From Methanolinea sp. (GTDB lineage: Archaea > Halobacteriota > Methanomicrobia > Methanomicrobiales > Methanospirillaceae), in the NCBI GenBank assembly GCA_029907345.1, contig JARYMB010000001.1, forward strand, positions 1 through 64,000: 64,000 nt of DNA, written 5' to 3'. The notes beneath the pieces are model-generated. The model saw nothing but the letters and a program-made list of their open reading frames with translations, made no database searches and was not told the origin of the DNA. The first letter of the stretch is position 1, and each line of letters begins with the position of its first letter. The translations under genes were made by a program, and so were the position numbers. Of this stretch, positions 1 through 64,000 are shown piece by piece.

Positions 1-393
1 GTACTTTTCCATTGATTTTTCCTCCTTTTCGGAGATTTTTGGAGTGCTGAAGCGGAGGTGAAGCCTCACCGCAAGGGCGGTGATGCTTGCGGCATACAGT
101 CCCTGCAGGAGCAGGGATGGTTTTGTCTCCAGGGGCACGATGAAGACAAAGAGGGCGAACATGGGGGCACAGAGGGAGACGATGTCCTTCCTTGGCTTGA
201 TCAGTGCAAGGAACGCGAGCACGAGGGAAGCAGCCACGCTCCCCCAGTAAAAGTCTGCGGCATCGGAAATGATACCTGCATTCACGAGGGCTATTCCCAG
301 CACCAGTCCGCCGAACGACAGCACGGGGACGAGGATGAAGAGAACCAGCCCGAGTTCCTTCCTCCGGGTGTCCCGATCACTTTCCGAAAACAC
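1..393 (-). CDS. Membrane protein of unknown function, 3' end outside the window
   Basis: An open reading frame on the minus strand enters from the left edge and can be followed for 131 codons without a stop. The translation is strongly hydrophobic, with about four membrane segments separated by short charged loops (LFILVPVLSFGGLVLGIAL, then SVAASLVLAFLAL, then MFALFVFIVPL and a final helix), and ends in a charged stretch at the window edge. I chose the GTG at 391-393 because it is followed at once by a polar N-terminus (FSESDRDTRRKE), but there is no clear ribosome site, so the start is uncertain. I do not recognise the family. It is divergent from the pyrophosphorylase gene to its right. 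Confidence 0.55.
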   Translation of the reverse strand, partial: MFSESDRDTRRKELGLVLFILVPVLSFGGLVLGIALVNAGIISDAADFYWGSVAASLVLAFLALIKPRKDIVSLCAPMFALFVFIVPLETKPSLLLQGLYAASITALAVRLHLRFSTPKISEKEEKSMEKY

Positions 394-512
394 AATACCA
401 CATGAATGTGGAGACGCGACGAGAAAAAGATTTCAATGCCGCTTCCCGGGAAGAAAGGGTGCGGGAATGTGCCTCGGATGCTTTATGCGTCAGGGGGTGG
501 TACACTGTTTTC

Positions 513-1691
513 ATGAAGGTGTGCATTATGTGCGGCGGTGAAGGGACGCGGCTCCGGCCACTCACCTTCGAACGACCCAAACCGTGTATACCGATCGTCG
601 GCCGCCCCTCCATTCAGCACCTCGTCTCCCACATCTCCAACCTCGGGTTCCGGGAGGTGGTGATCACCCTCGGCTACATGGGTTCTGCCATCGAGGAGGC
701 ACTGGGGGATGGTTCCCTATTCGGGGTGGATATCACATACGTGCGCGAGAAGAAAAAACTCGGGACGGCAGGGAGCGTCAAGAATGCCCAGCGGTACCTC
801 GAAGACGGCAACTTCCTCGTTGTCGGGGGAGACCACGTCACCGACCTCAACCTCCTCGATTTTTACCGCGACCACGCCCGGCACCGCTCCCCTGTCTCCA
901 TCGGCTTGATCAGCATCGATGAACCGGGGGACTATGGGATCGCCGAGATCGATGCCGACTTCCGCATCCGCCGGTTCAAGGAGAAACCCTCTCCCGGAGA
1001 GATATTTTCAAACCTTGCCAGCACCGGGATATACGTCTGCACACCCGCCATCTTTGACAAGATTCCACCCCAAACGAAGTTCGATTTTGCCCGTGACCTC
1101 TTTCCCCGCTTAATGGAAGGGGGACACACGCTCAGGGCGTATCTTGCCCGTGGCAACTGGACCGATGTCGGGAATCCCGCATCCCTGCGCCAGGCAGAGA
1201 AGTGGAAACTCCAGGAGATCCCCTACACGAGCATCAGCGGCGATCTCACGATGAAGGCCGGCCAGATCCAGGGACCGGTCCAGATAGGCAGTTCCTTCTC
1301 GATGGGCAACGGATCCCGGGTCATCGGGCCCGTATCCATCGGGGCGGGGACCGAGATAGAGGACCATGTCCTCATCGGGCCCTACACGTGCATCGGCGGG
1401 GACTGCCGCATCAGGAGCCATGCAAAGGTATTCTCCTCGTCCATCTACGACAGGGTGACAATCGGGAAGAACTCCACGGTGTCAGGGAGCATCATCGATA
1501 ACGACTCGGTCATCGGCGGGGACTGCAGCCTCGAGAACGATACGGTCATCGGCCCGCGGGTGACCATGGAGAAAGGGGTGGTGATCCATTCGCGGACGAG
1601 GGTCTGGCCCGAGGTCGTCATCCCGGCCGGAGCAGTGATCCGGGAACACCTGTTGAACGAAGAATACGAGGTCCGGTGCGACGGTTCTTAA
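513..1691 (+). CDS. Sugar-phosphate nucleotidyltransferase with hexapeptide C-terminus
   Basis: 392 aa. It should transfer a nucleotide from an NTP to a sugar 1-phosphate to make an NDP-sugar for glycan or S-layer glycosylation. The N-terminus carries the pyrophosphorylase signature GGEGTRLRPLTFERPKPCIP (residues about 8-27), followed by an NTP-transferase core with VVGGDHVTDLNL. From about residue 255 the protein becomes a left-handed beta helix made of hexapeptide repeats (GPVSIGAGTEIEDHVLIGPY). This layout fits archaeal mannose-1-phosphate guanylyltransferase or glucose-1-phosphate thymidylyl/uridylyltransferase; the exact sugar cannot be read from the sequence. A longer frame opens at 402, but the signature sits directly after the ATG at 513, so that start is preferred. 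Its stop overlaps the convergent CBS-ParB gene by 4 bp. Confidence 0.85.
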   Translation: MKVCIMCGGEGTRLRPLTFERPKPCIPIVGRPSIQHLVSHISNLGFREVVITLGYMGSAIEEALGDGSLFGVDITYVREKKKLGTAGSVKNAQRYLEDGNFLVVGGDHVTDLNLLDFYRDHARHRSPVSIGLISIDEPGDYGIAEIDADFRIRRFKEKPSPGEIFSNLASTGIYVCTPAIFDKIPPQTKFDFARDLFPRLMEGGHTLRAYLARGNWTDVGNPASLRQAEKWKLQEIPYTSISGDLTMKAGQIQGPVQIGSSFSMGNGSRVIGPVSIGAGTEIEDHVLIGPYTCIGGDCRIRSHAKVFSSSIYDRVTIGKNSTVSGSIIDNDSVIGGDCSLENDTVIGPRVTMEKGVVIHSRTRVWPEVVIPAGAVIREHLLNEEYEVRCDGS

Positions 1692-2473
1692 CCCCTGCGG
1701 CCAAGGCGGTGCGTGATCGCGACCAGGGGGTGCCGTGCGTAATCGAGGATCTGGATGTCGTCGAGGGAACGGAGGTTCATCGCCCTTGCCGTCCTCTCCA
1801 TCCCAAGCTCGATATCCTCGTTCACCTCGATGACGTAGGCATCGAGTGCCTTTATCCCCAGTTTCCGGGCAGCAATCGCACGGTGGTGGCCGTCCACGAG
1901 GATGAGCCGGCCCGGTTTCCTGACGACGATGAGGGGCTCGGCGAGGCCTTTCCTTATCTCGTATATCCTGCCCTCCAGTTCGTCCTCGTATATCCGTGAC
2001 TGGGTTGGAACAAGCTTGTCGATCGGGACGACCTCCCTTTTGAGCTCAGGGTTTATGCCATGGAGTGTCCTCAAGGTCGAGATGAAATTGAAGACCTTTT
2101 CGGGAGAGACGTGCTCGATCTGTGACCTTATCACGTCGGTGTTCGAGATGATACCGAGCAGGTGGCTGTGCTCGTCCACGACAGGGAGTTTCTGGATACC
2201 TGACCGGAATATCACCCTCGCCGCGTCATTGATGCTCATGTCCGGGTCCGCCACTATCAGCTTGTCTGACATGACATCCCTGACCGGGGTATCCGGGGGC
2301 CTGAAAAGGAGATCCCGTGCGGCAACGTATCCCACGACCTCTTTTCCGTCCACGACGGGAAATCCGTCATGCCCGGTCTTCCTGATCTTCTCCATGACCT
2401 CCTGCACGGTCCCGTCTGCACTGACGGTGATGACATCGTAGGTCATGTAGTCCCGGACCTTTTTCTTATCCAT
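1688..2473 (-). CDS. CBS domain pair fused to a ParB-like domain
   Basis: 261 aa. Two CBS motifs (residues about 8-60 and 65-118) form a predicted adenine-nucleotide sensing module. They are followed by a ParB/Srx-like domain (about 148-215) with the core GHHR at 195-198 inside VDGHHRAIAARKLGI. In ParB and sulfiredoxin-like proteins this G-x-H-R box binds nucleotide and can hydrolyse it. The combination is known from methanogen genomes but I know of no established function; a ligand-gated nucleotide-binding or DNA-associated role is inference. It is a single gene, convergent with the pyrophosphorylase, with about 70 bp before the Hsp20 gene on the same strand. Confidence 0.8.
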   Translation of the reverse strand: MDKKKVRDYMTYDVITVSADGTVQEVMEKIRKTGHDGFPVVDGKEVVGYVAARDLLFRPPDTPVRDVMSDKLIVADPDMSINDAARVIFRSGIQKLPVVDEHSHLLGIISNTDVIRSQIEHVSPEKVFNFISTLRTLHGINPELKREVVPIDKLVPTQSRIYEDELEGRIYEIRKGLAEPLIVVRKPGRLILVDGHHRAIAARKLGIKALDAYVIEVNEDIELGMERTARAMNLRSLDDIQILDYARHPLVAITHRLGRRG

Positions 2474-2546
2474 CCCATCTCATTTCAGGCTGCAGTAACT
2501 AAAAACCATCGGGAAAAAAGTGAACAGGAAAAAAAAGGAGTAATCG

Positions 2547-3017
2547 TCACTCTATCTTGATCCGGCTTCCCCTCTCCTCCTTCGACTTCTTCAGGCGGAT
2601 CTCGAGGACGCCGTTCTTGAACGTTGCGGATGCCCCTTTCTCCGTGACATCGTGGGGGAGCGCGACGGTGCGGGACATCGACCCGTACATCCTCTCCCGG
2701 ACATAGTATCCCTCGTCCTTCTCTTCCTTGTCCGAACGCCTCTCGCAGGCAATCTCGAGGGTGTTCGGGTTCAGGAGAGAGATCGAGATATCCTCCTTGT
2801 CCACACCGGGGAGGTCGGCAACCACCATGATCTCGTCGTCGTGCTCCCGGACGTCTACCCTGAATTCACCCCGTATCGCAGGGAGGAACCGGTCCGCAAC
2901 ACCGGCGGCCGGCAGGAACCGGCCCCCTGTGCCCCAGAACCGGTTCTCCATCTCTGCAAGCATGTCCTCAAAATCCCTCATCATCCAGCTGAACGGGTAT
3001 CTCCTTCGGAATACCAT
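2547..3017 (-). CDS. Small heat-shock protein, Hsp20/alpha-crystallin family
   Basis: 156 aa, a normal size for an archaeal small heat-shock chaperone that holds unfolding proteins in oligomers. The alpha-crystallin domain runs from about residue 52 to 140 (FRVDVREHDDEIMVVADLPG to GVLEIRLKK), and the C-terminal tail carries the I-x-I anchor motif (RIKIE). The N-terminal arm contains W and F residues typical of oligomerisation arms. A strong AT-rich promoter lies upstream, about 66-76 bp before the start. It is distinct from the divergent Hsp20-like protein at 13.4 kb. Confidence 0.93.
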   Translation of the reverse strand: MVFRRRYPFSWMMRDFEDMLAEMENRFWGTGGRFLPAAGVADRFLPAIRGEFRVDVREHDDEIMVVADLPGVDKEDISISLLNPNTLEIACERRSDKEEKDEGYYVRERMYGSMSRTVALPHDVTEKGASATFKNGVLEIRLKKSKEERGSRIKIE

Positions 3018-3082
3018 ATGAACACCTCCTGACTTTTTTCAGCGTCGGTATGCCGCTGACTAACCCTATGTTAATATTTATC

Positions 3083-3093
3083 ATATATAAAAT
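3083..3093 (-). promoter_or_regulatory. TATA box for the Hsp20 gene
   Basis: Read on the minus strand, this AT block is ATTTTATATAT, in an AT-rich island (3070-3098) that contrasts with the GC-rich surroundings. The nearest minus-strand gene is hsp20, 66 bp downstream, which implies a leader of about 40 nt. Confidence 0.6.
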
Positions 3094-3218
3094 TTACCAA
3101 CGTGCCATATCCCTGCCATGCGATTCATTCACCGGGAGGAGGAAGGAGTTCCACCAGGGGCCTCCTCTTCCCACTACATCATGAAATGTTTATTTTAACC
3201 TGGACCAATCAAGAATGA

Positions 3219-3917
3219 ATGAAAAAATCGAAGGGAAAGGAGAAAAAAACGGGGTCCGGGTGGAACCTCCAGAAGATAGGCATCATCGTCATCGGGGTGA
3301 GTTTTGCGATCATCATGGTGGTGAGCTCGCTCGGCATGAGCTGGCTCATCACCCTCAACCCTGCTGCTGCCGGTGACCACGCAACGGTCGCTCTCACGCT
3401 GTACGACGAGACGGGCCGGCCTGTCCTGACCAGTGACCTGAAAAAATTCAACCAGACGTACGAAGCCGGCAATACCGTCTGGCTGTGCGGGCCGTTATCC
3501 ATGTACGTGGGTGAAACGAACACGAAGGAGATAGTGTCCGTCCCGGTTTTCAATTACATGTACGGCGAGTCGAAGTATGCACTCTTCTCTCCTGAGTACA
3601 ATGCAATCACACAGGGGATTGCCGGAATGAAGCAGGGAGAGACGAAAAAGATTGCCATTTCCCCGATTGGGGGACTGGAACGCGAGATGACCCCCGAACA
3701 GTTCGAGGCGATTGGAGGAAACTTCACGATGGTCGTCCCCGGTGAGCAGATCATCCTCGGTTTTGCCGAACAGCCAACCGTCTCGGTCGAGACCAACGAA
3801 ACCCCGTCCGTCGTGATCAGGACCGGTTACGTGACGTCAAAAACCGCGGACGGGGTCAGGGTCAACTTTGCCTGTCCCACGGCTGAAGTCTCCATCAGGG
3901 AGCTGACAAAAGTCTGA
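3219..3917 (+). CDS. Membrane-anchored FKBP-like protein
   Basis: 232 aa. A basic N-terminus (KKSKGKEKKTGSGWN) is followed by one membrane helix (about residues 20-47), which predicts an extracellular domain. That domain contains ALFSPEYNAITQGIAGMKQGETKKIAIS (about 122-149), the shape of the FKBP/SlyD peptidyl-prolyl isomerase core in which the substrate flap follows. The C-terminus contains a small strand-rich segment. The sequence supports an FKBP-type fold; whether isomerase activity remains cannot be judged. A TTTATTTTAA box (3187-3196) lies about 25 bp before the start, suggesting a leaderless transcript. Confidence 0.65.
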   Translation: MKKSKGKEKKTGSGWNLQKIGIIVIGVSFAIIMVVSSLGMSWLITLNPAAAGDHATVALTLYDETGRPVLTSDLKKFNQTYEAGNTVWLCGPLSMYVGETNTKEIVSVPVFNYMYGESKYALFSPEYNAITQGIAGMKQGETKKIAISPIGGLEREMTPEQFEAIGGNFTMVVPGEQIILGFAEQPTVSVETNETPSVVIRTGYVTSKTADGVRVNFACPTAEVSIRELTKV

Positions 3918-3956
3918 AAGCAGAGATTTTTATAGATACCGCTCTTTTTTACCTTC

Positions 3957-4241
3957 ATGGCAATCCGCGTTCTCTATTTTTTCCAGGAGGGGTGCATGGC
4001 CTGCCACGAGCAGGAACCAATCCTCGCAGAGGTCGAATCAGCCCTCGGCATGCGTGCAGAACGGATAAACCCTGCCAGGGAACGGTCTTATATCGGGAAA
4101 TACCGGCTCTCCGTGACACCGACGATCGTCATCGAGCAGGATGACGGGACAGAGGCTGCCAGGTTCGAGGGCCTCGTCCACAGGGAACAGCTCGAGGAAG
4201 CCATCCGCGGTGTCAGCAGGGATATCCAAAGACCCGCCTGA
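3957..4241 (+). CDS. Thioredoxin-like protein with CMAC site
   Basis: 94 aa, a minimal thioredoxin fold. The strand RVLYFFQEG leads into a CxxC site, C13-M-A-C16, followed later by VTPTIVI with the expected cis-proline. The WCGPC of classical thioredoxin is absent, so this is one of the small archaeal redoxins; its partner is unknown. TTTTTATAG at 3927-3935 is a good TATA box about 25 bp before the start. The last 29 bp overlap the convergent zinc protein gene. Confidence 0.75.
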   Translation: MAIRVLYFFQEGCMACHEQEPILAEVESALGMRAERINPARERSYIGKYRLSVTPTIVIEQDDGTEAARFEGLVHREQLEEAIRGVSRDIQRPA

Positions 4242-4800
4242 TCCTTTTTGCCTCTGCCTTCTGCCCCGGTTTCCTGAGCATACCCCCGTCACGGACCTTG
4301 ATCCGGGAGATTCGAAACCTCCTCTTTCCGATCGTGTACATCTCCCCGACGGAGAACCAGTCTTCCCCCCGTACCATGACATGGAGCGGAGTCGTGGTCC
4401 CGCCCGTGTGAATTGCAACCCGCAACGCGACTTCTTCGACCTTCCTGGTCCAGAGGGTCGATATATCCCCCGCGACCGCCTGTTTTTTACGCACTCCTCC
4501 CGACTCGATGGAGGTAACCTCGACGCCGGTATACTCGTCCCCGCATGCAGCAACGAACGTATCGCCAATCCGGCATACCTCGCCATCGTCCATCTCGACC
4601 GTGCATATCCGGGACGAGGGGCCATCGCTCACGACTGCCCTGACATGCACCGTCTTTTGCCCTTCTCCCCAAACGACGGGATGCACATCGCCGCATTCAA
4701 GGCACCTGCCAACGGGGTTGCGTCCCCGTGCAACGAGCTCGTGGTCAGTCGGGGCGGAACAAACCGGGCAGAAATATTCCTCGTCTCCTTCCCTCTGCAT
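4213..4800 (-). CDS. HVO_0476-type zinc finger protein
   Basis: 195 aa. The N-terminus has two Cys pairs, C11/C14 and C33/C36, forming a zinc ribbon. It is followed by two strand-rich segments with repeated small-barrel character (RAVVSDGPSSRICTVEMDDG and VGEMYTIGKRRFRISRIK). This matches the euryarchaeal family known as HVO_0476, which has no experimentally assigned role; nucleic-acid binding is a reasonable inference from the ribbon and basic C-terminus. It lies 25 bp downstream of the DUF92 gene on the same strand, so the two may be co-transcribed. Confidence 0.72.
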   Translation of the reverse strand: MQREGDEEYFCPVCSAPTDHELVARGRNPVGRCLECGDVHPVVWGEGQKTVHVRAVVSDGPSSRICTVEMDDGEVCRIGDTFVAACGDEYTGVEVTSIESGGVRKKQAVAGDISTLWTRKVEEVALRVAIHTGGTTTPLHVMVRGEDWFSVGEMYTIGKRRFRISRIKVRDGGMLRKPGQKAEAKRIRRVFGYPC

Positions 4801-4825
4801 GTCTCTTCCCTTCAGGACCCCCGTT

Positions 4826-6034
4826 TCACATGACGCTCTGGAAGAGTATCATGATTGCGACCGATGTGACCCCCCCGCCCAGGGTCGCAATGAAGTTCGT
4901 TCCCGCATTGCCAATCAGCCCGGGGTTCTCCATCAGTGCCCCGACCAGGCTGTCGATATTCGTCCCGATGAACCCTCCCAGGGCACATGCCACTGCAACC
5001 GGCAGGTCGACGATCCCGAGGATCCATGCAAGGAGCGCGATCGCAAGGGCACTCCCCATGGCCACCACTTCCCCCCTGACGGACACGCCACCGTTTGTTC
5101 CCGGCCTGACCTTCTGAAACGTCGTGATGAGGACCGGATCTCCCCCTGTCACGCCCAGCTCGCTTGCAACCGTATCAGAAGCTGCAGTCGCAACGCTCCC
5201 GACAAAGAGGGCCAGGAAAACCGGCGACCCGCTCACCCCCCAGAGAACGGCGGAAGCTGCCGAGACGCTCCCGTTGGCAAAGACGTTGAGGTAACCCCTT
5301 GCACCTCCCCGGCCCTGCTCGATTCCCATCTGCTGCTTGTAATCATACCTGTACCGCGTGCTGGCCGACCCGAGGATGAAGAAAGCGAGCATGACGATGA
5401 ACCACCGGATGTCTGCAAAGACAATGAGAATGATCCCGATGAGTGCACCCGAAAAAAGCCCGCTCACGTCTGCGGTGCGTGTCCGGTAGGAGAAAAAACC
5501 AAAACTGAATGCGATGATGACGGCAAACGCGATGAGGGCCAGATCAACGCTGTAATTGAGCTCTTCGATGAGGAACATGGTCATCGCCACGCCGAGTGCC
5601 TCGATCATGAGGGCGTCCTCTCTCCTGCGGAGGATTGCCTTGAGGAGAACGGCGACCACGATCCCGAATATGACAACGAGCGGGGCCCACGTGTCCAGGT
5701 AAAACATGATGAGGACGCAGGCAAAAAACCCGGAGACGATCTGGAGGATGTAGGAGAGCATCCTGTCTTTGGCCCCGTGGAATATGACCTCGCCCGTGAC
5801 GAGGATGGCAAGTGTGCAGGAAAAGATGAAAAGGGGGAGAATGGAGAGCCCGAACAGGATGGCGATGGGTACAAGCGCGATCGCAAGCAGCCTCGTCCGT
5901 TGGATGAGGTACATCACGAGGGAGGAGAGAAGGACGATGACCGCAAGTATCCACGGCGGCTGGATGAAAGGAGCAATGAGGACGAAGGAGAGGACGAGCA
6001 CGGTGGCGAGCCTCTCTCCCATCTGGTTCAGCAT
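4826..6034 (-). CDS. DUF92 family membrane protein, VTE6/phytyl-phosphate kinase-like
   Basis: 402 aa with about ten predicted membrane helices. The C-terminal half is the DUF92/TIGR00297 domain, with conserved segments ARGYLNVFANGSVSAA, SVATAASDTVASELG and PGTNGGVSVRGEVVA. The plant homologue VTE6 phosphorylates phytyl phosphate, so an isoprenoid-phosphate kinase in archaeal lipid metabolism is a possible role, but this is inference. The N-terminal half (about residues 1-165) is an additional helical region seen in the longer archaeal members. It overlaps nothing and is followed 25 bp later by the zinc protein gene. Confidence 0.75.
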   Translation of the reverse strand: MLNQMGERLATVLVLSFVLIAPFIQPPWILAVIVLLSSLVMYLIQRTRLLAIALVPIAILFGLSILPLFIFSCTLAILVTGEVIFHGAKDRMLSYILQIVSGFFACVLIMFYLDTWAPLVVIFGIVVAVLLKAILRRREDALMIEALGVAMTMFLIEELNYSVDLALIAFAVIIAFSFGFFSYRTRTADVSGLFSGALIGIILIVFADIRWFIVMLAFFILGSASTRYRYDYKQQMGIEQGRGGARGYLNVFANGSVSAASAVLWGVSGSPVFLALFVGSVATAASDTVASELGVTGGDPVLITTFQKVRPGTNGGVSVRGEVVAMGSALAIALLAWILGIVDLPVAVACALGGFIGTNIDSLVGALMENPGLIGNAGTNFIATLGGGVTSVAIMILFQSVM

Positions 6035-6201
6035 CCCATTTCCGTTTGCATCCGGAAGATAAGAGTTTTGCCCGGAACGGGTTTTGGAAAAAGCCTCCCG
6101 TTTTTCCCGTGTATCTGCCCGGTTTATCCCGATTGCGCCGTGCCATACAGGAATTTTGAGTAGATTAGGTATATCTGCTAAAAAGTTCCATTACCTTGAG
6201 A

Positions 6202-8796
6202 ATGTCGCCGTCTCTGGATCTCCCCAAGAATTACGAGTTTTCCGAGGTGGAAAGGCGTTGGCAGAGCGCCTGGCGCGATGAGAACAACTTTTTTGACCCG
6301 GCATCCGACCACCCCAAGTTCATCATCGATACACCACCCCCGTACCCGACCGGCACATTCCACATCGGCAATGCCTTCAACTGGTGCTACATCGATTTCA
6401 TCGCCCGGTACCGGAGAATGAAGGGGGACAACGTCATGTTCCCGCAGGGATGGGACTGCCACGGCCTTCCCACCGAGGTCAAAGTCGAGGAGATCCACGG
6501 CATCACGAAGAACGACGTACCCCGGGAAGAGTTCCGCAGGATGTGCCGGGAACTCACCCTCTCGAACATCGAGAAGATGAGGCGCACGCTCCGGAGGATG
6601 GGGTTCTCTGTCGACTGGAGCCATGAGTACATCACGATGCTCCCGGAGTATTACAAAAAGACCCAGCTCTCGTTCCTCCGCATGCTCGCCGCCGGGTACA
6701 TCTACCAGAGCGAGCATCCGGTCAATTTCTGTACCCGGTGCGAGACCGCGATAGCGTTTGCCGAAGTGGCATACGAGCCCAGGGAGACGACCCTCAACTA
6801 TTTTGACTTCGACGGGCTGGAGATTGCGACCACGCGGCCTGAACTGCTCGCTGCCTGCGTTGCAGTCGCGGTGCACCCAAAAGACGACAGGTACCGTGAC
6901 ATGGCTGGCAGACGCCTGACCGTCCCCCTGTTCGGCCACAGCGTCCCGCTGATCGCGGACCCTGCCGTTGACCCCGATTTCGGATCGGGAGCCGTCATGA
7001 TCTGCACGTTCGGTGACAAGCAGGATGTGCACTGGTGGAAACAGTACAACCTCGACCTCCGGAAAGCCATCGACAGGCAGGGGAGGATGACTGCAATCGC
7101 CGGGAAGTATGCCGGGATGAAGTCAGGGGAGTGCCGGAAGGCCATCCTCGAGGACATGAAAAGGGAGCAGATCCTGACCCGGCAGGAACCCCTCGAACAG
7201 AGGGTGGGCGCCTGCTGGAGGTGCAAGACGCCGATCGAGATCATGAGCGAACGGCAGTGGTTCATAAAAATCGATCCGGAAGCCATCATGAAGGCCGCCC
7301 GCGAGATCCGGTGGGTCCCGGAACACATGTTCCTCCGGATGGAGAACTGGGTCGGGCAGATGGAATGGGACTGGTGCATCTCGCGCCAGCGCATTTTTGC
7401 AACCCCCATCCCGGTCTGGTTCTGCAACTCGTGCGGGGAAATGGTCCTGCCCGGCGAGGACCAGCTGCCCGTCGATCCGACAATCGACAGGCCGTCCCGG
7501 CCGTGCCCGCGCTGCGGGTCGACGGACTTTTCCGGTGAGGAGGATGTCCTTGACACCTGGATGGACTCCTCCATTTCCGTCCTGAACGTCACGGGATGGG
7601 ACGGAAAGGGCGTCTCCCCCCTCTTCCCGGCGGAACTGAGACCCCAGGGCCACGATATCATCAGGACCTGGGCGTTCTACACGATACTCCGGTCCGTTGC
7701 ACTTACAGGGGAACGCCCGTGGGACACGATACTCATCAACGGGATGGTGCTTGGGGAAGACGGATACAAGATGAGCAAGAGCCGCGGCAACGTGATCACC
7801 CCCGAGGAGATCGTCGAGAAGTACGGTGCCGATGCACTCCGCCAGTGGGCTGCATCGGGAGCGGCAACGGGTTCTGACATCATGTTCAACTGGAACGATG
7901 TCATTGCCGCCTCCCGGTTCCAGACGAAACTGTGGAACATCGCCCGGTTCGTCCACCTCCAGCTCCGGCGCAGGCCTTACTCCCGGGACGCACCCCCCGT
8001 TGCCCTCGCGGATCGCTGGCTCTCCGACTGCCTGGCCGAAACCGTTGAAGAGGTCACGGCTGCAATGGATGCATACCAGTTCGATCGTGCCCTCAAGCTC
8101 ATACGGGAGTTTGCATGGGACGTTCTTGCAGACCACTACATCGAGCTCGTCAAGGGGAGGCTTTACTCGGATGATCCCTCCCGGGACGGTGCGTGCCGCG
8201 TGCTCGAGACTGCCATTGATACCCTCTGCAGGCTGATGGCGCCCTTCACGCCTTTCTTTGCCGAGGAATGCTACTCGTACCTCGGGAAGGGCAGCGTGCA
8301 TGCACAGCAATGGCCGGGTCTTCTCCCCCGTGACCCCGATGCCCGCAGGAAAGGTGACCTCCTCGTCGACGTCGTTGCCGAGCTCCGGCGCTACAAGCAC
8401 GAACAGGGTCTTGCCCTGAATGCTCCCATGGGACGCGTAACCATCTTTTCGGCACCGTTTTCGGATGATTCCCAGGATGCTTCCCGGACCCTGAACGCCC
8501 CGGTCGAATGGCACACGGAACCTCCCCGCCTCGAGAAGGTCCCGGGCGACGTCCAGTTCAATATGGCTGTGATAGGTCCGGCGCTCCGGAAGGATGCGAG
8601 TGCGTTCATGAAAGCAGTGAGGGCACTGCCCAAAGATCTCCTCCAAAACCCTCCTGAAAAGATCGATATCGGCGGAAAGGAAGTCCCTGTTCCCAAAGAC
8701 TCGTTTTCCGTCCAGTTCACGTACCGTCTCGGGGGGGAAAAAGTCGACGTCAGGATCGTTGGCGACGTGATCGCAACGATCCATACCAGTCCCTGA
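6202..8796 (+). CDS. valS: Valine-tRNA ligase
   Basis: 864 aa class I synthetase that charges tRNA-Val. The Rossmann core carries TGTFHIGN (HIGN at residues 54-57) and KMSKS at 523-527. The CP1 editing domain contains ATTRPELL and the tryptophan-rich segment [16 protein letters not shown] zinc knuckle is formed by CRCKT and CNSCGE / CPRCGS segments, and an alpha-helical anticodon-binding domain follows. I take the ATG at 6202 rather than the TTG two codons upstream. The last 47 bp are antisense to the end of tmk. Confidence 0.95.
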
Positions 8797-9373
8797 TCGC
8801 TGCCGCGACAAGGGAATGCACCTCGCGGGCCGGCCGGCCCGCGTCGATGACGAGAAAACGTGACGGTTCCTCTTCCGCGAGACGGAGATAATTTTCCTGG
8901 ACACGCTCCAGCAGGGTGGCCTCCTCGAAGTGCTCGGACACTGCAGCCCCGGCCTTGCGCCTGAGGGCCTCCGCAACAGGGAGGACGAGGAGGACCGTGC
9001 GGTCCGGCGGGACTGTCCATCCGTCGTGGACAGCCCGTAACCATCCCAGGGGGTCGGGGATTATCCCCTCGAGCGTGGCCGACTGGTACGCATAGCGGCT
9101 GTCGGTATACCGGTCGGAGATGACAAGCCGCCCACTGGCAAGTGCGGGCCGGACGATCGCTTCAAGATGGCTCGCATGGTCCGCCGCAAAGAGGAGCGCC
9201 TCTGTCACGGGGTCGGCCCTTTCGGCAATCGCCCTCCTCACCTGTTCGCCGACCCACGTGGCGCCGGGTTCCCGCGTGAACACGGGAGAGAGGTCAGAGA
9301 GCGAGTCTTCCAGGGCGGAGAGGAGCGTACTCTTGCCGCTGCCATCGATCCCCTCGAGGGTGATCAGGACCAT
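8750..9373 (-). CDS. tmk: Thymidylate kinase
   Basis: 207 aa, normal length. It phosphorylates dTMP to dTDP with ATP. Visible motifs are the P-loop GIDGSGKST (8-16), the DR(Y/H) motif in [12 protein letters not shown], and the TREPG substrate loop. The start overlaps the end of the upstream HisA-like gene by 10 bp, so the two probably share a transcript. The 3' end runs 47 bp into the antisense strand of valS. Confidence 0.94.
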
Positions 9374-10035
9374 GTGCCCCTCCTCACGGCATCGTGCGGG
9401 ATTTTGCCCCTGTGGACAGCGGTTGCAACGATCGCGCCGTCATAGCCAAGTGCTGCGAGGGTGTCGAGGTCCCCCGGACCCGAAATCCCACCGCCGTAGA
9501 GCAGTTCCCTGCCATATGCCCCCCGCAATTTCCCAAGAAGGGAAATATCAGGGCCCTTTCCCGTCCCGACTGCCCCGACGTCCAAAACGATTGCACCTGA
9601 AAAATTCCAGGATCCTGCCCGGGAGAGGAGATCGAGGGGGTCGTCTCCGGACGGGATGACCCTGCTGTCCCGGATATCGACCGAGAGGAATCCCGCGGGG
9701 TAGAGGGCAAAATCCACTTCCGACGATTCGGTCGAGGCAATGTCCGTAACACGGGGGTGATGGAGAAAATCAGACGGACCGGCAGCACCGCGGTCGAGGA
9801 GGCACCTTGAGACCTGCCTGCTGCAGGAGAGAACCTCCGCTGTGTTTTCCCCCGTCCGCATGATCCTGTCGAGGTCTGCAATATAGATGGCCCTGGGCGA
9901 AACAGCCCTGACATACCCTTCCGGCTCGGCTGTCGGGGAGAGCCCCCAGGTCAGCGGCAGGTATGCCCGGCGGTTCCCGGAAGACCCATGCACCACCAGT
10001 CCGCCTTTTAAGTCCATTGCCAGAATCAAATCCAT
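9364..10035 (-). CDS. HisA/HisF-related TIM-barrel protein, probably tied to C1-carrier metabolism
   Basis: 223 aa. The fold is that of HisA/HisF: an N-terminal Asp in LILAMDLKGGLVVHG (D7), a central Asp in IVLDVGAVGTGKGPD, and phosphate-binding loops YGGGISGPGDLD and GAIVATAVHRGKI. True HisA would carry VRLxxGD, which is missing here. It matches the hisA/hisF-related family TIGR00734, found in methanogens and in methylotrophs that use tetrahydromethanopterin and methanofuran. It is divergent from mfnB with only 43 bp between the two starts, which supports a role in methanofuran or pterin metabolism, although the reaction is unknown. Confidence 0.72.
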   Translation of the reverse strand: MDLILAMDLKGGLVVHGSSGNRRAYLPLTWGLSPTAEPEGYVRAVSPRAIYIADLDRIMRTGENTAEVLSCSRQVSRCLLDRGAAGPSDFLHHPRVTDIASTESSEVDFALYPAGFLSVDIRDSRVIPSGDDPLDLLSRAGSWNFSGAIVLDVGAVGTGKGPDISLLGKLRGAYGRELLYGGGISGPGDLDTLAALGYDGAIVATAVHRGKIPHDAVRRGTWS

Positions 10036-10078
10036 GCAAGAGCGTAATCACTATTAGATAGCAGGATCATTAAATCCT

Positions 10079-10765
10079 ATGCAATTACTGGTCAGCCCGA
10101 GGGACATCGAGGAAGCGAAACGGTCTCTTGCCGCTGATATCATCGACGTGAAGAAACCCTCCGAGGGGTCACTGGGTGCAAATTTTCCCTGGGTTATCCG
10201 CAGCATCAGGAAACTCTCTCCAAAGCCGGTGAGTGCGGCCATCGGGGACTTTGATTTCCGTCCGGGTGGAGCGGCACTTGCAGCGTACGGGGCAGCCTGT
10301 GCCGGTGCGGACTACATCAAGGTCGGGCTCATGTTCAACGGCTCGTCCCGGGCAGAGGAGCTCATCAGGGCCGTTGTCCGGGCCGTCAAGGAAGAGTTCC
10401 CGGAGAAAAAGGTCGTGATCGCCGGGTACTCGGACTGTACACGTCTCGGTTCCATCCCGCCGCTGGAGATGGCACCCCTGGCCGCACGGGCCGGTGCCGA
10501 CGTGGCCATGGTGGATACGGGGATAAAGGACGGAAGGAGCACCCTCGAATTCATGAGCGAGCAGGACCTGCGTGATTTCTGCAAAATGAACAGGGACAAT
10601 GGTCTCCAGACGGCCATTGCGGGATCGCTCACGTTCGATGATTTCCCCGTCATCAGGCAGATATCCCCTGACATCATCGGCGTCCGCGGGATGGTCTGCG
10701 GGGGTGACCGTGAATCCGGAATCAGGGAAGAGCTCGTTGAAAAACTGGCCCGGATGGTGCATTGA
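10079..10765 (+). CDS. mfnB: (5-formylfuran-3-yl)methyl phosphate synthase
   Basis: 228 aa TIM-barrel enzyme (DUF556 family) that condenses two glyceraldehyde-3-phosphate molecules into 4-(hydroxymethyl)-2-furancarboxaldehyde phosphate, the furan precursor of methanofuran. Key segments are the VKKPSEGSLGANFPW loop, YIKVGL and MVDTGIKDG. By position, K26, K81 and K150 are the likely counterparts of the catalytic lysines described for the Methanocaldococcus enzyme. Methanofuran is the first C1 carrier in CO2-reducing methanogenesis, so this gene is strong evidence for a methanogen. guaB starts 3 bp after its stop. Confidence 0.93.
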   Translation: MQLLVSPRDIEEAKRSLAADIIDVKKPSEGSLGANFPWVIRSIRKLSPKPVSAAIGDFDFRPGGAALAAYGAACAGADYIKVGLMFNGSSRAEELIRAVVRAVKEEFPEKKVVIAGYSDCTRLGSIPPLEMAPLAARAGADVAMVDTGIKDGRSTLEFMSEQDLRDFCKMNRDNGLQTAIAGSLTFDDFPVIRQISPDIIGVRGMVCGGDRESGIREELVEKLARMVH

Positions 10766-10768
10766 ACC

Positions 10769-12235
10769 ATGTTTTCCGAGAAGCTGAATGCTCCCCTCGC
10801 ACTGACGTTCGATGATGTCCTTCTCGTTCCCGCGTCATCGCTCGTCGAGCCGAACGAGGCGGATGTCAGGACGCGGTTTTCGCGGAACATTCCGCTGAAC
10901 ATCCCCCTCGTCAGCGCAGCCATGGACACGGTCACGGAGTCGGCGATGGCCATTGCGCTTGCCCGGGAAGGGGGAATCGGTGTCATCCACAGGAACATGT
11001 CCGCAGAACAGGAGGTCGCGGAAGTCCGGCGGGTGAAGGAGTCAGAGCAGCTCATCGAGAGGAAAGTCCTCTCGGTGGACCCCGAAACGAGTGTTGCCGA
11101 GGTCGAGCGTCTCATGATCGAGCACGGGATCGGCGGCGTCCCGGTCGTCGAGGAGGGCAAGATCGTGGGTATCGTGAGCCGGAGAGACGTGCGGGCAATC
11201 GCCACGCGGCGCGGGAGCGAGAGTGTCCGGACGATCATGACAAGGGAACCGATCACTGCCCGGGAGGATATTTCCATGGATCAGGCACTCGAGACCATGT
11301 ACACCAACAAGGTCGAGCGCCTTCCCGTTGTCGATGACGAAGGGCACCTCGTTGGCATCATCACGATGCAGGACGTCCTCGAGAAGAGACAGTATCCCAA
11401 TGCCACCAGGGATTCGCAGAAGCGGCTCCGCGTGGCAGCAGCAGTCGGTCCGTTCGATTTCGAAAGAGCCGTGCGGCTCGACGAGTGCGGTGCAGATGCA
11501 CTCGTTGTCGACTGTGCCCACGGGCACAACCAGAACGTCGTGAAGTCCATCCGGGACATCAAGGGGAGCGTAAAGGCTGACGTGATTGCAGGAAACATCG
11601 CGACAGCAGCTGCAGCAGAAGATCTCGTGGACACGGTCGACGGCCTCAAGGTCGGCATAGGACCCGGCTCTATATGCACCACCCGGATCGTCGCGGGTGT
11701 GGGTATCCCCCAGGTGACAGCGATCGCCACCGTCGCGGATGTCATCTGCGGAACCGGTGTCCCGCTGATAGCAGACGGTGGCATCAGGTTCAGCGGCGAT
11801 GTTGCAAAGGCAATTGCAGCAGGTGCCAATTCCGTGATGATAGGGAGCCTCTTTGCCGGCACCGACGAGTCCCCGGGCCGCATCATCACGATGAAAGGAC
11901 GCCGGTACAAGCAGTACCGGGGGATGGGATCCCTCGGCGTGATGAGCGGGGGCGTCTCCAGCGACAGGTACTTCCAGAGAAAGGAGATAGGAAAGACCAA
12001 GTTCGTGCCCGAGGGCGTGGAGGGAGTAACCCCTTACGTCGGGAGCGTCTCCGAGGTCGTCTACCAGCTCGTCGGCGGGCTGAAGGCCGCGATGGGCTAT
12101 ACCGGTTCCCAGACGATCCGTGACATGCATGAAAAGACAAGGTTCGTCAGGATAACCGCCGCGGGGCACACCGAGAGTCACCCCCACAATATCATGATCA
12201 CGGACGAGGCCCCGAATTACCGCCTCACCGATTAA
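10769..12235 (+). CDS. guaB: IMP dehydrogenase
   Basis: 488 aa, full length. It oxidises IMP to XMP with NAD+, the committed step to GMP. The catalytic loop GPGSICTTR carries C303, and the mobile flap YRGMGSLGVM and the segment DGGIRFSGD are intact. Two CBS motifs (about residues 90-205) are inserted as usual and would bind adenine nucleotides. It sits 3 bp after mfnB in the same orientation and is followed by a T-rich stretch (12239-12247) in the short convergent gap. Confidence 0.96.
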   Translation: MFSEKLNAPLALTFDDVLLVPASSLVEPNEADVRTRFSRNIPLNIPLVSAAMDTVTESAMAIALAREGGIGVIHRNMSAEQEVAEVRRVKESEQLIERKVLSVDPETSVAEVERLMIEHGIGGVPVVEEGKIVGIVSRRDVRAIATRRGSESVRTIMTREPITAREDISMDQALETMYTNKVERLPVVDDEGHLVGIITMQDVLEKRQYPNATRDSQKRLRVAAAVGPFDFERAVRLDECGADALVVDCAHGHNQNVVKSIRDIKGSVKADVIAGNIATAAAAEDLVDTVDGLKVGIGPGSICTTRIVAGVGIPQVTAIATVADVICGTGVPLIADGGIRFSGDVAKAIAAGANSVMIGSLFAGTDESPGRIITMKGRRYKQYRGMGSLGVMSGGVSSDRYFQRKEIGKTKFVPEGVEGVTPYVGSVSEVVYQLVGGLKAAMGYTGSQTIRDMHEKTRFVRITAAGHTESHPHNIMITDEAPNYRLTD

Positions 12236-12248
12236 TACCTTTTTTCTT

Positions 12249-12569
12249 TCAGGAAAAGAGGCTCTCCGTGAAGACGGCGAGATTGTGGACGAAGACCACC
12301 ATGAAGAACGCACAGACGGCCATGACTATGAGCGCACCGGAATATTCCTTCAGTTCCTCCGCACGCCCGGCCATGTAGATAATAAAGCCGGCAAAGGCGC
12401 ACTTCACTCCAATATGGATATAGGGATTCTGCACAACCCACGCCATGACGGGGTTCATCTCGAACCCGCCGAGACCGAGAATGAGCGTCGTAAGGAGGAC
12501 ATCGAGTGCAAGAAGACCGCCCAGCAGGACGAAAAGGGCTCCCATGAAGATCTGATAGGCTTTCTTCAC
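12249..12569 (-). CDS. DUF5658-type small membrane protein
   Basis: 106 aa with three or four membrane helices and the motif GFEMNPVMAW between helices 1 and 2, which resembles DUF5658 proteins (polar E-x-N-P in a hydrophobic context). Function unknown. A longer frame opens at 12743, but its first 58 codons have no membrane or family character. I chose the GTG at 12569 (VKKAYQIFMGALF) because a strong TATA box lies 30 bp before it. Confidence 0.6.
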   Translation of the reverse strand: MKKAYQIFMGALFVLLGGLLALDVLLTTLILGLGGFEMNPVMAWVVQNPYIHIGVKCAFAGFIIYMAGRAEELKEYSGALIVMAVCAFFMVVFVHNLAVFTESLFS

Positions 12570-12598
12570 AGGACAGATTGATCCGCGGCATGGATGAA

Positions 12599-12610
12599 AT
12601 ATTTTTATAT
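12599..12610 (-). promoter_or_regulatory. TATA box for the DUF5658-type gene
   Basis: On the minus strand the sequence reads ATATAAAAATAT, 30 bp before the GTG start at 12569. This spacing predicts a transcript with almost no leader and decides against the longer upstream frame. Confidence 0.65.
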
Positions 12611-12782
12611 CCGATCTCCCGGGATATGCGTCCGGAACTGCACCGTTCCACCCTCCCTCCTGATGATCGAGGGAGGGAATTCCTCCCGTCACGGACCTCC
12701 GGGAGACGCACTTGTCGCCCCTCCGGCCCCCATGAAAAGACACTATGTTTTATCTATGAGAATTACTAACATAAAGTAACTG

Positions 12783-13403
12783 ATGCTTGACCAGGTCGAG
12801 GTCGCCAGGATCCTTGATATTCTCGGTAATCGCAACCGGAGACGGATCATCGATCTCTTACGGCAGAAACCCTGTTTTGTCACGGAGATATCCGACAGGC
12901 TGATGCTCTCTCCGAAAGCCGTTATCGAGCACCTCCAGATCATGGAAAGGGAGGAGATCCTCTCTTTCCGGATGGACGAGAGGCGCCGGAAGTACTACTA
13001 CCTGGCCAATGATATCGACGTGATGATCCGGCTCCTCAAGCGTGAACAACTCCATATTGCAACACGGGACGAGACAAACAGGCTCCGGTCATACCTCTTC
13101 CAGCTGCGCAGGATGATCGAGATCCGCGAGGAACTCGCAGAAAACCTGAGAAATACCGAACAGGCGATCGACAGGCAGATTCGGGATATTACAACCCTTG
13201 CAAAGGAAATCCTCGACAACACCATCCAGACAGACATACTCATCAGCCTGGCCCACTGTGACCTGACCCTGGACGAGCTGTGCGAGCTGACAGAGGCACC
13301 GCGGGATGCCGTATCCGATAACCTTGAGATACTCAGGGAGAAACATATCATCGAACAGGCCGGTGAGACTTACCGCCTGCGTGATACCCATGCCGGATTC
13401 TGA
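12783..13403 (+). CDS. ArsR-type winged-helix regulator
   Basis: 206 aa. The N-terminal winged helix (about residues 8-75) has LGNRNRRRIIDLLRQKPCFVTEISDRL followed by the recognition helix SPKAVIEHLQIM. The middle (about 85-150) is a long charged helix that could dimerise. The last 50 residues repeat an HTH-like pattern (ILISLAHCDLTLDELCELTEAPRDAVSDNLEIL), so there may be two DNA-binding units. It overlaps the downstream Hsp20-like gene by 14 bp, which suggests the regulator controls its own small chaperone operon. Confidence 0.82.
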   Translation: MLDQVEVARILDILGNRNRRRIIDLLRQKPCFVTEISDRLMLSPKAVIEHLQIMEREEILSFRMDERRRKYYYLANDIDVMIRLLKREQLHIATRDETNRLRSYLFQLRRMIEIREELAENLRNTEQAIDRQIRDITTLAKEILDNTIQTDILISLAHCDLTLDELCELTEAPRDAVSDNLEILREKHIIEQAGETYRLRDTHAGF

Positions 13404-13827
13404 AAACCCGTACGACGAAATGCTCAAAAAGATCGCCAGGATGGTAGAGGAACTCCTCAGGAACCTTCCCCAGGAGGAGAACGCCCGGATCATCGGGTGC
13501 ACCATCATCACGAATGGCGGGTCGCCCCACTTTACGAGGAACCCGAACTCCCGCAGCGAGGAGAGTGATATCCCGATCGAGGTCATCGACTCGCCGGACA
13601 TGCTGTTTGTCACGGCAAGGCTTCCGTCGACTCTCCACACTGCACCCTATGCCGACATCACGGCAGAATCGCTCCACATCGTCGTGAACGAGAGGCGCAT
13701 CCCGGTCCCCGTCTCCTGCCGGATCGATGTCATCCACAGCTTTTACCAGGTCAGGCACGGCGTCCTCGACATCATCCTCAAGAAGAAGAAGGTCCCTCCC
13801 CGGAGTGCCCCGGCAGAATCAGGATAG
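13390..13827 (+). CDS. Hsp20-like (alpha-crystallin fold) protein
   Basis: 145 aa. A long N-terminal helix (YDEMLKKIARMVEELLRNLP) precedes a compact beta-sandwich with the alpha-crystallin pattern: IEVIDSPDMLFVTARLP, then ITAESLHIVVNERRI and GVLDIILKKKK. The usual A-x-x-x-n-GVL motif of Hsp20 is reduced to HGVLDIIL. I chose the ATG at 13390 (MPDSENPYDEM) inside the end of the regulator gene; upstream codons look like shadow. Translational coupling to the ArsR gene suggests a stress-response pair. Confidence 0.72.
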   Translation: MPDSENPYDEMLKKIARMVEELLRNLPQEENARIIGCTIITNGGSPHFTRNPNSRSEESDIPIEVIDSPDMLFVTARLPSTLHTAPYADITAESLHIVVNERRIPVPVSCRIDVIHSFYQVRHGVLDIILKKKKVPPRSAPAESG

Positions 13828-13864
13828 GAACGGGTATTGCTCACCGCGCTCCCAGAAGACCAGC

Positions 13865-13884
13865 ATTTCTCTTCTCTTTTTTTT
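13865..13884 (+). terminator. T-rich terminator after the ArsR-Hsp20 pair
   Basis: The pyrimidine stretch TTTCTCTTCTC followed by eight Ts lies 38 bp after the stop, in a convergent gap. Oligo-T runs are the usual archaeal termination signal. Confidence 0.45.
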
Positions 13885-13913
13885 CACCCGTTCGCTGGAT
13901 GAATTCATCTTGG

Positions 13914-14720
13914 TCACCCCACCAGCATGGACAGGCCGATTGCAACCATCAGGACGGCAAGGAGTCCCTGGAGGAATCCGGGGGTGCACGTATGGGAGAA
14001 GCGAACGCCAATCCGGGACAGGGGGACTGTTGTCACGACAAGGGCCGCCCATGCGGGGAGGTACACGTAACCCAGGGACAGGGGCGGCAGGCCCGTTGCA
14101 GACAGGCCATGGAAAATGTACGCGATGACCGCTGCACCCGAGGAGAAGACAAGGCAGGCCGATGACGTGCCGATGGCACTGTGCACCGGGAAACCGAAGA
14201 GGATGACAAGGAGCGGGACGAGCAGGACACCGCCGCCGATTCCGGCCAGGCCCGAGACTGTCCCGATGAAGAACCCGAGTACCGCACATGCCGGTCCTGA
14301 AACGCGGCCCTTTTGGCCTTCCGGGCATGACCGGCCGGGCCAGGCCATCCGGACCGCCATTGTAATGACCAAAACCGCAAAGATGGTCCGCAACGTGGTC
14401 CCGGGAAGGAAAGACGCGACCGTTCCCCCGAAAAGACCTCCCCAAACGGCACCTGCCGCAAGGGGGACTGCCGCTTTCCAGTCGACTGCCTCCCTCCTGT
14501 GGTGGCCGATAGTGCCGCTGACCATCGTGGGAATGATGACGGCAAGCGACGTTCCGAAGGCGAGGCGGGTTGCTTCCGTATCGCCGATTCCACCCGTTGA
14601 AAAGAGCCAGTAGAGGACGGGAGTCATCAGAAAGCCCCCGCCAATCCCGAAGAGACCCGATGCAAAACCGGCCGTTCCCCCTGTCACGACGAGGACTGCA
14701 GCAGCAAGGAGCGTTTCCAT
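13914..14720 (-). CDS. TauE/SafE family sulfite/organosulfur exporter
   Basis: 268 aa with about eight membrane helices in two similar halves. Each half opens with the family motif: GFASGLFGIGGGFLMTPVL near residues 18-36 and GTVSGLAGIGGGVLLVPLL in the second half. The family exports anions such as sulfite, sulfoacetate or thiosulfate; the substrate cannot be told. The gene is alone, convergent with the Hsp20-like gene, and divergent from the isochorismatase 74 bp away. Confidence 0.85.
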   Translation of the reverse strand: METLLAAAVLVVTGGTAGFASGLFGIGGGFLMTPVLYWLFSTGGIGDTEATRLAFGTSLAVIIPTMVSGTIGHHRREAVDWKAAVPLAAGAVWGGLFGGTVASFLPGTTLRTIFAVLVITMAVRMAWPGRSCPEGQKGRVSGPACAVLGFFIGTVSGLAGIGGGVLLVPLLVILFGFPVHSAIGTSSACLVFSSGAAVIAYIFHGLSATGLPPLSLGYVYLPAWAALVVTTVPLSRIGVRFSHTCTPGFLQGLLAVLMVAIGLSMLVG

Positions 14721-14794
14721 CTGTGGTTCTCCCGGTCTTTATGGGATCTACCAGTATTTTGAACCGGCAGGTATATCACAGGTACGTGAGTTCC

Positions 14795-15385
14795 ATGGGT
14801 CTTTCCGCACTCCTGATCATCGACATGCAGAACGATTTCGTCAGAGAAGGATCGCCACTCCGCGTGGCCGGTGCAGAGGAGATCATCCCGCGTATCCGAA
14901 AAGTCCTCGATGCCTTCAGGGAGCGCCACCTCCCCGTGATCCACGTCCTGCGGGTTCACAGAAGCGACGGGTCCGACGTCGAGATATTCCGGAGGGAACT
15001 CTTCCGGAAGCGGGCGTTCGCGGTCAGGGGTTCGTGGGGGGCAGCGGTCATCGACGAGCTCTCACCCGCACCCGGGGAATATACCATCGAGAAGACCCGG
15101 ATGAGCGCGTTCACCGGAACGGATCTCGACCTCCTGCTCCGGTCCCTCGGGGTGACACGCCTCTTCGTGACCGGGATCCAGACCCCCAACTGCGTCCGGA
15201 CAACCGTCTTCGATGCGGCGGCCTGCAACTACGAGGTATTCCTTGTCACCGATGCAGTTGCTGCGCAGAGCGCGGAGGTGCATGCCGCTAACGTCCGCGA
15301 CATGGAAAACATCGGGACACGGATTATCCGGGCCACGGAAGTTTCCCGGATCCTCGACACACCCGTTGCGATTGGAAAGGAATAA
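14795..15385 (+). CDS. Isochorismatase-family cysteine hydrolase
   Basis: 196 aa. The catalytic triad of the family is visible: D10 in LLIIDMQNDFV, K100 in TIEKTRMSAF, and C133 in GIQTPNCVRTTVFDA with the preceding cis-peptide region. Members hydrolyse amides such as nicotinamide, N-carbamoylsarcosine or peroxyureidoacrylate; the substrate is unknown. The ATG at 14795 puts the first beta strand directly at the N-terminus. The frame is open further upstream, but that stretch is antisense to the TauE gene. It is followed by an oligo-T tract at 15397-15402. Confidence 0.86.
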   Translation: MGLSALLIIDMQNDFVREGSPLRVAGAEEIIPRIRKVLDAFRERHLPVIHVLRVHRSDGSDVEIFRRELFRKRAFAVRGSWGAAVIDELSPAPGEYTIEKTRMSAFTGTDLDLLLRSLGVTRLFVTGIQTPNCVRTTVFDAAACNYEVFLVTDAVAAQSAEVHAANVRDMENIGTRIIRATEVSRILDTPVAIGKE

Positions 15386-15450
15386 CCGGCCCGGTTTTTT
15401 CTGGAAAAAGGAGTTCTTGTGGTCCCCGGCAGAGAAGACACGCGAGGGGT

Positions 15451-17634
15451 CTATGCCCTGACTCCGGGACCGGCCGCGACCCACCCGGATATCCTGCCCC
15501 GCCCCCCTTCATGCTCGCGGAACTGGTGAAGCGAGACCGTGAGGTCCCGCGTGAACGCAAAGTAACCGATCTGCGTTGTCCGGCAGAGGTTGAGGGCCAT
15601 CTCCATGAGCCCCCGCGGGTCGGGGCGGGATTCACCGAGCCAGATGTGGAAGATGTTCCCGCCGTCCACGATCGGGAAGAAGACGTGCTCGATTGCGATC
15701 CTCTCGGCCATCGTGATGTTTGCACCGGGGGCCACGTGGGTCCCGTTCGTGTAGTAAATCGGCAGGTCGCGGGTCTTTCCAAGGTCCCTCTGTGCGTTCT
15801 CCAGGTCTCCCTTGATTACCCGCTTTGCATGGTCCCTGAACTCGCTGTTGAGGAGGTCTGCGACTGCAAACCGCTGGCCCGTTGTCTCCGCAGGAGTCCG
15901 GGCAAGGGCAATCGTCATCTTGTGGCGTTCCGAGAGCTCCTTTGCATAGAGTTCCATCTTTGTCATTGCAAGGACGGCAAGCGAGAATGCCTCGCGTGAC
16001 TCGTGCATCTGCGCACCGGTATGGTGCTGCACCATCTCGTTGACCCCGACGACGCCGATCGTGTACACGAGGCCGTCGAGATCCACGGCAACGGCCCCCC
16101 GCTCACCCGTGTGCGGATCCCTCGGGCGTTGCATGGCAAACGGCATCCTGCCCTGAGCCCGGATGGTCTCCAGCCACCGCCTCTTGATCTTGAAGACCTC
16201 CACGCAGACGTCCATTAACGCCCGGAGCTCGGCAAAGAGCCTCTCGTTGTCTCCCCCCGCCCGGTACGCGGCCCGCGGGCAGTTGAGGGAGACGACCTGC
16301 CACGATCCCATGGAGAAGTGCTTCCCGTCGCGGAAGTAGAGCTTGTCCTCGAACTGGCTGTCCTGGTCGGCTATGGCCGAAAACTGGTAGGCACAGCACT
16401 GGTAGCACGATATGCCTTTCCCTGCCCCGCGGTATGCCGGGATCTGGTTATCGTAGTAGGGCGTTCCGAACTTGGAGGCAAGTTCAAACGTGAGGAGGTA
16501 GAGGTCCCGGTAGGTCGGCAGGTCAGGATGCGCCTCGTTGAATGCCTCGTCCTCCTGCATGAAGTCCGGCTCGATGCTGATCTCGGGCTTGGGGAAGGAG
16601 AACGGCTTTCCCCATGCGTCCCCCTCGAGCATGACCTCCATTAATGCCTTGAAGAGGAGGCGTACCTCCCTCTCGAACTCCCCGTACGTCCTGCGCGGTC
16701 CCCTCGTCCCGTCCCAGACCATCCCGCGGTACACGCATGGCTTGTCCTTCCAGAGGGAGGGGACTCCCGGGCTGAGCTGGACGGACGAGAAGACGAGCTG
16801 GCCGCCCCGGGCGACCATCATCTGTGTCATCTCGTACACGAACATCTGCATGAGCTGCTTGATCTCGTCGTACCCCATGCCCTCGAAGTACGGTGCAAGG
16901 AACGTGAGAAAGTTGTAGTATCCCTGGCCCCCAGCGAAGTTCGTCTGGGCGCTCCCGAGTGCCTTGACGGCATGGAGGACTGCGACCTCGGCCCGCTTCG
17001 CAGGCCCCGCGACCGAGGCCTTCGTGCCGTTCCCGTCGGGCATCAGGCCATAGTAGAAGAAGTACCGGAGGTCCCAGTCCTGGCAAAACGGGCGTGTTCC
17101 GAAGTATTCGAGATCGTGGATATGGATGTCGCCTGAAAGGTGGTGGTCAGCAAGGTGAGGGGGAAGCTGGAGGAGGTACTGTTCCTTGCTGATCTTGTCT
17201 GCCTTCTTCTTGTGCGAGGTCTCCGCGTTCTCCTGGAGGTTTGCGTTGTCCCTGGCTTCGAAACCGCGTCCCACGTCGATCTGGTGGGCGTCGTACACGG
17301 GCGTCCCCACGCGTGTGCAGACGTTCCGGTACTGGACCATCCCCTTTTCAAGCAGCGTGATGTTGACGATCTCCCTGATGAGCGGCCCGCTCAGGGCCTG
17401 GAGGTTCATCGACTTGATCCTCTCTTCCACGAGCCTTGCTATTTCCCGGGCGGTCTCCTCGCTTGCGCTCTCGTACCCATAGAATGTGGAAACGAGTTTT
17501 GTCTCCTCGACGATCTGGCGGACGATCCGCTGCCGGTCCCATTCCAGGATGTGCCCGTCCGTCGTCCGGACGGGGGGCATCGGGGCGACAAAGACCCCGT
17601 CGAGAGTCGACTGCCTCGTGTCGCGTCTCGGCAT
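15451..17634 (-). CDS. nrdD: Anaerobic ribonucleoside-triphosphate reductase with atypical C-terminus
   Basis: 727 aa class III reductase making dNTPs without oxygen. An ATP cone occupies about residues 20-112. The catalytic barrel has conserved segments such as DIHIHDLEYF, the CYQCC site (410-414) and HVAPGANITMAERI. Known NrdD proteins end with a CxxC...CxxC zinc finger and an RVxGY glycyl-radical loop. Here TQIGYFAFTRDLTV (687-700) is followed by only 27 residues, with no cysteine and the sequence RISGW (714-718, G717). I find no frame downstream that would restore the usual tail. The start overlaps the glutaredoxin stop; no nrdG activase is adjacent. Confidence 0.9.
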   Translation of the reverse strand: MPRRDTRQSTLDGVFVAPMPPVRTTDGHILEWDRQRIVRQIVEETKLVSTFYGYESASEETAREIARLVEERIKSMNLQALSGPLIREIVNITLLEKGMVQYRNVCTRVGTPVYDAHQIDVGRGFEARDNANLQENAETSHKKKADKISKEQYLLQLPPHLADHHLSGDIHIHDLEYFGTRPFCQDWDLRYFFYYGLMPDGNGTKASVAGPAKRAEVAVLHAVKALGSAQTNFAGGQGYYNFLTFLAPYFEGMGYDEIKQLMQMFVYEMTQMMVARGGQLVFSSVQLSPGVPSLWKDKPCVYRGMVWDGTRGPRRTYGEFEREVRLLFKALMEVMLEGDAWGKPFSFPKPEISIEPDFMQEDEAFNEAHPDLPTYRDLYLLTFELASKFGTPYYDNQIPAYRGAGKGISCYQCCAYQFSAIADQDSQFEDKLYFRDGKHFSMGSWQVVSLNCPRAAYRAGGDNERLFAELRALMDVCVEVFKIKRRWLETIRAQGRMPFAMQRPRDPHTGERGAVAVDLDGLVYTIGVVGVNEMVQHHTGAQMHESREAFSLAVLAMTKMELYAKELSERHKMTIALARTPAETTGQRFAVADLLNSEFRDHAKRVIKGDLENAQRDLGKTRDLPIYYTNGTHVAPGANITMAERIAIEHVFFPIVDGGNIFHIWLGESRPDPRGLMEMALNLCRTTQIGYFAFTRDLTVSLHQFREHEGGRGRISGWVAAGPGVRA

Positions 17635-17903
17635 CAGTGACCCTCGAGGAACGAGAGAACGGTATCCATGCGCAGGCCTGATGCGGTGAACATGTCACCG
17701 GACACAAGGAACCTGTCCCCGCTCCGGAGGACGGGAGCCTCGCGGACGAAGACACCGTTGATGCGGAGGTCTGCCAGCGCCTCGGCCGTGGAGAGGTCCC
17801 GCTCGCTGAAAGAGAGCCCCCGCCCCTTCAGAAATTCCTTCAGGATCTCGCAATTTGGACAAAGTTCCAGTGAATAAACTGTAATATCGTGAGAACCGGC
17901 CAT
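17634..17903 (-). CDS. Glutaredoxin-like protein, probable NrdD reductant
   Basis: 89 aa. The glutaredoxin fold shows a C-P-N-C site at residues 15-18 (SLELCPNCEILKEFL). Its stop shares one base with the nrdD start, so the two are translated together. Methanogen NrdD enzymes are known to take electrons from a small NrdH/glutaredoxin-type protein rather than formate, so this is most likely the direct electron donor to NrdD. The AT-rich stretch at 17950-17960 is a candidate promoter. Confidence 0.82.
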   Translation of the reverse strand: MAGSHDITVYSLELCPNCEILKEFLKGRGLSFSERDLSTAEALADLRINGVFVREAPVLRSGDRFLVSGDMFTASGLRMDTVLSFLEGH

Positions 17904-18074
17904 GAATATCCCCCGCTTGTCAGCTCAATGTCAGTAATTGTTCTTCGGGAAAAAATATTTGCTGATCCTGTCTCAATTGTACCAGAAGAAAAGGGGATTT
18001 TTTTGCAATCAGGTAGTTTATCGCGGGAAATTGATATGAAACACGCTGCCGCCACGGGAAGGGAGAGATGCTGA

Positions 18075-18635
18075 ATGGACATGGACCGGCTCTTCATTGC
18101 GATTGAACTCCCGGGGAATATCCGGGAATCCCTCGGGTCGGTCCAGGCTGTCCTGAAGAACAGCAGTGCCCGGCTCACGCATGTCGATCCTTCCATCATC
18201 CATGTCACCCTCAAGTTCATCGGCGATACCCCGCATGAGAAGACACGGGCTGTTGCCGAAGCGCTGGGAAAGATCAGGGCGGCTCCGTTTTCTGTCAGGG
18301 TCAGCGGGATCTCCGGGAACAACCCCCGGCGTCCCCGCGTCATATGGGCGCGGGTCGAGGACGGAGGGAAGTGCGGCATCCTCCACGCAGCGATCGAAGA
18401 CCTCCTCTCCCCGCTCGGGATACCCCGGGACAACCGTCCATTTGTTCCCCATGCCACGGTCGCGCGTGTCCGCGAGTTTCACCCTGACCTCCCGGGGATT
18501 ATCCGCCCGCTCTCGGACCGCGGGTTCGGCGAGGGGTTCGTCGACAGGGTCGTTCTCAAGAAGAGTACCCTGACTTTCCGGGGACCGGTTTACGAGGACA
18601 TCGCGGAGGTCCTGCTTGAAGAAGACAGCCCTTGA
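18075..18635 (+). CDS. thpR: RNA 2',3'-cyclic phosphodiesterase (2'-5' RNA ligase family)
   Basis: 186 aa 2H phosphoesterase. The two catalytic boxes are H43-V-T45 (IIHVTLKFIG) and H126-A-T128 (FVPHATVARV). The family opens 2',3'-cyclic phosphates on RNA ends and was first known as tRNA ligase. Its last 20 bp overlap cca, the usual archaeal arrangement, which points to a role in tRNA end processing. Confidence 0.92.
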   Translation: MDMDRLFIAIELPGNIRESLGSVQAVLKNSSARLTHVDPSIIHVTLKFIGDTPHEKTRAVAEALGKIRAAPFSVRVSGISGNNPRRPRVIWARVEDGGKCGILHAAIEDLLSPLGIPRDNRPFVPHATVARVREFHPDLPGIIRPLSDRGFGEGFVDRVVLKKSTLTFRGPVYEDIAEVLLEEDSP

Positions 18636-19989
18636 GGAAGAGGTCCTCGCAGCCATCAGGCCCAGGCCCGGGGAGGTCTCCCATATCAACAGTGTTGCCG
18701 ACCGGATACTCGCCCGCATCCGGGCCGATGGTCGTGCGGAAGGAATGGTCGTCGGGTCGGTCGCCCGGGGGACGTGGATACACGGCGATCGGGACCTCGA
18801 TATTTTCCTCCTTTTCGATCCGTCTCTTTCCCGGGAAGAACTCGAGGAGCAGGGGCTTTCCCTTGCACGGGCCATCGCCGCGGCCGAGGCCGGGAGTTTC
18901 CGCGAGAAATATGCCGAGCACCCGTACATCAATGCGAGCATCGACGGACTCGACGTGGACCTGGTCCCCTGTTACAGGGTGGAGTCTGCATGCTCCATCA
19001 AGAGCGCCGTGGACCGCACTCCCTTCCACACGCTCTACATCAGGGAGCGTATCCAGCCGTTCATTGACGACGTCCTCCTCCTCAAGCAGTTTGCAAAGGC
19101 AGGGGGCATTTACGGTTCCGACCAGATGACGGAAGGGTTTGCCGGGTATCTCTGCGAGCTCCTCGTCCTCTTTTACGGCGGCTTTTTGCCCCTCCTCGAG
19201 GCCGCGTCCCGCTGGAGACCCGGCATCATCATCGACCCCGGTGGTCACAGGGCCCGGGACTTTCCCGAGCCGCTCGTGGTGGTCGACCCTGTCGATCCGA
19301 AGCGGAACGTTTCTGCCTCGGTCTCCCTGACCCGGATGTGCGAGTTCATCGAGCTTGCCCGCGGTTACATCAGGGAGCCGGGACGCGCGTTCTTCTTTCC
19401 CCCTCCCCGTCCCGTGCTCTCCGTTGACGAGGCGGCCTGTCTCCTTTCCCGGCGGGGGACGTTCCTCTATGCGATCGTCCTCCCCACCCCGCCCTACATC
19501 GAGGACATCGTTGTCCCCCAGCTCCGCAAGAGTCTCGATGCCATCCGGGGACTCCTCGACCGCCATGGTTTTTCCGTGAACAGGGCGGACTGCGAGATGC
19601 ACGAGGAGAACTCCATGCTCCTCTTCGAGCTCCTCGTCGAGGAACTCCCCTCGGTCATCCGCCATGCCGGTCCCCCGGTCTGGAACCAGACAAACGCGGC
19701 AAAGTTCACCGCCAAGTACCGGGGTTGCAGCGAGAAAGACCTCTTTTCGGGACCCTTCATCGAGGACGGCCTCCTCGTGGTCGAGAAACGGCGGACGTAT
19801 ACCCGGGCCGCCGACCTGCTGCGCTCCCCGGAAGTCCTCCAGGTCGCCCTCGGAAAGCACGTGAAGCAGGCGATGGAGAGGTCCTTTTCCGTCCACAAGG
19901 GGATCGAATGCTACCGCGAGGAGTTTGCACCGTTCATCTCCGGTTTCCTGCGGAAATACTCTCCGATGACATGGCTCGCGAGGCATTGA
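18616..19989 (+). CDS. cca: CCA-adding tRNA nucleotidyltransferase (archaeal class I)
   Basis: 457 aa. It adds or repairs the 3' CCA of tRNAs. The polymerase-beta-like head has GSVARGTW (47-54) and catalytic carboxylates D60 and D62 in HGDRDLDIF. The segment VDLVPCYRV supplies the third carboxylate, and a long tail domain follows, as in archaeal enzymes. The tRNA-Leu gene at 33.3 kb has no encoded CCA, so this enzyme is needed for it. Translation is probably coupled to thpR through the 20-bp overlap. Confidence 0.95.
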   Translation: MKKTALEEEVLAAIRPRPGEVSHINSVADRILARIRADGRAEGMVVGSVARGTWIHGDRDLDIFLLFDPSLSREELEEQGLSLARAIAAAEAGSFREKYAEHPYINASIDGLDVDLVPCYRVESACSIKSAVDRTPFHTLYIRERIQPFIDDVLLLKQFAKAGGIYGSDQMTEGFAGYLCELLVLFYGGFLPLLEAASRWRPGIIIDPGGHRARDFPEPLVVVDPVDPKRNVSASVSLTRMCEFIELARGYIREPGRAFFFPPPRPVLSVDEAACLLSRRGTFLYAIVLPTPPYIEDIVVPQLRKSLDAIRGLLDRHGFSVNRADCEMHEENSMLLFELLVEELPSVIRHAGPPVWNQTNAAKFTAKYRGCSEKDLFSGPFIEDGLLVVEKRRTYTRAADLLRSPEVLQVALGKHVKQAMERSFSVHKGIECYREEFAPFISGFLRKYSPMTWLARH

Positions 19990-20087
19990 CCGGGACCGTC
20001 CTGCACCCGGCAGGTCCTCTTCTCCCTCCTTTTTGTTCCGGGTCGGGAATTGAAACAGGCTGAACAGCAGGGGAATGGTTTGATATC

Positions 20088-20095
20088 TTTATAAG
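20088..20095 (+). promoter_or_regulatory. TATA box of the pilin-like gene cluster
   Basis: TTTATAAG lies 31-38 bp before the ATG at 20126 and directly abuts the alternative ATG at 20096. A TATA box cannot sit right at the start of a message, so the later start is favoured. Confidence 0.6.
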
Positions 20096-20125
20096 ATGTT
20101 CCGGCACACATACTCCATAGTTCCC

Positions 20126-21604
20126 ATGCCTGCCCCGCTCACCGACGAGGGCCTCTCCGAGGTCATCGGGTTCATCCTGATCCTTGCCCTCATCGCGGCA
20201 CTTGCTTCCCTCTACATCACCTACGTGGTCCCTGCACAGGGAAGGGAACTTGAAATAAAGCACATGGCACAGGTCAATGACCAGTTTCTCCAATACAAGA
20301 CGGCAGTCGACTCGCTCTGGATCAATGGCCAGAAAAACGTACCCGTTTCGAGCACTTTTTCGCTCGGCACGGTGACGGGGCTCACCCAGGGGGCCTTCGT
20401 CATCCCGATCTTCCAGCCCTATCCCTCGAGCGGGATGATGGTGTTGAACGGGAGGGGGGAGAGTATCACACTCCTTGCTGATGTAATGGTCCAGGGTTAT
20501 CCGGGGGGATCGATACCGAATGTAAATCCGGTCCAGAATGATGCCGACCACCTCTATGTCCAGTTAATGACTACAAATACGTCAAAAGGAGGGGGGATTA
20601 TTTTAGTTCCTGATAAAGGCAACTGGACGATATGGTTGAATATTACAGCAACGGTAAATCCTGGTTCTTCTTCTCAAGTGACTGTCCCCCCATTCCCAAC
20701 TCCTACAGATGCTTCGTCTTCCATAAGCTGGACCGAGTTGAAAACATGGATAAATGCCAATCTTAATAATGCAGGAGGCTGGATATCACAACTCCAGTCC
20801 GGTTTATCCCAAACAACCAGTTCATCTCCTTCTGTGACAATGACACTTTTTAAAAACAATAATACAGTCTTTTCAGGACTGCCCCTTATATCGAACCTTC
20901 AGAACAATACCTGGTATACTGTTGATATCCTTGATGATGCATATGGCTTGCGGGATCAACTGGAACCCTCCTACACGTTGGTGATTTCTAACTCCACGAG
21001 TAATTGGATAAGCTACAGGTATCCTGCTGCGACAGGTTATCAGGGTATATCCATTGTTCTGAACCATCCTCTGGATTCCCTCGAGTTCCGCTCCACGAAT
21101 AACTACTGGATCCAGCAGGATTACTATTACCAGATGGGTGGTGTCTTCCTCAGGCAGCCTGATGGGATGGTATCCAGAGTGGTTCCCCTCATCAGTGTGA
21201 GCAACAGAACCGGACTTCCCACTATCCGGATGGTGGATATTATTATCAGGGGTTCAGGGAATATCGGGGGGTCATCCCCTGTTCAGGTCGTCTCAATCCT
21301 GACATCGCTCCAGGAGAATACCATCGATCATCAAAAACTGGCCACGGGGATACCCAATGCGAAAAATGTCACTTTCATCATCGGTGCGCAGGATCAACAA
21401 ACCGCACAAATGTGGAACCAGACATTCTCCCGCGTCAGGCAGGCAGCTTTGAGCGAAGAGTTCCCCCCTGCGTGGATTCCTGTACCCGTCCAAACCGGAA
21501 ACACGGTCCAGTTCACCGTTCAGGATCCCGGTAATCAATATTCACTGTTCCTTGACTATACACGCGTCAACCTGAGTGTAAACCTCCAGACGGTTGCCCT
21601 ATGA
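20126..21604 (+). CDS. Large archaeal pilin-like surface protein
   Basis: 492 aa. The N-terminus MPAPLTDEGLSEVIGFILIL is a class III (prepilin-type) signal: a charged head with EGLSEVIG before a 20-residue hydrophobic helix, as in archaeal type IV pilins. The rest is a Ser/Thr/Asn-rich beta-type ectodomain with many N-x-S/T sites and no recognised domain. The first 350 bp are GC-rich like the genome, but about 20500-21100 uses A/T-ending codons much more, so the gene looks mosaic. It overlaps the next pilin gene by 4 bp. Function is inferred as a pilus or surface-layer component. Confidence 0.7.
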   Translation: MPAPLTDEGLSEVIGFILILALIAALASLYITYVVPAQGRELEIKHMAQVNDQFLQYKTAVDSLWINGQKNVPVSSTFSLGTVTGLTQGAFVIPIFQPYPSSGMMVLNGRGESITLLADVMVQGYPGGSIPNVNPVQNDADHLYVQLMTTNTSKGGGIILVPDKGNWTIWLNITATVNPGSSSQVTVPPFPTPTDASSSISWTELKTWINANLNNAGGWISQLQSGLSQTTSSSPSVTMTLFKNNNTVFSGLPLISNLQNNTWYTVDILDDAYGLRDQLEPSYTLVISNSTSNWISYRYPAATGYQGISIVLNHPLDSLEFRSTNNYWIQQDYYYQMGGVFLRQPDGMVSRVVPLISVSNRTGLPTIRMVDIIIRGSGNIGGSSPVQVVSILTSLQENTIDHQKLATGIPNAKNVTFIIGAQDQQTAQMWNQTFSRVRQAALSEEFPPAWIPVPVQTGNTVQFTVQDPGNQYSLFLDYTRVNLSVNLQTVAL

Positions 21605-21999
21605 GGGAAATATATTCCAGCGATGCCGCGGTCTCGGAACTGGCCGGTGCACTCCTCCTCATCGCAGTCATCAGCCTTGCAATCAGCATTCTGGGAGTTA
21701 CAATTCTGTCAAACATCAATGTCTCCCAGGTACCTGCAGTCTCGTTCGTTATTGAAAACGAAAGTGCACGCATCACCGTCATCCATGCCGGCGGGGATTC
21801 ACTTCCGGCAGGTTCCTACAGGATTTACGTGGATGGAACGGACCGGACAGATGAGTTCCAACCCTCTCCCCGTACGACTCCCTTCCGCCCCGGAACGACA
21901 CTCGGGTATACTGCTCCTTCCTCTCCCCAAAATGTCATGGTCATTTCCCGGGGAACCGATGGGAGGGAGATAATGCTCGTCCAGAAATTTTTCTCCTGA
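21601..21999 (+). CDS. Archaeal type IV pilin-like protein
   Basis: 132 aa. The N-terminus YSSDAAVSELAGALLLIAV matches the archaeal pilin pattern (A-V-S-E-L-x-G before a hydrophobic helix). A small beta domain follows with ITVIHAGGDSLPAGSYRIYVDG, the H-x-GGD-x-L box also present in the three PKD proteins downstream. The start overlaps the upstream stop (ATGA), so the two are co-translated. A structural or minor pilin is the likely role. Confidence 0.78.
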   Translation: MREIYSSDAAVSELAGALLLIAVISLAISILGVTILSNINVSQVPAVSFVIENESARITVIHAGGDSLPAGSYRIYVDGTDRTDEFQPSPRTTPFRPGTTLGYTAPSSPQNVMVISRGTDGREIMLVQKFFS

Positions 22000-22101
22000 T
22001 TGTCCTGTTTTCCCTGCCCGGATACGAGTGGCAGGAATGATCTTCATTTATATGAAGGGCATTCATAGAGTATCTGAAAACGATCTGAAGGTGTTGCGTG
22101 A

Positions 22102-23898
22102 ATGCGGAAAGATGAGAAGTTCAATGCTGGTATATCGGAACTCATTGGAGCAATCCTTCTCGTCGGGCTCGTCATTACGGCAATGGCAATCGTGGCCGTT
22201 GTTGTTCTTTCCAATCCACCACCCGAAGAGATACCGCACCTTTCCGCGCTCGCAAGCAACACGAGTAATGCAATCCTGCTCTACCACAATGGTGGAGATG
22301 AGTTGAAAGAGGATCTGACCATAGTTTCCATCAATAACGGCCCTGAAGTCCCTCACTCGAAAATAACATTGAGAAACGAAGATGGTACATCTGAAAGCGC
22401 AACATGGGATATCACGAAGACTCCCTGGACAATGGGAAAGGCTCTCGTTATCGATACGACGCCGGATTTACCCCAAAGTGTTACTATTGTCTATAAAGGA
22501 ACAACATCTCAGCAACTCATCCTGACAACATCATTTATACCTGGCACTGGCATCGGGAGACCGACGACAACTGCCACTCAAACAACCCATACCACTGTTC
22601 CCACGACGTCACCGACCCCAACACCGACCACAACAGGGTCACCAACGGCAACTCCCACACTTACACCGACGGCGACTCCCACTCCAACAACCAATACCAC
22701 TGTTCCCACGACGTCACCGACCCCAACACCGACCACAACAGGGTCACCAACGGCAACTCCCACACTTACACCGACGGCGACTCCCACTCCAATACCAACT
22801 CCACTCTGTGGCACAATATCCGGAACAAAATATAAAGACCTCAACGGGAATGGAAATCTCGATCCCGGAGAACCCGGGCTTGCAGGATGGACGATGCAAT
22901 GCTTCAATAGACAGCAGGGAAATTGGGTTTTAATAAAAACCACAACCACAAATGCAACTGGTTATTACATCTTTACAGGATTGGATTATTTGCAATCATC
23001 AGAAGATTACCAGATCAGGGAAATAATCCCTGCTGGTTGGGTCGCAGTTGATCCACCCCAAGGGATATCACGTTCTTACACACTCAACCAGCCACATTGT
23101 TACGAAACAGGTGTGAATTTTGGCAACAGGCAGGTTTTACCGCCGATCGCCGATTTTACCGCATCTCCAACCTCCGGTTATGCACCGCTCACCGTCCAGT
23201 TTACAGACACATCCACAGGAAACCCGGCACAATGGCAATGGGATGTGAACAACGATGGTGTTGTGGACTATACCGTTCAGAATCCGATCCACACATATAG
23301 CTCCCCTGGTACGTATTCGGTGAGGCTCACCGTGTCTAACCCGGGTGGATCAGATACCCGGATAAAAACAGGATATATTACAGTGAATGCTCCCCCAACG
23401 ACCAATATCTATCTCGTCGCCAATAAAGACGGAAGCCTGCAACAGGGTGGGTACATGCAGTTCCGGGTTACGGGGCCATACTCATACATCAGGCATGGAA
23501 ACACCTACTATAACCTCAATATTGGAGATATCGTGAGACTTGAGATTACATCTGATGGAACCGGAAATATCTATGCAACATCATCGACGGTGAACAATTT
23601 CAGGTTCAATAATGTCAGGTTGACACTCAATGGTGTCGATAAAGGGACAAAGGATATAGAAGGCGGAGACATCTGGATCAGCGGGTACGATTCCTACCTG
23701 TCCACATTGACGCTGATCGTTCCTGCCAAGAAAGAATGGACCCAGCTCAATGTCAATGGCGTCTCCATTATCTATGGAACTGATTCACGGGAGATCCGTA
23801 TATTCAACCTTCGTCCCGACACCTGGGGTGTCATGAATCTTAATACCCGGAACGATGTCTACTACGACGGTGGTGCAACGGGCTACCAGCTCACCTGA
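22102..23898 (+). CDS. Pilin-like protein with T/P linker, SdrD-like and PKD domains
   Basis: 598 aa. Order of parts: prepilin-type N-terminus ([18 protein letters not shown], about residues 8-25); small beta domain with [14 protein letters not shown]; Thr/Pro-rich linker (about 150-233) containing a 35-residue unit duplicated in tandem; SdrD-B-like domain ([20 protein letters not shown], about 238-345); PKD domain (about 350-432) with [11 protein letters not shown]-type start and the W-x-W-D core; and a C-terminal domain of about 165 residues ending in [10 protein letters not shown]. The last domain is shared with the next two genes. Codon use is more AT-rich than in the flanks. A cell-surface adhesin or S-layer-associated pilin is inferred. 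Confidence 0.78.
22583..22792 (+). repeat. 105-bp tandem direct repeat in the linker of the pilin-PKD gene
   Basis: Two copies, 22583-22687 and 22688-22792, differ at one position in the part I compared. The unit is 35 codons and encodes a Thr/Pro linker ([20 protein letters not shown] and onward), so changes in copy number keep the frame and alter only linker length. Confidence 0.9.
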
Positions 23899-23921
23899 CC
23901 CCCACCCCCGGGAGTAAAAAA

Positions 23922-25184
23922 ATGGAACAACCGTCGGGAAGAACGAGGCTGATGCTCTACGCGATTGTCGCACTCTGGATCGTCATCATCGCGACACTTG
24001 CCTATTCAACCTTCCTTGCTCCTTCTCCGGCGATATCTACCCAGTTCAACCTTTCCGTTTCAGGAAATGAAGCATTCATCACCCATACGGGGGGAGACCC
24101 GCTCCCCTGCGACAGCGTCGCCATTCTCCTCAACGACAGGGAAGTCCCCTTCCCGAAAGACAGCATCGAATGTCCATGGTCGATCGGCGAGACCGTTTCC
24201 ATCAGCCTGCCGCGGTCAGGTTCACCCGTGACCATCAGGATCGTCTCGTCCGCTTCCCCGGAGAGCCAGCGGGAACTCTTCTCTGCCGAGATCCCTGCAA
24301 TGACGACTCTGCCCACGCCCTCGCCGGCACCCGTTCCCCCTCCACCCGCCACATCGCCGGCAACTGTGGTCCCGACCACGACAGCGACACCTGTCCCGAC
24401 ACTCATCCCGATCGATACGCTCGGGGCACCCGTTGCTGCCTTTACAGCGGAACCGCGGTCTGGCCCCGTTCCCCTGACCGTCAGGTTCATGGATACGTCC
24501 CGCGGGATACCCGGAGAATGGCTCTGGACGTTCGGTGACGGGGAGACATCGGCCGAGCCAAACCCTGTCCACACGTACACGAAGGAAGGGTCGTACCAGG
24601 TGGGGCTCACCGTCAGGAACGCGTTCGGCGGGCATACGCGGCTAAGCCAGGGGTTCATCACGGTCACGCCTGCAGAGAACCGCGACGTCTACCTGGAGGC
24701 TCAGCGGGACGCACGCGTGCCTGCAGGCGGCTTCCTCGAGTTCACGGCCACGGAAGGCGGATCCCGGGTGAAGGTCGGGGGCACGGTCATCGATCTCCCT
24801 CCCGGTGCACGCGTCCGCCTCACCCTTCCGGCCGACGGGAAGGGCAAGGTCTCCATCCGTTCGGGAAAGATCCTTGCATTCTCCTTTGAAAACGCTGTCC
24901 TCTCCCTCGACGGTGAAATCCGGGGGCAGGGAGAGGTCAGGGAGATCTCCGTGCAGGGATACGACGACCTCGTCTCGAGCCTCGTCCTCGTCGTTTCGCA
25001 GGGTCCCGGGCAGGTCCGATTCCTGGAATCGGGGATCCAGGTCGGCCTCCCCTCGGCAGACTCTCCCCTCCTCCTGATCTCCGCCCGCCCTGACTCGGCA
25101 GGAATCCTGAACATCGACTGTTTCCGGCCAGATTCGACACTCTTCCAGGGTGCAGTGTCAGGGTATTCCTTTGGCCCTGCATAA
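23922..25184 (+). CDS. Membrane-anchored PKD-domain surface protein
   Basis: 420 aa. An N-terminal anchor helix ([20 protein letters not shown]) lacks the S-E-x-I-G prepilin motif of the upstream genes. The following beta domain has [15 protein letters not shown] (about 51-65), the same H-x-GGD-x-L box as the pilins. A Pro/Thr linker (128-166), one PKD domain (about 170-250, [11 protein letters not shown]) and the shared C-terminal domain (254-420) complete it. It follows the previous gene by 23 bp, so the two are probably co-transcribed, yet it is GC-rich like the genome average. Confidence 0.75.
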
Positions 25185-25301
25185 GGCCCTCTCTGTACCT
25201 CCTGCGGATCCGGCCCGTCCGGGAACAATGTCAATTCCCCCGTACCGCGTGATTAATGCCTTTTTTGGGGGATAGTTTGATATAGGGACAGGAGAGATCA
25301 C

Positions 25302-25311
25302 ATTTAAATAC
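25302..25311 (+). promoter_or_regulatory. TATA box for the double-PKD gene
   Basis: ATTTAAATAC lies 74 bp before the ATG at 25385, predicting a leader of about 45-50 nt. It indicates that this gene has its own promoter apart from the upstream PKD genes. Confidence 0.55.
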
Positions 25312-25384
25312 CGGATATACCTGCCCTGCACGGGCCCGGATATGTCCCAAAAGAGGTGCATGAAAGTTTTTCGGGTGGAAGAGA

Positions 25385-26899
25385 ATGGATCGGGAATCTG
25401 CAATCTCCAGGAATATCCTGCTGGCACTGGTTGCGGCAGTCGCCATCATCCTCGTCGTCATCGTGGCGGTGTTCATCTTTTTCCCACCGCAACCGGACGT
25501 GCTACCACGGTTTACGGCCACGATAGAGCGATCGGGAAACACCGTCTACATCTACCATGACGGGGGGGACCCTCTCCAGAGCAGCAGGACGCTCATCCGC
25601 ATCAACGGGCAGACAATTCCCCCGCAATCCATATCCTTCCTCCACTCCCAGGACTGGCCGTGGACCCAGGGAAAGACTGTGCGCGTCCAGTATGACGGGC
25701 CGGGCACGCCTGACCTCGTGGAGGTCGTCTACTCCGGTTCGAAAGGAGAGATCGTTGTGTTCGCAAACAGGGCACCCTCCGGGACCCCGCCGACGATAGG
25801 CGTCACGACCGTTGAGACAGTCCCCGTTACAGCGACACCGGCACCTTCCGAGTTCATTCCTGTCGTAACGGCATCTCCCCCGGGACCGGCGAGCCCTGCA
25901 CCACCCCAGGCCGGTTTCATCGGCGAACCGAGAACCGGGCAGGTCCCCCTCATCGTCCGGTTCATGGATAAAAGCAGCGGGTCTCCCACGTCATGGCTGT
26001 GGAACTTCGGGGACGGGGAGACATCGACCGAGCAAAACCCTGTGCATGAATACGCAAAGAGCGGGACATACACTGTCGCCCTGACGGTCCGCAACCAGTT
26101 CGGGACCGGCCAGAAAATCGAGAAAGACTACATAAAGGCAGGAATCCTCCCGCAGGCACAGTTTGCCGTTGTTCCCTCCGAGGGCGAGGCGCCGCTCACG
26201 GTCCAGTTCAACGATCTCTCGACCGGCGTTCCCACGGCGTTCTCCTGGGACTTCGGAGATGGTTCCGGTTCCGTCGAGCAGAATCCCGTCCACACCTATG
26301 TCAAGGAGGGTGACTATACCGTCAGCCTCACCGTCAGTAACCAGTTCGGGTCCGACACCCGCATCCAGAGCGGTGCGGTCAGGGTCTCACCGGCCAAAAA
26401 GGTGGATGTCCTGCTGACCGGAAGTCGCAGGGGGACTCTCTCGACAGGATTTATCCAGTTCACTGTCACGGGACAGCCCGCCTGGATCAAGATCGGAGGC
26501 ACGCGTTACGACTTCTCCCCGCGGGACATAGTCCAGGTGTTCATAGACAAGAGCGAGAGCGGTACCATCGATGTGAATGCCAATGGCCTGACAGGTTTGA
26601 AATTTGACTCTGCCCGGCTGTACGTGAACGGGAACCCGGTAAGGAGCGGCCTTGTCAACGATATCAATGTCCCCTCGTACTCCGGGCTCTCCTCGTCGCT
26701 CGTGATCGAGATTGCCCCGGGCGATGCGACAATGACCCTCTTTGTCGATGGGGGGAGGATCATCTCCGCCCCGGACCGGAAGATCCTCATCAGTAACCTC
26801 TGCGAGAATTCAAACGGGCAGATGAGCCTCCAGATCATCCCGGGTGCCCTCGAGTACCGTGGCGGGGCACGCGGGTTCAGCGTGGTACAGGTATCGTAA
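25385..26899 (+). CDS. Membrane-anchored double-PKD surface protein
   Basis: 504 aa. The layout parallels the preceding gene: anchor helix (ILLALVAAVAIILVVIVAVF), beta domain with VYIYHDGGDPLQSS (about 53-66), Pro/Thr linker (about 135-178), then two PKD domains (about 179-258 and 262-340; WLWNFGDGETS and FSWDFGDGSGS) and the shared C-terminal domain (about 344-504) ending YRGGARGFSV. The two PKD domains and the absence of a prepilin motif are the main differences from the gene at 22.1 kb. An extracellular, membrane-held adhesin is inferred. Confidence 0.77.
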   Translation: MDRESAISRNILLALVAAVAIILVVIVAVFIFFPPQPDVLPRFTATIERSGNTVYIYHDGGDPLQSSRTLIRINGQTIPPQSISFLHSQDWPWTQGKTVRVQYDGPGTPDLVEVVYSGSKGEIVVFANRAPSGTPPTIGVTTVETVPVTATPAPSEFIPVVTASPPGPASPAPPQAGFIGEPRTGQVPLIVRFMDKSSGSPTSWLWNFGDGETSTEQNPVHEYAKSGTYTVALTVRNQFGTGQKIEKDYIKAGILPQAQFAVVPSEGEAPLTVQFNDLSTGVPTAFSWDFGDGSGSVEQNPVHTYVKEGDYTVSLTVSNQFGSDTRIQSGAVRVSPAKKVDVLLTGSRRGTLSTGFIQFTVTGQPAWIKIGGTRYDFSPRDIVQVFIDKSESGTIDVNANGLTGLKFDSARLYVNGNPVRSGLVNDINVPSYSGLSSSLVIEIAPGDATMTLFVDGGRIISAPDRKILISNLCENSNGQMSLQIIPGALEYRGGARGFSVVQVS

Positions 26900-27066
26900 A
26901 AAACCTCTCACCGTTTTTTCCTAAACACTTCATCATTTTGGGAAGCCCGTTTTCACGACCCGCCCGAAACGGCAAAGAGCTATTCTCACTCCTCCGGACT
27001 ACCAGCGGGGAACAGGAGGTTGAAACCCCCTGCCGGCATAATGCAGAAGGATGACCCGCTGCTTCC

Positions 27067-30000
27067 TCACACGGACAGCGAGAGGTCGCGCAGCCTCTGG
27101 GAGACGAAATCGACCAGTTCCTTCGATTCGTTCCGGGCGAATTTCAGGAACCCCTCGTACGCCGCAATGGCTTCCTCTGTCATTGAAAGTTTCTCGTACG
27201 CGAGTGCTTTGTTCAGGAACGCCCTTGCATAACCAGGTTTTACCCCGAGCGCCCGGTCAAATTCCCGAATCGCTTCCCTGCACATGTTCCTGTTGTAATA
27301 GATATTGCCCATGTTGTAGTACGCCTCGGCAAGGTCCGGACGGAGCCCGACAGCTTTAGAAAAGTCCGCAATGGCCTCATCGAAGAACCCCTTCCTTCCA
27401 TACTCGATCCCCCTGTTGTAATACGCCGTCGGGTTGTCGGGGTTGATCTCGATTGCACGCGAGAAGTCCGAGACGGCCTCGTTGTACATGCCGAGGGCCG
27501 CGTGGGCATTCCCACGGTTATTGTATGCTTTTTCGTTGACAGGGGAGATCTGTATGGCCCTCGAGTAATCGGCGATCGCTTCCTCGTACCTCTCGACCCT
27601 CTGGTAGGCAACACCACGGTTGTAATAAGCCTCGGCAAGGTCAGGGTTAATGGCTATTGCCCGTGAGAAATCTTCCATTGCCCTTTCTATCAACCCCTTC
27701 TTGCCGTACTCGATCCCCCTGTTGTAATACGCCGTGGGGTTGTCGGGGTTGATCTCAATTGCACGCGAGAAGTCCTCTATAGCCTCGTCGGGCATGCCGA
27801 GGGCCGCATGGGCATTCCCACGGTTATTGTAGGCCTTCTCGTTATCTGGGCTCAGTTCGAGAGTCCTGTTGTAATCCGATACCGCTTCCTCAAGCATGCC
27901 CTTCTTGTGGTAGGCAACGCCCCTGTTGTAGTAGGCCTCGGCAAGGTCAGGCCGGAGCATCACTGCTTTCCCAAGATCCATGATGGCCTCGTCGAGCATG
28001 CCCCTCTCCCCGTACTCGATCCCCCTGTTATAGAAAGCAACCGCGTTACCGGGGTTGATCTCGATAACCCGGGAAAAGTCGGCGATTGCCTCGGATGATT
28101 GCCCTCTTCCTGCCAGAAGGTTGCCGCGGTTGATATACGCCTTTTCGTTTCCGGGATCAATCCCGATGACCTTCGAGTAATCGGCAAGCGCCTCGTCGAC
28201 CATTCCAAGCCGCTCGTAGAGCAGGCCGCGTGCAAGGAGGATGCTCACGTCACCCGGAGCCTGTTCGAGTGCCCGGGAAAGGTCTTCGACGGCATCCTCG
28301 TACCGCCCCACCCGGCTGTACTCGGTCGCCCTCGCGGTGAGCGCTTCCACAGAGTGGCTGTTGAGCCGGATTGCATTGGAATAGTCCTCTATTGCCTTTT
28401 CCGCCTGGCCGCACCTGCTTCTCTCCTGCCCCCTGCAGATGTATGCATCGAAGAGCCGGGGGTCGATCTCCAGAGCACGGGAATAATCAGCGATGGCCTC
28501 GGACGAATTTCCCAGTTCGGAATTCTGGCGGCCACGGAAGAGGTATGCCTGTGCATCCGTCGGGCGTAACCCGATGACACGGGAGATGTCGCTTGCAGCC
28601 TCCTCCAGGCGACCCAGTTTCTGCAGTATCCGGGCTCTCTGGAAGTAAGCATCCGCGTTGGATGGATCCAGGTCGATTGCCTTGGCAAAATCGGCAAGGG
28701 CCTCCTGCATCTTCCCGGAACGGGACAGCTCGATACCTCTCCGGACGTACAATCCGGCACTGTTGGGCTCGAGGGCAATTGCCGCTGTCAGGTCCTCTGT
28801 TGCACGCTCCGACAGGCCTTTTTGGGAATACTGTCCGGCACGTGCGACGAGGGCCTCGTAAAACTGGCTTCGCATCTCCAGTGCCCGCGAAAAGTCCCTG
28901 ACAGCCATGTCGGAGAGGCCTATCTTTGCAAATTCGCATCCCCTGTGGTAGAGCGCATCCGGGTATGCAGGCCGGATCTCGAGTGCCTTTGTAAACTCCG
29001 AAATGGCCCTGTCGGAGAGGCTGGCTTTCTGGTACTCGATACCCCGGGCATAACACGCCTCGGCAAACTTGGGGTTGATCTTCAGGGCATTGGTATAGTC
29101 AGCGATCGCGTCGTCGACCATTCCGAGCCGGTCATACTCGTTGCCCCTGTTGAAATATGCCTCGATGTAACCGGGATCGATATCGATGGAGCGTGTAAAA
29201 TCCTCGATTGCCTTTTCGGACTGCCCGAGCCTTGAGTACTCGACGCCCCTCCGGTTATAGAGTTCGGGATCATCGGGAGACCTGTTTATCTCCTCGGTCA
29301 GCTGGCGGATTGCAGGATCTTCCACCATTTCTTCCACCGGGGGGACGGCGGTTTCTCCTGTTTCATCCCCTCCGAGGGCACCCTGAACGGGTGTTATCCC
29401 TGCCGCCATCCCGGAAAGTGAGGCTTCCGGTTGCACAGGAACTGTCTCCGGCGGTGCCTCCTCTGATATTATCTCGAGTGCCCGAGAAAACTCTGCTATT
29501 GCTTCGTCAAACCTGCCCATGCGGTTGAAGAGCACACCCCTGTTGTTATAGGCCTCCACGAAAGACGGGTTGATCTCTATAGCCTTTGCATAATGGTCAA
29601 GGGCGGTCTCCACGAGGCCGAGACGGCTGTATTCGACCCCGAGATTGTTGTGGGCCTCTGCATAGGCGGGATCCTTCTCGAGGCACTGGAGGTAATCCGC
29701 TATCGCGGCCTCGGACTGCCCGAGCTTGCCGTATGCCAGCCCGCGGTTGTAGAGGATATCGGCTTTTCCCGGAGTGATCTCGAGGGCCCTCGTGTAATCA
29801 GCGATTGCATCCTCGAGGTGGCCCAGGCGGGAAAATTCAATCCCGCGGTTGAAGAGGGCCTCGGAGAACGAGGGATCCAGTTCAAATGCCCGTGTATAGT
29901 CCTCGACAGCCTTCTCGTGCATCCCCCTGCGGGCATAGATAACACCCCTGTTATTGTAGGCCGCCGCGTAGGACGGGTTTAGGGAAATTGCCTTCGAAAA

Positions 30001-30381
30001 GTCAGAGATGGCAGGTTCATATTCCCCGATGCGTGCATATTCAAGGCCCCTGTTGTAATAAGCCTCCACAAAGTCCGTGTCAAGGTTGATCGCACTCGTA
30101 AAGTCGGATATTGCATTTTCCGGCTGGTTCAGGAGGGAATAGGCAACTCCGCGGTTGTAAAAAGCCTCGGAAAAATGGGGGTTTATCCTGATGGCTGCGC
30201 TGTAATCTTCAATTGCTCCCGGGTAGTCATGCTTGCCTGCTTTTGCCACACCCCTGTTATGGTATGCCTCCGCATCGTCAGGATTGATCTCGATGGCCCG
30301 GGTGTAATCGGCGATTGCTTCGTCAAAAAGTCCCTTTTTGTGGTACGCGATACCACGGTTGTAATAGATCTCCCCGTCCAT
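27067..30381 (-). CDS. Giant TPR-repeat protein
   Basis: 1104 aa consisting almost wholly of about 30 tetratricopeptide repeats of 34 residues with the consensus A-Y-x-N-R-G-x-x-Y-x-x-x-G. One interruption of about 70 residues (roughly 310-380) is acidic and Pro/Ala-rich and splits the superhelix into two. There is no signal peptide or membrane helix, so it is a cytoplasmic scaffold for protein-protein contacts. The C-terminal third shows a higher-order 102-residue duplication. Cargo is unknown; the location beside surface genes hints at export or assembly, but this is only context. Confidence 0.9.
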   Translation of the reverse strand: MDGEIYYNRGIAYHKKGLFDEAIADYTRAIEINPDDAEAYHNRGVAKAGKHDYPGAIEDYSAAIRINPHFSEAFYNRGVAYSLLNQPENAISDFTSAINLDTDFVEAYYNRGLEYARIGEYEPAISDFSKAISLNPSYAAAYNNRGVIYARRGMHEKAVEDYTRAFELDPSFSEALFNRGIEFSRLGHLEDAIADYTRALEITPGKADILYNRGLAYGKLGQSEAAIADYLQCLEKDPAYAEAHNNLGVEYSRLGLVETALDHYAKAIEINPSFVEAYNNRGVLFNRMGRFDEAIAEFSRALEIISEEAPPETVPVQPEASLSGMAAGITPVQGALGGDETGETAVPPVEEMVEDPAIRQLTEEINRSPDDPELYNRRGVEYSRLGQSEKAIEDFTRSIDIDPGYIEAYFNRGNEYDRLGMVDDAIADYTNALKINPKFAEACYARGIEYQKASLSDRAISEFTKALEIRPAYPDALYHRGCEFAKIGLSDMAVRDFSRALEMRSQFYEALVARAGQYSQKGLSERATEDLTAAIALEPNSAGLYVRRGIELSRSGKMQEALADFAKAIDLDPSNADAYFQRARILQKLGRLEEAASDISRVIGLRPTDAQAYLFRGRQNSELGNSSEAIADYSRALEIDPRLFDAYICRGQERSRCGQAEKAIEDYSNAIRLNSHSVEALTARATEYSRVGRYEDAVEDLSRALEQAPGDVSILLARGLLYERLGMVDEALADYSKVIGIDPGNEKAYINRGNLLAGRGQSSEAIADFSRVIEINPGNAVAFYNRGIEYGERGMLDEAIMDLGKAVMLRPDLAEAYYNRGVAYHKKGMLEEAVSDYNRTLELSPDNEKAYNNRGNAHAALGMPDEAIEDFSRAIEINPDNPTAYYNRGIEYGKKGLIERAMEDFSRAIAINPDLAEAYYNRGVAYQRVERYEEAIADYSRAIQISPVNEKAYNNRGNAHAALGMYNEAVSDFSRAIEINPDNPTAYYNRGIEYGRKGFFDEAIADFSKAVGLRPDLAEAYYNMGNIYYNRNMCREAIREFDRALGVKPGYARAFLNKALAYEKLSMTEEAIAAYEGFLKFARNESKELVDFVSQRLRDLSLSV
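27280..27891 (-). repeat. 306-bp supra-repeat (three TPR units) in the TPR gene
   Basis: Near-identical blocks recur at a spacing of exactly 306 bp: the segment starting at 27401 matches that at 27707, and that at 27491 matches that at 27797. 306 bp equals three 34-codon TPRs, so a three-TPR block was duplicated in frame and recently enough to keep high DNA identity. The outer limits given are approximate. Confidence 0.8.
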
Positions 30382-30697
30382 CAGCAGAAGTCCCCCGGAT
30401 GGGAATCACTCAGGAACACTTGAGATTTCTACCCCTCATACTGGATGTGTCACCGGGATAATTAATTATATTCCCTCTCTCCATTGATTTTACCCCGGGG
30501 ACGCCCCGGTATCGGTGGATAGAACCATCCAATTCGTAAAAAATATAGAGGGTGGGGACTTACCAATCACAGCAACAATTTCCTTCAGTGGTTGTCCTTT
30601 CCGGATGGTATTCCCCCGGTTGCCTGGATACATGCCGGTTCCTGTCCTGGAGGGGGAACATAATCGAGTTTCCAAGTAAACCAGAGGTGAGAGAGAC
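30382..30697. other. Divergent intergenic region with two candidate promoters
   Basis: The 316-bp gap separates the TPR gene (minus) from a secreted protein gene (plus). ATATAATTAATTAT-like sequence near 30460-30475, read on the minus strand, could serve the TPR gene. AAAAAATATAGA near 30537-30548 could serve the plus gene and would give a leader of more than 100 nt. No open frame here has coding character. Confidence 0.5.
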
Positions 30698-31612
30698 GTG
30701 CAGCGGTCAAGGCCATTTTCGGTCCTAATCCTTGTGATCTGCATGGCAGGACTCATCATCCCTGCCTGGGCAGATATCCAGAGTGTTGTCCTTTATAAAA
30801 CTGACTTTTCAGAGAACCCGGGGTGGATGACGAACAGTCCCTCGCGATATTACTGGGATAGTGACCGGGAGATGTACCATTTCAAAACGGAGGGGGGGAC
30901 AAACGGGTACGCGTACGTGCCCCTCAAGTACGATGACCAGTCCTTTTCCCTCGACTACGACGTGATCGTCCTTGTCTCCAAGCCGGACAGTGCGTTCCGC
31001 TTCGGCCTCACGAGTTCGGAAATGGACTTTTCGAGGGGGACAACGATCCTTTCCGCCCTGGAAAACGGAAAATACGGAAAACTGTTCTCGCTGCGTGTGA
31101 TTGACCAGAACAACCAGTTGCGGGAGATATCCAGTTACTATGCTTCCTACTGCGGCGAGCTGACAGGATGCAACACGGTCGAGTTCCAGGAAAACACCAC
31201 GTACCATGTAACGGTGCGATACAACAAGGAACTCCGCAATGCAGACATCAAGGTCGTCCGGAAGGATACCGGAGAAGTGGTCTTCGGCTACTTTGTACCC
31301 GTGGCAAAGGAACTCCTCTTCATGGACCGTCTGGCAATCACGACCAGGGGGGATTATTTCGCGGGGCCGTACTCCGAGGGCTACATTGACAATGTCGAAC
31401 TCTCGGTACTGACCCCGGTTACCCCGGCACCGACACCTTCCCCGACAACCGTTCCCGTGACCAGTACCCCCACCACGACCCTCCCGACTCCCTCCATGGA
31501 AAGAACGACGAGTCCCACTCCGACGCAGACTGCACCCGTTCCTGCCCTCGTCGCCGTTGTCTCCCTGGCAGCATCAGGAATCGCGGTTTCCCGGAGGCTG
31601 AAAAAGGGATGA
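30698..31612 (+). CDS. Secreted lectin-like surface protein with C-terminal anchor
   Basis: 304 aa. A signal peptide (RSRPFSVLILVICMAGLIIPAWA) is followed by a domain of about 200 residues with the pattern of a concanavalin/LamG-like fold: YKTDFSENPGWMTNSPSRYYWD, then LDYDVIVL, YHVTVRYN and GYIDNVELSVL. A Thr/Pro linker and a C-terminal hydrophobic helix with basic end (ALVAVVSLAASGIAVSRRLKKG) anchor it to the membrane. The start is GTG with a strong GAGGTGA ribosome site at 30684-30690. Glycan binding at the cell surface is inferred. Confidence 0.7.
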   Translation: MQRSRPFSVLILVICMAGLIIPAWADIQSVVLYKTDFSENPGWMTNSPSRYYWDSDREMYHFKTEGGTNGYAYVPLKYDDQSFSLDYDVIVLVSKPDSAFRFGLTSSEMDFSRGTTILSALENGKYGKLFSLRVIDQNNQLREISSYYASYCGELTGCNTVEFQENTTYHVTVRYNKELRNADIKVVRKDTGEVVFGYFVPVAKELLFMDRLAITTRGDYFAGPYSEGYIDNVELSVLTPVTPAPTPSPTTVPVTSTPTTTLPTPSMERTTSPTPTQTAPVPALVAVVSLAASGIAVSRRLKKG

Positions 31613-31671
31613 CTGATCGCGGGGCTCTGCAGGCATCCTTATCTCGTCCCTAGGGGAGGATCACCGGAGAG

Positions 31672-32535
31672 ATGGCAGGCACCACACGTGACGAGCACGT
31701 CATCGAGGCAATCGGGAAGGCCCGCGTCGTGATCCGCAACGGGAAGGTTATAACCGTTGGGGAACCCCTCGTCAGGGAATGCCCCCTTGCACGCCGGTTC
31801 GGAAAACCGGTCCCGGTCATCACTCCCGGGGCAATCGGGGAGAACATGGAGTACAGGATACGGTCTTTCGGGATGTGCACGCCGGACAGGGCGGTCGAGG
31901 CCGACGGAGACTACGTGGGTTTCGGCGCATCGGAGCTCCTCTCCTGCGGGCTCTCCTCCGGTCTCCTCGATTGTGCGGTCATCGCGTGTGACGGCGCGGG
32001 AACTGTCATCGTCACGCGCCCTTCCCTCGTTCAGGGCATCGGCGGAAGGATGTCGGGGCTCGTCTGCACCTCGCCGATTCCACAGGTTATCCGGAGGATC
32101 CAGGAAAAAGGTGGAATCGTGTATGATCCTGCCGCAGCCTCCATCGACCAGGCCGGGGGTGTCCGCATGGCCCGGGAGATGGGCTGTTCCCGTATCGGTG
32201 TCACCGTGGCATCCCCGGGGGACGCCCGGTCGGTACGGCAGGAATATCCCGGTACACTCATCATCGCAGTCCATACGACCGGGGTGACGGAAGAAGAAGC
32301 AGTCATCCTTGCAACCAGTGCAGACATCGTCACGGCATGTGCGTCCCGCCACGTCAGGAACGTGGCCGGCCCGCGGGCATTGCTCCAGGCGGGTGTCTCG
32401 ATCCCTGTCTTTGCGATGACAAGTGCGGGCAAAGACCTCATCCTCGAAAAGGTCCGCCGGACACCTGCACAGGTGGTCATCAGCAATGCTCAGCTCCCGG
32501 CCACGCACGGCGTCGAACCTCACCCACTGATCTGA
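31672..32535 (+). CDS. Methanogenesis marker protein 8
   Basis: 287 aa, full length for the DUF2099/TIGR03275 family, which is found in methanogens. The N-terminus has HVIEAIGKARVVIRNGKVITVGEPL, followed by CPL, a MEYRI...GMCTPDR segment and a central Rossmann-like half (GGVRMAREMGCSRIGVTVASPGDA). The exact biochemical role is not known to me; association with methyl-coenzyme M reductase chemistry is generally suspected from its distribution. A long antisense frame over the same bases is a shadow. Confidence 0.88.
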   Translation: MAGTTRDEHVIEAIGKARVVIRNGKVITVGEPLVRECPLARRFGKPVPVITPGAIGENMEYRIRSFGMCTPDRAVEADGDYVGFGASELLSCGLSSGLLDCAVIACDGAGTVIVTRPSLVQGIGGRMSGLVCTSPIPQVIRRIQEKGGIVYDPAAASIDQAGGVRMAREMGCSRIGVTVASPGDARSVRQEYPGTLIIAVHTTGVTEEEAVILATSADIVTACASRHVRNVAGPRALLQAGVSIPVFAMTSAGKDLILEKVRRTPAQVVISNAQLPATHGVEPHPLI

Positions 32536-32723
32536 TCGTCACCCCCTTCGTCATGTCAAAGGAATCCTCTTCTCCACCCCCCACCTCTTCCATGACCCTC
32601 CCTCATGCCCGCATCATCCTCGCTTGGGCCACCCCCCACCCCCGGCCTGCTTCTCCGCACACGCAAAGGCTTCCTTTCACCCGCATGGTGTCACGGTTGA
32701 TCGCCCCCGCCGAACGGTTTACT

Positions 32724-32777
32724 CATCTTTGCACCATCTTTGCACGTTTGCACATCTTTGCACACGCCGGTGCAAAC
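32724..32777 (+). repeat. Heptamer cluster A: four TTTGCAC and one GTGCAAA
   Basis: TTTGCAC begins at 32728, 32739, 32747 and 32757, with spacings of 11, 8 and 10 bp. GTGCAAA at 32770 forms a palindrome with the last copy (6-bp spacer). Three of the forward copies extend to the 11-mer CATCTTTGCAC (32724, 32735, 32753). Spacing near one helical turn suggests a row of protein-binding sites on one face of the DNA. Confidence 0.85.
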
Positions 32778-32921
32778 GTAAGAACCATCCTGCACGCCCG
32801 GAACAGGGATCGGGGACTTTTCCGGGATTTCCGCGGTTATCTTTGCATCGTTTGCAGGATCGCACGTGCCGGGAAGAACCCTGCCCGGCCCTGCATCCGT
32901 GTCCTGTGCTCCCGGAAAATG

Positions 32922-32932
32922 GTGCAAAGATG
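32922..32932 (-). repeat. Single inverted 11-mer between the heptamer clusters
   Basis: GTGCAAAGATG is the exact reverse complement of the CATCTTTGCAC unit found three times in cluster A. Degenerate copies (TTTGCAT at 32842, TTTGCAG at 32851) lie nearby. Confidence 0.75.
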
Positions 32933-33003
32933 TACATGAAGAAGATCTCTCTCGAGTATAATCTCACCATTTCCCGATCCGGGGAGGATTTCCCGACTTT
33001 CTC

Positions 33004-33044
33004 GTTTGCACTCCCGTTGTGCAAACCGGGTGCAAAGGTGCAAA
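33004..33044 (-). repeat. Heptamer cluster B: one TTTGCAC and three GTGCAAA
   Basis: TTTGCAC at 33005 and GTGCAAA at 33019 form an 8-bp-arm palindrome (GTTTGCAC, 7-bp spacer, GTGCAAAC). Further GTGCAAA copies begin at 33030 and 33038, with spacings of 11 and 8 bp. The arrangement mirrors cluster A: a central palindrome with direct repeats on the outer side. Confidence 0.85.
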
Positions 33045-33271
33045 CATCGTGCCCGGGGCCGGGCCGGGAATCTCCCTGCGGAGAGTTACTCCGTGTCCGG
33101 ATGCCATCGGGGTCCGGGTCCCCCAAATCAGGGGCTGGCCTGGCAGAAGAGGGGTTCCGGGGCAGTTGCATCTGCAGGCGATCCACCTGCTGCTCCGGAA
33201 AGCATGAAAATGATCAGAAAAAAGGGGTTTTCATGGAGAGAAAAAAGTGAAGAGAAAAACATGGTTTTCCA

Positions 33272-33356
33272 TGCGAGGGATGGGATTTGAACCCAAGAAC
33301 TCCTTCGAGACCAGCCCCTCAAGCTGGCGCCTTTGACCTGGCTCGGCAACCCTCGC
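33272..33356 (-). tRNA. tRNA-Leu (anticodon GAG)
   Basis: An 85-nt cloverleaf: acceptor arm GCGAGGG pairs with CCCTCGC, followed by discriminator A. The anticodon stem CCAGC/GCTGG closes the seven-base loop TTGAGGG with anticodon GAG at 33318-33320. A long variable arm (TCTCGAAGGAG region) and the TTCAAAT T-loop fit a class II leucine tRNA reading CUC/CUU. No CCA is encoded and no intron is seen. Confidence 0.95.
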
Positions 33357-33509
33357 GCGTGCCATAATAGATGGATGCGTTTTCGAAATAAGGTTATCCC
33401 TTTCCTGCTTGCCGGGAAGGCACCTGCACCCGGCTCCTGACACCGTTCGGAAGAACAAAGCCCATTATTGTACGGCCTGAAGCATAGGTGAAAGGAAACA
33501 CTCAGTGGT

Positions 33510-33519
33510 GTATATTTAA
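33510..33519 (+). promoter_or_regulatory. TATA box for the ACT-domain regulator
   Basis: GTATATTTAA lies 24-33 bp before the ATG at 33543, the expected distance for a leaderless archaeal transcript. Confidence 0.65.
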
Positions 33520-33542
33520 TCTCTCCCGCGGTACTCATCATT

Positions 33543-34043
33543 ATGTGGTCGGAGATCATCCGGGAATTTTCCGATTCCCCCTCGCAGGCAAAAGTCGTCA
33601 CTTTTCTCCTTGAAAACGGGTTCTCGGTAAACGAAAGGGGCCGGATAAACTGTAACGGACTCGAGATCCCGTCCACGCAGGTGGCAAAAGCAATCCACAC
33701 GGACAGGCGGGTCGTGGACGCGACGGCCCAGCGGATCCTCTCCCTCCCGCTTCACCGGACTGTTTTTTTCCACATGCGGGTGACGCCCGATCTCTCCCGT
33801 GTGGCTGGCCACCTCGGTCTCTCGGTAATGACGATTTATCCCCGGGATGCAACGGAAAAGGGGATCGTCAGCGAAGCCGTGCGTGTCATATCCGAGGCCG
33901 GGCTCTCCATCAGGCAGATATACGTCACGGACCCCCTCCTCTCCGAGGACCCGAAACTCGTGATTATCATTGACGGAGATTTCCCGCCCCGGGTGATCGA
34001 GGGTGTCCGACACCTCCCCCAGGTCAGGAAGATCGTCCTGTAA
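33543..34043 (+). CDS. ACT-domain regulator of amino-acid metabolism (COG2150-like)
   Basis: 166 aa. The N-terminal half has an HTH-like arrangement (SPSQAKVVTFLLENGFSVNERG, then PSTQVAKAIHTDRRVVDATAQRIL, about residues 12-70). The C-terminal half is an ACT ligand-binding fold (IVSEAVRVISEAGLSIRQIYVTDPLL and KLVIIIDGDFP). This pairing is that of the archaeal predicted regulators of amino-acid metabolism. The effector amino acid is unknown. It has its own promoter directly upstream and is convergent with the HD gene. Confidence 0.82.
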   Translation: MWSEIIREFSDSPSQAKVVTFLLENGFSVNERGRINCNGLEIPSTQVAKAIHTDRRVVDATAQRILSLPLHRTVFFHMRVTPDLSRVAGHLGLSVMTIYPRDATEKGIVSEAVRVISEAGLSIRQIYVTDPLLSEDPKLVIIIDGDFPPRVIEGVRHLPQVRKIVL

Positions 34044-34133
34044 CATTTCGGAAACAATGGAATCACACCCGGTTGCTCCAACCGGGAATGCTACCTTCCC
34101 GGATGGGGTACCCGGGCGCCGGACCCTCCTTTG

Positions 34134-34634
34134 TCATGCACAGTCCCGGATGACCTCCATCTCCAGCCACAGGCGGAAGATGCGTCTTTTCACCTTCCGG
34201 GGGAGGTCATGGGCCCTCATCATCCTTTCTCCGATTCCGATGACACGCGCATCGGAAACGAGGTTGTCGGCATTGGCAACCGCTCTTTCTTCGGGTGTCC
34301 GGGGGATGCAGTCCACGGGCAGGAGACGGAGGAGCGTGCACTCGTCTGTTGTCAGGCCCGCCCCGATATGACATTCGACGATCCGCACAATCCCGTCCGG
34401 GAGGCCCTGTTCCCGGCAGTACGCCGCACCTTTCTGCGCATGGGACAGGTCATGCGTGATACCCCTGCCGATGTCATGGAGCATTGCGCCTGCAACAAGG
34501 AGATCCCGGTCCATGATACCGGGTACAAAAAAACCGAGGGCAAGGTCACAGACCGTGTCGCAGTGCCGGATAACTCTCCGGCTGCAACCGGCCCTCTCCA
34601 GGAGCTCCCTCCACGTGTCGCGCCGGTCAGGCAT
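34134..34634 (-). CDS. HD-domain phosphohydrolase (TIGR00295-like)
   Basis: 166 aa. HD-fold metal ligands are visible: H24 (VIRHCDTVCDLAL), H53-D54 (AMLHDIGRG) and a late Asp in VANADNLVSD. The family occurs widely in archaea; the substrate is unknown. The start overlaps the end of tfe by 8 bp, so it is the last gene of the trm56-tfe operon. Confidence 0.8.
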   Translation of the reverse strand: MPDRRDTWRELLERAGCSRRVIRHCDTVCDLALGFFVPGIMDRDLLVAGAMLHDIGRGITHDLSHAQKGAAYCREQGLPDGIVRIVECHIGAGLTTDECTLLRLLPVDCIPRTPEERAVANADNLVSDARVIGIGERMMRAHDLPRKVKRRIFRLWLEMEVIRDCA

Positions 34635-35139
34635 TGCACAGTGATTCTCTGATGGCCTGGATCCTCTTTTTCAGGGCCCGGAGGAGGATTTCGTTGTCGA
34701 AGTGTTCGAGGGGACTGTCGCAGGCAGGGCACTGGAACTCCGCGTCCATTGCCTTGTCAAATGTCAGTATATCGCCGCAGGATTTGCAGATATAGAAATC
34801 GTTCTCTTCCTCGAACCGCGCACGTGCCTCGAGTTTTTCGAGGATTTGTGCCATATCTTCCGCGATCACCTCGTAAATCCTGTCAATCCGCAGCTGCCAG
34901 AGGTAGGTGAGCCAGCCGGTCTCGGTGTTCTTTATCCGGCGGTACTCCGCGAGACGTTTCTCGTAAAGCGTGTAAAGTGTATGCCTGACGGAATTGAGGT
35001 TAATCCCGGTCTTTTCTGCAAGATCCTCATCGGAGTACTCCCCGTCGCCGGGAAAGCTCTCGATGAGGGAGATCCCCTCCTCCCCGACCAGACGGTCCAG
35101 GTACGTGCGGATCGCCGGATTTGCGAGAATATCTTCCAT
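34627..35139 (-). CDS. tfe: Transcription factor E (TFIIE alpha homologue)
   Basis: 170 aa. The N-terminal extended winged helix (about 1-95) contains YSDEDLAEKTGINLNSVRHTLYTLYEKRLAEYRRIKN. The C-terminal zinc ribbon has C119-K-S-C and C-P-A-C around 119-140, and a short helix ends the protein. TFE helps RNA polymerase open promoters with TBP and TFB. It is embedded between the ATP-grasp and HD genes with a 7-bp gap and an 8-bp overlap. Confidence 0.95.
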   Translation of the reverse strand: MEDILANPAIRTYLDRLVGEEGISLIESFPGDGEYSDEDLAEKTGINLNSVRHTLYTLYEKRLAEYRRIKNTETGWLTYLWQLRIDRIYEVIAEDMAQILEKLEARARFEEENDFYICKSCGDILTFDKAMDAEFQCPACDSPLEHFDNEILLRALKKRIQAIRESLCNA

Positions 35140-35146
35140 AGGACCT

Positions 35147-36223
35147 TCACCGAATGTATTGGCTTACTCTCCTGATATGTCTATCCAGGTGAGCCATGGC
35201 ACTCTCCGGCGTGGGCCCCCATCCGAACACACTGATCACTGCTTTGCCCTCCTCGAAAAACGTGCCCGGCCAGGGTATATCGGAGACAGCGGGTGAGAGT
35301 TCCGAGAGGTCCGCGCGGACGGTGCAGTCCCTTTCGGCAAAGAAGATGCGACGGATGCAAAAACAGGACGGCTTTAGTACCTGGTCCGGAACCTGTCCCC
35401 GGCAGGCCCGGACATGGGCGGAAAAGAGGTTCACACCAAGGGCTCTCTCCACGGTATCGAGGGTTGCCTGGAACCGGGGGTTCACCTCGATCGCATGGAT
35501 CTCCTCCCCGATGACAAAATCAACGCCGAGCGATCCGCAGCACCCGGATGATGCTGCGACCTTTTCTGCATATGCGATCATCCTTGGCGCGAGGGGATGT
35601 TCGAGGGGTGTTTGCGATCCGCAGAATCCATAGGCGGACTCTCCCTCGTCCCGGAGGATCTGCCTGTTTGCGGCGACTGCACGGGCGTTTCCCCTCCCGT
35701 CCGCAAGGCACGAGACGGACGCCGGAATGCCGCTGACGATTTCCTGCGATATCGGTTCGATCCCTTCGAACTCCTCGTGCCACCGGGATTCTTCCTCCCG
35801 GGAGCAAATGACCCTGTTCCTCCACCCTCCCGAACCGGATCGCGGCTTGATCATGGCAGGGTACCGGCCGGCGGGGAGCAACCGGGGGGCGGGGACCCCG
35901 AGTGATTCAAAGAATTCCTGCGTGGATACCTTGTCGAGGAACCTTGCCGCCGCATCCGGAGATGTACCAAGAATTGGCAACCCGTGTGCGAGGGTTTCTG
36001 CACCCGATGTGGGCACAGCCCAGTCGATCCGGTACTTACTGCACATCTCCTGGACGGCCTGGGGCAGATCGGCAAGATCGTCGAAGCGTATCCTGTCCCG
36101 GGTATACCAGGAGAGGTCCTGGTCACAGAAATGGTCGACTGCATACACGGTGTACCCGGCCTCGTGCGCGGACTTCGCCACGTGGCGCGTGGAAAAACCC
36201 ATCACGAGGATGGATGGGGTCAT
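35147..36223 (-). CDS. ATP-grasp carboligase of unknown substrate
   Basis: 358 aa. An N-terminal Rossmann-like segment ([29 protein letters not shown]) precedes an ATP-grasp fold with [19 protein letters not shown], a glycine-rich ATP loop, and the metal-binding segment [15 protein letters not shown]. Such enzymes join a carboxylate to an amine or thiol using ATP. I chose the ATG at 36223 because it follows a GGAGGAG site and overlaps the upstream trm56 stop by 4 bp; the frame is open further but does not look coding. The substrate is unknown. Confidence 0.8.
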
Positions 36224-36744
36224 ATCTCCTCGCACCGTTTCCCCCTGGCTGAGGGAACGACCCTGATCCGTGCCCCGGGAAACTCCCACGCAAGTTCCCT
36301 CCCCTCGAAAAGGCGATCGAGAAAGACGGCAATCCCTGCAACTTCCGAGTGCGGCTGGTTCGTAATCGCGATGTTGAAATCGACAAGCGGGTAAATCTCC
36401 CCTGGCACCTTCTCGGCACCGACGACGACGAGGATACGTTCTTTCTCCCGGATATCCTCCTCGCGTTCCTGGATGGGCTCGCCATACATCGTCAGGTGGA
36501 CAACGACCCCGCCGGACTCCTTCCATTCCCGGATGCACCTCTTCCACGGGACTCCGTCCTCGACGAAGAAATCACCCCCCCAGCGGGAAACAACGTCCCT
36601 GATTCCTGCAACAATGCCTGCATCCCGTGACGCGAGGTACATCCCCCGGGCTCCGAGGGCCCGGGCTGTCAGGCCGACGTGCGTCGTCACCCTCTGGTCC
36701 CTTTCGGGACGGTGCCCGAGGCGGAGCACGCGGACGTCCTTCAT
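36220..36744 (-). CDS. trm56: tRNA (cytidine-56-2'-O)-methyltransferase
   Basis: 174 aa. It methylates the ribose of C56 in the T-loop of archaeal tRNAs, which stabilises the elbow. The diagnostic N-terminus [20 protein letters not shown] is intact, and the C-terminal half ([19 protein letters not shown] and [17 protein letters not shown]-like segment) forms the trefoil-knot SAM site of SPOUT enzymes. It overlaps both operon neighbours by 4 bp. Confidence 0.93.
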
Positions 36745-37031
36745 TCGCCCGGCTCCCGGTCTTTCTTTTGCTTAATGACGCCTCCCTCGATGACAAACGG
36801 GATATCCCTGCAGTAACGTGCCTGGCAGCGGATGAGCATCTCCTGGACGGAGAGAACACGAAGTCTTCCTCCATCCCCCTGTTCGATGAGGGATGCCCTC
36901 TCGAGCCGTTGGAGTGATGCCTGGATCTCGGCCGGGGAACACCCGAGATGGGCAGCGAGGAACCCGGCATCGCGCGCAGGGTCTGCCACGATGAGGTGGT
37001 AGACCTCCCAGTCCAGATCTTCTTCCCTCAT
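36741..37031 (-). CDS. Winged-helix protein heading the trm56-tfe operon
   Basis: 96 aa from the ATG at 37031. A winged-helix pattern is visible: [44 protein letters not shown], then a strand ([10 protein letters not shown]) and a tail with [23 protein letters not shown]. Two cysteines may bind metal. The start is uncertain: ATG codons at 37046 and 37145 are alternatives, but a weak AT-rich box at 37062-37072 favours the shorter form. A transcription-related role is inferred from the fold and its place before trm56 and tfe. Confidence 0.6.
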
Positions 37032-37232
37032 GGCCTGCTGGTGCATAAGGTACCGCGGCGCGAAATGATAATGCTCGTGGTACCCGTCTTGCGCCCGCTG
37101 CACATTCCTGGTTCCACCCCGATCTCCCCTGGCACCCACCCGCATGTGCTGGAGAAAAACCGGGTCCCCCGTCCCGGCATCTGCCCGGCGGTCGCACTAC
37201 CTATATGCATCCGGAGATCCCATATCAGGGTC

Positions 37233-37646
37233 ATGCAACGGGAGGATGAGGCTGATCTGTCCCAGGGTGACCTCGCAGACATCGCGGATGCAATCCTCGA
37301 GAGGGCCGGGGAGGACTTTGATGCCCTTGCAGGCGAGCTCGACATGCTCGACCCTGCGGTCCGCCGCCAGCTCCTCGTCTCCGACTTCCTGAATGCATTC
37401 CAGGTGTATTATTACTTTTACAGGAAGGTGCCGGGTGAACTTGAACAGGAGAGGCTTCTCCTCCAGCCTGCATCTGCGCTTTGCCATGGCGTTCTTCTCG
37501 CCGAGATGGACCTTTTCGTGGTCATATTCCGGGTGGAAGAGGGCCGGCCGGTCATCAGCGTCGGTGACGGCGAGAGCATCCTTGCCAATTTCCGGGAGAA
37601 GGACGCCTATGAAAAGGCCCTCCGGTTCATCGATGAATCCGGATGA
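37233..37646 (+). CDS. Conserved hypothetical protein
   Basis: 137 aa, mostly helical and acidic (GDLADIADAILERAGEDFDALAGELDMLDPAVRRQLL), with an aromatic stretch NAFQVYYYFYRKVPGELEQERLLLQPA and a beta-rich end. I recognise no family. The start at 37233 follows an ACCTATATGC box at 37199-37208 with about 25-bp spacing. It is divergent from the wHTH gene and convergent with UPF0280. Confidence 0.6.
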   Translation: MQREDEADLSQGDLADIADAILERAGEDFDALAGELDMLDPAVRRQLLVSDFLNAFQVYYYFYRKVPGELEQERLLLQPASALCHGVLLAEMDLFVVIFRVEEGRPVISVGDGESILANFREKDAYEKALRFIDESG

Positions 37647-37855
37647 ACGGTAAGGAAATAGTATCTATTCGCCGGGCCCGGTTATCCCGGTGACCTGTTC
37701 ATGATTTCGTCCCTCTTTTTCCTCCCGGAGACGAGATCTCGCACTGCCTTTTCCGGGACCGATGGCACCCTCCCTTCCAAAGATCATCCTGAGGATGCTG
37801 ATTTATTCCCGGGTTATCGTCCACGACGAGTATCCCTGGTGCCATTGTACTTTTC

Positions 37856-38566
37856 CTACCAGAGACCGCCGGTTACAAGGTCCCGGTCGACGCGTGCCCT
37901 GACGATGGGGGGAAGCGTCCCCTCCTTATGTATCCATTCCCCCTCGATGACGAGGACACCCTCGATGCGATCCCAGGGGACGCGTTCGAGCATTTGCCGG
38001 TCCTCACGCGAGACAGAATTGCACAGCGCCGTTGCCCAGGCATCGGCAAGGCACGGGTCAGGGGAGATGACACAGACCGCGTCCGCAGACCCAAAGGATA
38101 TCGACGGCCCAACCGTTGCAGAAGACGTGCATATCCCAAGGATACGGTCCTGCGGGGGGATCCGGAAGGCAATGCCGTCGCTGTAGGGGGATGCCCCGGC
38201 ATGGATCCCGACTGTGAGGGTCCTGTCCGAGACAAGCGCGATATCCCCGCCGTTGTCGATGACTGCCAGGCGTGCGCCACCCCGGACCATCTCCTCGACA
38301 CCTGCACAGGCTATCGCGCCGGCAACCGCTGCCATAGGACCGACTCCTGCCGATACCCCGGCAGCCGCCATCCTGTCCACGATGGCAATCCCGGTCCGGA
38401 GAGGGTATGGCTCCAGGGTTGCCACGAAAAATGGATCGCCCGCGATGTACCGTTCCAGATCCTGGCGGGCGCTCATCAGACCACGCCGGGCAGCCTGCAC
38501 GTCCTCGTCCCGTTCCGCAAGGATGGTGGCGATCGTCTCCCTGAAGGCAAACCGGTGACGTATCAC
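37856..38566 (-). CDS. UPF0280 family protein (ApbE-like fold)
   Basis: 236 aa. Matches the UPF0280 family, related to the flavin transferase ApbE: a small N-terminal domain, then the core AAAGVSAGVGPMAAVAGAIA, DNGGDIAL and ISFGSADAVCVISP. Members are common in methanogens; the reaction is not established. The family lacks the full ApbE T-x-S/G-D box, so FMN transfer should not be assumed. It faces the hypothetical gene at 37.2 kb across a 209-bp gap with no other visible gene. Confidence 0.82.
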   Translation of the reverse strand: MIRHRFAFRETIATILAERDEDVQAARRGLMSARQDLERYIAGDPFFVATLEPYPLRTGIAIVDRMAAAGVSAGVGPMAAVAGAIACAGVEEMVRGGARLAVIDNGGDIALVSDRTLTVGIHAGASPYSDGIAFRIPPQDRILGICTSSATVGPSISFGSADAVCVISPDPCLADAWATALCNSVSREDRQMLERVPWDRIEGVLVIEGEWIHKEGTLPPIVRARVDRDLVTGGLW

Positions 38567-38669
38567 AACAGTCTGGTATTGTCATTTCTGGGGGAAAAAA
38601 CCACGAGTGTGCCCGGGTGAATTCCGAACAGGTTATTCCCGCAGGCAATCAAGACCTCTTGAGAGAGAG

Positions 38670-39338
38670 ATGGTGTCATGGATGCGCGCGGGTCACCGCC
38701 GGTCCCGTACCCGGGGCCCCCTGAACCCGGCCTATATCGTTGTCCTCTGCGTTGCGTGGCCCGGACTGGAAAGGTTGCAGGACCTGGTTGCACGGGAGGT
38801 GGGACTGTCTCCCGGCCAGCGTTTCTTCCCGCATGTCACTCTCTGCGGCCCGCTCGTGCTCCATCCGGGTACAGACATCGTGGCGCTTCTCGACCGGGCT
38901 GTCAGGTCCCTTTCCATGGCGCGGGTCATCCACCCGGCGGATCTCCATCTCTTCAGGGGGAAGCGGGGACGTGCAGTCTCCATCCTGCTCCGGGAGGATC
39001 AGGCACTCTCCGCGTTTGCCCGCGCTGTCAGCGATGCCCTTGCCCCTTTTTCCAAAAAATGCAATCCCATCGATAAGCCCCCGTCGCAGCGTATCCTTCA
39101 CATCTCGGTCGCGGTCAACCTCCCCCGGCAGAAGGGAGAACTCCTGTTTTCGGAACTCACAAACCCCGGCGGGAAACTGGGCAGGGAGAGAGAATTGCTC
39201 TTCCGGGAGACGCCTCCCCTCATCACGCGCATGGCCCTCATCCGCAGGGGTGCCCTCTGGAAGGCGTACGATCTCTTCCAAAAAGAGTGGATCGGCCGGA
39301 GCGGACTGTTCGAGGTAAAAAAACCCGGGGAGAGGTAG
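38670..39338 (+). CDS. Second 2H phosphoesterase-like protein
   Basis: 222 aa. Two H-x-T/S boxes are visible: H55-V-T57 (FFPHVTLCGPLVL) and H144-I-S146 (ILHISVAVN). Spacing and fold match the 2'-5' RNA ligase/LigT superfamily, but the sequence is quite unlike thpR at 18.1 kb. RNA-end or cyclic-nucleotide hydrolysis is plausible. The start is placed at 38670; in-frame starts at 38607 and 38682 are alternatives. Confidence 0.66.
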   Translation: MVSWMRAGHRRSRTRGPLNPAYIVVLCVAWPGLERLQDLVAREVGLSPGQRFFPHVTLCGPLVLHPGTDIVALLDRAVRSLSMARVIHPADLHLFRGKRGRAVSILLREDQALSAFARAVSDALAPFSKKCNPIDKPPSQRILHISVAVNLPRQKGELLFSELTNPGGKLGRERELLFRETPPLITRMALIRRGALWKAYDLFQKEWIGRSGLFEVKKPGER

Positions 39339-39368
39339 AATTTTCTCCTCTCCATCCCGGGCGTTTTT

Positions 39369-39770
39369 TCAGGCCGGCCCCTTCCTTGAGAGGGCACGGT
39401 GCGGGCAGATCTCGATGCACCTTCCGCACAGGACGCATTTTTTGGCGTCCATCCGCAGTCTGAACCCGCTGTCGAAGGAGAAGACCTCCTGGGGACAGAT
39501 GCTGATGCACGCACCGCAGTCCACGCACTCGGTCTCGTCGAGGACGATCTCCTCCTCGAGGATGCGGACTGATGCACCGAGATCGGTGAGCCTGTCCTTC
39601 ACGATGCGACACGACTCGTCGGGAATGTCGATGAGGGCCTCTCCCTCGCTCGAATCGATCAGGGCGCGCTCGACGTTGACAAGGACACCGGTGTCCCGGA
39701 CGACCTGCGCGATAATGGGTTTTCTCCCCTCCTTCCGGGAAAACGTGACCAGGAGCTTCACTTGAGCCAC
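39369..39770 (-). CDS. NIL-domain ferredoxin of the homocysteine-forming system
   Basis: 133 aa. An N-terminal NIL domain (about 1-75) is followed by two 4Fe-4S clusters with ligands C82/C85/C88/C92 and C112/C115/C118/C122. Together with the upstream COG1900 gene it reproduces the Methanosarcina pair MA1821-MA1822, in which the ferredoxin partner is needed to convert aspartate semialdehyde to homocysteine with sulfide. The start overlaps the upstream gene by 13 bp. Confidence 0.88.
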   Translation of the reverse strand: MAQVKLLVTFSRKEGRKPIIAQVVRDTGVLVNVERALIDSSEGEALIDIPDESCRIVKDRLTDLGASVRILEEEIVLDETECVDCGACISICPQEVFSFDSGFRLRMDAKKCVLCGRCIEICPHRALSRKGPA

Positions 39771-41266
39771 CTCCCCCCGAAGAGCTTGCCAAGATCCATC
39801 GCCGTGAGTATCCCGATGACGTGCATCTCCCTGTCGACGACGGGGAGGGCACTTATATTGTATTTCTCGAGCTTGCGGATCGCGATATCAACGGACTCCT
39901 CCGGGCTCGTGGTTATCACTTTCCGTTTCATGATGTCCCTGACAAAATTCCCTTTCCCGGGGTTGACCACTGCTTTCGAGATGTCGTACGTCGTCACGAT
40001 ACCGACAAGGACCCCGTTTCCGTTGACAACCGGGAGATGGTTGGTCTCTCCCTTCAGGAGTTTTGCCGCTGCGTCCCTGATGAGTTCGTCTTCCCCGATC
40101 GTCGCGACGCGCCGTTCCATGATCTGGAGAACGCGCGGGCCCTGGACGGTCTCCTTCATGGGTTCCGCCTTCCGGTCGGGATCAAGAGGCCTTGTGGGGA
40201 GTGCAAGTGTCATCCGGCCGGACTCTACCCACGCTTTCAGCTCCGCCGCAACCATCCGTGCCCGGCGGAAACTCGAAAGGGACGAGGTGCGGATCTCCTC
40301 CCCCCCGATCTCCACCCGCCCGCTCCGGAGCATGGCGTAGGAGACCCGCCCGAGCGACGGCCGGGATCGCGAGGGGACGCTGTAATCGATGACATCGACC
40401 CAGATATCCTCGTCGCGTACGGCGGTATTCCGGACAATCCCGATGTCGAGGACGGGGATGGGAATTCCGAGTCCCACGTAGAGCGTGACCCCGTATCCTG
40501 CCATCGTGGCTGCACGGAGGTACTCGGTTTTCATCCGTTTGAGGTCCCCGGTGACCATGAGGGTCCCAAACCCGGTCGCCGGGGACGCCTGCGTCCCCTC
40601 GCCGACGACCATCCCCTCTGCCCCGCCGAGAAAACAGGGGACTCCCTGCCCGATGACTCTCAGGTTCGGGTCGTTTGCAAGCGGGTTGAGTACACCTGCC
40701 CCCGAGTAGGTGATATTTCCAAGGGACGGGAGGAGCATGCCCATGTACGTGTGCAGGACACGGTCACCCGAGTTGCCGGCAGCATTGTATCTCTGGTACC
40801 CGTTCCTCGGGTTGACCATGATGGCCTGGTTACAGTTCTCGAGCAGGATCTCGGTCGTGATGGTGCGCCGGGGGTAACAGTCGGTTCCCCTCGATATGGC
40901 CCGCAGTTCCACCGACCTTCCGGCAGCGAGATCCTCGAGGACGTGGGCTCCCCCGTAGTTCTCCTCCCTCGTCGTGGACTTTTCGGTCGCTCCCAGGTAC
41001 GCATCGACGGCTGCGATACCTGCATATGCCTCCACGTCGTTGAGCCAGACCTTCTCCATCCGGATCGGGGGGTCGGCATGGCCGAAGTTGAAAAAACATC
41101 CCGAGGAACACATTGCCCCGAAAGTCCCTGTCGTGACCACGTCTACCTCTGCAAGGGCTCCCTCTTCGCCGAGTTCCGCGACGATCTGCGGCATCTCCTC
41201 GGCAGTGACCACCCGTGCATTACCCTCCTTAATCCGTTCGTTTATCTCCTGGATGGTCTTGCGCAT
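39758..41266 (-). CDS. L-aspartate semialdehyde sulfurtransferase (COG1900-CBS)
   Basis: 502 aa. The N-terminal COG1900 (DUF39) domain covers about residues 1-350 and contains C53 in FGAMCSSGCFFN and C130 in RGTDCYPR; these correspond in position to the two cysteines found essential in MA1821 (54 and 131). Two CBS motifs (about 370-495) follow and may sense adenosyl ligands. It should build homocysteine from aspartate semialdehyde with reduced sulfur, bypassing O-acetyl- or O-phosphohomoserine. A well-placed TATA box lies upstream. Confidence 0.88.
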   Translation of the reverse strand: MRKTIQEINERIKEGNARVVTAEEMPQIVAELGEEGALAEVDVVTTGTFGAMCSSGCFFNFGHADPPIRMEKVWLNDVEAYAGIAAVDAYLGATEKSTTREENYGGAHVLEDLAAGRSVELRAISRGTDCYPRRTITTEILLENCNQAIMVNPRNGYQRYNAAGNSGDRVLHTYMGMLLPSLGNITYSGAGVLNPLANDPNLRVIGQGVPCFLGGAEGMVVGEGTQASPATGFGTLMVTGDLKRMKTEYLRAATMAGYGVTLYVGLGIPIPVLDIGIVRNTAVRDEDIWVDVIDYSVPSRSRPSLGRVSYAMLRSGRVEIGGEEIRTSSLSSFRRARMVAAELKAWVESGRMTLALPTRPLDPDRKAEPMKETVQGPRVLQIMERRVATIGEDELIRDAAAKLLKGETNHLPVVNGNGVLVGIVTTYDISKAVVNPGKGNFVRDIMKRKVITTSPEESVDIAIRKLEKYNISALPVVDREMHVIGILTAMDLGKLFGGRWLK

Positions 41267-41287
41267 GGCATGATGTTTTAAAATGAA

Positions 41288-41295
41288 TATTTATA
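41288..41295 (-). promoter_or_regulatory. TATA box for the sulfurtransferase operon
   Basis: On the minus strand this reads TATAAATA, 22-29 bp before the ATG at 41266, so the message should be nearly leaderless. The divergent Nif3 gene starts at 41357, leaving 90 bp between the two genes. Confidence 0.65.
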
Positions 41296-41356
41296 GATGT
41301 TTCGTATTACTCATAGTAATAAACCCTTGATTATCCCTGGCGCACACATCATAGTG

Positions 41357-42085
41357 ATGGACATTTCGCAGTTCCTCGCTCTCATGGAGGAGATTGCACC
41401 TCCCGGCCTTGCCGAGGAGTGGGATGGGGGAAAGATAGGCCTCGTTGTCGAGGGTGACAGGGACATAGACAGGATCTCCTGTGCCCTCGATGCGACTCCC
41501 GCTGTCCTCCGGGAAGCGGTAAGATCCGGCTCGGACATGCTTGTCGTGCACCATACGCCGCTGTGGACACCCGTAACGTCCGTGACAGGGGCCCTCGCAT
41601 CACTCTTGAGACCCGTCCTTTCGTCAGGCATGCACATCTACGTCATCCATTCCAATTTCGACCACGCACCCGGCGGGATCAACGATGCACTCGCAAAACT
41701 CCTCAGGATGGAGAACGTCCAGCCCCTTTCCCTGGGTGTTGTCGGCGACTGCCCGCTCTCCATCGGGGAAATGGCCACGATTCTGGACTGCCCGGTTGTC
41801 ACCTGGGGTACCCCGGATCTCCCGGAAAGGCTTGGTCTGGCCGGAGGATCCGCATTCTCCCCGGATCTCATCTCGGAGGCAGTACGCCTGGGGGCACGTG
41901 CGTTTCTCTCTGCCGACCTGAAACATTCCATTGCACGGGAATCTCCCCTCCCGCTGCTCGAAGCAACCCACTACGCCCTTGAGTCCCCGGGCATGAGGGA
42001 CCTTGCAGAACGGATGGGGTGGACATACATCGACGATCCCCCGGTTGTCAGGACATGGAACCCGACGAGTTCTGGGAACGACTAA
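41357..42085 (+). CDS. Nif3-like dinuclear metal protein (DUF34)
   Basis: 242 aa, normal length for archaeal Nif3/DUF34. Metal-site segments are MLVVHHTPLW and HSNFDHAPGGINDALA; a further acidic/His site is in FLSADLKHSIARE near the C-terminus. The family forms toroidal hexamers and is widespread, and a role in cofactor or GTP-cyclohydrolase-like chemistry has been suggested, but no firm function is established. I place the start at 41357 (MDISQFLALMEEI); an in-frame ATG at 41297 would add 20 residues without family character. Confidence 0.86.
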   Translation: MDISQFLALMEEIAPPGLAEEWDGGKIGLVVEGDRDIDRISCALDATPAVLREAVRSGSDMLVVHHTPLWTPVTSVTGALASLLRPVLSSGMHIYVIHSNFDHAPGGINDALAKLLRMENVQPLSLGVVGDCPLSIGEMATILDCPVVTWGTPDLPERLGLAGGSAFSPDLISEAVRLGARAFLSADLKHSIARESPLPLLEATHYALESPGMRDLAERMGWTYIDDPPVVRTWNPTSSGND

Positions 42086-42387
42086 AAGAGGAGCGCTGCC
42101 TTACCGCGTCCCTCCGGGACGCATTTCTCCGGATATACGGTGAGCGGGGGAAAAAGGCACTCGAAGCCATCGACTCCGGCCGGGTGATGCAGTACAGGGA
42201 CTTCGTCGTTGTTGCCGGGAGTTCGGACCATTACATCGTCGAGGACGATTTCTGCACGTGCCACGATCACCTTTTCCGCCGGAGCCTCTGCTGGCACCTG
42301 CTCGCGGTCCGCCTGGCAACACTCGCCGGCGGGTTCCGGCATGTCGGGGAATGGTTCCAGGAGAGGTGGATCCAGAAGCGTGAGTAA
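42055..42387 (+). CDS. SWIM zinc-finger protein
   Basis: 110 aa. The SWIM motif C-x-C-x9-C-x-H is complete with C67, C69, C79 and H81 (FCTCHDHLFRRSLCWHLL), preceded by the strand DFVVVAGSSDHYIVE. Such small archaeal SWIM proteins are thought to bind DNA or partner proteins. It begins inside the Nif3 gene (31-bp overlap) and ends about 50 bp before alaS, so co-transcription with either is possible. Confidence 0.8.
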   Translation: MEPDEFWERLKEERCLTASLRDAFLRIYGERGKKALEAIDSGRVMQYRDFVVVAGSSDHYIVEDDFCTCHDHLFRRSLCWHLLAVRLATLAGGFRHVGEWFQERWIQKRE

Positions 42388-42439
42388 AGCCAACAATTTT
42401 TATCGTTTCAAGCCGAATTAAATCAGAACACGTGGTTTT

Positions 42440-45181
42440 ATGCTCGAAGAGGAGTACCAGCTCGAATATTTCAAGACCCAGGGGCTCACCCGCAAGATAT
42501 GCTCCAGATGTGGTGCAGCGTTCTGGACACGGGACCCTGATACCCTGACGTGTGGCGATGCCCCGTGCGAGACCTACAGGTTTATCGGGGCACCTGTGTT
42601 CAGGTGCCACAGCGTCGACGAGATGCGGGAGGCGTTCCTCTCCTTCTTCGAGCAGAACGGCCACACCCGGATTGCGAGATACCCTGTTGCTGCACGGTGG
42701 AGGGACGATATTTATCTCACCATTGCCTCGATCGCCGATTTCCAGCCCTGGGTAACGAGCGGAATAGTGCCGCCACCCGCCAATCCCCTGACCATATCCC
42801 AGCCCTGCATCAGGCTCAACGACCTCGATTCTGTCGGCAGGTCGGGGCGTCACCTCACCCTCTTCGAGATGATGGCGCACCATGCGTTCAACCGCGAGGG
42901 CGAGGAGATCTACTGGAAGGAAAGAACTGTCGAGCTTTGCGAAAAGTTCCTCTCGTCTATCGGCGCGGACCTCTCGCGCGTGACCTACAAGGAGCACCCG
43001 TGGATAGGGGGAGGGAACGCAGGCCCAAGCCTCGAAGTCCTGATCGGGGGTCTTGAGGTCGCCACGCTCGTCTTCATGAACCTCGGCCGGACAAAGACCG
43101 GGAAGCCCGGGATCGATCTCGGCGGTGAGACGTACTACCCCATGCCCAATTACATCGTGGACACGGGTTACGGACTGGAGAGGTTCGTCTGGGCATCGAG
43201 GGGTTCCCCGACGATATACGATGCAGTCTTCCCGGAGATGGTCAGCAGGGTGATGGAAGCAGCCGGCCTCGCACACGCCCTCGAGGACAAGGAGTACACC
43301 AAGATCCTCTCCCTGAATGCGCGGTTTGCCGGGGTGATGGATATATCGGGGACGAACCTCTGGCAGCTGCGCAAGAAGGTTGCAACCGCAATCGACGTGC
43401 CCATCGAGCGGCTTGACAGGATGATCGCCCCCGTGGAGAAGGTCTACGCCATCGTGGACCACACCCGGTGCCTGGCTTACATGCTCGGGGACTGCATCGT
43501 CCCCTCGAACGTGCGGGAGGGTTACCTCGTCAGGCTCGTCCTGCGCCGCACGCTCCGGATGATGAAGGAACTCGGAATCAGGGAGTCCCTTGCAGACCTG
43601 ATCGAGGAGCAGATGAAAATTGTCGGGACGGGAACATTCGCGCAGGACATCTGCATCGTGCGAGAGATCGTGGAACGCGAGGTGGAAAAGAGCAATGCCA
43701 CGCTCGAGAGGGGGACAAAGATCGTCCAGAGGCTGACCCGGACATACAAGGCAAGGCGTGAACGAGTCCCTCTCCGGGAGGTGATCACGCTCTACGACTC
43801 CCACGGAATCCCGCCCGAGATCATCAGGGAGGTGGCAGCCGCCGAAGGAGCCGTTGTCGAACTCCCGGACAACTTCTACTCTCTCATCGCCGAGATGCAC
43901 TCGGAGTCCGAGCCGGAAGAGGAAGAGGATCCCTTCGCCCGGTACAGCGAGAGAATTTCGATGCTGCCTGCAACGAGAAGGCTCTACTACGAGCAGCCTT
44001 CCGACATGGAGTTCGATGCCATGGTCATCGACTTCTTCGACGGTTACGCGGTCATGGACCAGACCCTCTTCTACCCCGAGGGGGGTGGCCAGCCTTCAGA
44101 CACGGGGATGCTTATCTCCGCAGAGAACATGGTCAAGGTCGATGACGTCCGAAAGGTAGGAGACGTCATCCTCCACCACGTGACCGGCGGCGTCCTGCGC
44201 CGGGGGGACCACGTGAAGGGAATCATCGACGAGGAACGGCGGTGGTCCCTGATGCGCCACCACACGGCGACACACATCCTCCTGCATGCTTCAAAGGAGG
44301 TGCTCGGGGCCCACATCCACCAGGCCGGCGCACAGAAGGGGCCGGAGAGCTCGCGCCTCGATATCCGGCACTACAAGCACATCACGCCGGATGAACTGCG
44401 CAAGATCGAGATCGCTGCAAACCGGATGGTCATGGCAGACCTCCCCATCGATATCAAGTACCTCGACAGGACAAAGGCGGAACAGATGTACGGGTTCTCC
44501 CTCTACCAGGGCGGCGTTCCTCCCGGAAAGGAGATCCGCGTCGTGCGAGTGGCAGGAGATGTCGAGGCCTGTGCAGGGACGCACTGCCGCAGCACGGGGG
44601 ATGTCGGGTTCATCAAGATCATCAGGGTGGAGCATATCCAGGACGGGATCGAACGTCTCGAGTTTGCCGCCGGACTTGCAGCAGTCGGGTACGTGCACCG
44701 TCTCGAGAAGATCCTCTCCGAGTCAGCAGAAATCCTCTCCGTCCAGAACGAGTACCTGCCCGCAACGGTGAACAGGTTCTTCTCCGAGTGGAAGGCCCAG
44801 AAAAAGGAGATCGAGAAGCTACGCCAGCGTATCGCCGAACTCGAGAAGAAATCCCTTGATGCCGAACTCGTGGGCAGTACCCCCGTCCTTGTCAGGCGAA
44901 TCGACCTGTCGGGAAAGGAGCTTGCCACGATCGGAAATGAAATTGCCGCCCGCGGCGGTGTTGCACTCCTTGCCAGCGGTTCGGACCAGGCGACTATCCT
45001 GCTCATGTCAGGGTCAGACAGGGTCGATGCCGGTGAGCTCATCAGGGATGTCTGTGCTGTCCTCGGAGGGAAAGGCGGAGGAACCCCCGCCATGGCGAGG
45101 GGCGGTGGCCCCGCAGTCGAGAAGATCGAGGAAGCGCTCGCCATCGGAAGGCAGAAGATCATCGCATCACTCGGACCATAA
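42440..45181 (+). CDS. alaS: Alanine-tRNA ligase, archaeal type
   Basis: 913 aa. Archaea-specific N-terminal zinc-like segment CSRCGAAFW...CGDAPC, then the class II catalytic core (FFEQNGHTRIARYPV, motif 2 region with FEMMAHHAFNREGEEIYW). The editing domain has HHTATHILLHAS and the downstream CAGTHCRSTGDVGF metal site. The C-terminal coiled coil and C-Ala domain (GGKGGGTPAMARGGGP) are complete. It charges tRNA-Ala and removes mischarged Ser/Gly. An AT-rich stretch at 42390-42404 precedes the start. Confidence 0.97.
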   Translation: MLEEEYQLEYFKTQGLTRKICSRCGAAFWTRDPDTLTCGDAPCETYRFIGAPVFRCHSVDEMREAFLSFFEQNGHTRIARYPVAARWRDDIYLTIASIADFQPWVTSGIVPPPANPLTISQPCIRLNDLDSVGRSGRHLTLFEMMAHHAFNREGEEIYWKERTVELCEKFLSSIGADLSRVTYKEHPWIGGGNAGPSLEVLIGGLEVATLVFMNLGRTKTGKPGIDLGGETYYPMPNYIVDTGYGLERFVWASRGSPTIYDAVFPEMVSRVMEAAGLAHALEDKEYTKILSLNARFAGVMDISGTNLWQLRKKVATAIDVPIERLDRMIAPVEKVYAIVDHTRCLAYMLGDCIVPSNVREGYLVRLVLRRTLRMMKELGIRESLADLIEEQMKIVGTGTFAQDICIVREIVEREVEKSNATLERGTKIVQRLTRTYKARRERVPLREVITLYDSHGIPPEIIREVAAAEGAVVELPDNFYSLIAEMHSESEPEEEEDPFARYSERISMLPATRRLYYEQPSDMEFDAMVIDFFDGYAVMDQTLFYPEGGGQPSDTGMLISAENMVKVDDVRKVGDVILHHVTGGVLRRGDHVKGIIDEERRWSLMRHHTATHILLHASKEVLGAHIHQAGAQKGPESSRLDIRHYKHITPDELRKIEIAANRMVMADLPIDIKYLDRTKAEQMYGFSLYQGGVPPGKEIRVVRVAGDVEACAGTHCRSTGDVGFIKIIRVEHIQDGIERLEFAAGLAAVGYVHRLEKILSESAEILSVQNEYLPATVNRFFSEWKAQKKEIEKLRQRIAELEKKSLDAELVGSTPVLVRRIDLSGKELATIGNEIAARGGVALLASGSDQATILLMSGSDRVDAGELIRDVCAVLGGKGGGTPAMARGGGPAVEKIEEALAIGRQKIIASLGP

Positions 45182-45192
45182 GCGGGGAGAGA

Positions 45193-45840
45193 ATGGAGAA
45201 CAGCAGTGAGGACAGAGGTCCCGGTCAGCCGGATCCGCAGGCACCTGAGGGCGAGGTGATCATCCTCGTCCCCGGTGACGAGCGTTCCCAGAAGATTGCA
45301 AAGGCCATCTCGAGCCAGGCAGCAGGAGATGTTCTCCATGCCCTCGAGAGGGGACCCCAAACGGCAGGGGCGCTTGCCTCGGCCCTGGCCATGCCGATGG
45401 GAACCGTCAAGTATCACATCGAAAACCTCCTCGAGGCAGGGCTGATCGAGGTCAGGGATACGAAATACAGCGTGAAAGGCAGGCAGGTCAAGGTGTACGG
45501 GCTGCGCAACCAGCTCCTGATCATGGCCCCGAAGGTCCAGAACATACGCTCCATCCTCCTCAAATATGCAGCCCTTTTCGGTGTCGTTGTCCTCTCCTCG
45601 CTTGCAGCGTATGCGTTTCTCGCCGCATCGCGCTTGACGACAACGGGCTATGGTGGAGGGGACAGGGCAGCCTTCCAGGCGGAAAAGACAGTCAACATCC
45701 TTGCAGCCCCGACACCTGCACCCTCTCCGTTCCCCCAGACACTCCCTGCCGATATTGCACTCGCCTTCTTTTTCGGGGGTGTCCTGGTCCTCATCATCCT
45801 CCTGCTCTACGAGGTCTCCGTCTGGCGCAGGATGAAGTGA
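45193..45840 (+). CDS. Membrane-anchored winged-helix transcription regulator
   Basis: 215 aa. The N-terminal region has an ArsR-like winged helix (about residues 35-110): ISSQAAGDVLHALERGPQTAGALASAL, then MPMGTVKYHIENLLEAGLIEV and a wing TKYSVKGRQVKVYGL. Two membrane helices follow (about 118-142 and 188-208), separated by a Pro/Ala-rich loop likely outside the cell. Such one-component membrane regulators could sense an external signal. The gene starts 11 bp after alaS and is convergent with the surface protein gene. Confidence 0.78.
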   Translation: MENSSEDRGPGQPDPQAPEGEVIILVPGDERSQKIAKAISSQAAGDVLHALERGPQTAGALASALAMPMGTVKYHIENLLEAGLIEVRDTKYSVKGRQVKVYGLRNQLLIMAPKVQNIRSILLKYAALFGVVVLSSLAAYAFLAASRLTTTGYGGGDRAAFQAEKTVNILAAPTPAPSPFPQTLPADIALAFFFGGVLVLIILLLYEVSVWRRMK

Positions 45841-45858
45841 CCGGGTCTCCCCTGCCCA

Positions 45859-46665
45859 TCACCTCTTTTTGCGATCGCAAAAAGCAAGCGCAACAACAAT
45901 CAAACCGGCGATTCCCCCTGCGACAGGGAAGGGAGACACTGCAGGGGCTGTGGGAGACGGAGATTCCATGGTTGTTTCCGGGGTTTTTTCCGTGGGTGGG
46001 ACCGGTGTTTCAACCGGTTCGCTGACCGTGAACCGGACCGTCGTGATATAGCCCTTCACGTCGGAGAAGTCCACGTAATAGTTTCCCTTCTCCCCGACGG
46101 GAATCGTCCTGCTGAAGAAGCCGTCGTCCTTTCCTAGGACTGTCGTTGTCCTGATGTCCTCCGGCGGGATGACTGCGCCCTGCGGACCGGTAACCTTCAT
46201 GGTCAGGGTGACAACGCCACCCCCCGGTACGTATCCCTCGACCCGGAGCGCTTCGCCGATCACCTGGTCTTTTGCCGAAGTGATCACGATCTCTCCCGAC
46301 CTGTCCGTTATTTTAAGCATCCGCGTCGTGACCGAGCCTGAACTCAGTTTCGAGCCGGGGTCAGAGCGGAACCTGACCTCGACCTTGTATTGGCCGGGAG
46401 AAAGACCCATCGTCGGGAAAGTGACTTCGAATGACTTCGAATCGCTCACCACGACGGTCTTTTCAAAGACAGGTTCCGGCATCGTCGTCTGGATCCGGTA
46501 CAGGACCAGGTCGAACTCGGTGCCTGCCGAAAACGTTGTGTTCCCCGAGACCTCGAGAGGAACCCCTACCCGGACTTCCTGTGGCGCCTGGATCGTGAGT
46601 TCGTATGCCAGCACGCCCTGGACAAGGCAGAGGATGCAGAGCAGGAAAAAAACCGCATGTTTCAT
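45859..46665 (-). CDS. Secreted surface protein with C-terminal anchor
   Basis: 268 aa. A signal peptide (KHAVFFLLCILCLVQGVLA) is followed by two immunoglobulin-like beta segments (ELTIQAPQEVRVGVPLEVSG to VKVEVRFRS region; then EIVITSAKDQVIGEALRVEG to YYVDFSDVKGYITTVRFTV). A Pro/Thr linker leads to a membrane helix and basic tail (AGGIAGLIVVALAFCDRKKR). It resembles other Methanomicrobiales cell-envelope proteins but I do not recognise a named family. Its gene converges with the membrane HTH regulator, which could be its controller, though this is only a guess. Confidence 0.68.
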   Translation of the reverse strand: MKHAVFFLLCILCLVQGVLAYELTIQAPQEVRVGVPLEVSGNTTFSAGTEFDLVLYRIQTTMPEPVFEKTVVVSDSKSFEVTFPTMGLSPGQYKVEVRFRSDPGSKLSSGSVTTRMLKITDRSGEIVITSAKDQVIGEALRVEGYVPGGGVVTLTMKVTGPQGAVIPPEDIRTTTVLGKDDGFFSRTIPVGEKGNYYVDFSDVKGYITTVRFTVSEPVETPVPPTEKTPETTMESPSPTAPAVSPFPVAGGIAGLIVVALAFCDRKKR

Positions 46666-46788
46666 GCGATCGTCTGGGCTGGCTGACGATAATTAGTTTC
46701 TGCCCCGGAGGGTTTGCCATGGGCAGGAGACATTTTGGGCAGGGAAACGGGGAGAGCATTCTTTGACCGGCAGAGGATCCCGGCAGAT

Positions 46789-46800
46789 ACTATATAATAT
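46789..46800 (+). promoter_or_regulatory. TATA box of the coiled-coil operon
   Basis: ACTATATAATAT lies 22-33 bp before the ATG at 46822, predicting a leaderless message for the six-gene operon that follows. Confidence 0.7.
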
Positions 46801-46821
46801 GCCAGCGCATCTTCTTTTCGT

Positions 46822-47250
46822 ATGGAATCCATCACTCTGAAAGTCCAGGAAAGGGCCTTTCCAAGCAGGGGGAGGGCCAGGATCAACGAGGTGCATTTAA
46901 AGACCCTCGGGATCAGCGAAGGCGACAGTGTCGAGATCTCGGCAGGACCGGATAAGAAACCCGTTGTCGTCACTGTCTTTGCAGACAAACTGGTCGAAGA
47001 GGGGACCATCAGGTTGAGCCCGGAAGATATCGCAAAGGCAGGGGCAATGGCAGGCGCTCACGTGACAGTGACACGGGTTCCCCCTGTTTCTGAACGTGTC
47101 AAGAAGACAGCGGGCCAGGCAAAAGAGAGCGTAGCCAGGGATGTGAAGAAGGCAAAGGAAGTCATCTCGAAAAAATCGTCGGACGCGAAGGAATCGATGG
47201 AAAAAGGGGTTGAATCTGCGAAAAAGAGCCTCCAGAAAAAAGACCTGTAA
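46822..47250 (+). CDS. Cdc48-N/AbrB-like barrel protein with charged helical tail
   Basis: 142 aa. Residues about 1-88 have the double-psi-barrel pattern of the Cdc48/VAT N-domain: ITLKVQERAFPSRGRARINE, HLKTLGISEGDSVEISAGP, then GTIRLSPEDIAKAGAMAGAHVTV. The rest is a Lys/Glu/Ser-rich amphipathic helix (ERVKKTAGQAKESVARDVKK and onward) of the kind found in LEA and apolipoprotein-like proteins. There is no ATPase domain. It heads the coiled-coil operon, 18 bp before the next gene. A scaffolding or substrate-recognition role is inferred. Confidence 0.72.
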   Translation: MESITLKVQERAFPSRGRARINEVHLKTLGISEGDSVEISAGPDKKPVVVTVFADKLVEEGTIRLSPEDIAKAGAMAGAHVTVTRVPPVSERVKKTAGQAKESVARDVKKAKEVISKKSSDAKESMEKGVESAKKSLQKKDL

Positions 47251-47268
47251 CCCCGGGAGACCAGATCA

Positions 47269-47652
47269 ATGACAGACATGTGGGTGGTTTTTGAAGGGTT
47301 TCTCCCCTATCTCCTCGTTCTCATCGGCCTGATCATCCTGTTTTTCATCATCAGGGAGTTCCGCCTGATGTATTCGGGGACCAGGCTCGCGCAGCTCGAG
47401 CTCGAACGGGAGAAGATCAACCTCCTCAAGGCAGACATGGAACAGCGGGGCCGGCCGTTCTATCGGATATCGCCCCAGGATCTCGAAGAGTTAAAAAAAC
47501 TCGACGAGGAGAACGTAGAACTGGAGACCGATATTTTCGCGCGGCACACCGCCGTTGAAAAACGGTTGAAGCGCCTCGAGAGCAGGGTCGCCCTCACGAA
47601 GCTCGACCGGATGATAGAGAAGATAAAACGCGAAGAAGAGAGGCTGGGGTGA
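47269..47652 (+). CDS. Small membrane-anchored coiled-coil protein
   Basis: 127 aa. One N-terminal membrane helix (FLPYLLVLIGLIILFFII) is followed by a cytoplasmic coiled coil rich in E, K and L (QLELEREKINLLKADMEQ; LEELKKLDEENVELETDI; EKRLKRLESRVALTKLD). No enzyme motif is seen and I recognise no family. The stop overlaps the next gene's GTG start by 4 bp, so the pair is translationally coupled. Confidence 0.7.
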   Translation: MTDMWVVFEGFLPYLLVLIGLIILFFIIREFRLMYSGTRLAQLELEREKINLLKADMEQRGRPFYRISPQDLEELKKLDEENVELETDIFARHTAVEKRLKRLESRVALTKLDRMIEKIKREEERLG

Positions 47653-47966
47653 GACAGTTGACCATATACGGGACACCCGGCAGAACGACAGAGAAGTATC
47701 CCCTGCTGGAATCGATGAAGGAAATACCGGCGGTCATCGATGAGCACCTCCCGACGATGGACAAGGGGCTCGACGAGTATTTCGACCGTAATTTTCCGGC
47801 TATCATTAGCGAATGGGGGCTCGTGACCTCCATCCACCTGAAAAACCTCGAACGGAGGCTCGATCGCGTTCACAGGCAGATCGATGTCCTCGAGAAGAAC
47901 AAAAATGAACTCGAGAAGAGAGCTTTTGCCCTCGATAAAGAGTTGAGGAGGCTTGAGGGGCAATGA
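47649..47966 (+). CDS. Coiled-coil protein with DR-EW motif, copy 1
   Basis: 105 aa, soluble. The start is GTG, overlapping the previous stop (GTGA). The centre reads LDEYFDRNFPAIISEWGLVT (about residues 42-61), and a coiled coil follows to the end (LERRLDRVHRQIDVLEKNKN and onward). The same D-R-x5-I-x-E-W-x-L element occurs in the next two genes, so the three proteins are paralogous. Function unknown. The stop overlaps the next ATG by 4 bp. Confidence 0.7.
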   Translation: MRQLTIYGTPGRTTEKYPLLESMKEIPAVIDEHLPTMDKGLDEYFDRNFPAIISEWGLVTSIHLKNLERRLDRVHRQIDVLEKNKNELEKRAFALDKELRRLEGQ

Positions 47967-48184
47967 GGAGCCCGGATTACCTTGGTTCCTACGTGGACCG
48001 GCGCATGAAGTACCTCATCGAGGAATGGGATCTCGCAACCCGGCGTGATCTCGGGGACCTCGTGTCCCGTCTCTCCGTTCTCGAGGAAGAGGCGCGGATG
48101 TGTGCAGGGTTCGAGGCGACTGCCTCGGCAAAGCTTACCGAACTCGAAAAGAGACTCGAATATATCAGGGGGAGACGGAAATGA
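47963..48184 (+). CDS. Coiled-coil protein with DR-EW motif, copy 2
   Basis: 73 aa, the shortest of the three related proteins. GSYVDRRMKYLIEEWDLATR (about residues 8-27) is the shared element, and the rest is coiled coil (DLGDLVSRLSVLEEEARM and ASAKLTELEKRLEYI). Start and stop both overlap neighbours by 4 bp (ATGA), a strong sign that it is a real, co-translated gene despite its size. Confidence 0.68.
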   Translation: MRSPDYLGSYVDRRMKYLIEEWDLATRRDLGDLVSRLSVLEEEARMCAGFEATASAKLTELEKRLEYIRGRRK

Positions 48185-48519
48185 CAATCATCGAAGGGCT
48201 CCTCGTCCTCATTCTCATCATCGTCATTGCCTTTACCCTCTACTATTACTTCAGGGGATCCACCGGCAGGCTGGATATCACCCGCCCGCTGGAGAGCAGG
48301 ATCGACGAGTACCTCGACCGGAAATTCGACATGCTCATCGAAGAATGGTCGCTTGTCCGGCGTTCACAGGCCGAGCAGTTCAGGGATGAAAAGGTGCCCC
48401 TCCTCGCAAAGGACGAGGAGAGGATGGCAGCGCTCAAGGCTTTTGAAAAGGATTTCGGCGAAGAATTAAACAGGCTGGAGGAGAGGATTGAGGCTCTGGA
48501 AAAGCAGGTCCCAAGGTAG
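48181..48519 (+). CDS. Membrane-anchored coiled-coil protein with DR-EW motif, copy 3
   Basis: 112 aa. An N-terminal membrane helix (IIEGLLVLILIIVIAFTLYYYF) is followed by the shared element IDEYLDRKFDMLIEEWSLVR (about residues 40-59) and a coiled coil (LKAFEKDFGEELNRLEERIE). The element sits right after the membrane helix, so it is probably close to the inner membrane face. I use the ATG at 48181 because it overlaps the previous stop; a longer frame opens at 48100 inside the previous gene. Confidence 0.7.
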   Translation: MTIIEGLLVLILIIVIAFTLYYYFRGSTGRLDITRPLESRIDEYLDRKFDMLIEEWSLVRRSQAEQFRDEKVPLLAKDEERMAALKAFEKDFGEELNRLEERIEALEKQVPR

Positions 48520-48799
48520 CCGCCAGGAAAAAAAGAAGGGGGAAGACATCCTTTCCCGCATCAGGAAGGATATCCGGAGAGTGAGGAGGCAGGGGGATCC
48601 CCCGGAGCGGGATCCCGCCAGTTTCTCCCGCTATTCGTGCGACCTCTGCAACAATACGTACCCGAAGAAAGACTTAAGGCAATGTGCCCTCTGCGGGAGG
48701 TGGGCCTGTGCCTCCTGCTGGACGGAAAAGTTCTACGCATGCAAGGCATGCAACGGGATCATCACTCTCCACCTCGCAACGGAAAAACCAGGGGAGTGA
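48488..48799 (+). CDS. Eight-cysteine zinc protein ending the coiled-coil operon
   Basis: 103 aa from a TTG start preceded by GGAGGAG (48477-48483); no ATG is available in frame. A basic N-terminal arm (RIRKDIRRVRR) leads to four CxxC pairs: C51/C54, C66/C69, C74/C77 and C85/C88, enough for two zinc sites in a FYVE/treble-clef-like or rubredoxin-like arrangement. It overlaps the previous gene by 32 bp. Nucleic-acid or protein binding is inferred. Confidence 0.66.
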   Translation: MRLWKSRSQGSRQEKKKGEDILSRIRKDIRRVRRQGDPPERDPASFSRYSCDLCNNTYPKKDLRQCALCGRWACASCWTEKFYACKACNGIITLHLATEKPGE

Positions 48800-48815
48800 A
48801 TATTCCGGGAATGGT

Positions 48816-49370
48816 TTAGAAGAGAACGTGGTGGATATTCTCTGCAAAAAGTGTCACCGCGAGGACGAGCCCGGACGCGATCACGAAACCAGCCGTCGTG
48901 AAGATGATAGTGGGAATTTTTTGCCATCCCAGGATCCAGGCGATCACGGGAGTGCCGTAGAGCCCGATCCCGGGTATCCACGCGATGAAAATGCAGGAGA
49001 TGGCCCCGTACGAGCGAATCGACGGGTGTTTCTCCATGCTCTTCCCGACTTTTGTGATCCATCGTGCAACCCGCTCCGATGTCAGGGAGAGTGCATCGCA
49101 GACCTCGAGGATGCAGGTCACCACACCGACTGCGAATGATGCCATCAGGACGATGATGACAGGGTCAGCCAGGCCCAGGGGATGCCCAAGGGGTGGGGCT
49201 GCACCCTGCAGGACGAATGCGGATGCGATGAGGGGAAGGATCCTGCCCTCCGGTATTCCGAGGATGGCACCGATGAGGAGGGGGACTGCCAGTACGAAGG
49301 TGAAAAGGACCAGAATCGCACGCGAGAGCTCCGCCAGCACACGCACATGGGAACGGAGCCAGGGAAACAT
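48816..49370 (-). CDS. Small multidrug-export-type membrane protein (COG2426)
   Basis: 184 aa with about five membrane helices. The family pattern is visible in HPSIRSYGAISCIFIAWIPG and LYGTPVIAWILGWQKIPTIIF. COG2426/PF06695 is named for putative small-molecule export, but this has little experimental support. It is convergent with the zinc-protein gene (16-bp gap). A more distant relative of the same family lies at 62.8 kb. Confidence 0.7.
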   Translation of the reverse strand: MFPWLRSHVRVLAELSRAILVLFTFVLAVPLLIGAILGIPEGRILPLIASAFVLQGAAPPLGHPLGLADPVIIVLMASFAVGVVTCILEVCDALSLTSERVARWITKVGKSMEKHPSIRSYGAISCIFIAWIPGIGLYGTPVIAWILGWQKIPTIIFTTAGFVIASGLVLAVTLFAENIHHVLF

Positions 49371-49540
49371 GGTGACAGATGGGCCGGTATCTCTGATATG
49401 GTTTGCCTTTGAAACAATGAGCCTCTACTCCCTGCGGAAAAATACCCGGGGTCACTGCCCACGAATGAAAGGGAAGAGACAAGAAACCGGAAAGAGAGTC
49501 CCCCGGGAGTCCCGTTGCGGGTTCTATTTCCCGGTTTTCG

Positions 49541-50158
49541 TCACACGAGCCCGAGGAAATTTTTCAGGAGGGCAAGACCACGTGCACCACTCTTCTCGGG
49601 GTGGAACTGGACTCCATAGACATTCCTTTCGTCCCATATCGAAGACGCAAACGGGAGGATGTATTCCGTTTTGGCAAGCGTATACCGGTCTTCAGTATCG
49701 GCATAGTAGGAATGGACAAAATACATGTAATCGCCGGCCCGTATCCCCTCGAAAAGAGGATTGTCCTGCCGGACAGGGGAGAGAGAGTTCCACCCCATGT
49801 GGGGCACCTTGCAGCCGCTGACCCGTGGGAACCGGCGCACGGTCCCCGGGACGAGCGAGAGTCCCCTGTGCAGCCCCTGCTCCTCGCTCCATTCGAGCAT
49901 CATCTGCATCCCCAGGCATATCCCGAGCAGCGGGACCGACCGTGAAGCCTCGAGGATAATGGCCCGGAGGTCCCCGAGCTGCTCCATGCCGTCGCGGAAC
50001 GCCCCGACACCAGGCAGGACTATCCCGTCGGCAGAGGCCACGTCTAAGGAGTCCGTCGTGATGACCGGCCTTCCGCCTGCCTTTTCGAGGCCCCGGAAGA
50101 CCGACCTCAGGTTTCCAAGGCCGTAATCAACAATTGTAATCTTCTTCACCGGCAACAC
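49541..50158 (-). CDS. hisH: Imidazole glycerol phosphate synthase glutaminase subunit
   Basis: 205 aa class I glutamine amidotransferase that supplies ammonia to HisF in histidine biosynthesis. The catalytic Cys is in LLGICLGMQMML, and His and Glu lie in VQFHPEKSGARG. The N-terminus ITIVDYGLGNLRSVFRGLEKAG is diagnostic. The start at 50158 lies 32 bp inside the upstream PAPS-reductase-like gene; a GTG at 50149 is an alternative. hisF is not adjacent. Confidence 0.94.
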   Translation of the reverse strand: MLPVKKITIVDYGLGNLRSVFRGLEKAGGRPVITTDSLDVASADGIVLPGVGAFRDGMEQLGDLRAIILEASRSVPLLGICLGMQMMLEWSEEQGLHRGLSLVPGTVRRFPRVSGCKVPHMGWNSLSPVRQDNPLFEGIRAGDYMYFVHSYYADTEDRYTLAKTEYILPFASSIWDERNVYGVQFHPEKSGARGLALLKNFLGLV

Positions 50159-51539
50159 CCCTGATCCGCCACCCGGCGTCTTCCACCCAGGAATCGGGGA
50201 GGCCGCGGGCTTTCTGCCATTCCTTCAGCCTGGCATCCCATTTCTCCCAGAGGGACGGGTAGCGGGACATGACATGGCGGATGACGGCAAGGTCGCTCGA
50301 AGGACACATGAAACACCCAATCCTGTCGACTCCCTGCTCGTAGAGACGGTTATACGGCGCTTTCTCCCGGAAAAGGTACAGCCAGACGTGCAGGGCCGTC
50401 CAGTGGTGGATGGGCGCCGCGGAGACCTGGGCCGGGATGTGCGGGTTCCTCCACACGCGGTGGCTAGCCATCCTCCGGGACGATTCGAACTGCCGCTGGC
50501 CGATGAAGGAGAGGCACTCGCCCCATGTCTGCCTGATGACCCTGTCGACAGGCGCAAGTTTTGCTGCCCGGCAACACCACCGGAAGTCACGTGCAGGCGG
50601 CCCCCTGGTCGAAAAAGCATCCCAGAACGCCTCGCTGCCCCGGGCCATAATAACGGGAAGGCCATAGTGATCTGCCACCTCCCGGACGTTGTCGTATGTC
50701 TCGGGGAACTCAAGACCCGTGTCTGCAAAGAGGAGAGGTACCCTGCCAAGAGCTTTCGTAACGAGGACCAGTGTCACGAGGCTGTCCTTTCCACCCGAAT
50801 AGGAGACGTTTGGGGAGAAATCCTCATGACCCTGCCTGACATTTCGTATGAAACTGATTGCCTCTTCCTCGCGTTCATCAAGGGGCCCCGCATTTGCAGC
50901 CACGGCATCCTCCCAGGTTGCCTTCCCCGGAACGCAGACGGATGCAAATGTCCGCCGGGTCCTCACGACGAGTCCCCGTTCCATCGATTCTGCAACGCAT
51001 GCGTCCACACGTGCCCGCCCGACGGCAATGCACTCTCTTTTTTCATCGAGGACAAAGACCTCGTCGCCCTTCCTGACCGAGGGCTCGATCGCAACGAGGC
51101 CCGGGGCAAGCAGGCTCGCCGACCGGTCCCTGATCGCCGCTGCTGCCCCGTCGTCAGCGACCACCCACTTTTTGGCCGGGGCGGAAAGCCCGAAAGATTC
51201 CTTCCGCGGGATCGCCTCCCATCGCCCTTCCTCCGGGATGTAGCGAATCGCCCCGGCCACCCCGCCTCCCACGATCACCTCTTCCATGCGGTCTTTGTCC
51301 GGGACCTTGTTGAGGAGGGCAAGGTGCCCGTCCGGGACGAGGGGAGACCCGAAATGGTCGGAGTAGACCCTGTTCACGAGCTCCACGTCAGCAGGGAATG
51401 CCGGTCGCGGATCCCCGGGTGGCGTGAGCATGACCTTCCGTGTCACTCCTCCGCACCGCGAGCACACGCGGGAGAGCACGGGCGTGTGGCACGTGTCGCA
51501 CCACCAGAGCATTCCCCGGAACGAGAGAGGCGACGGCAT
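50127..51539 (-). CDS. PAPS-reductase-like protein with zinc ribbon and PUA-like domain
   Basis: 470 aa. Order: N-terminal zinc ribbon (C-x2-C-H-T and C-S-R-C-G-G, about 14-32), a PUA-like segment (about 130-210, SLLAPGLVAIEPSVRKGDEV), then a PP-loop ATPase core with SGGKDS and a C-terminal cysteine-rich part (DRIGCFMCPSS). Such proteins are common in methanogens, where annotation as sulfate reduction enzyme is doubtful. The PUA and ribbon suggest RNA, such as tRNA thiolation. Substrate is unknown. A TATA-like box lies at 51570-51577. Confidence 0.78.
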   Translation of the reverse strand: MPSPLSFRGMLWWCDTCHTPVLSRVCSRCGGVTRKVMLTPPGDPRPAFPADVELVNRVYSDHFGSPLVPDGHLALLNKVPDKDRMEEVIVGGGVAGAIRYIPEEGRWEAIPRKESFGLSAPAKKWVVADDGAAAAIRDRSASLLAPGLVAIEPSVRKGDEVFVLDEKRECIAVGRARVDACVAESMERGLVVRTRRTFASVCVPGKATWEDAVAANAGPLDEREEEAISFIRNVRQGHEDFSPNVSYSGGKDSLVTLVLVTKALGRVPLLFADTGLEFPETYDNVREVADHYGLPVIMARGSEAFWDAFSTRGPPARDFRWCCRAAKLAPVDRVIRQTWGECLSFIGQRQFESSRRMASHRVWRNPHIPAQVSAAPIHHWTALHVWLYLFREKAPYNRLYEQGVDRIGCFMCPSSDLAVIRHVMSRYPSLWEKWDARLKEWQKARGLPDSWVEDAGWRIRGVAGEEDYNC

Positions 51540-51883
51540 CGCACCTTAGACGTGTGCCGATCTTTCCATAAATATCCACGGGTAAGCTGCGTCTCCTTCC
51601 GGAACGATGCAGGGAAAAGGCCCGTTCCGATAACCTGTCATAACCTGTCGGAAAGGACCCCATCTCCTGCCGGGAAAAGCAGAAAAGTCACAACATTCGC
51701 CGGAAGAGCAATTCTTTCCGGCATCTTCATTATCAATCATGATGTATTTTTCCCGCGAAAGAATGGCGGGGGCCCCGGATGTATCCGGAAGAGACAGGGC
51801 CCCTCTCTCAAAGACTCCTCCGTGATTCCCATGTCGAACAAGTCAACGATTGGACCAAAACAGCATCGGTGCGGAGGGCCCGG
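51540..51883. other. Divergent intergenic region before the mbh operon
   Basis: 344 bp. It holds a TATA-like ATATTTAT for the minus-strand gene (51570-51577), two 10-bp direct repeats at 51630-51649, an imperfect inverted repeat around CCGGAAGAG...TTCTTTCCGG near 51702-51726, and AT-rich sequence (TTATCAATCATGATGTATTT, 51730-51749) that may serve mbhA. An open frame upstream of mbhA (from 51779) does not look coding. Confidence 0.55.
51630..51649 (+). promoter_or_regulatory. Tandem 10-bp repeat upstream of mbhA
   Basis: ATAACCTGTC occurs twice without gap, one helical turn apart, about 235 bp before the mbhA start. It could be an operator for the hydrogenase operon or for the divergent gene. 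No regulator is known to me for this sequence. Confidence 0.4.
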
Positions 51884-52411
51884 ATGATTGCCTACCTTGT
51901 CACCTTCATCATGGCCCTCCTCCTCTACCTCGTCTTTTCAGCCGGGAGCGGGACGCTCTGGCTGTGGTCGCCCTCTGAACTTCTGGCAGGATTCCTCCTC
52001 TCCCTCCTCACGGCAGCAGTCGCAGGAAAGGTTCTCTGCCGGGGAAAGGACTACCGGATGGCAAACCCTGTCCGCCTGCTCATCCTGCCTGTCTACATTA
52101 TCGGGCCTTTTTTTATCGAGGTGACACGGGCCAACCTCGACGTGGCGTACAGGGTCATCACGGGAAAGATCCGGCCGGGCATCATCAGGGTGCCGTCCGG
52201 CATGAAGACGGACTTCGGTGCCTTTCTCCTGGCCAATTCCATCACCCTCACCCCCGGGACGATAACGGTTGACATCAGCGAGGAGACAAACGACCTCTTC
52301 GTCCATAACATCAACGTGCCCGCGGGCTGGGAGACACGCGACACGGTGGAAGCGCGGGAGTTGTTCGGGCTTGCAAACATCCCGGCATGGATCCGGAGGA
52401 TTGCAGAATGA
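51884..52411 (+). CDS. mbhA: Mbh hydrogenase antiporter subunit, MrpE-like
   Basis: 175 aa, MrpE family. Two or three N-terminal membrane helices and a cytoplasmic beta domain (GIIRVPSGMKTDFGAFLLAN; SITLTPGTITVDISEETNDL; VHNINVPAG). ATG at 51884 with GGAGGG ribosome site at 51873-51878 is preferred over the frame opening at 51779, because it places the membrane helix at the N-terminus as in other MrpE proteins. First gene of a 14-gene operon. Confidence 0.86.
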   Translation: MIAYLVTFIMALLLYLVFSAGSGTLWLWSPSELLAGFLLSLLTAAVAGKVLCRGKDYRMANPVRLLILPVYIIGPFFIEVTRANLDVAYRVITGKIRPGIIRVPSGMKTDFGAFLLANSITLTPGTITVDISEETNDLFVHNINVPAGWETRDTVEARELFGLANIPAWIRRIAE

Positions 52412-52665
52412 CTGCTCCGTTCGATATTGCTGTCTTCATCCTGCTCGTGCTCGTCTGCCTCGCCCTCGTCCGGCTCGTCCTCGGGCCGACCATCGCCGAC
52501 CGTGCCGTTGCCGTCGATACCGTCAATACCCTCGTTGTTGCCGCCCTCATCCTTCTCGGCGTGGTCTACCGGCAGGTCATCTTCATCGACGTTGCGATCG
52601 TGTATGCACTCCTCTCCTTCGTGAGCACGCTCTATGTTGCAAAATACATCGGGGGTGAATTATGA
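52408..52665 (+). CDS. mbhB: Mbh antiporter subunit, MrpF-like
   Basis: 85 aa with three membrane helices (FILLVLVCLALVRLVLGP; TVNTLVVAALILLGVV; VAIVYALLSFVSTLYVA). The P-T-x-A-D-R segment after helix 1 (GPTIADRAVAVDTV) is typical of MrpF. The start overlaps the mbhA stop by 4 bp (ATGA). Confidence 0.9.
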   Translation: MTAPFDIAVFILLVLVCLALVRLVLGPTIADRAVAVDTVNTLVVAALILLGVVYRQVIFIDVAIVYALLSFVSTLYVAKYIGGEL

Positions 52666-53018
52666 TCGCCGAAGTCCTGGCCGTTGCCTGCCTTGTCATC
52701 GGCACTGCCTTCAACTGCCTCGGGATCATCGGCCTCCTCCGTTTCCCCGACGTTTACACGAGGATGCACGCAACGACGAAGATGACGACGTTCGGATCGG
52801 TCTTCACGGCGCTTTCCGTCATCATCTACGGTGCCGGCCAGTTCCTCGGCACGGGCGACGGGCAGTATATCACCCTCTCCCTGCACACCGTTCTCGCAGC
52901 ACTCGCCCTCGCGGTCACGAACGCCATCGGGTCCCATGCCATCGCACGCGGTGCACACAGGTCCGGGATCAGGCCGGCACAGGCAGTGGTCGACCGGCTC
53001 GGGGAGGTGCCCCCATGA
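52662..53018 (+). CDS. mbhC: Mbh antiporter subunit, MrpG-like
   Basis: 118 aa with three membrane helices. GLLRFPDVYTRMHATTK between helices 1 and 2 is the signature of MrpG. It belongs to the sodium/proton antiporter half of the complex. Overlaps both neighbours by 4 bp. Confidence 0.92.
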   Translation: MIAEVLAVACLVIGTAFNCLGIIGLLRFPDVYTRMHATTKMTTFGSVFTALSVIIYGAGQFLGTGDGQYITLSLHTVLAALALAVTNAIGSHAIARGAHRSGIRPAQAVVDRLGEVPP

Positions 53019-53269
53019 TCGGGTTACTCATCCAGGTCGCAGTCATCGGCGGGCTGATTGCCTCTGCCATCCTGGTCTTTTTTTTCAGGGACCTGCTTGC
53101 AGCTGCGCTTGCCGCCGGGTTCTTCTCGTTCCTCGTCTCCCTCGAGTTCTATATCCTCCAGGCCCCCGACGTCGCGATCTCGCAGGCAGCGATCGGTGCG
53201 GGACTGACGACGGCGATCTTTATCATCGCGATCCGGGCCACCACCCGGTTCGAGGGGGAGACTCCATGA
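53015..53269 (+). CDS. mbhD: Mbh antiporter subunit, MbhD (DUF4040)
   Basis: 84 aa, three helices with the conserved segment EFYILQAPDVAISQAAIGAGLTTAIFI, related to the C-terminal part of MrpA. The start at 53015 (MIGLLIQVAVIGG) overlaps mbhC by 4 bp; a longer frame from 52634 is a shadow of mbhC. Confidence 0.9.
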   Translation: MIGLLIQVAVIGGLIASAILVFFFRDLLAAALAAGFFSFLVSLEFYILQAPDVAISQAAIGAGLTTAIFIIAIRATTRFEGETP

Positions 53270-53550
53270 AAAAGGTCCTCGTTGCCGCAATATTCCTCGT
53301 CTGGGCAGCGGGTCTGTGTATACTACCCCTCCTCCTCTCGTTCGGGAACCCTGCTGCAACAGACATGGATACCTATTTCCTCAGGAACGGCCAGGCGGCT
53401 GCCGCCGCAAACAACATCGTCACGTCGGTCGTGTTCGACTTCAGGGGGTTCGATACCCTCGGCGAGTCCGTGGTGCTCTTTACGGCCGTGACCGGCGTGG
53501 CACTCATGTTCCGGGCAAGGAAGGAGGGTGAGGAGCATGAGGATGAGTAA
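53266..53550 (+). CDS. mbhE: Mbh antiporter subunit, MbhE
   Basis: 94 aa with two membrane helices. The loop NNIVTSVVFDFRGFDTLGES is typical of MbhE/MrpA C-terminal parts and carries the acidic residues near the membrane interface. Overlaps mbhD by 4 bp and mbhF by 14 bp. Confidence 0.9.
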   Translation: MKKVLVAAIFLVWAAGLCILPLLLSFGNPAATDMDTYFLRNGQAAAAANNIVTSVVFDFRGFDTLGESVVLFTAVTGVALMFRARKEGEEHEDE

Positions 53551-54004
53551 GATCGTGCGGACCGGGGCATGCATCCTCTACCCCCTCATCATCATCTTCG
53601 GGCTCTACGTGGTCGTTCACGGTCACCTGACACCGGGAGGGGGTTTCCAGGGCGGGGCAGTCATCGCGACCGCTGCAGCCCTCGTCCTCGTCGCCTTCTC
53701 GCACCGGGAGGTCGCCGGGATGGTCAGGAAGGCAGTCTTCTCGGCACAGGAATCTCTCGGGCTCCTCCTGTTCATTGGTGCCGGGATACTGGGGCTGCTG
53801 GCAGGGGCGCCGTTCTTTGCCAACATCCTTGCCAACAGCGGTCTCCTCTTCGGGCTGACGGTCCCCCCGGGCCCGAACCCGGGCGAGCTGAACACCGCGG
53901 GCGTCATCCCACTCATGAACATCGCTGTCGGGGTGGAGGTCTGGGGCGGCCTTGCGATCATCCTCATGTACCTGTTCTCCGCGACCGGAGGTGAGGGGAC
54001 GTGA
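53537..54004 (+). CDS. mbhF: Mbh antiporter subunit, MrpB-like
   Basis: 155 aa with four membrane helices and the MrpB signature GHLTPGGGFQGGAVIATA. Residues VPPGPNPGELNTAGVIPLMNIAVGVEV match the second conserved stretch. The start is ATG at 53537 or 53543; a GGAGG site at 53523 supports 53537. Confidence 0.9.
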   Translation: MRMSKIVRTGACILYPLIIIFGLYVVVHGHLTPGGGFQGGAVIATAAALVLVAFSHREVAGMVRKAVFSAQESLGLLLFIGAGILGLLAGAPFFANILANSGLLFGLTVPPGPNPGELNTAGVIPLMNIAVGVEVWGGLAIILMYLFSATGGEGT

Positions 54005-54354
54005 CCATGGTGTTTTTCAATCTCCCGTACGTGGCCGTTGTCGTGCTCACCCTCATCGGGCTTGCCACAATCGTCCTCAAACGTAACCTCATCAAGATAT
54101 TTCTCGGCATTACAATCCTCGAATCTGCAGTCAACCTCTTCCTCGTCTCGCTCGGGTACCGGGAGGGCGGCATCGCCCCCATCTACACCAACGCACCGGA
54201 GGGGCTGATGGTTCTTCCCACGCCCCAGGCCCTGACGCTGACGTCGATCGTTATCGGGGTTGCCACAACGGCCCTCCTGCTCTCGTTTGCCATCATCATC
54301 TGGAAGAAATACGGGAGCATCGAGATCGGGTTCCTCCGGAGGCTGAAAGAATGA
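54001..54354 (+). CDS. mbhG: Mbh antiporter subunit, MrpC-like
   Basis: 117 aa, three membrane helices, NuoK-like. Conserved segments: LKRNLIKIFLGITILESAVNLFLVS and ALTLTSIVIGVATTALLLSFAI with the buried Glu in the second helix. GTG at 54001 overlaps the mbhF stop (GTGA); ATG at 54007 is the alternative. Confidence 0.92.
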   Translation: MTMVFFNLPYVAVVVLTLIGLATIVLKRNLIKIFLGITILESAVNLFLVSLGYREGGIAPIYTNAPEGLMVLPTPQALTLTSIVIGVATTALLLSFAIIIWKKYGSIEIGFLRRLKE

Positions 54355-55928
54355 TTCCCCCGTTTGTTGTTGATAACTCGCCCGCCCTCATGGTCATCGT
54401 GCCGTTTGTCGCGGCGTTCATCGCGCCGTTTGCGGGCAGGGCTGCACCCGCCGTCCGGGCGCTGGTCGTCGGGGGAGCGATGGCGATCACGTCCGCGATC
54501 ACCCTCATCCTCGCGTCCGACGTGTACGCGCACGGCACGCGGCTCTACGTGTTCGGGGCACAGGCGGCGACACTTGCAGTACCCCCGGACTCGGGCGGCA
54601 TTCCCGTCCGGATCATGTTCACCGTGGACCCGATGAGCGCCCTCATGCTCGTTATCACCGCCATATCAGCGTTTGCAGTCGTCCTCTACTCGCTGACGAG
54701 CGAGAGGCACCACTCGGGCCTCGGCAGTTACTACACGCTCTTCCTCCTGATGGTTACCGGGATCCTCGGGATGGTCTCGACAGGCGACATCTTCAACTTC
54801 TTCGTCTTCCTCGAGATCCTTTCCATTGCGTCCGCGGGCCTGATTGCATTCCGCATCGACGGGGGTGTCGCCGTGGAAGCGGCCATCAAGTACTTCGTCC
54901 TGAGCACCATCGGTGCACTCGCCATCCTCTTTGCAATCGGCATCTACTACGGGGAGTACAACGCCCTGAACATGGCCCTCATCGCCCAGAGGATTCAGTT
55001 TACACTCCTCGACCAGCTCGCCCTCGTCCTGATCATCGCTGCCCTTGCCATGAAGTGCGGGGCTGTCCCCATGCACTTCTGGACTCCCGATGCCTATTCG
55101 ATGGCGCCATCGTCGATCACGGCCCTCCTTGTCGTTGCAAGCCAGGCAAGCCTTTACGGGCTATTCCGGACAGTGTTTTCCCTCTATAACATCACCCTGA
55201 ACGCCGCCTGCGTCGGCTGGCTGATCATCATCCTCGGTGTCCTCTCGATGGTTGTGGGAGTGACGATGGCGATCCCCCAGAAGAACGTGAAACGCCTGAT
55301 GGCCTACCACGCCATCTCGCAGACGGGATACATGCTCCTCGGCGTGGGAGTCGGGCTTGCAGTGCTCGGTAACCAGCCGCTCCTGGATGCCTTCGGGTAC
55401 ATGGCCATGGAGGGAGGGATCTTCCACATCATCAACCATGCCATGTACAAGGGGCTGCTGTTCCTGACCGCCGGGGCCATTTTCTTCCGTATCGGGACCT
55501 ATGACCTGAACAGGATGGGGGGTCTTGGGCATTCCATGAAATGGACAATGGTCTTTTTCATCATCGGGGCGCTCGCGATTGCCGGGATCCCCCCCTTTAA
55601 CGGGTTTGCTTCGAAACTCATGATATACGAGTCCGTGTTTGCTTTCAATCCCGTCCTCTCCGTGATTGCCATGGTGGTGAGTATCCTGACCCTTGCATCG
55701 TTCGTCAAGGTGTTCCACTCGATCTTCATGGGTCCCGTCCTGCCCGAGTACAGGGACGTCAGGGAAGTCCCGGGCCCGATGCTCGCCGGGATGGGAATCC
55801 TCGCCCTTGTGGTCATCGTGTTCGGCCTCTTCCCCTCCGTCGTGGTGGAGACCCTCGTTGCCCCGGCAGCGCATGCTCTTGCGGACCAGGGGATGTACAT
55901 CGCCGCCGTCATCGGCGGGGGAGCGTGA
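54351..55928 (+). CDS. mbhH: Mbh large antiporter subunit, MrpD/NuoN-like
   Basis: 525 aa with about 14 membrane helices; the ion-translocating subunit. Conserved proton_antipo_M segments are seen: FNFFVFLEILSIASAGLI, AIKYFVLSTIGALAILF, MKCGAVPMHFWTPDAYSMAP, FHIINHAMYKGLLFLTAGAI and GIPPFNGFASKLMIYESVF. The Glu in FLEIL and the Lys in MKCGAVPMH are the usual charged residues of the half-channels. Overlaps mbhG by 4 bp and ends 4 bp before mbhI. Confidence 0.95.
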   Translation: MIPPFVVDNSPALMVIVPFVAAFIAPFAGRAAPAVRALVVGGAMAITSAITLILASDVYAHGTRLYVFGAQAATLAVPPDSGGIPVRIMFTVDPMSALMLVITAISAFAVVLYSLTSERHHSGLGSYYTLFLLMVTGILGMVSTGDIFNFFVFLEILSIASAGLIAFRIDGGVAVEAAIKYFVLSTIGALAILFAIGIYYGEYNALNMALIAQRIQFTLLDQLALVLIIAALAMKCGAVPMHFWTPDAYSMAPSSITALLVVASQASLYGLFRTVFSLYNITLNAACVGWLIIILGVLSMVVGVTMAIPQKNVKRLMAYHAISQTGYMLLGVGVGLAVLGNQPLLDAFGYMAMEGGIFHIINHAMYKGLLFLTAGAIFFRIGTYDLNRMGGLGHSMKWTMVFFIIGALAIAGIPPFNGFASKLMIYESVFAFNPVLSVIAMVVSILTLASFVKVFHSIFMGPVLPEYRDVREVPGPMLAGMGILALVVIVFGLFPSVVVETLVAPAAHALADQGMYIAAVIGGGA

Positions 55929-55932
55929 GACG

Positions 55933-56280
55933 ATGGACCTGCTCCTTACCCTCGATACAGGCGCCGGCTTCTGGAACCCGGTCTTCTGGGTTCTCGGAGC
56001 CGCCGTCGCCGGAGTCATCGCCCTCCTCCTCTATTCCCTCGGTGAAAAGGGCTACAAGAAGGGGACCGCACAGGAAGCCCCCTTCCTGTCCGGGAACCCG
56101 GAACCGGAGAAGGGACTCGTCCACGTCCGCTCCGGGAATCTCTACTGGGGATTCCTGGATGCAATGGAGGGGTACTACCGGCGGCTTGTCCCCCTCCACA
56201 CCGGGGATCTCCATGACTACGTCCTCTGGTACATGGGGATGACCGCCCTGTTCCTCGTCGTGGTGGTGGTCTTCCGATGA
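55933..56280 (+). CDS. mbhI: Mbh subunit MbhI
   Basis: 115 aa. An N-terminal membrane helix (NPVFWVLGAAVAGVIALLLY) and a C-terminal one (YMGMTALFLVVVVVF) flank a soluble loop with QEAPFLSGNPEPEKGLVHVRSGNLYWGF, the pattern of MbhI, which in the Pyrococcus complex joins the antiporter and hydrogenase halves. The position between the MrpD-like gene and the small subunit is canonical. Overlaps mbhJ by 4 bp. Confidence 0.88.
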   Translation: MDLLLTLDTGAGFWNPVFWVLGAAVAGVIALLLYSLGEKGYKKGTAQEAPFLSGNPEPEKGLVHVRSGNLYWGFLDAMEGYYRRLVPLHTGDLHDYVLWYMGMTALFLVVVVVFR

Positions 56281-56711
56281 AGCTGAATGCGCTGTTCAAC
56301 CGGTCGCTCTGGGTCTACCACTTCAACTCCGGGTCCTGCAACGGGTGCGAGATCGAGATCGTTGCCACCCTCACGCCCCGGTACGACCCCGAGCGGTTCG
56401 GGATAAAACTCGTCGGCAGCCCGCGGCATGCAGACGTCATGCTCGTGACCGGCCCTGTCGTCCACAGGATGAAAGACCGGCTTCTCCGTGTCTACCAGCA
56501 GATACCCGACCCGAAACTCGTGATGTGCATCGGGGCCTGCGGGATCTCCGGAGGTGTCTTCTATGACTCGTACAACCTGGATGGTCCCGTGGACGAGGTC
56601 ATCCCTGTCGATGTGTACGTTCCGGGCTGCCCGCCGCGGCCCGAAGCGATCATCCACGGCGTCGTGAAGGCCCTCGAAAAACTGGAACGGCTCCAGGGGG
56701 TGAAGGCATGA
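56277..56711 (+). CDS. mbhJ: Mbh hydrogenase small subunit, NuoB-like
   Basis: 144 aa. Four cysteines for the proximal 4Fe-4S cluster are present: C21 and C24 (SGSCNGCEIE), C88 (CIGACGISGG) and C118 (YVPGCPPRPE). It passes electrons from MbhN to the NiFe site in MbhL. Overlaps both neighbours by 4 bp. Confidence 0.95.
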   Translation: MKLNALFNRSLWVYHFNSGSCNGCEIEIVATLTPRYDPERFGIKLVGSPRHADVMLVTGPVVHRMKDRLLRVYQQIPDPKLVMCIGACGISGGVFYDSYNLDGPVDEVIPVDVYVPGCPPRPEAIIHGVVKALEKLERLQGVKA

Positions 56712-57355
56712 ACGAAGGACCGCTTACCCCGGAAGAGGTCATGGCGCACCTGACCGCGCGCCTTTCAGGGGGCATCAGGGACACGTCCATCAGGAAGTGG
56801 GAGCAGGGCAGGAAACGGGTGCCGCACTATACCCTCTGGATAGACCTCGAGCGCGACTCTCTCAAGCCTGCAATCAGGGCCCTGATGGAGATCCAGTTCC
56901 CCCACCTCTCGGTGATCGCCGGGGCGGACCTCGGCGATGCGATCCGCCTCCTCTACATCTTCTCCGTCCAGTACGGGAGTCCGAAGAGCGAGTACATGGT
57001 CACCTTCGCCATCGCGCTGCCCAAGTCCGACTTAACGGTCCCGACCATCTCGGACCTCATACCGGGAGCCGTTTTTTCGGAGAGGGAGAAACAGGAATTC
57101 TTCGGCATACGGGTGACGGGCATCCCCGACGGCAGGGGCCTCTTCCTGCCCGAGGACTTCCCCGAAGGAGTCTTCCCGTGGCGGAAGGACGAAACGGGCG
57201 TCCCGGAGGGAATGGTAAAAGCCCTCTGGGAATCGAAGAGGCCGAGGGAAAGGCCCGCTCCGCCGGTGAAAGAGAAGGGGCCCGGGCCGGAAGGGGGAGA
57301 TGCACCTTCTGCGCCCGCACCCGCCGGGAGATCGGCAAAGGAGGAAGAAAAATGA
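56708..57355 (+). CDS. mbhK: Mbh subunit MbhK, NuoC-like
   Basis: 215 aa. The NuoC-type core (about 1-170) has LYIFSVQYGSPKSEYMVTFAIALP and SEREKQEFFGIRVTGIPDGRGLFLPEDFP, which packs against the large subunit. The last 40 residues are an additional low-complexity tail rich in P, A, G, E and K that I would not expect in the family; it may be disordered. Overlaps mbhL by 4 bp. Confidence 0.92.
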   Translation: MNEGPLTPEEVMAHLTARLSGGIRDTSIRKWEQGRKRVPHYTLWIDLERDSLKPAIRALMEIQFPHLSVIAGADLGDAIRLLYIFSVQYGSPKSEYMVTFAIALPKSDLTVPTISDLIPGAVFSEREKQEFFGIRVTGIPDGRGLFLPEDFPEGVFPWRKDETGVPEGMVKALWESKRPRERPAPPVKEKGPGPEGGDAPSAPAPAGRSAKEEEK

Positions 57356-58581
57356 GTGGCGAGTCGAAGAAGGCACCGTACCGGGTACCGATAGGTCCGA
57401 ACCACCCTGCCCTCAAGGAGCCCGTGATGTTCACCTTCGAGATGGAGGGAGAGGTCGTCAGGGACGTCGACTTTGCCCCCGGTCAGGCCCACCGGGGGAT
57501 CGAGTGGATGGGGATGCGGCGCAACCCGGTCCAGATCGTCCATCTCACCGACAGGATATGCGGGATATGCGGGGTCGTCCACTCGCTCTCCTTCTCCCTT
57601 GCCGTCGAACAGATCGCCGGCATCGAGGTCCCGGAGAGGGCGGACTACATCCGGACAATCGTGCACGAGTTCGAGCGCATCCAGTCCCATCTCCTCTGGG
57701 CAGGCGTTGCAGCCCATGAGCTCGGGTTCGACTCGCTCCTTTACCTCACCTGGAGGGTCAGGGAGGAGGCCATGGACGTGATCGAGAACCTGACAGGAAA
57801 CCGCGTCAACTATGGTATCGTGCAGGTCGGGGGAGTCCGCAGGGATATCGTGCCGGAACAGCACGCAATCATCGAGAAGTGCCTTGCCACCTACGAGGGG
57901 CTGCTTGATACCCTCCTCTCCTTCTTCCTGGATGACAGGACCATCCGGATGCGGTGCCGCGACGTCGGTGTCCTCTCCCGCAAAGACGCAGTCGAACTCT
58001 GCACCGTGGGCCCGACGGCGCGGGCATCGGGAGTGAACGTTGACCTCCGCCAGGACTACCCGTACGCAGCCTACGGTGACCTGGACGTCAAAGCCGTCCT
58101 GCCCGACCGGTACCTGGGCGAGACCCACGGCGATGTCTACGACAGGATCGTCGTGCGGCTGCTCGAGGTCGGCCAGTCCTGCCAGATCATCCGGCAGTGC
58201 CTCTCGGAGATGCCGGCAGGGCCGATTACGGCCGAGGAGAAGCTGGTCAAGCTCCTTGCGACGTGCAAAAAGGCGACGGGGGAGGGTATCGGGAGGGTCG
58301 AGGCGCCCCGGGGCGAGTGCCTCCACTACGTCCGGATGGAGGGGAAGGACTCGCCCGCCTCGTGGAAGGTCAAGGCATCGTCCTACTCGAACCTGATGTC
58401 CTGGATACCCATGCTCCGCGGGTCGCAGATTGCCGACATCCCGATCATCGTGGCGTCCATCGACCCGTGCCTCTCCTGCACCGACAGGGTTGCCATCGTC
58501 CAGGACAACAGGAGGTCCATTCTTACCAAGGATGACCTCCACCGTCTCTCCGCGGAAAAGACGAGGAGGTTGCAGGGATGA
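57352..58581 (+). CDS. mbhL: Mbh NiFe-hydrogenase large subunit
   Basis: 409 aa, the catalytic subunit evolving or oxidising H2. Both NiFe cysteine pairs are intact: C70/C73 (DRICGICG) and C373/C376 (DPCLSCTDR). This separates it from Mbs/Mbx-type complexes and complex I, which lack the full set. 33 residues follow the last motif. The start at 57352 overlaps the mbhK stop; the much longer frame opening at 56797 is a shadow of mbhK. Confidence 0.96.
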   Translation: MSGESKKAPYRVPIGPNHPALKEPVMFTFEMEGEVVRDVDFAPGQAHRGIEWMGMRRNPVQIVHLTDRICGICGVVHSLSFSLAVEQIAGIEVPERADYIRTIVHEFERIQSHLLWAGVAAHELGFDSLLYLTWRVREEAMDVIENLTGNRVNYGIVQVGGVRRDIVPEQHAIIEKCLATYEGLLDTLLSFFLDDRTIRMRCRDVGVLSRKDAVELCTVGPTARASGVNVDLRQDYPYAAYGDLDVKAVLPDRYLGETHGDVYDRIVVRLLEVGQSCQIIRQCLSEMPAGPITAEEKLVKLLATCKKATGEGIGRVEAPRGECLHYVRMEGKDSPASWKVKASSYSNLMSWIPMLRGSQIADIPIIVASIDPCLSCTDRVAIVQDNRRSILTKDDLHRLSAEKTRRLQG

Positions 58582-59597
58582 CCCCGGCAGAGATCGCCCT
58601 CCTGGCGGCATGGTGCGCAGCCCTCTCCCTGTTTGCCCTTGCCGGGGGACTCCTCCTCTCGGGGATAGACAGGAAGCTTGCGGCGCACATGCAGGCCCGG
58701 ATAGGTCCCCCGATCCGGCAGCCCTTCATCGACACCGTCAAGCTCCTCCAGAAGGAGAACGTGGTCCCGGCCAATGCCATCCCCTGGCTCTTTTCGGCTG
58801 CACCGGTCGTCGCACTCGTCTCGAGCGTTCTCGTCCTCTTCTACATACCGGTCGCGAGCACGATGCCCGTGCTCGGTGCGTATGGCGACCTCGTCCTGGT
58901 GATGTACCTCCTCACGGTCCCGGCCCTCGCGCTCGTTGCGGGCGGTTTTGCATCCGGGTCGCCCTACGCCACCATCGGGGCACAGCGCGAGATGGTGACC
59001 ATGATCGCGTACGAGTTCCCGCTGGCAATCGTTGTCATCGGCGTTGCATGGAGGCTCGGCGCAGCAGGTATCTCCCACCCGTTTGCACTCCAGTCCATTG
59101 CTGCAAATCCGGTATGGTCTGTCACAGGACCGCTCGGGCTCGCCGGGGTTTTCATCCTCCTCGTCGTGCTTGCAGCCATTACTCCCGCCGAGCTCTCCCG
59201 TATCCCGTTCGACACGCAGGAGGCCGAGACCGAGCTTGCAGGCGGCCTGCTGGTCGAGTATTCCGGCAGGAACCTCGCGATGTTTACCCTCGCACAGGCC
59301 GCAAAGACGCTCGTCCTTGCCGCGGTCATCGTGGCTGTCTTCTTCCCCTGGAACCTCTCCTCGTTCCTTGCGATGCCAGGCCTCCTCGCCCAGGCCGCCG
59401 ACCTCCTCTTCTTCCTCCTCAAGGCGGTCCTCGTCCTCTTCTTTGCCGTGACCCTCGTCCGCGTCGCGATGGCGCGTTTCCGGATCAACGAGCTCGTCTC
59501 GTTCTACTGGGTCTACCTCTCCGTCATCGGTCTTGCCGGAATAGTCCTCCTGATGGCCGACGTGGTCGCAGGGCCCCTCGCGGGGGTGGGTGTATGA
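58578..59597 (+). CDS. mbhM: Mbh membrane subunit, NuoH-like
   Basis: 339 aa with about eight membrane helices. Conserved segments are GIDRKLAAHMQARIGPPIRQPFIDTVKLLQKE and IPFDTQEAETELAGGLLVEYSGRNLAMF, which carry the charged residues linking the cluster chain to ion translocation. Overlaps both neighbours by 4 bp. Confidence 0.95.
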   Translation: MTPAEIALLAAWCAALSLFALAGGLLLSGIDRKLAAHMQARIGPPIRQPFIDTVKLLQKENVVPANAIPWLFSAAPVVALVSSVLVLFYIPVASTMPVLGAYGDLVLVMYLLTVPALALVAGGFASGSPYATIGAQREMVTMIAYEFPLAIVVIGVAWRLGAAGISHPFALQSIAANPVWSVTGPLGLAGVFILLVVLAAITPAELSRIPFDTQEAETELAGGLLVEYSGRNLAMFTLAQAAKTLVLAAVIVAVFFPWNLSSFLAMPGLLAQAADLLFFLLKAVLVLFFAVTLVRVAMARFRINELVSFYWVYLSVIGLAGIVLLMADVVAGPLAGVGV

Positions 59598-59998
59598 GGG
59601 GCCTCCCGCTCGTTCCCGAGCTCGTGCGCCAGCTCTTCCGGAGGCCTGCCACGAACCGGTTCCCGGCCAAGTACCTCCCGCCGTCCATGCGGGCATTCCT
59701 CCGGGACGTGCAGGCCGGGCGGGCAACCGCAAACCCGCCGGTCCCGACACCGCCGAAGTTCCGGGGAAAGATTGCCTACGACAGGGATTCCTGCATCGGC
59801 TGCATGCTCTGCGTGAGGGTCTGTCCCGCCCATGCAATCGAGTTCCTCCCGGATACAAAGAAGATCCGTGTCTGGGTCGACCAGTGCATCTTCTGCTCCC
59901 AGTGCACGAGCATCTGCCCGAAGAGCTGCCTCTCCATGACGGATGCATTCCTCCTCGCCGGCGAGGACAGGTATGCCGAGGACCTGATCGTGGAGTAG
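59594..59998 (+). CDS. mbhN: Mbh ferredoxin-like subunit, NuoI-like
   Basis: 134 aa. Two 4Fe-4S clusters have ligands C67/C70/C73/C77 and C98/C101/C104/C108. This subunit takes electrons from soluble ferredoxin. Last gene of the mbh operon; a T-rich sequence follows its stop. Confidence 0.93.
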   Translation: MRGLPLVPELVRQLFRRPATNRFPAKYLPPSMRAFLRDVQAGRATANPPVPTPPKFRGKIAYDRDSCIGCMLCVRVCPAHAIEFLPDTKKIRVWVDQCIFCSQCTSICPKSCLSMTDAFLLAGEDRYAEDLIVE

Positions 59999-60006
59999 GG
60001 GAAGGG

Positions 60007-60024
60007 AATCCTTTTATTTTAAGG
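60007..60024 (+). terminator. Probable terminator of the mbh operon
   Basis: AATCCTTTTATTTTAAGG, directly after mbhN, is a T-rich stretch with short complementary ends (CCTT/AAGG). This is consistent with an archaeal oligo-T terminator. Confidence 0.45.
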
Positions 60025-60062
60025 CTGTCCGCTCACCTGCGCAAGTCGTGAAGCCCCAGGGC

Positions 60063-60080
60063 GGGGGCGGCTTCGCCCCC
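60063..60080. repeat. GC-rich hairpin in the mbhN-hycI gap
   Basis: GGGGGCG and CGCCCCC form a 7-bp stem with the loop GCTT. It lies in the 240-bp convergent gap, so it may terminate transcription from either side. The rest of the gap shows no gene. Confidence 0.5.
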
Positions 60081-60238
60081 ACACTCCCACACGAGGATGG
60101 TCCAGTCCGTTCCCCCAAAGGGGAGCCCCCGGTGGCGGTCTCACGATGGTTTCATGGAAAATCGATATTTCTTCTTTGGATACACCAGTTGAAAAATGAG
60201 AGAGCCTGTCATGCAGCCATGTACGGTCCCTCTCTCCC

Positions 60239-60682
60239 CTACCGGAACACCGGGATCGTATCCAGTTCTCCCCGTGCCAGGTACCCGATGAGCCGGTCTG
60301 CCCCTTCCCGGACGGGCGAGGAGAGCCCTTCCCCTGTCTCCACAACCCGGGGCTGGATCCCGATCATGACTATCCGTCCGGCCGAATGTGCGAGGTAATC
60401 CACGATGACGTCGAGCGGGAGCTGGTGCGTCCCGAAGGAGACATCCCTGATCCTCTCCTTGGGGATCACGCAGAATGCGCCGGGGGACCGGCCCATCTCT
60501 GCCGCGTCAACGATGACGAGGAGGGCGGGGTGCTCTCTCCTGACGACCCCCGTGAAATTCTCCGGAACGGTCCCGCAGTCAAGCGACATCCAGCCCGGCC
60601 GGCGGAAGTTCGCCGCCACGTAGTTTCCCGCGCCGTCGTCCCGGCGAAGGGGGTTTCCGACACCAAGGAGGATATTGACCAT
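60239..60682 (-). CDS. Hydrogenase maturation protease, HycI-like
   Basis: 147 aa. Nickel-dependent endopeptidase that trims the C-terminus of NiFe large subunits. Family residues are present: D16 (GNPLRRDDGAG), D59 (IVDAAEMG) and H86 (GTHQLPLD). It is convergent with the mbh operon across a 240-bp gap, so MbhL is the probable substrate, but other hydrogenases elsewhere in the genome are possible. It follows the YeeE pair by 30 bp on the same strand. Confidence 0.88.
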   Translation of the reverse strand: MVNILLGVGNPLRRDDGAGNYVAANFRRPGWMSLDCGTVPENFTGVVRREHPALLVIVDAAEMGRSPGAFCVIPKERIRDVSFGTHQLPLDVIVDYLAHSAGRIVMIGIQPRVVETGEGLSSPVREGADRLIGYLARGELDTIPVFR

Positions 60683-60712
60683 TGCGTTTTTCCCCGGAAC
60701 GTATCTTTGGTC

Positions 60713-61270
60713 TCACAAGCCCATGGTCGCAAGCAGGGCAAGGATGATGAGGATCATGATGGCGACTGCACAGGCAACGGGAACGGGAGAGACCCCGAGG
60801 AGCTGGGGAATGGTCTCTGCCGGGAACTTCCCGCGGTTCAGGACAGATCGCTCGAGGACGGGGTAGAGCCGTGCGAAGATGCCCGCACCGATCACGATCC
60901 CTGCCATGCCGACTGCTGCATCGAGTGCTCCCGAACCGGATGCACCGGCGGCCGTCGCGGGACAGTACCCGAGGACAGCGAACCCGGCACCGTAGATGAG
61001 ACCGCCGATGACAGTCGAGCCGATCGAGCCGGCCCGGACGTGGAGCCGGACCAGCCCTGCTGCGTTCATGGCATGAATCCCGGCCATCCCGACGAGGATG
61101 GCAGAGAGCATCACCTTGAGAACGGAAAAGTCAGTGAGCAGGAACTGCCCGACCATGACGTCGTACAGCGTCACCCCTCCCTTCTGGAGGAGAAAACCGA
61201 ATATAATGCCAAAAGCGAGCCCAAGGAGTACCTGGAGAGTTCTGTTCTGCCTGATTCCATCAAATGGCAT
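60713..61270 (-). CDS. YeeE/YedE family half-transporter, second gene of a pair
   Basis: 185 aa with about five membrane helices. The motif GYCPATAAGASGSG contains the conserved cysteine of this sulfur-transport family (TsuA-like proteins take up thiosulfate). It represents half of a full-length YeeE protein, with the other half in the gene 14 bp upstream. Sulfur-compound import is the likely role. Confidence 0.8.
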   Translation of the reverse strand: MPFDGIRQNRTLQVLLGLAFGIIFGFLLQKGGVTLYDVMVGQFLLTDFSVLKVMLSAILVGMAGIHAMNAAGLVRLHVRAGSIGSTVIGGLIYGAGFAVLGYCPATAAGASGSGALDAAVGMAGIVIGAGIFARLYPVLERSVLNRGKFPAETIPQLLGVSPVPVACAVAIMILIILALLATMGL

Positions 61271-61284
61271 TTCTCGTTTTCACC

Positions 61285-61809
61285 TCACAGGAACCAAAAA
61301 CCAAAGAGGAGTCCTGCCGCAAGGATTCCCCCGGCAAAGAAGCAGAGTGCCGCGACCCAGCTTGCAAGAGAGAACTGGAGCGTGCCGGAGATCCCGTGGC
61401 CCGTCGTGCAACCCCCGGCCCAGCGGGCACCGATACCCAGGGTGATCCCGCCTGCGAGTGCAACAGCGAAACGGAAGAAGGTGTCAGCCCCGAAAGCTGC
61501 GGCAAACAGCGGGGGGACGGCAGAAAGGGCAAACGTACCCGAGGTGTATGCCGCGATGAATCCCCCTGCAATGACCCCGATGATGATTGTCCACTGCCAG
61601 TCGGGCTCCGGGGTCACCTGGCGGTAATACGGCATCGATGCAACATTCTCCCGCGAGATTGCCTTTTCGATCATGCCTGCCGTCTTTGCGTAGGCAGTAG
61701 ACGCTCCGAGCGGGCGGTCGGAGAGGAGAAATGTCATCCATGCAAGGATTCCAATCCCTGCACCGACGACGTAGGGCGGCCAGGTTGCCGAGAATAACCA
61801 GTCATACAT
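61285..61809 (-). CDS. YeeE/YedE family half-transporter, first gene of a pair
   Basis: 174 aa with about four membrane helices. It has the paired family motif GARWAGGCTTGHGISG with a central cysteine. The start at 61809 (MYDWLFSATWPPYVVG) fits the family; codons upstream to 61920 do not look coding. The two half genes are co-directional and should act as a heteromeric channel for a reduced sulfur compound. Confidence 0.8.
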   Translation of the reverse strand: MYDWLFSATWPPYVVGAGIGILAWMTFLLSDRPLGASTAYAKTAGMIEKAISRENVASMPYYRQVTPEPDWQWTIIIGVIAGGFIAAYTSGTFALSAVPPLFAAAFGADTFFRFAVALAGGITLGIGARWAGGCTTGHGISGTLQFSLASWVAALCFFAGGILAAGLLFGFWFL

Positions 61810-62019
61810 CGGGATACCCTGATCTCTAGGAGGAGCATTCCACCCTGATAAGCCCTCCCATAAGGTCCAAAGCCGGACCCGTCCGGGACAGGAAGGATTT
61901 GCGTATCCATCTGCCTTCACAGGCCGGAACAGTCAATGATGGCCAAAACGTTGCCACAGCAACAGGGAAAAAATGGCCGGTATTGCCAGCCAGGGAACCG
62001 GATGCCCGATCATCCGCGA

Positions 62020-62700
62020 TCAGTGCAGCGTGTCTCTCCACCTGCGGGCACTGCAGGGGTCGTTCGTTGCAAATCCGTCGACTCCCATCCCGCGGGCCCG
62101 GTCCCATTCGGCAGGCGAATCGAGAGTCCAGGGGATCACGCGCATGCCCCGTGCGTGGACCTCTTCCACGGCTTCCCGGGTGAGGCTGTCGAACCGCGGC
62201 AGGTACGCCCGGAATGGCGGATCTTCACCCCTCCGGGGAGTCGGGGGTACGGGCTGGGTGTGGATGAGCCCCAGGGGAACGTCGGGCATGACATCATGGA
62301 CCATTGCAAGGGAGGCGCGGTGGAACGAGACCACGAGGAGGGGGCCCCCCGCCACACGGTCGAGGACCTCGCACACTTCAAGTTCGCTCCCCGGCTCCTT
62401 TATCTCGACGCAGAGACCTGTCTTTCCCCCGACAAGCAGGCACACCTCTTCGAGCGTCGGGACGGCCTCGCCTTTCCCGGCATCGAGGAGCCGGAGGTCG
62501 GCAGCCGAAAACTCTGCGACGCGACCGCTCCCGTTTGTCGTCCTGTCGAGGGTCGGATCATGCATGATGACGGGGACATGGTCCCGGGAGAGTCGCACGT
62601 CCACTTCCACGAAATCGGCACATTCCATCCCGATGCGGATGGCCGCCAGGGTATTTTCGGGTGCTGCGGCAGCCGCACCCCTGTGACCGATGATCTCCAT
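62020..62700 (-). CDS. Glycerophosphodiester phosphodiesterase
   Basis: 226 aa. The TIM-barrel active site is visible: H6-R7-G (IIGHRGAAAAAPENTL), E32 and D34 (VEVDVRLSRD), and H47-D48 (VIMHDPT). It releases glycerol phosphates from lipid head groups. Length and the KEPG...CVEIKE segment fit bacterial and archaeal GDPDs. Start at 62700; the frame is open to 62787 without coding character. Confidence 0.93.
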   Translation of the reverse strand: MEIIGHRGAAAAAPENTLAAIRIGMECADFVEVDVRLSRDHVPVIMHDPTLDRTTNGSGRVAEFSAADLRLLDAGKGEAVPTLEEVCLLVGGKTGLCVEIKEPGSELEVCEVLDRVAGGPLLVVSFHRASLAMVHDVMPDVPLGLIHTQPVPPTPRRGEDPPFRAYLPRFDSLTREAVEEVHARGMRVIPWTLDSPAEWDRARGMGVDGFATNDPCSARRWRDTLH

Positions 62701-62846
62701 TGAATAGCGTGTTCTGGTTCCCCGTGATGATAAAACGCGATGGTCGCGGGAACGGTCCCGCGGTCGTGCCGGGGGATACAGGGGCACCTTTTTTGGTTAC
62801 CGCGAGAGAGAACTCTTGCAGCGCATTCCCGGATCGCGTGCTTTCC

Positions 62847-63530
62847 ATGGACGTTCCGCTGAAGACCTCCCTGTTTGAGATATGTCCCGCGAAGGGAGTC
62901 CCTCTCCACGAAAGGCTCGTCCGTATCGCGATTCCCTTTGTGATCGGGGGGTTCTACATCCTCCTCTGCTTTCTCTTCATGCCCTACGACAGCGCCCTTT
63001 TGCTCGGCGGCCTGATGCTGGGCTACCTTGTCCCCCCGGCAGGAAAGGAGAGTATCGTCCCGCTGGGAATCGCCCTTGGGTTTCCCTGGTGGCTGATTGC
63101 CTTCTCCATCGGCCTGATGGACGTGCTCGCAGGGATATTCATGGCCTTAAACTGCGACGTCGCGGTGAAGATACCCCTCCTCGGCCGCTGGATCCGGCGG
63201 TTCCTCGAAAAGGGCAATGACTTCGTGAGCAAACGCCCCTGGCTCGAGAAGTTCTACTTCTCCGGTGTCGTCTTCTTCGTGATGTTCCCCCTCCAGGGGA
63301 GCGGAGGCATCGGTGGTTCACTCGTGGGCTGGATGATCGGCCTGTCCCCCGGCCGCACTCTCCTCGCCATCACCATCGGGGCGTTCCTCGGGTGCACGCT
63401 GATTGCCATCGGTTCCCAGGTGATCAGGGACCTCATCCTCTCGAACCTCGCGGCAGGGATCATCGCCCTCGTGGCAGTCATTGCAATCCTTGTCATCTCC
63501 TATTCCCTCTACAGGTGGAAGACCAGGTGA
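62847..63530 (+). CDS. Small multidrug-export-type membrane protein (COG2426), second copy
   Basis: 227 aa with about six helices. The typical segments are seen: LLLGGLMLGYLVPPAGKES, IPLGIALGFPWWLIAFSIGL-like stretch and FFVMFPLQGSGGIGGSLVGWMIGLSPGR. It matches PF06695 better than the gene at 48.8 kb. The start at 62847 leaves 146 bp to the divergent GDPD gene. Function is unproven in this family. Confidence 0.78.
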   Translation: MDVPLKTSLFEICPAKGVPLHERLVRIAIPFVIGGFYILLCFLFMPYDSALLLGGLMLGYLVPPAGKESIVPLGIALGFPWWLIAFSIGLMDVLAGIFMALNCDVAVKIPLLGRWIRRFLEKGNDFVSKRPWLEKFYFSGVVFFVMFPLQGSGGIGGSLVGWMIGLSPGRTLLAITIGAFLGCTLIAIGSQVIRDLILSNLAAGIIALVAVIAILVISYSLYRWKTR

Positions 63531-63584
63531 GTGAGGGATCTTTTTTACCATACATCCCCCATTGCCTGATGCAGGGTTGTTCCC

Positions 63585-64000
63585 ATGAGCCTGGTCATTG
63601 CATTCTGCGGGAGAGATCGCTCTTTCATGGCCGGGGACAGGAGGGAGATAGTCTTTCGGGGAGATGATCAGGGCACAGGGACCCTGGAAGATGAGCTCTA
63701 TTCCGGGCGGATACAGAGCAAAGACGCGCTCCAGGAGAGGGCCCGGGAACTCGGGATCGATCTCTGGATCCATGATGACAGGTGCAAGGCCTGGGAGGAG
63801 GGAGGGGTTCTCGTCGGCCAGGTGAGCGAGAGGGACGGGCTCTCCACGCGTTCGCGGAGGCTGCGCGTCTCCTGCGGAACCTTCGTTATCACGGAGGTGC
63901 AGGAAGGCAGGGAAAGGGAGGTCACACGGGGATGCGCAAGCCGTTTCATCGTCCTTGGCAACAGGACGACGCAGGAAATTGCACACCGCTGTATACGATC
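63585..64000 (+). CDS. DUF2121 methanogen protein, 3' end outside the window
   Basis: At least 138 codons before the window ends, beginning at ATG 63585. The start SLVIAFCGRDRSFMAGDRRE and later LEDELYSG, ELGIDLWIHDD and GVLVGQVSE match my memory of the methanogen-restricted DUF2121/COG4079 family. The A-G-D-x-R-E pattern near residue 16 recalls Ntn-hydrolase/proteasome beta proteins, which is only a resemblance. The long antisense frame here is a shadow. Confidence 0.72.
   Translation, partial: MSLVIAFCGRDRSFMAGDRREIVFRGDDQGTGTLEDELYSGRIQSKDALQERARELGIDLWIHDDRCKAWEEGGVLVGQVSERDGLSTRSRRLRVSCGTFVITEVQEGREREVTRGCASRFIVLGNRTTQEIAHRCIR

Follow-up and report, generated by a model that had tools for sequence, protein, structure and literature searches.

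The window, a stretch of 64,000 nucleotides from the genome of Methanolinea sp., contains at positions 46822–48799 six co-directional ORFs on the plus strand, designated genes A–F (Table 1). As in the original prediction, all six lie downstream of a single TATA box. The location of this box approximately 30 nt upstream of the start codon of A and the presence of an AT-rich TATA-like sequence at about −30 from A in most relatives suggest a near-leaderless transcript beginning at A. The junctions between the genes had been described as overlapping; this is correct for B/C (GTGA), C/D and D/E (ATGA in both cases), and E/F (a 32-nt overlap), whereas A and B are separated by an 18-nt gap. The TTG start codon assigned to F is supported by an ATG found in the F genes of relatives at the position matching 48488.

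Table 1. Genes and sequence features of the six-gene operon (positions in the window).
Feature	Position	Strand	Length (aa)	Description
TATA box	46791–46798	+		TATATAAT; assigned from sequence
Gene A	46822–47250	+	142	
Tail of A	47086–47247	+		K/A/G/E-rich amphipathic helix, 11-residue periodicity (98–99 degrees)
Gene B	47269–47652	+	127	
Gene C	47649–47966	+	105	GTG start
DR-EW element of C	47769–47825	+		LDEYFDRNFPAIISEWGLV
Gene D	47963–48184	+	73	
DR-EW element of D	47987–48037	+		SYVDRRMKYLIEEWDLA
Gene E	48181–48519	+	112	
DR-EW element of E	48301–48357	+		IDEYLDRKFDMLIEEWSLV
Gene F	48488–48799	+	103	TTG start, overlapping the end of E
Treble-clef of F	48638–48751	+		Eight cysteines, CxxC-x11-CxxCGRWAC-x2-C-x6-CxxC

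The product of gene A was predicted to be a Cdc48-N/AbrB-like barrel with a charged tail, and both sequence and model comparisons support the barrel. Residues 1–86 represent a double-psi beta-barrel of the Cdc48 Nn type, accompanied by the charged tail. The CDC48_N profile (PF02359) matches the protein of the window with an E-value of 4.3e-8 and a score of 33.7 bits, slightly under the gathering cut-off of 35.1 bits, and 23 of 24 A relatives match this profile at E-values up to 0.01. According to the analysis in Foldseek, the AlphaFold model of A is similar to the DPBB domains of VCP-like ATPases (E-value 3.4e-8, rmsd 1.6 Å), and the E-values obtained with VCP/p97/Cdc48 barrels range from 3e-8 to 6e-7 at an rmsd of about 1.6 Å. 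In the Cdc48/VAT proteins, the N-terminal domain of which is alike in fold and sequence, the barrel is accompanied by a second lobe and an AAA ATPase; A instead has an amphipathic tail and, sometimes, a TrkA_C domain. Neither a second lobe nor an AAA domain was found in A, where only the Nn lobe is present, and its identification as a Cdc48/VAT AAA ATPase was rejected given its length of 142 aa and the absence of AAA modules.

The 11/3 amphipathic nature of the tail and the fusions of A with TrkA_C had been overlooked. For the tail, the hydrophobic moment is greatest at 99 degrees per residue (z of approximately 46 against composition-preserving shuffles), which corresponds to the 11/3 periodicity of synuclein and apolipoprotein helices. 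A profile search with the tail found ApoA-IV (3e-6) and, weakly, alpha-synuclein; Senescence-domain and apolipoprotein matches were also obtained for A. The tail shares the 11/3 periodicity and a K/A/G/E/V/T composition with the 11-mer helices of alpha-synuclein and the apolipoproteins, which does not imply common descent, and the matches with ApoA-IV and alpha-synuclein reflect these two properties. Alternatively, an 11/3 tail of this kind can be an LEA-like helix. The tail has low pLDDT in the AlphaFold model, and the model would be compatible with lipid binding as well as with its absence. In other genera, the tail is longer and in some of them it is followed by a TrkA_C domain. Of 24 relatives, 7 carry this domain on A (best E-value 2.6e-9); it is missing from A in the genus of the window and most others. 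The loci with TrkA_C at the C-terminus of A are L041, L043, L046, L056, L059, L063, and L066, belonging to Methanospirillum and some other genera.

Hydrophobic helices were found in the products of B and E only, those of A, C, D, and F being without one. According to hydropathy analysis, B, for which no informative Pfam match was obtained, has an N-terminal membrane helix at approximately residues 13–31 and a coiled coil. The helix is predicted in 93% of 40 relatives, and in the remainder the start was called too late. The N-terminal hydrophobic helix of E spans approximately residues 3–22. The positively charged residues that follow the membrane helices in the sequence suggest that the coiled coils of B and E face the cytosol.

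The products of C, D, and E are coiled coils that follow a shared DR-EW element; C and D are soluble and E is membrane-anchored. This element of about 20 residues had been proposed to go beyond coiled-coil similarity and to lack a named family. It is indeed shared beyond chance, the pairwise E-values of profile–profile comparisons being 1e-12 for C/E, 3e-14 for D/E, and 3e-16 for C/D. C–E match no family in Pfam or NCBIfam, and no family in either database names the element. Among 85 distinct sequences of each of the three genes, the D...EW-x-L block has a single fixed length in nearly all, and no row contains an internal deletion relative to the profile. A coiled-coil bundle of fixed register would require such constancy, yet this is no proof of one. 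In the phylogenetic tree, C, D, and E formed three clades, each lying to one side of a branch with 96–99% support and each containing all genera tested; this indicates that the family radiated after the triplication and that each copy has been retained for itself.

When C was compared with solved structures, the matches were limited to coiled coils of a generic, viral, or designed kind. In addition, positions 82–125 of the Phasin profile (PF05597) can be aligned in a single register with the DR-EW element of C and the beginning of its coil, which was observed for 7 of 7 C elements tested. The best segment scored 19.1 bits, short of the curated gathering score of 28.8 bits, and C was not accepted as a member of this family. 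Phasin matches were found for 16 of 25 C proteins at E-values up to 0.05, for 5 of 25 D proteins, and for none of the E proteins.

As for gene F, its product was described as an eight-cysteine zinc protein of an operon that looked undescribed. The eight cysteines are indeed present and nearly invariant in 24 relatives, but the protein is a full member of the Pfam family PF14445, Prok-RING_2 (E-value 3.4e-25; score 88.4 bits, cut-off 22.4), the definition of which covers the zinc domain alone. In the F sequence of one locus (L059:4383–4676), the fifth zinc-ligand cysteine is missing, with WADDNC instead of WACxxC. The zinc domain of the AlphaFold model has pLDDT above 90, and its last helix is located at and after the final CxxC. 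The structural neighbours listed first are FYVE, Slp/melanophilin, and PHD domains, all at non-significant E-values, and comparison with solved structures yielded nothing beyond weak zinc matches of the treble-clef and TFIIE types. A RING fold was rejected on the basis of the predicted model, in which ligands 6 and 7 stand only a few residues apart without a long helix; the fold appears to be FYVE/PHD-like and not RING-like. The R(R/K)HHCR phosphoinositide motif of FYVE domains is absent, with LRQC occupying the equivalent place. Thus, although the family name implies a RING, an E3 ubiquitin-ligase role of F is possible but not supported.

The closest named genome belongs to Methanolinea sp. 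(96% identity over E), and other named relatives were found in Methanolinea, Methanoregula, Methanospirillum, and unclassified Methanomicrobiales in a scan that used a single seed peptide and cannot exclude very divergent relatives elsewhere. Among 232 genomes of the order, F (PF14445) was detected over the cut-off in 90 and E in 89, both being present in 88 genomes (Fisher p 9e-61, uncorrected for kinship). The three discordant genomes are G009, in which F lies near a contig start, and G008, in which the match is partial and located where a contig ends, both with F only, and G096 with E only. No convincing match was found in three other families of the order, nor outside Methanomicrobiales in a sample of 393 genomes of the phylum, where borderline matches (E-values 0.003–0.008) were dismissed as coiled-coil noise. 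Viral contigs scanned with the E profile yielded no relative, leaving a viral origin unsupported; among known anti-phage defence proteins, PADLOC gave no match for A–F at E-values up to 0.1.

The complete order A-B-C-D-E-F was found in 40 loci of the same family in addition to the window, with one further locus ending at a contig edge, and in 67 of 84 further loci, a set that partly overlaps the former. The incomplete loci among the 84 are mostly contig ends, split frames, or extra copies without F. The latter are L108, L110, L116, and L121/L153, and probably also L096 and L100, which are cut off. In L116 and L108, F is missing, since the next gene is located on the other strand. A calcineurin-like phosphoesterase follows three of the F-less copies L108, L110, L116, and L121; the fourth is followed by a multi-pass membrane protein. 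The operon is conserved, recurring in many genera of Methanomicrobiales; homologues are not scattered without their partners, the genes travel as a block, and extra copies without F are the only recurrent exceptions.

The flanking genes vary between genera and none is constant across them, so the block looks self-contained. Genes of the DUF308/HdeD-like type occur within approximately 2 kb of the operon, on either side, in 6 of 17 genera; the crude binomial p of 8e-8 for this adjacency is post hoc, as it was noticed after the flank scan, and the genera are not independent. The adjacency is absent in the window and in the sampled Methanospirillum, Methanoregula boonei-type (G033), and f6 genomes. 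In E. coli, HdeD is a membrane protein involved in acid stress, and the HdeD-like neighbours make membrane stress the preferred setting of the system. Calcineurin-like phosphoesterases, found near several operon copies, are a weaker lead than these genes. In the window itself, the region 5′ of the operon (45193–45840, plus strand) encodes a winged-helix regulator (HTH_20) that has hydrophobic segments at its C-terminus and is retained in several Methanolinea loci. A small multidrug-export-like membrane protein (PF06695, below the cut-off) is encoded convergently with the operon (48816–49370, minus strand), and its homologue is located, perhaps by chance, near the F-less copy L121 of another genus. 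Further downstream (50127–51539, minus strand), PUA and PAPS-reductase domains are fused in a protein that may be an enzyme of RNA modification or thiolation.

Since the six-gene unit is intact through much of the methanogen order and is lost or kept whole, it is very likely one working system. Psp systems, which consist of small membrane coiled-coil proteins and a peripheral membrane partner, would be alike in their way of working without being homologous to A–F. Matches with PspB and PspAA were isolated and weak, and no PspA-like member is present. No description of the operon was found in the literature searched. Nor were the genes mentioned, as far as could be seen without locus tags, in a paper on the Methanospirillum envelope, one on a co-culture, and one on archaeal dark-matter islands, which makes this a weak negative. 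Burroughs, Iyer and Aravind reportedly defined the prokaryotic RING families in 2011, and the neighbourhood was possibly noted there. Barring such a prior note by the authors of PF14445, A–F would be a system unlike any known kind that could be tested here.

The anatomy and conservation of A–F are well supported and far more certain than their function. The analysis shows which genes belong to the set, their order and co-inheritance, the paralogy and fixed register of C–E, the predicted folds of A and F, the hydrophobic helices, and the periodicity of the tail, whereas hetero-oligomerisation, topology, lipid binding, and a role in stress or quality control are what we infer from them. A membrane-associated assembly is likely and may form a scaffold, although a shared operon need not by itself imply a shared complex. 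The reading that we prefer, with a probability of about 0.4, is a membrane-anchored platform facing the cytosol, with a lipid-contacting A and a zinc adaptor F, that would act in membrane homeostasis or the quality control of membrane proteins. The six genes would encode a single hetero-oligomeric assembly attached to the cytosolic face of the membrane, where B and E would be single-pass anchors with their coiled coils pointing inwards. C, D, and E would be held together by the DR-EW helix and the coiled coil after it, in a constant register, forming a defined bundle of which E is bound to the membrane and C and D are soluble. A would lie on the same membrane surface with its 11/3 tail on the lipid, its Cdc48 Nn-like barrel would bind a client or partner, and in some genera TrkA_C would add ligand or ion sensing. 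F, the gene of which overlaps E, would be a zinc treble-clef adaptor dispensable in duplicate copies. Such an assembly would most likely serve to sense or stabilise a membrane that is under stress, or to hold on to membrane clients in the course of quality control. More tentatively, it may be a hitherto undescribed archaeal membrane machine in which the fixed three-paralogue bundle recruits a synuclein-like Cdc48-barrel protein to the cytosolic surface of the membrane, with an optional ligand sensor and a zinc adaptor, for homeostasis of the membrane or quality control of its proteins.

The name Prok-RING_2 of F and the Cdc48 N-terminal barrel of A could also point to ubiquitin-like or Cdc48-linked tagging, in which F would be a RING E3, and A, a substrate receptor of the Cdc48-N type, would feed the Cdc48/VAT unfoldase and the proteasome. 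We consider this unlikely: the FYVE/PHD-like model of F has its helix at the last CxxC, A is an Nn lobe without an AAA module, and extra operon copies lack F. In addition, E2 (PF00179) was found in 0 of 15 operon genomes, although the control genomes contain none either. A membrane complex regulated by an ion or a second messenger is a rather improbable explanation. Here, TrkA_C of A would be the reader of K+ or c-di-AMP, with a transporter gated or clustered by the coiled-coil array; the TrkA_C fusions agree with this, and ORF reading placed a ClC-like channel near two F-less copies, but the domain is absent from A in the genus of the window and most others, and no transporter is constant among the neighbours.

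Even more doubtful is a coat of granules or lipid bodies, in which a perilipin/synuclein-like A and a phasin-like C would cover an intracellular inclusion. The 11/3 tail with its apolipoprotein and Senescence-domain matches, the single register of the Phasin matches in C elements, and their frequency in C proteins are consistent with it. However, the segment matches of C are well under the gathering score, Phasin matches are few in D and absent in E, and the membrane helices of B and E make a bilayer the more likely target. Equally doubtful is a cell-envelope or cell-shape scaffold peculiar to these methanogens: its limited distribution in part of one order, coiled coils of near-constant length, and membrane anchors would fit, but the operon occurs alike in Methanospirillum, which is sheathed, and in unsheathed genera, and no envelope gene is constantly linked to it across genera.

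None of A–F is a protein of demonstrated function, and four of them (B–E) are without a named family. The presence of relatives in the cultured genera Methanospirillum and Methanoregula makes the membrane-anchored platform proposed here directly testable, and the pairing of a Cdc48-type barrel with a helix of the lipid-surface type would bear on the handling of membranes or membrane proteins in archaea.
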